Of a stretch of 20,644 nt of DNA, positions 1 to 20,644 are shown in pieces. The DNA lies in the IMG/VR virus record IMGVR_UViG_3300015360_000234, positions 1 to 20,644 of that record; one strand, 5' to 3'. A program made the translations under genes and the position numbers. Each line of letters begins with the position of its first letter. Positions within the stretch are counted from its first letter, which is position 1. Source of the stretch: a virus. The notes below the pieces were generated by a model, which did no database searches, had not been told where the DNA came from, and was given only the letters and a program-made list of their open reading frames with translations.

Positions 1-1
1 G

Positions 2-865
2 CGCAGAAACCAACAGGCACAAACTTCTAACTTCCATTTAATCGACAACTTGACCAGGTCCATTCGTCACACGGGCGTCATCATAAACGCTTGGATTCCA
101 ACCTATTACGACGGCCCAAGAGTCGGGCGCATCATAGGCGAAGAAGGCGACGAGGAAGTGGTCCGCTTGAACGAAGAGTTTAAGCACAAGGGCCAAATGG
201 TCACCTACCACATGGACGTTGGCAAATACGACATAGCGGTTGAGACGGGACCAAGTTTCGCTACAAAACGACAAGAGGCCGCAGCCGCAATGCTGGACCT
301 TACAAAATCATATCCGAATTTATTCCCTATCATTGGCGATCTTCTGGTGAAGAGCCTCGACATTCCGGGCGCTCATGAAATGAGTGAGCGACTAAAGCGG
401 GTAGCTCCCCCTGGAGTTATAGAGAACAAAGATCAAAAGCCAATTCCGCCAGAAGTCCAAGCACAGTTGCAACAGCAAAAACAAATGCTTGAGCAGATGA
501 CCCAAGCTTTAAACAAAGCCCACGACGAGCGCGACCAAAAGACTAGAGAGTTAGAATCAAAAGAGCGAATTGAATTCTCTAAAATGCAGGTCGATTTGCA
601 AAAGAAAATGGCAGAGCTAGAGCAAAAAGACTCAAGCCTGCTGCTTGAAACTCAGGTCGGACAAATCCAGGCAATGCAGAAAATGGAGGCGCAAATGTCG
701 CAGCTCCAGGACCGCCTAGGGTTTCTCGACATGAACCAACCAATTGAAAATGAACAAAATTTAGAAAATGAAAAGGCGTTTGGCGGGCAACAACAAGCCC
801 CTTTAATGCCTCCCGATCAACAGCCTACTGGCGGGTTTCCACCAGGTAACAACATGGAAGAGTAA
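2..865 (+). CDS. Portal protein, C-terminal part (5' end cut by window edge)
   Basis: This is the C-terminal 287 residues of a P22 gp1-type portal, the dodecameric ring at the capsid vertex through which DNA is packaged and ejected. The frame is open to the first base (codons from base 2), so the TTG at base 50 is internal and not a start. The stretch around TSNFHLIDN, TRSIRHTGV and PRVGRIIGEEGDEE matches the conserved C-terminal wing/stem part of P22-like portals. The last 140 or so residues are rich in Gln, Lys, Glu and Met with heptad-like spacing (QQQKQMLEQM, then KKMAELEQKD), fitting the long helical barrel at the portal C-terminus. A Pro/Gln/Gly tail ends the protein. The scaffold gene begins 5 bases after the stop. 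The fold assignment is by recognition of family sequence; the missing N-terminus cannot be judged. Confidence 0.85.
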   Translation, partial: RRNQQAQTSNFHLIDNLTRSIRHTGVIINAWIPTYYDGPRVGRIIGEEGDEEVVRLNEEFKHKGQMVTYHMDVGKYDIAVETGPSFATKRQEAAAAMLDLTKSYPNLFPIIGDLLVKSLDIPGAHEMSERLKRVAPPGVIENKDQKPIPPEVQAQLQQQKQMLEQMTQALNKAHDERDQKTRELESKERIEFSKMQVDLQKKMAELEQKDSSLLLETQVGQIQAMQKMEAQMSQLQDRLGFLDMNQPIENEQNLENEKAFGGQQQAPLMPPDQQPTGGFPPGNNMEE

Positions 866-870
866 GCCAC

Positions 871-1839
871 ATGCAAAAAGGTTTAAACGAGACGACAGCT
901 ACCGAATCCAAACAGCTATCTTTGACTGACGACAATATCAGCCAAGCTGATTACGAGCGTTTAAGAAATGGCGACAAGACAGAGGTAGAAGTTAAGTCCG
1001 CGCCGGTGGTTATAAAGACCGCTGACGAAACTGACGTTGATGATTCGGAAACATCACAAACAGACGGTGAAGAGGATGACGCGGGCTCTGACGAGTCCGA
1101 ACTATCGGCCAAAGATAACGAGGGCACAAAAAAGCCAAAGCGCGGATTCAAAAGGCGCATTGAGAAACTTAATCAAAAGCTTTCTGAAGCTAATGCTCAG
1201 GCGGAACACTGGCGGCAACAAGCCCTGCGTGGTCAACCTGAAAAGCATGAGGAAACCATCGCGGCTGTTCAAGCTCCACAGGGCGAGCCGCACGCTGATG
1301 ATTTTGAATCAGCTACAGATTTTTGGAAAGCACAAGCTAAATGGGCAGTCCAAGAAGAGAGCAAGGCCGTAAAGGAATCAGAGCGACAAGAAAAGCTTAA
1401 GGCGCAGGCGGAATCTAAAAAGACTGAGTTTATCGGAAAAGTCGGTGAGTTTAAAAAAGATCACAGCGATTTCGATGACGTAATAGCTGACGTTGATGAC
1501 ATTCAAATGTCGCCAGCGATTAGCCAGGCAATTTTTGAATCCGACAATGGCCCTGAGATTATGTACGAGCTTGCAAAGAACAGTGAGGAGTATGCACGAA
1601 TGTGCAAGCTTTCGCCGTTCGAAGCGGTTCGCGCACTTGGCCGGTTTGAAGCGCGTCTTCAAAAACCGTCTGAAGAAAAACAAGTTACAAAAACAAAAAC
1701 AACAAAAGCACCGCCTCCCCCAAGGCCCATTACCTCAAGCTCAGCATCGGGAAAGAAATCTATCTATGACGATAGTCTTTCTCACTCTGAATATGAGCGC
1801 ATTCGGGCTGACCAGGATAAAAGGCGCAGTGCATATTAG
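871..1839 (+). CDS. Scaffolding protein (P22 gp8-like role)
   Basis: This 322-residue, highly charged protein lies between portal and coat, the position of the scaffold in P22-like phages (P22 gp8 has 303 residues). Scaffolds fill the procapsid, direct coat assembly and leave before maturation. The first 95 residues are acidic and low in complexity (EEDDAGSDESE). A basic patch (KKPKRGFKRRIEKLNQKL) and a coiled-coil follow, then a helical charged middle. A Lys/Thr/Pro linker (residues about 270-290) leads to a basic C-terminal tail ending DKRRSAY. A short motif occurs at both ends: SQADYERLR near residue 24 and SHSEYERIR near residue 304. The basic C-terminal helix is the coat-binding part in P22. 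The role rests on position, length and composition, because scaffolds diverge fast. Confidence 0.75.
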   Translation: MQKGLNETTATESKQLSLTDDNISQADYERLRNGDKTEVEVKSAPVVIKTADETDVDDSETSQTDGEEDDAGSDESELSAKDNEGTKKPKRGFKRRIEKLNQKLSEANAQAEHWRQQALRGQPEKHEETIAAVQAPQGEPHADDFESATDFWKAQAKWAVQEESKAVKESERQEKLKAQAESKKTEFIGKVGEFKKDHSDFDDVIADVDDIQMSPAISQAIFESDNGPEIMYELAKNSEEYARMCKLSPFEAVRALGRFEARLQKPSEEKQVTKTKTTKAPPPPRPITSSSASGKKSIYDDSLSHSEYERIRADQDKRRSAY

Positions 1840-1852
1840 GAGAATTTAGAAA

Positions 1853-3088
1853 ATGAGTTCAAATACATTACTGAGCATCTCAATGATTACTAAAGAATCA
1901 ATGAGACAGCTTAAAAACAGCATCCAGTTCGCAAAGGCATCCCATAAAGACGTATCCGAAGAGTTCGCCCAAAAGGGTGCGAAAATCGGATCTGTAATCA
2001 ACATCCGAAAACCCGTTAGATTCGACGCGGTTGAGGGCGCGGCTCTTGATCTTCAAGACGTTGCCGATCAGTCGGTGGCACTAACAGTTGATCAACGCTA
2101 CCATGTGGCATTTCAATTCTCGACTCAAGAGCTTGCTCTTAGCATCGATGAATTTAATGAGCGCTACATTAAGCCCGCAATCACGCCTTTGGCGAACAAG
2201 ATTGATCACTCTGGTCTTTTGAACGCTAAAAACACCGTTGCTAATTTCACGGGTGTTATAGGTGTTCAGCCAACAAGTGAGGCTTTGGCTTTAGAGTATG
2301 CTTTACAAGCTGGTGCAATCTTAGACGAGAACGGATGCCCGTTTGATGATGAGCGCTGCATTGTTTTAAGCCCCGCTTCACAAGTGGCTTACGTTAAATA
2401 CTTGTCTGGTCTTTTTAACTCTCAAAGTGAGTTAGCGCAGCAGTATGTTAAGGGACGCATGGGTCGCGCTCTTGGTTTCAAGTGGCTTATGAGCCAAAAC
2501 GTACCTGCTCACACAGTTGGCGCTCACACTGGAACACCGGCTATTGACACGACAGTTACAACTAACGGCACAGCAACGCTTCACTTAGACGGAACACTTG
2601 GCGACGTTGCATGGGCTAAAAAGGGCGACGTGATCGAAATTGCAAGCGTATACTCTGTCAACCCGGTGACTAAAGAGTCAACAGGTCGATTGATGAAGTT
2701 TGTGGTTACAGCCGACACAGCTTCTGTTGCTAACGAAATCGCGACTCTTCCGGTAAGTCCAGCGATCTACTTGACGGGTCCATACAAAAACGTAAGCCGT
2801 GCACCAACTGACGCCGATCTGGTTACGATTTTTGGTCATGCCTCTTCTTATTCTGGAGATGTTGGTGTGGCTAACATCGCTTTCCATAAAGATGCGTTTG
2901 CTCTTGGTATGGTGAAATTACCTGAGCCTGGCGGCGTTGATATGGCGAAGTCAGTAAGTGACGAAGGTTTGTCGTTTAGAATCGTAAGACAATACGACAT
3001 TAATAACGACATTCTTCCTTGCAGAATTGATGCGCTCTGGGGCTGGAAAACAGTTTACGCGGAACTTGCCGTTAAAATAATGGGTTAA
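1853..3088 (+). CDS. Major capsid (coat) protein, P22 gp5 type
   Basis: At 411 residues this is close to the P22 coat protein (430). It is the HK97-fold subunit that builds the icosahedral shell. An AGGAGAA ribosome site at 1838-1844 overlaps the scaffold stop and sits 8 bases before the ATG, as expected for a very highly expressed gene. The N-terminal arm is followed by a segment (KKGAKIGSV-like residues, then VNIRKPVRFD and VDQRYHVAFQFS) typical of P22-type coats. Residues from about 225 to 325, with many Thr/Val strands (TTVTTNGTATLHLDG; GDVIEIASVYS), fit the inserted telokin-like I-domain of this family. The C-terminal part RIVRQYDINNDILPCRIDALWGWK is the usual closing strand region. A strong terminator follows directly. 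Confidence 0.85.
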   Translation: MSSNTLLSISMITKESMRQLKNSIQFAKASHKDVSEEFAQKGAKIGSVINIRKPVRFDAVEGAALDLQDVADQSVALTVDQRYHVAFQFSTQELALSIDEFNERYIKPAITPLANKIDHSGLLNAKNTVANFTGVIGVQPTSEALALEYALQAGAILDENGCPFDDERCIVLSPASQVAYVKYLSGLFNSQSELAQQYVKGRMGRALGFKWLMSQNVPAHTVGAHTGTPAIDTTVTTNGTATLHLDGTLGDVAWAKKGDVIEIASVYSVNPVTKESTGRLMKFVVTADTASVANEIATLPVSPAIYLTGPYKNVSRAPTDADLVTIFGHASSYSGDVGVANIAFHKDAFALGMVKLPEPGGVDMAKSVSDEGLSFRIVRQYDINNDILPCRIDALWGWKTVYAELAVKIMG

Positions 3089-3094
3089 TTTTAA

Positions 3095-3129
3095 GTGGGC
3101 GGCTTTAAGTAGGCTCGCCCGCTTTTTTT
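3095..3129 (+). terminator. Rho-independent terminator after the coat gene
   Basis: A 5' arm GTGGGCGGC (3095-3103) pairs with GGCTCGCCCGC (ending 3122) with one bulged T and one G-T pair. Seven T residues (3123-3129) follow directly. It lies 6 bases after the coat stop codon and would end or weaken the transcript that carries portal, scaffold and coat. Confidence 0.85.
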
Positions 3130-3165
3130 CAAAACTAAACAAAAACTTAAACAAAGGAAATAATA

Positions 3166-3444
3166 ATGCAATCAGATTCAAGTTCAGCTTTAAAACAGGG
3201 TTTTTATGGTGGCGCGCCCGTTGCACAAGGTGCAGCACTTACAGCACAACTAACAACAATCACTCCAGCAGATGCAGCAGGCACGCCTGACTACGCTATC
3301 CAAGCGATTACTGCTTCAACTCCTTATGGATTTGTAAACGCAGCAGAGGCGATCACGGTTTTGTACGTGATTAAAAACTTGCAAGTTCGCTGTGCAGAGC
3401 TTGAGGCCCGAGTCGAGGCTCTTAGTTTAGTAGTAGCAAATTAA
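3166..3444 (+). CDS. Small head-associated protein (possible head fibre/decoration)
   Basis: This is a 92-residue protein directly after the coat gene, with an AAAGGAAA ribosome site about 5 bases before its ATG. The N-terminal 45 residues are Ala/Thr/Gly-rich (VAQGAALTAQLT). The middle carries a D-YAIQAITAS-PYGFVNAAEA segment, and the C-terminus is a short coiled-coil (NLQVRCAELEARVEALSLVV). The pattern 'YGF(V/T), acidic residue, VL..I.NLQ.R..ELE.....L' recurs in many phage proteins next to coat genes; some are annotated as head fibre or decoration proteins, but I only infer that role. A C-terminal coiled-coil would suit trimerisation. The gene is alone between two terminators, so it can be expressed at a different level from its neighbours. 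Confidence 0.7.
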   Translation: MQSDSSSALKQGFYGGAPVAQGAALTAQLTTITPADAAGTPDYAIQAITASTPYGFVNAAEAITVLYVIKNLQVRCAELEARVEALSLVVAN

Positions 3445-3449
3445 AATAG

Positions 3450-3487
3450 TTCTGGGGTGAGAAATTGCCCCAGAATTTTCTTTTTTT
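3450..3487 (+). terminator. Rho-independent terminator after the 92-residue gene
   Basis: A perfect 8-bp stem TTCTGGGG (3450-3457) / CCCCAGAA (3468-3475) with a 10-base loop is followed by TTTTCTTTTTTT (3476-3487). The A/T-rich bases upstream of the stem could let it act weakly in the other direction too. Confidence 0.9.
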
Positions 3488-3501
3488 AAGGTGGGCTCTA
3501 T

Positions 3502-4212
3502 ATGACCGCAAGAGAGATGATTGCAAGCTCGCTCCGGCTTCTTGGCGTTTTAGCGTCATCCGAGACGGCGACAAGCGACGAAGCAAACGACGCGCTCACC
3601 TCACTCAATCAAATGTTATCAAGCTGGTCGAATGAAAACCTTGTCGTGTACCAAAAGGTCCGTGACGAATTCACTCTGACTGCAGCCGATGGTTCTTATA
3701 CATGGGGCACGACGGCTGGGGCTGGGAACTTCACCACGGCAAGACCTGCTCAAGTGTTAAAAGCTAACCTTGAACTTCAAGGCACTGACCCACAAGAAAT
3801 CCCTTTAAAAATCCTGACGCTCGAAGAATATGCGGGGCTATCACTTAAATCTCTAGATAGCTCCTTTTCTCAAGCAGTCTATTTTGACGGCGCTTTTCCA
3901 AATATGGGCGTTGAGTTTTATCCAGTGCCAAGTGTTGCGGAACACGTAGTGTTTTATTCGCTTAAACCTTTTTCTGTTTTAACTTTAAGCACAGAGCTTT
4001 CCTATCCTCCGGGGTATGAGAAAGCGATCAGATATAACTTAGCTCTTGATTTGGCGCCAGAGTATGGGCGAGCACCAGACGCATTAATTATGCAACAGGC
4101 GATTGAGACCAAAGCCGAAATCAAACGCAAAAATCTACAAACTCCAAAATTAAAAACTGACCTACCAATTCAATCGGGCAAGAACTCTTTTGATTACAGG
4201 ACGGGCGAATGA
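3502..4212 (+). CDS. Tail accessory factor, P22 gp4-like (portal-tail adaptor)
   Basis: This 236-residue protein resembles the P22 gp4 family (packaged-DNA stabilisation, head-tail connector). That protein binds the bottom of the portal after packaging and starts tail assembly. The N-terminus TAREMIASSLRLLGVLASSETATSDEANDAL is the recognisable signature: an alpha-helical opening with the Leu-Gly-x-Leu turn, followed by LNQMLSSWSNENL. A run of short strands and a helical C-terminal part (YPPGYEKAIRYNLALDLAPEYG) follow, also typical. P22 gp4 is 166 residues, so this is a long version of the family. The AAGGTGG ribosome site at 3488-3494 is 7 bases before the ATG and starts right at the end of the upstream terminator. 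The stop overlaps the gp10-like gene by 4 bases (ATGA). Confidence 0.8.
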   Translation: MTAREMIASSLRLLGVLASSETATSDEANDALTSLNQMLSSWSNENLVVYQKVRDEFTLTAADGSYTWGTTAGAGNFTTARPAQVLKANLELQGTDPQEIPLKILTLEEYAGLSLKSLDSSFSQAVYFDGAFPNMGVEFYPVPSVAEHVVFYSLKPFSVLTLSTELSYPPGYEKAIRYNLALDLAPEYGRAPDALIMQQAIETKAEIKRKNLQTPKLKTDLPIQSGKNSFDYRTGE

Positions 4213-5636
4213 GATTCCCGGGCTTCATAGGACCAAGTTATAACCTAGATTCTGTTGCCATTGATGCGCAGAGGTCGGTGAATTGGTATTTGAGGCGAAC
4301 GGAAAGTGGTGCTGGTAAAGAGGGCGAGATGGCGGCACTAGTAGATAGGCCCGGCTATTCTGAACTTGTCAGCGTAGGCGCAGGTCTACCACAGCGCGGA
4401 TCTATTGAAACCACAACGGGCGCTTATTACACAGTTAACGGTGGCGTTCTTTTTAAGATTTCATCGGGCTGGGCCGCGACTGCGATTGGCACTCTGTCAA
4501 CGTCCACCGGCCATGTATCGATGTCTGATAACGGAATTCACCTTGCGATAGTAGACGGCACTTATTTTTACCGCGTTACTTTGGCTAACGATACTTTCGC
4601 GCTCATTCTTGACAATGATCAAGTGTGTTTCAACCAAGTTTTATATTTAGACGGCTATTTCGTATTCATCGGGCCAGATAAGTTTCAAATCTCAAGCTTG
4701 CTAGGTACTGACATTGACGCCCTTGATTTTGCTACATCTGAGGGAAGCCCGGACGATATTGTGGGCGCCATGGTACTTGAGCGCTCGCTTTACATTTTCA
4801 ACGAATCAACGACTGAAATCTTTTACAACTCTGGCGCTGCCGATTTTCCGTTTGCCCGTATGGAAGGGGCCTTCTTAGAGCTTGGCTGTGCTGCAAGGTT
4901 TTCGATTGAGAAGACCAAGGACCAACTCTTTTTTGTGGCCAGAGACAAAAACGGGGCAGGGCTTATTTATAAAGCTCGCGGCGCGAACATGGAGAAAATA
5001 TCGACTCACGCGATTGAGACTAAAATCTCAAGTTACGGCACGATTTCAGACGCAAAGGCTTATGTTTATCAAGACGAGGGCTCAAGCTTTTACGTTTTAA
5101 ATTTTGCCGACTCTGACACCACTTGGGTTTACGACATCACTACGGGCGCGTGGCATGAGCGCACTTACACGAACGACGGGCTTCAAGAGAGAGACCGTGG
5201 TTATTCGCACGCCTACGCGCATTCGACGCATTTAGTTGGCGATTACGAGACCGGCTCAATTTACAAAATGTCTAGAGAGTTTAAGTCAGACAATGGCAAT
5301 GAGATTGTGTGCATGAGAACGTGCCCACACCTTTACGCTGAGAATAAGCAAGTTAAATATAAATCATTTGAATTAGATATGGAATCTGGCACTGGGCTTG
5401 ACGGCTCAGGGCAAGGCACGGATCCAAAGGCCATGCTGACGTTTTCTAATGACGGTGGTTTCACATTTGGTAACGAGCATTGGGCCGACATTGGAAAAAT
5501 TGGGCAAAAAAACAAGCGCGTTATTTGGCGTCGTCTTGGCGCAGCCCGAGGCCGGGTTTTTAAGCTAACGATTTCAGACCCGGTAAGACGCGTGCTCGTG
5601 GGTGCAAATCTAGAACTAGAAATGGGGCAGAGCTAA
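4209..5636 (+). CDS. Tail accessory factor, P22 gp10-like (DNA stabilisation/nozzle)
   Basis: At 475 residues this matches P22 gp10 (472). gp10 forms the tail nozzle below gp4, closes the packaged head and carries the needle and spikes. The opening MRFPGFIGPSYNLDSVAIDAQ, then SVNWYLR and LVDRPGYSEL, is a clear family signature. Repeated short segments of the type 'xxxFNQVLYLDGYFVF', 'LERSLYIFNES' and 'KDQLFFVARDKNG' suggest a beta-propeller-like middle, as in gp10 homologues. The C-terminal WADIGKIGQKNKRVIWRRLGAARGRVFKLTIS is also typical of the family. The start overlaps the gp4-like stop by 4 bases (ATGA), indicating translational coupling, which suits partners needed in fixed ratio. No odd features. 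Confidence 0.85.
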   Translation: MRFPGFIGPSYNLDSVAIDAQRSVNWYLRRTESGAGKEGEMAALVDRPGYSELVSVGAGLPQRGSIETTTGAYYTVNGGVLFKISSGWAATAIGTLSTSTGHVSMSDNGIHLAIVDGTYFYRVTLANDTFALILDNDQVCFNQVLYLDGYFVFIGPDKFQISSLLGTDIDALDFATSEGSPDDIVGAMVLERSLYIFNESTTEIFYNSGAADFPFARMEGAFLELGCAARFSIEKTKDQLFFVARDKNGAGLIYKARGANMEKISTHAIETKISSYGTISDAKAYVYQDEGSSFYVLNFADSDTTWVYDITTGAWHERTYTNDGLQERDRGYSHAYAHSTHLVGDYETGSIYKMSREFKSDNGNEIVCMRTCPHLYAENKQVKYKSFELDMESGTGLDGSGQGTDPKAMLTFSNDGGFTFGNEHWADIGKIGQKNKRVIWRRLGAARGRVFKLTISDPVRRVLVGANLELEMGQS

Positions 5637-5830
5637 TGAATAGTAAACGGCCATTTCCAGAGCCTCCGCACAAGGTTCAGATTGTTGACCAAAACGGAGT
5701 GCCAACGCCTGCGTTTCAGCGCTGGCTTAATGAACTATACGTAAGAGTGGGTGGCAAGCTCGCGCCATCAAACGCACAAATTGAAACGACCATAGATAAT
5801 CATGAGACAAGAATTGTGGCGCTAGAATGA
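5636..5830 (+). CDS. Small conserved phage protein, unknown function
   Basis: This is a 64-residue protein whose ATG overlaps the previous stop codon by one base (TAATG) and whose own stop overlaps the next start by 4 bases. The sequence has a Pro-rich opening (PFPEPPHKV), then a VDQNGVPTPAFQRWLNELYVRVGG core and a short helical end (NAQIETTIDNHETRIVALE). The pattern 'P..P..VQIVDQNG..T..FQ.W...L..RVGG' occurs in many small proteins near tail genes of podoviruses, where it is usually left as hypothetical. In P22 the tail needle gp26 lies next after gp10; this protein is far too short and has no long coiled-coil, so it is not a needle. A structural accessory role is possible but not shown. Confidence 0.65.
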   Translation: MNSKRPFPEPPHKVQIVDQNGVPTPAFQRWLNELYVRVGGKLAPSNAQIETTIDNHETRIVALE

Positions 5831-6324
5831 GCACAGAATTGTTGCACTCTTTAGGTGCAAAAGAAAACATGACGACTCCAGAAAAGGCCGAACTTCGTTT
5901 AAAGATCGAGCGGCTTGAAAGCGCAATGATGGAAATCGGCGAGAAGCTAGAAGTCGAGACCAACCACCATTTTTCAAAAGACGTTTACGCCAGAGAAATG
6001 AGACTAAACAAAGACACTCTCATTGTTGGCAAAATTCATAAACATAAAAACTTAAATATTCTCTCAAGCGGTGAGGCTTTAGTGGCATCTGTTGATGGCA
6101 TTAAAGAGGTCAAAGCCCCTTACACTTTCGTGTCTGATCCCGGGGCTAAGCGCGTGATCTATGCAAAGACCGATATTGTTTGGACCACTATTCACGGAAC
6201 AAGCGAGACAGACGTGGACAAGATTGAGGAACTTTTTATTGCGAAAAACTATAGCGAAGTCGCCGGTATTACTGGCGACGAATTGAAACTTTTAGAAGAC
6301 TTGAAACAGAGGAGTGAGTCATGA
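5827..6324 (+). CDS. Cupin-like phage protein of unknown function
   Basis: This 165-residue protein begins with a helical, charged segment (residues about 12-50) and continues into a part I recognise from many phage genomes: YAREMRLNKDTLIVGKIHKHKNLNILSSGEALVAS, then APYTFVSDPGAKRVIYA and VWTTIHGT. The spacing of H-x-H, the conserved Gly turns and the late His (TTIH) fit a small cupin-type beta barrel with a possible metal site. No reaction can be assigned. Members of this family usually stand among late genes of podoviruses and siphoviruses without a known role. The acidic tail ends LKLLEDLKQRSES. The start overlaps the previous stop (ATGA), and the stop overlaps the next start (ATGA), so it is in the middle of a coupled group. 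Confidence 0.65.
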   Translation: MSTELLHSLGAKENMTTPEKAELRLKIERLESAMMEIGEKLEVETNHHFSKDVYAREMRLNKDTLIVGKIHKHKNLNILSSGEALVASVDGIKEVKAPYTFVSDPGAKRVIYAKTDIVWTTIHGTSETDVDKIEELFIAKNYSEVAGITGDELKLLEDLKQRSES

Positions 6325-7049
6325 GTTGGGTAGCGGTAGCCGTCGGCGGCGGATCAGTAGTAAGCGGGATCATGGGTTCAAGCGCAGCTAGGCGTGCTGG
6401 GCAAGCACAAGCTGCGGCAATTAGAGAGGCCACAGCACTTCAGCGTGAAATGTACAACACGTCTAGAAAGGACCTTTCTCAATATCGAGAAGTGGGCGGC
6501 AGATACACAGGCGAGCTAGACCGCAGTATGCCGGAGTTGACGAAGTCTTTCACGATGTCTGATTTCAATAAAGACCCTGGTTACGATTTCAGAATGGAAG
6601 AAGGCGCGAAAGCCTTAGAGCGAAGTGCATCGGCTCGAGGTGGGCTTATGGGCGGCGCTGCTGGAAAAGCCATGTCTAGATATGGCCAGGATTACGCCTC
6701 GAACGAATATTCAAATGCATACAATCGTTTTAACTCAGACCGTGATCAGCGGTTTAGTAAATTATCAAGCTTAGCGAATATGGGTCAAAGTGCTGCGGCT
6801 GGATCAGCTCAGGCGGCGCAGAATTTTGGAGAACAAGCGGGGAAAAACATTATCGGCGGCGGTGACGCTCAAGCCGCAAGTGCGATTGCAGGCGGCAACG
6901 CTTGGTCAGGTGCGATCGAGGGCGGCATTAAGGCCGCTACAATATACGCCGGCGGCAGATCCGGCGGAGATGTTTCAAAGGTTTCCAACACGGCTGGCAA
7001 TTACTATCAGCCTACAAATTTGTCGGACATGATTAAACGTACGGCTTGA
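6321..7049 (+). CDS. DNA ejection protein, P22 gp7-like
   Basis: This 242-residue protein matches the gp7 type of internal virion protein (P22 gp7 has 229 residues), which leaves the capsid with the genome and helps DNA cross the cell envelope. The recognisable core is DFNKDPGYDFRMEEGAKALERSASARGGLMGG, then KAMSRYGQDYASNEYSNAYNRF, a conserved pattern in many podovirus ejection proteins. The N-terminus (VAVAVGGGSVVSGIMGSSAARRAG) is Gly/Ala-rich and hydrophobic, as expected for a membrane-active segment. The C-terminal third is Ala/Gly/Gln-rich. An AGGAG ribosome site about 7 bases before the ATG is good, and the start overlaps the previous stop by 4 bases. The two next genes are the other members of the ejection set. 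Confidence 0.8.
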   Translation: MSWVAVAVGGGSVVSGIMGSSAARRAGQAQAAAIREATALQREMYNTSRKDLSQYREVGGRYTGELDRSMPELTKSFTMSDFNKDPGYDFRMEEGAKALERSASARGGLMGGAAGKAMSRYGQDYASNEYSNAYNRFNSDRDQRFSKLSSLANMGQSAAAGSAQAAQNFGEQAGKNIIGGGDAQAASAIAGGNAWSGAIEGGIKAATIYAGGRSGGDVSKVSNTAGNYYQPTNLSDMIKRTA

Positions 7050-7062
7050 TGAAGGGGATTTT

Positions 7063-8337
7063 ATGCCAGTTGATACTTCAATGTACGGGATGATTAGGCC
7101 GATTGATGCCGCAGGCGCAGTTGAGGGCGGAATGCGAATGCGCGATATGATTGACGAGCGCAAAAAGAAATCCGCAATTCAAGGTGCTTATAAGCAAGGG
7201 ATGCAAGTCGGCCCGGACGGCAAAGTCGCCTTTGATTCTAACCTAACCGCCTCGGCACTTGCTCAAGGGGGCTATGGCGAAGAGGCCTATCAGGTCCAAC
7301 AGCAGGGGCAAAGTGAGCAACAAAAGCAAATGGAAATGCATGTTAAGAGGGCGCAATTTGGAGCGCAAATGTTGAGTGGGGCAGAAAATCAAGCCGAGTG
7401 GGACTATGGACTTCAGCAAATTCAAAATAGCGGTATGGATGCGACAAAGCTACCGGGGCAGTTCTCTCTTGAGAATCAAAAAATGGTTACAGACTCCGCG
7501 ACGACTTTAGGTGATCGGCTTCAGGAGCAATTCCGGCAGCAGCAGGCGAAACAGGCGCAGAATAATTTTAACACCACACGAGCAGATAATCGCCAAGACA
7601 AGCTGGACGCTCGCGACATGGAAGCCGCAAAAGCCGGTTATGTTGATCAGCGCTCAAGGGCCGATCACGAGAATCAAAAAGAGCTTGTGGGTTTAAGGGG
7701 CGACGAGGCCAGAAAAACGGCACAGCTTAATGCGATTGCTGGTAAGGGCGGCGGACACACCGAGGGCGAAAAGAAAGTCGATCAGGATTACGCCAAAGAT
7801 TACAATGATTTTACCGGCGGCGGATATTTCAAGGCCCAAGACGGTATTAGTAAACTCAAAGACTTCAGGGCCGAAATGGCCAATGACACGGGCTGGTTTC
7901 AAGCTGGCGGAGGCCCGATGTCCGGGTCAATGCCGGATGCCCTTAGAACTGAGTCGTCTATTTCAAGACGCGACAATATAGTAAGCGTTGCAAACTCTGC
8001 GCTCAAAGCTACATTCGGTGGTGCGCTATCTGATGGCGAGCGAAAGGCTCTGTCCAATGAGTTTTACAATGACAAGCTAAGTAATGCTAAAAACATGGAA
8101 ATTATTGATAGAAAAATTCAAGAGCTTGAAAGCGGGATTCAGGCTCAGATTGGAAAAGCTAAACACTATCAGTCAAACCGCTCTTTAAAGGGCTTCCAGT
8201 ACGAGAATGTCCCACGGCCGCAGCAAGCGGGCGGCGGCGACAAGCCAAAAAACAGCTCGTTATTTTCTAGCGAAGCTCACGCCGGTCAGAGTCCGAAAGT
8301 GTTTAATACGAACGAAGTTGATTGGATGCCCGAATAA
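7063..8337 (+). CDS. Internal virion / DNA ejection protein (gp20-position)
   Basis: This 424-residue protein is in the place of P22 gp20 (471 residues), between the gp7-like and gp16-like genes. AAGGGG at 7052-7056 is well spaced before the ATG. The N-terminal segment (PIDAAGAVEGGMRMRDM) and a long Gln-rich helical middle (residues about 75-215, with QQQGQSEQQKQMEM and EQFRQQQAKQAQNN) suit an elongated protein that must pass the narrow portal. The C-terminal part has a pattern I know from podovirus ejection proteins: LKATFGGALSDGERKAL, FYNDKLSNAKN, then IQAQIGKAKHYQSN and SLKGFQ. The end has a Pro/Gly/Ser linker and an acidic tail (DWMPE). The function rests on this pattern and on gene order. 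Its stop overlaps the next ATG by one base. Confidence 0.7.
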   Translation: MPVDTSMYGMIRPIDAAGAVEGGMRMRDMIDERKKKSAIQGAYKQGMQVGPDGKVAFDSNLTASALAQGGYGEEAYQVQQQGQSEQQKQMEMHVKRAQFGAQMLSGAENQAEWDYGLQQIQNSGMDATKLPGQFSLENQKMVTDSATTLGDRLQEQFRQQQAKQAQNNFNTTRADNRQDKLDARDMEAAKAGYVDQRSRADHENQKELVGLRGDEARKTAQLNAIAGKGGGHTEGEKKVDQDYAKDYNDFTGGGYFKAQDGISKLKDFRAEMANDTGWFQAGGGPMSGSMPDALRTESSISRRDNIVSVANSALKATFGGALSDGERKALSNEFYNDKLSNAKNMEIIDRKIQELESGIQAQIGKAKHYQSNRSLKGFQYENVPRPQQAGGGDKPKNSSLFSSEAHAGQSPKVFNTNEVDWMPE

Positions 8338-10631
8338 TGGAACGCCAAGCGAGAGACGGCACAATTTATAAAATGGTCGGCGAGGATCAATGGACGCCGG
8401 TCACAAGGCAAGCCAAAGACGGGACTGTTTATAGAAAAGTTGGTGCCGATAAATGGACACAATTAGAGACGCCAGCGAAACCAAAAGAAGCGGGGTCTCA
8501 AGGCCAAGCTGCGCTAGAGGGTTTTGGCCAGGGCGCATCGTTTGGATATTTGCCTCAGCTTCAGTCGGCAGCGGCACCACTGCAAGATGCAATTTTAGCG
8601 AAAGTCGCAAGCACTGACTTAGGCGCTGATTTATTGGGTGTACCAAAGGGGTCGAAGCCCGAAGACAGCACTTATACTCAACGCCGAGATGAAAACACTA
8701 AACGACAGCAGAAGTTATCAGATAAAAATCCTTGGACATACGGTGGGGCCGCTTTAGCTGGTGGTCTCGCTGCAGGTGTAGCCACGACTGGAATGATGCC
8801 ATCGGCGGGCGCCGCCGCAGGTGTAGGGCGCATTCGTAATGCTGCAAAGGCGGGAGCTATTTACGGCGCGGCCATGAATCCCGGTGACGTCGAGGGAGAG
8901 GTTAACTTAGCTCAACTCCCGGAGCGCATTGAAAACGCTGGTAAGGGCATGGCTATTGGCGGCGCTCTAGGCGCTGGATTTGAAGGCGCTGCAAAAGGCC
9001 TACAAGTGGGCGCGCGTGGCACTGAGAACGTTGCCTCCAAATTAAAAAAATGGATCATTGAAGAGAAGCCAGACGCTAAAGAGATTGAGGCCGCAGCGAA
9101 AGCCTTGGGATTTAAACCTACGCCTGGCATGATGACGGATTCTCAGGTCGTGCAAAACTTAGAGTCATCACTTTCGCAAAGCCCCTCTATTCCTGGAATG
9201 CTAGTAAGAAGCCAGCAAAAGAAAGTAGCCGCCGGGCTTGCGAAGGGTGCTGAAAACTTAACAGACGACGCCTCTCAGTTGACGAGATTCGAGGCCGGCG
9301 AGCAGGCGAAAAAGCAAATTACCGAAAATGTAAATAAACGATTTAAGTCATCAAAGGATGCGTTTAACGATCTTCGCCAGTACACAAAAGACATGCCCTC
9401 GACCGAGCGTTCGGTTAAGGCTGTTTCTAATAATATTAGCAAAATTGACGAGGTCGCCGTTTTTGAAGACGGCGGCGCTGCCAGCATTGCAAGATCGGTG
9501 AATAAGGTTTTAGAAAAACAGCCGAGCGCTGATCAAATTAAAAGCCTTCGCACAATGGTAGGCACCAAGGCAAAAGCCGCAGAGAGGGCTGGGACTGGTG
9601 ACGCTCGAGGCGTTTGGGAAATCTATCGCAAGCTTGGACGCCTAGAAGAAAGCACAATTAAGCGCGGGGTTTTAAGTTCTGCGAGAACCGACACTGAGGG
9701 CAAGCGCATTGCCGATGGGATGCTTGGGCAATTGAAGTCAGCCAAAAAGGGCTACTCCGAGCAAATGGGAAAAATTCAAGAGGTCGGTCAAGCAACAAAT
9801 ATTAGGGGCACACAAAGCCCAAGGGCCTTTACTGAATCAATCGACGAAATGCAGGCCGAGAAAGTTGCCGATAAGTTTTTTAATCTTGGGAATACTGGCG
9901 CTAGACAAAAATCAAAGGATGTTTTTCCAGAGGCGTTTCAGACCTTAAGAAAGCAGCGAATCTCAGAACTTCGTGATAAGGCGATGACTAAGGGTCAGCT
10001 AGACCCTTCAAAACTTATTAGACAAGTAGATAAATTAGACGATGAGGCATTGCGCGATTTGTTTCGCGAGTCCGTCCCGACAGCAAAGAACATGAATAAA
10101 GTAATAAATTCCTTCCCCGACAAAGTGGGGCCATCAGGTACGCCACAAGGGCTAATGTACTCGAATTTTTTTGATCTTGTTCAAAGGCAAGTTACCGATT
10201 TTGGCAGATATGGCGCTTATAAAGTTTTGTCTAACTCCACAACAAGGTCGATCGGGAAGCGACTTCAAAACCTACCAGAGTTTAAGTCGCTAGCTGAAAC
10301 AAAGCCTGAAGTTTTCAATATGGTTGTGGGTATTTTTGCTAAAGCTCTTGAAAATACACCGAAAGCGCTTCCTAAAGTCGCTGGCGACAAGCCAAAGGGC
10401 GAAGACAAGTGGGCCGACGATGGACTTAAAAAAATCTTAGATCACGCTAAAGACCCTGAAACCCAAAAGGCCCTTGAGGGGGCACGAAATATGATGCTCC
10501 AGAATCCTAAGCTTAAACAGCTTTTGATTTTTGCCAGTGACCTAAAACCCGGCTCACCAGCGATGGACAAGGTTTTAGAGCAAATCAAAAAGGAGCAGGC
10601 TAGAGACCCTGCTGGGGGAGTTGAGCGATGA
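8337..10631 (+). CDS. Large DNA ejection protein (gp16-position), with N-terminal tandem repeat
   Basis: This protein of 764 residues follows the gp7- and gp20-like genes, the place of P22 gp16 (609 residues), which enters the cell envelope during ejection. I place the start at ATG 8337 (TAATG overlap with the previous stop) rather than the in-frame TTG at 8322. The N-terminus holds two 21-residue repeats: RQARDGTIYKMVGEDQW and RQAKDGTVYRKVGADKW. Residues about 130-225 are Gly/Ala-rich with several hydrophobic stretches (YGGAALAGGLAAGVATTG; GKGMAIGGALGAGFEGAAKG), which could insert into membranes. The remainder is helical and charged, ending in a flexible Lys/Gly/Glu part. No peptidoglycan-hydrolase motif was seen. 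Its TGA overlaps a 15-codon minicistron. The ejection role is inferred from place and composition. Confidence 0.7.
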   Translation: MERQARDGTIYKMVGEDQWTPVTRQAKDGTVYRKVGADKWTQLETPAKPKEAGSQGQAALEGFGQGASFGYLPQLQSAAAPLQDAILAKVASTDLGADLLGVPKGSKPEDSTYTQRRDENTKRQQKLSDKNPWTYGGAALAGGLAAGVATTGMMPSAGAAAGVGRIRNAAKAGAIYGAAMNPGDVEGEVNLAQLPERIENAGKGMAIGGALGAGFEGAAKGLQVGARGTENVASKLKKWIIEEKPDAKEIEAAAKALGFKPTPGMMTDSQVVQNLESSLSQSPSIPGMLVRSQQKKVAAGLAKGAENLTDDASQLTRFEAGEQAKKQITENVNKRFKSSKDAFNDLRQYTKDMPSTERSVKAVSNNISKIDEVAVFEDGGAASIARSVNKVLEKQPSADQIKSLRTMVGTKAKAAERAGTGDARGVWEIYRKLGRLEESTIKRGVLSSARTDTEGKRIADGMLGQLKSAKKGYSEQMGKIQEVGQATNIRGTQSPRAFTESIDEMQAEKVADKFFNLGNTGARQKSKDVFPEAFQTLRKQRISELRDKAMTKGQLDPSKLIRQVDKLDDEALRDLFRESVPTAKNMNKVINSFPDKVGPSGTPQGLMYSNFFDLVQRQVTDFGRYGAYKVLSNSTTRSIGKRLQNLPEFKSLAETKPEVFNMVVGIFAKALENTPKALPKVAGDKPKGEDKWADDGLKKILDHAKDPETQKALEGARNMMLQNPKLKQLLIFASDLKPGSPAMDKVLEQIKKEQARDPAGGVER

Positions 10632-10677
10632 GTCAACATGAGTCTAAAAGCGGGAGGACACCATTGCACACTTAATG
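10628..10677 (+). promoter_or_regulatory. Junction with minicistron, strong Shine-Dalgarno and ATT codon
   Basis: An ATG at 10628 overlaps the upstream TGA (ATGA) and opens a 15-codon frame (MSQHESKSGRTPLHT) that ends at TAA 10673-10675, overlapping the fibre ATG at 10675. Within it GGGAGGA (10652-10658) is the best ribosome site nearby, but it is 16 bases from the ATG and only 4 from an in-frame ATT at 10663. The two readings (AUU initiation, or coupling through the minicistron) are set out in the findings. Confidence 0.5.
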
Positions 10678-12105
10678 CCGAACCTCGTTCAAACATTTGT
10701 AGATTCAAACGGCGACGCCCTAGCTGGCGGTAAGGTTTACTTTTACGAAGCCGGAACTACTACGCCCTTGGCAACGTATCAAGATCAAGGTGAGATTACA
10801 CCAAACGCCAATCCTGTGATTTTGGATGCTAACGGGCAAGCGAATATTTGGCTTACGAACCAAGCCTATAAAATTGTTTTAAAAAACGCTGCCGACACCA
10901 CTCTAGTTACAAGAGATAACGTCACGCACATTGCGACGGGCTCAATATTAACCGCCCTTTTAGCTGATAATGCGGTCACTACGGTTAAGATTTTAAACAG
11001 CGCCGTGACGACTGCTAAACTTAACGACTCGGCGGTCACAACTCAAAAGTTGGCCCCCGACGCTGTCGATGGAACTAAAATAAAAGACGACGCGATAGAT
11101 TCAGAACATTACGTTGATGGGTCCATTGATACTGCACACTTATCTGCTGGTGCTGTAGCTCAAAGCAAAATTTCCGGCATCCTCACTTGGCAAAGAAAAA
11201 TTGTGACCAGCTCCCAGAGCGTCACTCTCCCAACACTCATGAACAGTAAAATTCGCGTGTTTGGCGCGGGCGCTGGCGGGGGCGGCGGAGGAGGCGGCGG
11301 TCGAGACACTGCGGGCGGCGGCGGGGGAGGAGCCGGAGCTGGTGGCGGTGGCGGTTCGCAGTATGGTTTTATATCGCTATCGGTTACGCCGGCTGAAACC
11401 ATAACCTTAGCTATTGGCGCGGGCGGCACAGCCGGCGCGGGCGGCACATCTGGAAGTAATAACGCTGTAGCGGGCAGTGCGGGCGGCAACACGACAATAG
11501 CAAATGTAGGGGGCGTTCTCCACACGTGGCGCGGCGGCGCTGGCGGCGGTCGAGGCGGCGGCGTTGACAACGCCGGCGGCGCTGGGGGCTCGACGCTTTT
11601 CGTAACGGGCGGCGCTGGCGGCACATCTGGCGGCACTAGTCAAAACGGTGGTGGCGGCGGCGGCGCGGGTCACTATGCATCAGTTGTTGGAACTCCCGCA
11701 GGCGGCAACGGGCCCTCTGATGCTGGGGGTTCTGCCACATGGTCAAGCGGCGGCGGTGGTGGGGCTGCCACACTTGACGGTGCCGGTGGTGATGGCGGTG
11801 CCGGTGGACTTTCTGACTGGATAACTACTGCATCCGTTGGCGGCGCCTCGCCGTCTGATGCGGGCGGCGGAGGAGGAGGCGGGGCCTCTTACGGCGCTGG
11901 CGGCGCGGGCGCCACAGGCGGCGATAATGGAGTTATACTTATCGGGGCGATGACCGGAGTGACCGCTACCGGAATAGGCGCGGGCGGCGGCGGCGGCGGC
12001 GGCTCAGGAAATAACCCAACAATGGGTGGTGACGGCGGCGCGGGAGCTCGGGGCGAAATTCATATCTGGGCATTCACTTCAGAGGCTTGGGCGGGCACAA
12101 TCTAA
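10675..12105 (+). CDS. Tail fibre with polyglycine-rich C-terminal receptor-type domain
   Basis: This is a 476-residue fibre or spike protein if it starts at ATG 10675; an ATT at 10663 may be the true start. Residues 1-90 (SNGDALAGGKVYFYEAGTTT ... NANPVILDANGQANIWL ... YKIVLKNA) form an N-terminal module common in phage fibres that dock onto the virion; the next gene has the same module. Residues about 95-165 are repeats of the type 'DNAVTTVKILNSAVTTAKLND', a shaft-like segment. From about 195 to the end the protein is dominated by Gly runs broken by short strands (YGFISLSVTPAETITLAIG; GVILIGAM). This resembles the glycine-rich fibre-tip domain in which polyglycine II helices pack as a sandwich, as in the S16 gp38 adhesin. 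It probably contacts the host surface. Its stop overlaps the next ATG (TAATG). Confidence 0.75.
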   Translation: MPNLVQTFVDSNGDALAGGKVYFYEAGTTTPLATYQDQGEITPNANPVILDANGQANIWLTNQAYKIVLKNAADTTLVTRDNVTHIATGSILTALLADNAVTTVKILNSAVTTAKLNDSAVTTQKLAPDAVDGTKIKDDAIDSEHYVDGSIDTAHLSAGAVAQSKISGILTWQRKIVTSSQSVTLPTLMNSKIRVFGAGAGGGGGGGGGRDTAGGGGGGAGAGGGGGSQYGFISLSVTPAETITLAIGAGGTAGAGGTSGSNNAVAGSAGGNTTIANVGGVLHTWRGGAGGGRGGGVDNAGGAGGSTLFVTGGAGGTSGGTSQNGGGGGGAGHYASVVGTPAGGNGPSDAGGSATWSSGGGGGAATLDGAGGDGGAGGLSDWITTASVGGASPSDAGGGGGGGASYGAGGAGATGGDNGVILIGAMTGVTATGIGAGGGGGGGSGNNPTMGGDGGAGARGEIHIWAFTSEAWAGTI

Positions 12106-14117
12106 TGGCACATTTATTACCATCACCAAAAATGCAGTTTTTTGACATCAACGGCGATCCGCTTTCAGGCGGAAAAGTAAACGCTTACGAGGCCGGAACG
12201 TCGACAAGAAAAGCCACGTACACAACTGCTGCGGCTGTGGTCGCAAATGCCAATCCTGTCATTTTAAATTCAAGAGGCGAGGCCAATATTTTTTGGTCCA
12301 CGGGCTCTTATAAAATCGTCTTAACCGATAGTGCCGATAGTGAGATTTACTCTGTTGATAGTATCACTCTCTCGGCGACTGGGGCGGCTGGCTCATCTTT
12401 TCGAGCCGGTTCAGGTGTGCCATCGGATGCATTAGGCTCGGACGGCGATAGATATTTAAGATCAGACACGGGCCAAATTTATTTAAAAGACTCTGGCGTT
12501 TATTCTGTTGAGAACACAATAAGCCTACCAGGGACGGCCATCGTAAACACTCCCTCGGGAAATCTTGCGGCAATAAGTGTTCAAGCCGCACTTAATGAGC
12601 TTCAAACTGACCTTGATACTCGGGCCACATCGACAGCTTTAAATGATCATATGATCGACACGTCTACTCACGGTGTGGGCGAAGTTCTCGGTCGAACAGA
12701 TTCCCAAGTGGTTACGAATAAATCAATTGATGCTGATTCAAATACGATAACCAATATTGAAAACGCAGACATAAAAGCGCTCGCAGCTATAGACGCAACA
12801 AAAATTGCAGACGGGTCCGTCACTAGTGCGGAGTTTCAGTACATCAATACTTTAACTTCAAACGCTCAAACTCAGATTAATGCTAAGGCCTCAACGAGTG
12901 ACTTGACCACGCACACTTCGGCGACGGTTGCGCACGGAACGGCTGGTGATATAGTCGGCACGACTGATACGCAGACACTCACAAATAAAACGGTTGGACT
13001 TGTTAACGGCCTGGTGGGCACCCCGAGCCTAAATTTCACGGCTGACACTGATACCGGAATTTATCGCATTGGCGCAGACTCAATGGGGCTTAGTGCTGGC
13101 GGGTTCTTAGGCGTTGAGGTCAAAAAGTCGACGGGCTCTTTTGCTAACATCGGCATGGGCGGCACAGCATCAGCGAGTGACCAAATACCGCTAACGTTAG
13201 AGCGTTCAAATACCTCGGCTGGTACTTACGTTGCAACGGTAAACACGAGCACTTCAGCAAATGCCTATGGCGGTTATCGCGCGACGAGCGATAATGGCGA
13301 CAGCGTTGTGGCTCTAAACACTTACACTGCGGCGTCAACTGTCACCGCGTTTATCTCACGCGCCGTTTTGCGCTCTGAGGGCAACACCACAGGCATTAGC
13401 ATTCTGCTACTCGGGTCAGGCGGGCAAGACATTCGCTTTTATCACAACGGCGGAGCTGCCACAGACGAGTCTGTCCGGATCAACACCGATAAATCATTTC
13501 AGTTTATGCGGCAGATTGCGACACCTGCAACGCCTGCATCGAACACAGTTAAAATGTATCAGAAATCGGACGACTCAATTTATGTGCTTAATGATTTGGG
13601 CGTTGAATCTAAGCTGTTAACGTCAGCCTCTGCTGTGGGCGGCGGTGGTGGGCTTCGATTTTTAGAAGGCGCAAATTCTCCAGTGCTAACATTTGAAAAT
13701 GAGTTGGAAGTTTACGAATATCAGCCGGGCCTTGCTCAAGAGCTTTATTTAGCAATTAGGGTTCCGGCATCTTACTCTTCCGGTTCCGCAATCAATTTAA
13801 GAATTCTTTGGACGTGCGCCTCTACTTCAGGGAATGCGCTGATCAATGCCGTGGCCACACTTATCAGGTCCGAAGTTGATGAGATCCAGTCCACTACAAA
13901 TCAGCGAACGACCACAAATGCGGCCATCACGCTAACTGTAAATAATGATTTAGAGCCTCAGAAAATCGCACTGGATATTTCAAGCAGCATCGGCCAAATC
14001 AATGCTGTTGACATAGTTGCAGGCGATTTAATTAAAGTCCGAGTCAAAGAATCTAGTTCAACTGTTGCGGACAATATCAAACTAATCCCAGACGCGAGTG
14101 AGGTATCATTCTCGTGA
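12105..14117 (+). CDS. Second tail fibre protein
   Basis: This protein of 670 residues starts at ATG 12105, which overlaps the previous stop. A TTG at 12087 in the same frame would add six residues, but homology to the first fibre begins at MAHLLP. Residues 1-90 repeat the docking module of the first fibre (DINGDPLSGGKVNAYEAGT; NANPVILNSRGEANIFW; YKIVLTDSAD). The middle has shaft-type repeats (VVTNKSIDADSNTITNIENADIK; TDTQTLTNKTVG), then NFTADTDTGIYRIGADSMGLSAGG, a pattern frequent in phage fibres. Residues about 350-480 are Ser/Thr/Gly-rich strands. After a GGGGG hinge near residue 515 comes a C-terminal beta-rich domain (LRFLEGANSPVLTFENELEVYEYQPG ...) that may be the receptor-binding or trimerising head. 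No enzymatic motif was seen. The TGA overlaps the next GTG start by 4 bases. Confidence 0.75.
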   Translation: MAHLLPSPKMQFFDINGDPLSGGKVNAYEAGTSTRKATYTTAAAVVANANPVILNSRGEANIFWSTGSYKIVLTDSADSEIYSVDSITLSATGAAGSSFRAGSGVPSDALGSDGDRYLRSDTGQIYLKDSGVYSVENTISLPGTAIVNTPSGNLAAISVQAALNELQTDLDTRATSTALNDHMIDTSTHGVGEVLGRTDSQVVTNKSIDADSNTITNIENADIKALAAIDATKIADGSVTSAEFQYINTLTSNAQTQINAKASTSDLTTHTSATVAHGTAGDIVGTTDTQTLTNKTVGLVNGLVGTPSLNFTADTDTGIYRIGADSMGLSAGGFLGVEVKKSTGSFANIGMGGTASASDQIPLTLERSNTSAGTYVATVNTSTSANAYGGYRATSDNGDSVVALNTYTAASTVTAFISRAVLRSEGNTTGISILLLGSGGQDIRFYHNGGAATDESVRINTDKSFQFMRQIATPATPASNTVKMYQKSDDSIYVLNDLGVESKLLTSASAVGGGGGLRFLEGANSPVLTFENELEVYEYQPGLAQELYLAIRVPASYSSGSAINLRILWTCASTSGNALINAVATLIRSEVDEIQSTTNQRTTTNAAITLTVNNDLEPQKIALDISSSIGQINAVDIVAGDLIKVRVKESSSTVADNIKLIPDASEVSFS

Positions 14118-15832
14118 AATATTTAATTTTACTCCTCTTATCTTTTCCAGCCTTCGCGACACTTAACAACGTCGACAAGGCAGAAATCTTTACTAAGAAC
14201 ATTATTAAAAACGGCGGCTTTGAGAATGGGAAAGCGGGATGGACGGCTAGTGGCGGTACTTTTACCACTGTTATTAGTGGGACTAATCTGCTCACCGGGG
14301 CCGTTTCGGCTACTTGGGACTCAGGCTCAGCATCTCAAACTCTAAGCTATGCCGCGATCACAATTCCAAAAGGTCTTTACGGCAAAAACGGAGTCGTGGC
14401 TTGTAAAATCCAAACACCGTCTGGCACTGCGACTCACTCGCTTTTGGTGACCGACGGGTCAGTGACCTTAGTGTCGGGAGCGGTTACGTCGTCCACTTTG
14501 CCAGCGTATGAGTTTAGGAACTTTATATTTCCCTCTAGTGGAACAGTGGTTTTAAGGTTTACGAGTGTCGCAGCAGATGAGCCGTTGATTGCAATTGATG
14601 ATTGCTTTTTAGGTGATGCTGCGGAAATTAATTTAACTTCAATTATCCCGCTAAATATTTTTAGTGCTCAGGTTTCAAGCGCCGACGCAGTGAGTGCGGA
14701 AAATACTGATTGGATAAGCGGAAACTGCACAAATGCCACAACTGGAAAAGCAACGTGTACATTCGTAACTGGGCACTTTACTGTTGCACCAAACTGCACA
14801 TGCACACAATTTCCCGGAGCCTCCGTCGCTGATAACACTTGCTCGATTGATACGTTAAGCTCGTCATCGGTCCTGCTGCAAACAAGTTCTAACGGAGCTC
14901 TGGCAGATCGGGCATTTGCTTTAAGCTGTCAGAAAGCCGGTATAGATGCGACGCAATCGGCATACCGCCCTGACGCTGTGACATTCCTCTGGGCAGGTAA
15001 GCATGGCAACGATTGCACATGGACTTCTGGCACAGCCACTCTCGCAGTTCCGAGTGGGGATGCAACATGTACGTTTTCCGATGATGTTAACGTCAACGCA
15101 GGCACTGTAGCGTCAACCTTTAATGGCGCACTTTCTCTAGCTCCCGGCATTACGTTCACTCCACCAACTGCCGGGGGCTATGAGATCTGTGTAACTGGGA
15201 ATCGTATGAGCGCCAACACTACGCCGGTTGGTCTTACTTGGGGCCTATACGTAGATTCAGTTCTCAAGAATGCTTCCGGCTATAACGTAGGAACCGGAGT
15301 TACGCACTCCAATACAATGTGCGTACCTATCGCGATTTCATCATCTGGATCTGCGAGTACAATTAGTCTAAGACTTGCAGCGAGTAGCGGGACTGCAAGT
15401 CTAAATGACGGGGCGGCCACGGCAGGGACTAGTGACATTCGGGCTCTTGTTTGGAGCATTAAAAAGCTCACTCAAAACATTCCCGCACCGCTTTTGGTTA
15501 ATTCTGTGACCAATACATCGAAGGGTGTAACTGGAATTGAGGCCGCAAACCTAAACTGTAGCGCCTCATCAGTAATCTTAAGTCAACGGGGCTCTTGGAT
15601 ATCGTCAATCGGAAATATCGCGACGGGAGCTTGCGTAGTTACAATTGCAGCAGGAACTTTTTCTGGAGCCCCCACTTGCAATTTGTCATCTACGGGCCTC
15701 GCAAATCCGAACGTGTTTTTGTCCGCTGGCGGGTCGCCGAGCGCCACGAGTTTAACAGTTGATTGCGATCTAGATGCGGGTGCGGACTGCACGACCTACG
15801 ACTTTAATGTGCTCTGCATGGGGCCGAAATAG
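14114..15832 (+). CDS. Secreted Cys-rich multi-domain adhesin-like protein with Sec signal peptide
   Basis: The 572-residue protein starts with GTG at 14114, inside the previous stop (GTGA). Residues 1-15 (MKYLILLLLSFPAFA) form a clear Sec signal peptide with an AxA cleavage site. Residues about 29-170, opening NIIKNGGFENGKAGWTASGG and closing IDDCFLGDA, look like a jelly-roll carbohydrate-binding module. Two related Cys modules follow at 200-272 and 495-568 (each begins WIS and ends in Cys, 73-74 residues). Between them (about 285-455) is a C1q/TNF-like strand pattern: FTPPTAGGYEICVTG and LTWGLYVDSVLKN. I count 18 Cys, unusual for a cytoplasmically assembled virion protein and suggestive of disulfides outside the cytoplasm. 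Position says tail fibre; the signal peptide says export. It may coat the host surface or be a fibre whose leader is kept. Function is inferred. Confidence 0.65.
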   Translation: MKYLILLLLSFPAFATLNNVDKAEIFTKNIIKNGGFENGKAGWTASGGTFTTVISGTNLLTGAVSATWDSGSASQTLSYAAITIPKGLYGKNGVVACKIQTPSGTATHSLLVTDGSVTLVSGAVTSSTLPAYEFRNFIFPSSGTVVLRFTSVAADEPLIAIDDCFLGDAAEINLTSIIPLNIFSAQVSSADAVSAENTDWISGNCTNATTGKATCTFVTGHFTVAPNCTCTQFPGASVADNTCSIDTLSSSSVLLQTSSNGALADRAFALSCQKAGIDATQSAYRPDAVTFLWAGKHGNDCTWTSGTATLAVPSGDATCTFSDDVNVNAGTVASTFNGALSLAPGITFTPPTAGGYEICVTGNRMSANTTPVGLTWGLYVDSVLKNASGYNVGTGVTHSNTMCVPIAISSSGSASTISLRLAASSGTASLNDGAATAGTSDIRALVWSIKKLTQNIPAPLLVNSVTNTSKGVTGIEAANLNCSASSVILSQRGSWISSIGNIATGACVVTIAAGTFSGAPTCNLSSTGLANPNVFLSAGGSPSATSLTVDCDLDAGADCTTYDFNVLCMGPK

Positions 15833-16038
15833 TGGAGGCCGAACTCCCCACTTCATTTTATACAGTCTTAGGTGTGCTCATATTTATGAGTGCGGGCTCT
15901 TTAATTAGTGGGATTGTGATGTTAGTTAAGGTCGCTTTATGGATTGGCGAATTCAAAGAAAAAATAAGCAGAGCGGAGCAAGACATAAACGCCGCTCATT
16001 CACAAATAAGAGAATTAAAAAACTGTAAGGAGAAATAA
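15832..16038 (+). CDS. Small membrane protein of the lysis block
   Basis: This 68-residue protein starts with GTG at 15832, overlapping the previous stop by one base (TAGTG). One strong membrane segment covers residues about 10-36 (FYTVLGVLIFMSAGSLISGIVMLVKVALWI). A charged helical tail follows (GEFKEKISRAEQDINAAHSQIRELKNCKEK), probably a short coiled-coil. This topology is common among small phage proteins next to holins, including antiholins and accessory lysis factors, but no family is recognised with certainty. It could also be an inner-membrane spanin of minimal length. The AAGGAGA ribosome site of the next gene lies in its last codons, and the stop is directly adjacent to the next ATG. 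The role in lysis is inferred from its neighbours. Confidence 0.6.
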   Translation: MEAELPTSFYTVLGVLIFMSAGSLISGIVMLVKVALWIGEFKEKISRAEQDINAAHSQIRELKNCKEK

Positions 16039-16221
16039 ATGGAGTCGAAAAAACCTTGGGCATCAAAGTCATTATGGCTTGCACTAATTAGCGCGGTCGC
16101 TGCTTTTTTTCCAAGTGTACAGCATTTCATGATTTTAAACCCAGAGGCTTATGCGATGGGAATTGGCGCTTTGTTCGCAGTCCTTCGTTTAGTTTCAAAA
16201 GATAAAATCGTAATTAAATGA
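16039..16221 (+). CDS. Holin-like protein
   Basis: This is a 60-residue protein with two predicted membrane segments (about 11-26, LWLALISAVAAFFPSV, and 37-52, AYAMGIGALFAVLRLV), basic residues at the N-terminus (ESKKPWASKS) and a basic C-terminus (SKDKIVIK). The opening 'KPW.SK..W', followed by a second segment ending 'R(L/V).(S/T)K', is a pattern seen in many small phage holins. A holin would open the inner membrane at a set time so that the NlpC/P60 enzyme downstream can reach the cell wall. AAGGAGA at 16027-16033 is ideally spaced before the ATG. The stop overlaps the next ATG by 4 bases. The call rests on topology, size, recognised pattern and lysis context. Confidence 0.7.
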   Translation: MESKKPWASKSLWLALISAVAAFFPSVQHFMILNPEAYAMGIGALFAVLRLVSKDKIVIK

Positions 16222-16460
16222 GTCCCGAATTTTATCTGGGCCTCACACTTGGTGCGGCGGTTACGTACCTAGTGAGAAACGTGATGATAGCCCTTGAGGG
16301 ACCAAAAGATGAACTACAAAAGAAACTTAACGAGTGTATGCTTCAGGCTATCCGCCGTGATGCTGAGCTTGTTGTTAATGATTACACCCACGAAGAGCTT
16401 GTGCGAGCCATCGGTGCCGGACTTAAATCTATCCCACCAAGAGACAACAAACCTCGGTGA
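16218..16460 (+). CDS. Spanin-like inner-membrane protein (candidate i-spanin)
   Basis: This 80-residue protein has an N-terminal membrane segment (residues about 5-27, FYLGLTLGAAVTYLVRNVMIAL) and a charged, helical remainder (EGPKDELQKKLNEC ... RRDAELVVNDYTHEELVRAIGAGL), ending in a Pro-containing basic tail. One N-terminal membrane anchor with a helical exported domain is the topology of Rz-type inner-membrane spanins, which join an outer-membrane lipoprotein to fuse the two membranes at lysis in Gram-negative hosts. The gene is entered through an ATGA overlap from the holin-like gene, and another membrane protein gene starts inside it in the +1 frame, as in many Rz/Rz1 pairs. It is shorter than lambda Rz (153 residues), so the call is tentative. 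Confidence 0.55.
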   Translation: MSPEFYLGLTLGAAVTYLVRNVMIALEGPKDELQKKLNECMLQAIRRDAELVVNDYTHEELVRAIGAGLKSIPPRDNKPR

Positions 16461-16629
16461 GTATATTCAAACTTGCGAAGTCGAGAAAAAAGTCTGTGCT
16501 GCGACAGCTAGACTTTTAACCGATTGCGAGTTTAGAAACGAGTGCCGTCCTAAATTAGTACCTATGATTTCAGCGGTATTTTTAGGCTTACTAACTGGCG
16601 TTGCGGCGGGGCTTTATCTTGGAAAGTGA
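16309..16629 (+). CDS. Overlapping membrane protein (candidate spanin partner or u-spanin)
   Basis: This 106-residue protein starts within the previous gene in another frame and overlaps it by 152 bases. I choose ATG 16309 because GAGGGA (16296-16301) is 7 bases upstream; the in-frame TTG at 16294 has no such site. The N-terminus has a signal-like hydrophobic stretch (RLSAVMLSLLLMITP) followed by KSLCEPS. The Cys at residue 32 is where a lipoprotein Cys would be, but the residues before it (K-S-L) do not fit a standard lipobox. A Cys-containing helical part (YIQTCEVEKKVC ... TDCEFRNEC) precedes a C-terminal membrane segment (about 83-105, VPMISAVFLGLLTGVAAGLYLG). An N-terminal export signal plus a C-terminal anchor is the layout of one-piece spanins such as T1 gp11. 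The role is inferred. Confidence 0.55.
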   Translation: MNYKRNLTSVCFRLSAVMLSLLLMITPTKSLCEPSVPDLNLSHQETTNLGEYIQTCEVEKKVCAATARLLTDCEFRNECRPKLVPMISAVFLGLLTGVAAGLYLGK

Positions 16630-16643
16630 GAGGCGGAATTAAA

Positions 16644-17069
16644 ATGGGAAACCTAATTGTCCGATATGCATTCTCTTTTGTTGGCCTTCCTTATCGCTGG
16701 GGCGGAGACGACAGCATAAATGGTTTTGATTGCTCTGGCCTGGCGCTAGAAATTCTTGCAGCCTTTGGCTTCAAACATCCAGACATGACAGCCTCGGGCC
16801 TTTATATCTGGTGCAAAACATCAAGTTTTAGAGAAGAAATTCGGCCCGGCTCACTCGTGTTTTTCGGTAAAGCTGGAAACATTTCCCACATAGGCATTGC
16901 CGTGAATTCGGATCTAATGGTTGAGGCTGGCGGAGGGAACTCATCAACTACGACCCTTGAGTCTGCGGTCAATCAGAACGCCTACGTCAGGCTTCGACCA
17001 ATAAAATCCAGACAAGACTTTGTGGGGGCTTTTTATCCGCCCTATCGCGTCTCTACAGTTGTGGTTTAA
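16644..17069 (+). CDS. NlpC/P60-type endolysin (cell wall peptidase)
   Basis: This 141-residue protein is a single NlpC/P60 domain, a papain-like cysteine peptidase that cuts peptide bonds in peptidoglycan (typically gamma-D-Glu to diamino acid). The sequence FVGLPYRWGGDD-INGFDCSGL carries the catalytic Cys30. The His is in GNISHIGIAV (His82). The third polar residue is probably in the following VEAGGGN strand. I place the start at ATG 16644, with GGCGGA 6-8 bases upstream, because homology begins soon after it; GTG 16626, overlapping the previous stop, would add six residues (MRGGIK). There is no signal peptide, so release needs the holin-like protein upstream. It closes the lysis block and the late operon. 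Being single-domain and small is usual for Gram-negative hosts. Confidence 0.8.
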   Translation: MGNLIVRYAFSFVGLPYRWGGDDSINGFDCSGLALEILAAFGFKHPDMTASGLYIWCKTSSFREEIRPGSLVFFGKAGNISHIGIAVNSDLMVEAGGGNSSTTTLESAVNQNAYVRLRPIKSRQDFVGAFYPPYRVSTVVV

Positions 17070-17101
17070 AAGAGCTTAAGGACTAAGTTTAACGACTTTA
17101 A

Positions 17102-17184
17102 ATTGTCTGTACATGGTTTAATAGAGCTGGCGGGGAAGAGATTGAATTTTTAGAGGCTCCATGGATGGGGCCCTCGTCATTATT
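17102..17184. repeat. Direct repeat, left copy (flanks hicAB cassette)
   Basis: Starting ATTGTCT and then CATGGTTTAATA, this copy matches 18411-18492: the 73-base core (17112-17184) agrees at 69 positions, in the same orientation. The core holds a small inverted repeat GGCTCCAT/ATGGGGCC (one G-T pair). It begins about 30 bases after the endolysin stop, and the hicB stop codon (17180-17182) lies inside it. No T-run follows the inverted repeat on either strand, so it is not a standard terminator. On the minus strand it holds a 20-codon frame (17118-17180). Confidence 0.85.
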
Positions 17185-17617
17185 CTTCTGATACAACAAT
17201 AAGATCTATCATCAACTCAGGAAAAACCTTTTTCAGTTTTGATAGAGTAGACAATTCTGGATTGCATGTCTTGGGTGACTCAAGCTTTTGATAAGCATAG
17301 GTGCTATTAAATCCAAGCTGCGTGGCTACCTTTGCCTGGGTAAGTCCTTTTTCAGAGCGCAAAAATCTGAGCATTACTGCAAGCGCTACTGATGGCCTAA
17401 CCTGTACTGCCAAAATTGGTTTTTTACCCGGATGCTCTTCTGGCAGAGGGAAGACTTTTTTAGACTCTTCCGGCTCAGACAAATAGAGGTTTAGTGCCTC
17501 CTCAGCGTTTTGCGCAAGCTCACCGAGCGTGTCACCTTGAGTAATGCACCCATCTAACTCTAAGCACTCTGCCCAAAATCCTTTGGTCTCTTTATGTATT
17601 CTAAAATGATAAACCAC
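17180..17617 (-). CDS. hicB: HicB antitoxin with C-terminal HTH domain
   Basis: This 145-residue antitoxin pairs with the HicA mRNA interferase. Residues about 1-48 (YHFRIHKETKGFWAECLELDGCITQGDTLGELAQNAEEALNLYL) are the HicB partial RNase H-like fold that covers the toxin. Residues about 80-135 hold an Xre-type helix-turn-helix (GLTQAKVATQLGFNSTYAYQKLES), giving DNA binding and autoregulation. The start is GTG, with AAGGAG 6 bases upstream that overlaps the end of hicA; only 3 bases separate the two genes. The pair runs opposite to the phage late genes. The stop codon is inside the left direct repeat, so the cassette edge coincides with the gene end. Such pairs stabilise mobile DNA or act in phage defence; which applies here cannot be told. 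Confidence 0.85.
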   Translation of the reverse strand: MVYHFRIHKETKGFWAECLELDGCITQGDTLGELAQNAEEALNLYLSEPEESKKVFPLPEEHPGKKPILAVQVRPSVALAVMLRFLRSEKGLTQAKVATQLGFNSTYAYQKLESPKTCNPELSTLSKLKKVFPELMIDLIVVSEE

Positions 17618-17620
17618 TTG

Positions 17621-17803
17621 TCACTCCTTCACTGCGAGTGTTTTTAAAAGCGCGTGTTCCAATCCTTTTTTTAGTTCCTTATGCATTGGTATCGTTTGTC
17701 TCTCAGTGCCTCTCCCCAAGATAACGTGTGAACCCTTTTGCCTAAGAACAGTCCAACCGTTCTTTATGTAAAGTTTCAGCATTTCGTTACCACTCATCGG
17801 CAT
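17621..17803 (-). CDS. hicA: HicA toxin (mRNA interferase)
   Basis: This 60-residue toxin has the small double-stranded-RNA-binding-like fold of HicA, which cleaves mRNA and stops translation until bound by HicB. The family core is visible: MSGNEMLKLYIKNGWTVLRQKGSH, with the catalytic His at residue 26, then VILGRGTERQTIPMHKELKKGLEHALLKTL. I start it at ATG 17803 because AGGAG lies about 7 bases upstream; an in-frame TTG at 17821 falls ahead of that site. The gene order hicA-hicB with almost no gap is the usual one. All family landmarks are present, so the toxin looks intact. It is transcribed from the palindrome-containing promoter just upstream. Confidence 0.85.
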   Translation of the reverse strand: MPMSGNEMLKLYIKNGWTVLRQKGSHVILGRGTERQTIPMHKELKKGLEHALLKTLAVKE

Positions 17804-17825
17804 CGCACTATCTCCTAACAAGTCT

Positions 17826-17855
17826 AGAATACCACCTTTAAGTGGTATTTGTAAA
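17826..17855 (-). promoter_or_regulatory. hicAB promoter with operator palindrome
   Basis: On the minus strand TTTACA (17850-17855) and TATTCT (17826-17831) are 18 bases apart, a plausible sigma70 promoter. The perfect palindrome AATACCAC (17828-17835) / GTGGTATT (17842-17849) with a 6-base spacer fills the space between the two boxes. HicB proteins with an HTH domain repress their own promoters, so this is the likely operator. The start would be about 17819, just before the hicA ribosome site. Confidence 0.7.
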
Positions 17856-17961
17856 GCACAAAGAGTACCCTAATAGCTGCGCCTATTTAGATGCTAAGCG
17901 TATTGAGTTGAGACTGGCATTTAAGGGGGGGGGCTATACATACAACATGCACAGGATTGCA

Positions 17962-18363
17962 CTAGTAACTCTGGCAGTTAACTTGATTCCCATTCCGCTG
18001 GCAGTTTGTATTGACGGGCCGGTTGACTGGAATCTGATAGGGCGCTGGCATAGGCTTAAACGAGTTGCCAAGTATCTTTAATAGGTTTTGTCTTCGTCTT
18101 TCGTTGTACTCTTGTTCTCTTACCTGAGATTCATTTTGGGCTCGCTCGAAATCCTCCTGCCCCTGCTTTAATTCCTCATCGTATCTTCTGGCCTCTTCAG
18201 CCCGGCGAGCAATCGTCTCTTTATCAATATAGAATGATTTTAACTTATAGTTTTTAAAGACGGCGTAATAGGGCTCAGCTCCGTCAAACCACAATACCTC
18301 TTCACCATTGAGAATCTCTCTCCTGTCAAACATGCGTCCTCTCATGAATTTCTTCATCGGCAT
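17962..18363 (-). CDS. Hypothetical 133-residue protein, coiled-coil with Cys-containing tail
   Basis: This gene lies on the same strand as hicAB and upstream of it, inside the direct repeats. I do not recognise the family. An N-terminal globular part (RREILNGEEVLWFDGAEPYYAVFKNYKLKSFYIDKE, residues about 14-50) is followed by a strongly charged helix, probably a coiled-coil (residues about 50-95, ARRAEEARRYDEELKQGQEDFERAQ). A Pro-rich linker (PMPAPYQIPVNRPV) and a short tail NTNCQRNGNQVNCQSY follow. Tails with paired 'NC...G..VNC' occur at the ends of exported proteins, yet there is no signal peptide here. Four in-frame ATGs are close together (18363, 18357, 18345, 18333); none has an ideal ribosome site, so the exact start is open. 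The N-terminus may have been lost when the cassette formed. Confidence 0.55.
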   Translation of the reverse strand: MPMKKFMRGRMFDRREILNGEEVLWFDGAEPYYAVFKNYKLKSFYIDKETIARRAEEARRYDEELKQGQEDFERAQNESQVREQEYNERRRQNLLKILGNSFKPMPAPYQIPVNRPVNTNCQRNGNQVNCQSY

Positions 18364-18410
18364 CCCAATCGTGGGCTCTAATGGCTTTTCAAGGACATGT
18401 TTATGATCCT

Positions 18411-18492
18411 ATTGTCTTCCATGGTTTAATAAAGGTGGCGGGGAAGAGATTGAATTTTTAAAGGCTCCATGGACGGGGCCCTCGTCATTATT
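18411..18492. repeat. Direct repeat, right copy (flanks hicAB cassette)
   Basis: This is the second copy of the repeat at 17102-17184 in the same orientation, 1.3 kb to the right. The four core differences from the left copy are in the AGAGCT/AAAGGT stretch (two), TAGAGG/TAAAGG and GGATGG/GGACGG. One change breaks the innermost pair of the small inverted repeat, leaving a 6-bp stem. The reading frame on the minus strand (18426-18488) is kept. Confidence 0.85.
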
Positions 18493-18620
18493 AATGTGTT
18501 TAAATTTCAATCGCCGTTTTTGTAGTTGACACCTTTTTGTTCTTCCCCCCTTTATTACAGAACTTCTTTCTTACTTCTTTTAGATATTAAACCCCCAATA
18601 CAAGTACAAATTAAGTAAGG
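18493..18620. other. AT-rich non-coding stretch left of the IS element
   Basis: About 130 bases without a gene. They are AT-rich and pyrimidine-rich on the + strand (TTCTTCCCCCCTTTATTAC; TTTCTTACTTCTTTTAGA). TTGACA at 18526-18531 is a good -35 box, but the best -10 (TTTATT, 18551) is 19 bases away, so I do not call a promoter. The left tip of the IS element should lie near the right side of this stretch; I cannot place the exact base. Confidence 0.5.
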
Positions 18621-18623
18621 GTA

Positions 18624-18806
18624 GACATCGCCTTGTGCGATGTCCCCAAGCGAAGCGCGGGAGTCCTCTCCCCTGACCTAGCCCAAAAGGGCCAAAAGAC
18701 GCAGGCCGCTTGTAGGGGGTGCCGGGGGAGACTTGGCGGAGCGCGAGGCGCGCGGACTCAAGTCATCGCTTCCCCCGGCGCGGAGACCCTTGCCTTAAGG
18801 CAGGGG
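18624..18806. other. GC-rich segment with a series of hairpins (IS left end or structured RNA)
   Basis: Five inverted repeats follow one another: GACATCGC/GCGATGTC (18624-18644); GGGAG/CTCCC (18659-18672); GCCC/GGGC (18681-18692); a nested structure with outer arms GCCGGGGGA (18721-18729) and TCCCCCGGC (18771-18779), inner arms GACTTG/CAAGTC and a GCGC/GCGC tip; and CCCTTGCC/GGCAGGGG with loop TTAA (18787-18806). The last two overlap the 3' end of tnpA. The first may be the left-end hairpin for TnpA. The rest exceeds what an IS end needs and could fold as RNA on either strand. Confidence 0.5.
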
Positions 18807-19218
18807 AGGAAGCGCGGTCCGGGGTTTTCTGGTTCTGAATATAGGCCTTTAGAACCTCAAGGGGCGCGCCGCCAACAGACCCCGCGAAATAAGAAGGAGA
18901 CCATAGCCCCCCCTTCCAATACTTGTCTGCTATGTCAGGTCGGCTCTGCCTTAATCGACGGCTAGAGACGCCCTTAAGGGAATTTACTAGGGCAGCAAGA
19001 GATATCTTTGGGGGATAAGTCACCAACAAGTGAACGTGATCCCTTTCGCCATTAAATTCTTTCAAGTCTGTCTCAAAATCCGCACAGACTATTCGAAATA
19101 TTTTTTGTAATTCTTCTATTGCGCCTAGGTCAAATACGTTTTTACGGTACTTGGGGACAAATACAAGGTGCGCATGAAGGTTAAATACAACATGCCTCCC
19201 TTTTCTTAATTCAGACAC
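18763..19218 (-). CDS. tnpA: IS200/IS605 transposase TnpA (Y1 HUH type)
   Basis: This 151-residue transposase cuts and rejoins single-stranded DNA at the element's hairpin ends. The opening RHVVFNLHAHLVFVPKYRKNVF is typical. The HUH metal motif is DHVHLL (His61, His63), and the nucleophile is Tyr126 in the C-terminal helix (AYIQNQ). FNGERDHVHLLVTYPP and SLKGVSSRRLR are family landmarks. The start is GTG with AGGA about 8 bases upstream. Everything needed for activity is visible. The last 16 residues (ASSPALRQGSPRRGKR) are Pro/Arg/Ser-rich, unlike a usual TnpA end, and are coded over the hairpin at 18787-18806 that resembles the right-end hairpin, so the natural 3' end may have been replaced or extended. 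It probably acts as a dimer, as known for this family. Confidence 0.85.
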   Translation of the reverse strand: MSELRKGRHVVFNLHAHLVFVPKYRKNVFDLGAIEELQKIFRIVCADFETDLKEFNGERDHVHLLVTYPPKISLAALVNSLKGVSSRRLRQSRPDIADKYWKGGLWSPSYFAGSVGGAPLEVLKAYIQNQKTPDRASSPALRQGSPRRGKR

Positions 19219-19254
19219 TTGAAATCCTATCTAAGACCAAGTATAATTGGTCTG
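19219..19254 (+). promoter_or_regulatory. tnpB promoter with central palindrome
   Basis: TTGAAA (19219-19224), a 17-base spacer and a perfect TATAAT (19242-19247) form a near-consensus sigma70 promoter facing tnpB. The predicted start, about 7 bases after the -10, is the GTG of tnpB itself. A perfect palindrome AGACCAA (19234-19240) / TTGGTCT (19247-19253) is centred on the -10 box. The minus strand of the same bases reads TATACT, a possible -10 for tnpA, so the site may control both genes. Confidence 0.65.
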
Positions 19255-20270
19255 TGATAATAACCTACCAATTCAGAATTAAAGATTCAAGCAGAAAAAC
19301 CAAGCTAAAAAGGTTAGCAGGGACCACTAATTTTGTTTGGAATTACCTCAATGCCACGTCTCGTTTTGCTTGGAAACGAGACCGAAAATGGTTATCGGAG
19401 TTTGATTTAAACTACCTTTTGATTGGAGCTAGCCGAGAACTCGGACTCCATAGCGACTCAGTTTCTTCTATCTCCGCTGAGTTTACCTCTCGCAGAAAAA
19501 AGGCGAAAAGGTCAGGTCTTAGCTGGAGGAGTGCTAAGAGGAAGCTTGGCTGGGTTCCATTTAAGGGAAGGGCCATCAAGGTTCAGGGTGACGAAGTAAC
19601 TTTTCAGAAAACCAAATATAGATTTTGGAAGTCTAGAGAAATTCAAGGTGTGATAAAAACTGGAAGCTTCAATCAGAACTCTAAGGGACAATGGTTTGTT
19701 AACTTTCAATGTGAGGTCCCCCAAGCTGAACAATCTAAATCGAATAGTTCAGTAGGGGTTGATCTTGGTCTCAAAACTTTAGCCACTTTGTCAGACGGCT
19801 CTAAGATTGAAAACCCTAAAACACTTCAAAAGTACGCTGATAAGTTGGCAAAGGCACAAAGAGCTAGAAAAACTAGGCAGGTCGCTAGTATTCACAATAA
19901 AATCAAGAATGTTAGAAAAGACTTCCAACACAAAGAATCAACGAAACTTGTAAATAAATTTGGAAACATTTTAGTGGGCGATGTGAGCAGCACCAAACTT
20001 GTAAAAACTAAGATGGCGAAATCTGTCTTGGACGCAGGTTGGGGAATGTTCAAAGTGATGCTTGAATATAAAGCCAAACGGCTTGGCGTTACTTTTAGTG
20101 TCGTTCCAGAAAAATACTCCAGCGTTACTTGCTCGATTTGCCTCGAAAGAAGTGGACCGAGTGGACTAAGTGATCTGGGGGTAAGAGAATGGTTATGCAA
20201 AAGCTGTGGCGTGGTCCATGACCGCGACATAAATGCTGCGCAAAACATACTTCTCGGTCTAGGGCGTTAG
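19254..20270 (+). CDS. tnpB: TnpB, RNA-guided nuclease of the IS element, altered RuvC-II site
   Basis: This 338-residue TnpB (ISDra2 TnpB has 408) belongs to the nucleases that use an omega RNA made from the element's 3' end to cut DNA next to a short motif, favouring retention of the element. The N-terminus TYQFRIKDSSRKTKLKRLAGTTNFVWNYLN is typical. RuvC-I has Asp170 (GVDLGLKTLATLSDG). RuvC-III has Asp325 (HDRDINAAQNIL). The zinc finger uses Cys293, Cys296, Cys315 and Cys318. In RuvC-II the usual Glu of '(I/V)xxE(D/N)L' is replaced: ILVGDVSS has Gly242, followed by Asp243. Glu286 in VVPEKYSS could take over, as described for TnpBs with rearranged active sites (from memory). The GTG start at 19254 has no ribosome site and coincides with the predicted transcript start. 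The frame is intact. Confidence 0.85.
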   Translation: MIITYQFRIKDSSRKTKLKRLAGTTNFVWNYLNATSRFAWKRDRKWLSEFDLNYLLIGASRELGLHSDSVSSISAEFTSRRKKAKRSGLSWRSAKRKLGWVPFKGRAIKVQGDEVTFQKTKYRFWKSREIQGVIKTGSFNQNSKGQWFVNFQCEVPQAEQSKSNSSVGVDLGLKTLATLSDGSKIENPKTLQKYADKLAKAQRARKTRQVASIHNKIKNVRKDFQHKESTKLVNKFGNILVGDVSSTKLVKTKMAKSVLDAGWGMFKVMLEYKAKRLGVTFSVVPEKYSSVTCSICLERSGPSGLSDLGVREWLCKSCGVVHDRDINAAQNILLGLGR

Positions 20271-20336
20271 ACTCCGGCAGGGGAATCCCCTCTCTTTAGG
20301 GAGGGGAGCACGTCAACCCCTGGCCCTCATAGCCAT
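20170..20336 (+). ncRNA. Predicted omega RNA of TnpB with guide
   Basis: In this family the guide RNA is made from the 3' part of tnpB plus the right end, and the guide is the sequence just outside the element. Here the scaffold would run to TCAA at 20316, and the guide would be about 16-20 bases from 20317 (CCCCTGGCCCTCATAGCC). The right-end stem CCCCTCTC/GGGAGGGG (20287-20306) is the main hairpin. CCCCT can also pair with AGGGG just upstream (20279-20283), so two exclusive folds exist. The 5' limit given is a guess; the 3' limit depends on guide length. Confidence 0.5.
20279..20316 (+). repeat. IS right-end hairpin and cleavage site
   Basis: The guide tetranucleotide GAAT (20283-20286) sits at the 5' foot of an 8-bp hairpin (CCCCTCTC 20287-20294, loop TTTA, GGGAGGGG 20299-20306, one T-G pair). 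After six bases comes TCAA (20313-20316), the probable cleavage site. GAAT/TCAA is the pair known for the IS608 right end. It starts 9 bases after the tnpB stop. Confidence 0.7.
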
Positions 20337-20511
20337 TTCAATGGCTGTTATAAGTGTAGTTACCTCTGGTAACTGGAGTTCTGTAAATTTTACACACCAG
20401 TTAATGAAAGTCCTTTTGAAACAAGGATTTGTTTAGTTCCCAGGTTCCTTTTTGGGTATAAGCGTTTCACTTCAATACAAAAATTGTTTTATTGTTGATT
20501 ACCGGGTATCC
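20317..20511. other. Non-coding flank with clustered inverted repeats
   Basis: I see no convincing gene in these 195 bases. They hold AGCCAT/ATGGCT with loop TTCA (20331-20346), AGTTACC/GGTAACT with loop TCT (20358-20374), the odd palindrome TGTAAA-T-TTTACA (20382-20394) and TCCTT/AAGGA (20411-20427). These could be operators or small RNA hairpins of the region in which the IS landed. No T-run follows, so they are not standard terminators. Confidence 0.5.
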
Positions 20512-20644
20512 GTGGACACGATTTTGCGTCTAAAGATTATAGCTGCGGAACTTGCGACTATTGCGTTTGAACTAGGGGAGGAGCTGAGTAAATTAACGAG
20601 CCGCCCGAGACTTATCCTCGTGAAAAGTGAGGAGGCTTTCAAGC
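20512..20644 (+). CDS. Possible gene start, cut by right window edge
   Basis: An open frame from GTG 20512 runs to the window edge for 44 codons. The first half is hydrophobic and helical (DTILRLKIIAAELATIAFELG), followed by a charged part (EELSKLTSRPRLILVKSEEAF). The frame is open further upstream to a stop at 20434, with a TTG at 20452 as another possible start. No clear ribosome site precedes either. Its composition is protein-like, but no family is recognised and the fragment is short. It could be a real gene of the host or phage beyond the IS, or a chance frame; I lean only weakly to real. Confidence 0.3.
   Translation, partial: MDTILRLKIIAAELATIAFELGEELSKLTSRPRLILVKSEEAFK

Follow-up and report, generated by a model that had tools for sequence, protein, structure and literature searches.

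A tail-fibre-coupled phage gene encodes a probable adhesin with a predicted Sec leader and paired cysteines

Tailed phages are taught as being assembled in the cytoplasm. In phages of the T2/S16 type a separate adhesin gene, gp38, directly follows the fibre gene gp37, and its product is located on the fibre tip. To our knowledge, gp38 of this type is cytoplasmic, has neither a leader nor a disulfide pattern and is unrelated in sequence to the adhesin discussed here. The tailspikes K2-2 TSP, Kp7 gp52 and CBA120 TSP4 are, unlike this adhesin, enzymatic β-helix proteins, and they are not known to have a leader. In the branched receptor-binding protein (RBP) systems of Escherichia phages G7C and K1-5 and of the Klebsiella KP32, KP34 and Menlow groups, the first fibre is anchored in the virion and offers a docking domain, to which the RBP encoded by the next gene attaches by a conserved N-terminal peptide of 7–29 residues (PMC6872550). 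For the bacterial mosaic adhesive trimer (MAT) fibres of Bdellovibrio, including Bd2734 (PDB 8OKW), disulfides were drawn for the TNF-like tips, and a β-rich domain of about 130 aa after the signal peptide was reported to lack a homologue in the PDB (PMC10769870). In the literature covered, which is thin for subscription papers, Sec-exported tail fibres are unreported.

The window, i.e. the whole stretch of 20,644 nucleotides that was analysed, contains the following relevant features. Fold assignments are based on single-chain models matched by structural search.

12087–14117, + strand: upstream tail-fibre gene (phrog_26190 match at the N-terminus)
13665–14114, + strand: fibre tip domain of 150 aa, constant partner of the predicted exported gene (CBM-like jelly-roll model, pLDDT 94.8)
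14100–14104, + strand: ribosome-binding-like site GAGGT of the predicted exported gene (read directly)
14114–15832, + strand: predicted exported gene, an ORF of 572 aa with start GTG and stop TAG
14114–14158, + strand: predicted Sec leader MKYLILLLLSFPAFA, putative signal peptidase I cut after AFA (consensus scan)
14159–14185, + strand: TLNNVDKAE, motif at the mature N-terminus that may dock on the tip domain (motif comparison)
14192–14623, + strand: N-domain, residues 27–170, carbohydrate-binding-module (CBM) jelly roll with FENGKAGW and the pair Cys97–Cys164 (model and alignment)
14651–14932, + strand: second domain, residues 180–273, with 6 Cys and low model confidence
14981–15469, + strand: TNF/C1q-like domain, residues 290–452, with Cys301–Cys319 and Cys359–Cys403 (profile and fold match to the Bd2734 tip)
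15527–15826, + strand: family-specific C-terminal domain, residues 472–571; 28 of the 30 aligned members retain Cys522–Cys568
15832–16038, + strand: next gene, a small protein with one transmembrane segment, opening a lysis-type group
16626–17069, + strand: NlpC/P60 lysin-like gene, closing the late group

An earlier note on this DNA had placed the gene 14114–15832 in the fibre group with GTGA coupling, and a 4-base overlap with the fibre gene is indeed present. The fibre itself consists of a P22/T7-type N-domain (FFDINGDPLSGGKVNAYEAGT), stalk repeats, a Gly-rich linker and the C-terminal tip domain; it contains one Cys and no leader. Searches of family libraries left the product of 14114–15832 unnamed, and CBM_4_9 (PF02018) reached 13.6 bits (E 0.088) against a gathering score of 25.9, so that only a likeness in fold is indicated.

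The N-terminus of this product reads MKYLILLLLSFPAFA followed by TLNNVDK. It shows a positive n-region (K), a hydrophobic h-region (YLILLLLSF) and a c-region (PAFA) with small residues at -3 and -1 of an AxA-type site, and there is no lipobox Cys at +1. With 15 residues this leader is short. Leaders were called by a consensus scan and by eye. The scan was positive for 39 of the 42 family members judged leadered by eye and, among other ORFs of at least 150 aa in tip-bearing loci, for 28 of 393, including several further exported genes (Fisher p about 5e-32, a value made too small by shared ancestry). Shuffled versions of the first 30 residues pass in 9% of cases. The leader properties are retained across relatives despite sequence drift. 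Export through Sec is therefore well supported from the sequence, as the earlier note had proposed, and cleavage presumably takes place after AFA.

All 18 Cys are located downstream of the leader, and the Cys-richness already pointed out extends to the family, with 1.87 Cys per 100 aa in leadered relatives versus 0.59 in control proteins. An even number of mature Cys was found in 36 of 38 complete leadered members but in 52 of 113 controls (Fisher p 3e-8, again too small owing to shared ancestry). Across the aligned members both Cys of the pair 97–164 are present in 21 cases, neither in 9 and only one in 0; the corresponding numbers are 7, 23 and 0 for 93–139, 28, 2 and 0 for 522–568, and 15, 13 and 2 for 359–403. 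Since Cys numbers are even and the columns are gained and lost pairwise, the assignment of the mature Cys to disulfides is well supported by this comparison, and they would form in the periplasm. In a leaderless low-Cys subfamily the number is even in 29 of 50 proteins, and parity is uninformative there.

Structure prediction and a search of fold libraries, as suggested in the earlier note, recovered both folds that it had expected. The N-domain matches CBM jelly rolls with Z 17, and the CBM-like domain of the three tailspikes mentioned above with Z 14–15; it is thus a clear CBM fold, whereas no PDB homologue is reported for the MAT domain of about 130 aa. The TNF/C1q-like domain superimposes on the Bd2734 tip with Z 16.6 and rmsd 2.4 over 147 of 152 residues, and a profile of the relatives' first TNF domain matches Bd2734 with E 6.8e-14. 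A signal peptide (here predicted), fibre architecture and a homologous tip domain are shared with MAT fibres, but these are bacterial, chromosomal and displayed on the predator, while the adhesin is phage-borne. From the models, the product of 14114–15832 is probably an adhesin and a receptor-binding protein, and its CBM-like and TNF/C1q-like domains may bind glycans.

A tip-ended fibre gene followed by the adhesin gene forms a two-gene module on 44 phage contigs of podo-, sipho- and myovirus type, and 42 of the 44 tip-partner genes are leadered. On contigs retrieved via the tip alone, the adhesin gene is next in 29 of 29 and leadered in 27. The N-termini of the tip proteins differ strongly and belong to podo-, sipho- and myovirus kinds of fibre. 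The adhesin is stalkless in tip-bearing loci, whereas in tipless relatives it is mostly fused to a fibre stalk. The tip profile gave no sequence match among solved chains, and its fold matches are all CBM-like jelly rolls, with Z up to 9.6; with such a fold, receptor binding could instead be a function of the tip itself. Tip distances show a modest correlation with N-domain distances (r 0.26, p 0.006), part of which module inheritance alone could yield, and r 0.03 with C-domain distances.

An LTEVDKAE-like motif at the predicted cut was found only with a tip upstream. Scored from the predicted cleavage sites, its median is 13.6 in Cys-rich tip members, whereas none of 14 leadered tipless ones exceeds 2.8 (p 7e-8, likewise made too small by shared ancestry). 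About nine tip-linked members (L035, L041, L009, L028, L053, L004, L014, L065, L054) and the leaderless L031 show the motif weakly or not at all. Two of the 44 relatives are leaderless at the same position and with the same coupling, one of them starting at the same mature residue: in leaderless L025, M is followed by SLTARDKAELG, and in leadered L040 the cut after A is followed by AITDRDKAELG. Similarly, the L014 fibre, with a leader, and the L023 fibre, without one, share 56% identity from the same mature residue onwards. Leaderless homologues at equal spacing had been named beforehand as evidence against export; they argue against obligatory export throughout the family but leave the prediction for this gene unaffected. 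Because these relatives keep the position, one with the exact mature N-terminus, the protein must be able to get to its working place even when it is not exported before lysis.

Consequently, we propose, with a probability of roughly 55%, that the protein is a detachable receptor-binding fibre subunit which is exported through Sec, oxidised in the periplasm and docked on the fibre tip when the cell lyses or afterwards. Its translation would be coupled to the fibre gene, the chain would pass Sec, and signal peptidase I would cut behind AFA. The mature chain would fold in the oxidising periplasm, where up to nine Cys pairs could form disulfides. Cleavage would bare TLNNVDKAE, which may dock on the tip at the C-terminal end of a fibre already mounted on the cytoplasmic virion. 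Fibre tip and adhesin would meet at cell lysis and the virion would thus be completed outside the cytoplasm, carrying CBM-like and TNF/C1q-like domains that could then bind host surface glycans. Comparison of the relatives shows the leader, the paired Cys, the fixed tip partnership, the motif–tip link and the folds, and the export and the surface-binding architecture claimed earlier are supported, as are disulfides. Between the two outcomes considered then, joining of particles outside the cytoplasm fits better than surface binding or receptor block before lysis, because a single tip domain accompanies the gene in unrelated virion types, because tipless relatives fuse the same adhesin modules in cis to stalks, and because the mature motif occurs only with the tip while leaderless relatives keep their position.

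As in the gp38 systems, the adhesin gene adjoins the fibre gene and a tip-borne product is expected. As in branched RBPs, a probable second RBP with a short conserved N-terminal peptide directly follows an anchored fibre gene, and the specificity part is freely swapped. The docking domain of branched RBPs, however, is T4gp10-like and export is no part of the account, whereas here a tip modelled as a jelly roll lies at the fibre's C-terminal end, the peptide would be bared only by leader cleavage, and the adhesin is predicted to be exported and Cys-paired.

Like the patchy motif and the modest tip–N-domain correlation, it counts against the proposal that the tip protein itself is leadered in seven contigs, where the fibre would likewise have to join from outside. 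Several consecutive fibre segments are predicted to be exported in some relatives (L014), so that assembly of the distal fibre would there take place entirely outside the cytoplasm. At odds slightly below even, a tailed-phage virion subunit would regularly be produced via Sec, oxidised in the periplasm and joined to the fibre at lysis by way of a docking peptide created by signal peptidase, with L014-like distal fibres as described. If true, a module found across podo-, sipho- and myovirus-type phages would add a periplasmic step to virion maturation, phages could use disulfide-stapled adhesins, and Sec/Dsb function of the host would become a determinant of host range. A direct test is offered by the leadered and leaderless relatives whose mature starts are identical. 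Tip and short motif could also serve as a ready-made coupling tag.

It is unlikely that the protein instead acts before lysis as a periplasmic or surface blocker, masking receptors through the glycans it shares with the fibre and so stopping superinfection or keeping progeny from being lost on the dying cell and its debris. Such a blocker needs neither a fixed fibre-tip linkage nor the cis fusion to stalks seen in tipless relatives, and the two leaderless relatives, including the one with the same mature N-terminus, speak against it, although the leader, the late operon position and the glycan-binding folds would suit it. Among bacterial MAT fibres, those whose tip domain is related are displayed on the predator (PMC10769870), but no signal for crossing the outer membrane before lysis was seen in the sequence of 14114–15832. 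Still less likely is an adhesin that stays periplasmic until lysis and is then free in the medium as a decoy, aggregating agent or coat of debris, with no stable attachment to the virion. That fate is reachable with or without a leader and agrees with multivalent lectin-like domains, but leaves the obligate tip domain and the tip-specific mature motif unexplained.

The match of the TNF-like domain to B. bacteriovorus Bd2734 by profile and fold, and the combination of leader and fibre architecture in MATs, could also point to a phage-carried host-type surface adhesin that alters host attachment, e.g. of a predatory bacterium, by MAT-like lysogenic conversion. This is improbable, since the gene is coupled to a late fibre gene and precedes the lysis group, there is no evidence of integration, and homologues in 84,980 species genomes were confined to phage contigs of one contaminated-looking bin. 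Very improbable is a leader that does not work in Sec and, as an uncleaved hydrophobic N-terminus, anchors or inserts in the fibre during usual cytoplasmic assembly: leaderless relatives at the same place, the shortness of the leader and the predicted nature of export would allow it, but leader properties outlasting sequence drift, AxA-type sites, even and pairwise Cys and a motif right at the cut speak against it.

The scan of species genomes returned one contig, assigned to a Candidatus Dependentiae bin. Dependentiae are not accepted as host, as the bin measures 2.4 Mb versus about 1 Mb for the phylum, both matching contigs are phage-like, and none of 100 further genomes from the phylum gives a match. 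For the window's coat protein and the L009 baseplate protein, the nearest cultured relatives are so distant that no host can be named from them, and 'Bdellovibrio phage' is only a lead. A search of INPHARED phages and plasmids with the Cys-rich protein and the tip found no homologue of either; the low-Cys subfamily alone gave one match, the uncultured complete podovirus MW202898. In L006, L025, L040 and L069 the predicted exported gene lies between the fibre gene and other tail genes.

The window is a complete IMG/VR virus record of 20,644 bases and, from its gene content, a P22-like podovirus fragment. Genes for portal, scaffold, P22-type coat, connector and DNA-ejection proteins precede a fibre group of three genes, after which come a small set of lysis-type genes and one for an NlpC/P60 protein. 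The features relevant here are:

10675-12105: first fibre gene, with a long Gly-rich C-terminal domain resembling other phage receptor-binding proteins (RBPs); a candidate second RBP of this phage
14114-15832, + strand: gene of the predicted adhesin, third in the fibre group, with a GTGA overlap with the second
16218-16629: overlapping pair of genes read in different frames, the inner with a leader-like N-terminus, Cys and a C-terminal TM; possibly a spanin-type pair, with similar proteins in the relative L005 and in contig C81 of genome bin G001
17180-17821, - strand: HicA/HicB-like toxin-antitoxin pair (by eye), adjoining the lysis-type genes
18763-20270: IS200/IS605-type element within the phage record, TnpA-like transposase on the - strand and TnpB-like gene on the + strand; possibly a recent insertion

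The adhesin begins MKYLILLLLSFPAFA, and each of its 18 Cys lies C-terminal to the predicted cleavage site. Comparison of its relatives shows a leader, paired Cys, an obligate tip partner, a tip-linked motif and adhesin folds. With the adhesin sequence as query no match was obtained in cultured phages, plasmids or an 84,980-species genome scan; IMG/VR gave 4 and then 12 distinct relatives, all 12 with a leader and all 12 preceded by a gene whose last ~130 residues form a common domain, the tip. The tip used alone as bait retrieved 46 loci; once repeats were removed, 29 additional contigs remained in which the next gene could be read. That gene encoded a family protein in 29/29, with a leader in 27, the leaders of L033, L061 and L062 having been missed by the scan and read by eye. 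Adding the window, L065 and the original 12 contigs gives 43, and L166, found later, brings the tip-partner proteins to 44, of which 42 carry a leader. In L016 the two genes are separated by a GIY-YIG/HNH-like homing-endonuclease gene (7208-8017), by eye an exact insertion.

The tip-bearing contigs come from phages of podo-, sipho- and myovirus type. The fibre N-termini joined to the tip are many and unrelated, in L020 and L022 reaching barely beyond a Gly linker. Mean column identity is 49% for the tip versus 29% for the exported protein, as expected for an adaptor and a specificity part, respectively. The tip protein is itself leadered in seven cases (L013, L014, L016, L029, L032, L033 and L045); in L045 it consists of leader and bare tip, and no adhesin gene follows.

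A consensus scan flagged 39 of the 42 members leadered by eye and neither of the two leaderless ones. Among control ORFs 28/393 were flagged, several of them exported fibre-group or lipoprotein genes themselves. To keep the N-terminus from influencing the selection, relatives were also fetched by the C-terminal half alone, and the new Cys-rich members with a readable start again had leader-like N-termini. In L162, L164, L168 and L169 from this search, and less clearly in L157, a fibre stalk follows the leader.

Mature Cys counts range from 2 to 18 in 38 complete leadered members and are even in 36, versus 52 of 113 controls having two or more Cys (Fisher p 3e-8, uncorrected for relatedness). 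Later-found members are mostly even, L166 with 11 being an exception; the two leaderless members have 5 each, and neighbouring leaderless fibre proteins have few Cys, often zero. Among the 30 members aligned, 21 have both Cys97 and Cys164, 9 have neither and none has just one of them. The corresponding counts (both, neither, mixed) are 7, 23 and 0 for Cys93-139, 28, 2 and 0 for Cys522-568, and 15, 13 and 2 for Cys359-403; 507-559 and 301-319 are also associated. Such pairwise gain and loss is best read as disulfides, which would mean that the adhesin folds in an oxidising place.

An AlphaFold2 model of the adhesin, built with 30 family members, has a mean pLDDT of 77.8 and is good at residues 30-170, 290-452 and 472-571. 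The carbohydrate-binding and C1q-like folds named in the earlier note were confirmed on the models, binding itself being predicted. Residues 26-170 adopt a jelly-roll fold of the CBM type (8xmz Z 17.4, CBM4 Z 17), which tailspikes of K2-2 and CBA120 also contain. For residues 290-452 the match is the fibre tip of Bdellovibrio Bd2734 (8OKW; Z 16.6, rmsd 2.4, 147/152 residues); the paper on that structure describes disulfide-bearing TNF-like tips that act as adhesins (PMC10769870). The family profile also matches 8OKW by sequence (E 7e-14), through an extra TNF-like domain of the relatives located before the one retained in the window; the window adhesin sequence alone did not find 8OKW. The phage tip domain is modelled as a CBM-like jelly roll (pLDDT 94.8, Z up to 9.6).

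A profile survey of loci from both N-domain subfamilies gave a near-clean split. Where a tip lies upstream, the adhesin begins directly at its own N-domain; where there is none, it is usually preceded in the same chain by a fibre stalk of its own or by some other N-terminal segment, with L069, L168 and several low-Cys members as tipless exceptions with short N-termini. The complete uncultured podovirus MW202898 carries leader, fibre stalk and adhesin in one chain; a shared stretch of the stalk is 63% identical to the window's leaderless fibre over 43 residues. Fusion in some phages and separate chains in others is a classical sign of partnership, here suggested from sequence for tip and adhesin. 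A motif with the consensus LTEVDKAE sits right at the predicted cleavage site. Its leave-one-out score has a median of 13.6 in 37 Cys-rich tip-linked members, versus at most 2.8 in 14 leadered tipless proteins (p 7e-8); two low-Cys tip-linked members have the motif and three lack it. Tip distances track N-domain distances (r 0.26, p 0.006) and do not track C-domain distances (r 0.03). From the split, the motif and this covariation we propose that the signal peptidase cut exposes a docking peptide.

In the proposed mechanism the adhesin would be exported through Sec, its leader cleaved and its Cys oxidised in the periplasm; at lysis it would meet the virion-borne tip, and on the finished particle it may bind glycans. 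Late joining of fibres is chemically plausible: in extracts, particles are known to acquire P22 tailspikes or T4 tail fibres. Receptor blocking by the exported adhesin carries lower weight, since relatives can dispense with the leader, which counts against an obligatory surface role before lysis. Leaderless L025 starts M|SLTARDKAELG and its leadered relative L040, after cleavage, AITDRDKAELG; the fibre proteins L014 (leadered) and L023 (leaderless) share 56% identity along the entire mature chain (AGKIQ and M|AGKLQ); and L014:6855 (leadered) and L080:3567 (leaderless) share a 49% identical C-terminal domain. A leader can thus be added or dropped with the mature start unmoved. Most members of the wider low-Cys subfamily (about 70 read, out of 110 loci) are ordinary leaderless fibre proteins, and about a dozen have real leaders. 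The common destination must be one that either route can reach after lysis, namely the virion or the surrounding medium. A free adhesin and a host adhesin resembling the Bdellovibrio mosaic adhesive trimer (MAT) fibres are also given lower weight than joining of adhesin and tip.

In L014:4738-9695 one leaderless fibre gene is succeeded by four leadered fibre-group genes (6140, 6855, 7309 and 8001), and C-terminal domains recur between leadered and leaderless neighbours (GQ.LVLIG.S...LSDG.GLSLNG); the array looks like a daisy-chained fibre with putatively exported segments.

The closest known kind is the branched RBP system, in which a second RBP docks on an anchored RBP via a short N-terminal peptide (PMC6872550). 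Docking by an N-terminal peptide is therefore already known; the adhesin of the present module would differ in being exported and disulfide-paired, in docking on a different domain and in owing its docking end to signal peptidase. The literature searched contained no account of tail-fibre components exported through Sec.

Close to their lysis genes, relatives encode small lipoproteins with a lipobox (e.g. L009:9765 and L014:9710), suggesting that the hosts are diderm and that the exported adhesin would therefore stop in the periplasm. As a pointer to the host, the Bdellovibrio MAT tip match is a lead only. G001, a bin of Candidatus Dependentiae AWTP1-30, measures 2.4 Mb versus about 1 Mb for genomes of the phylum, and its phage-like family contigs C21 and C81 are likely mis-binned.
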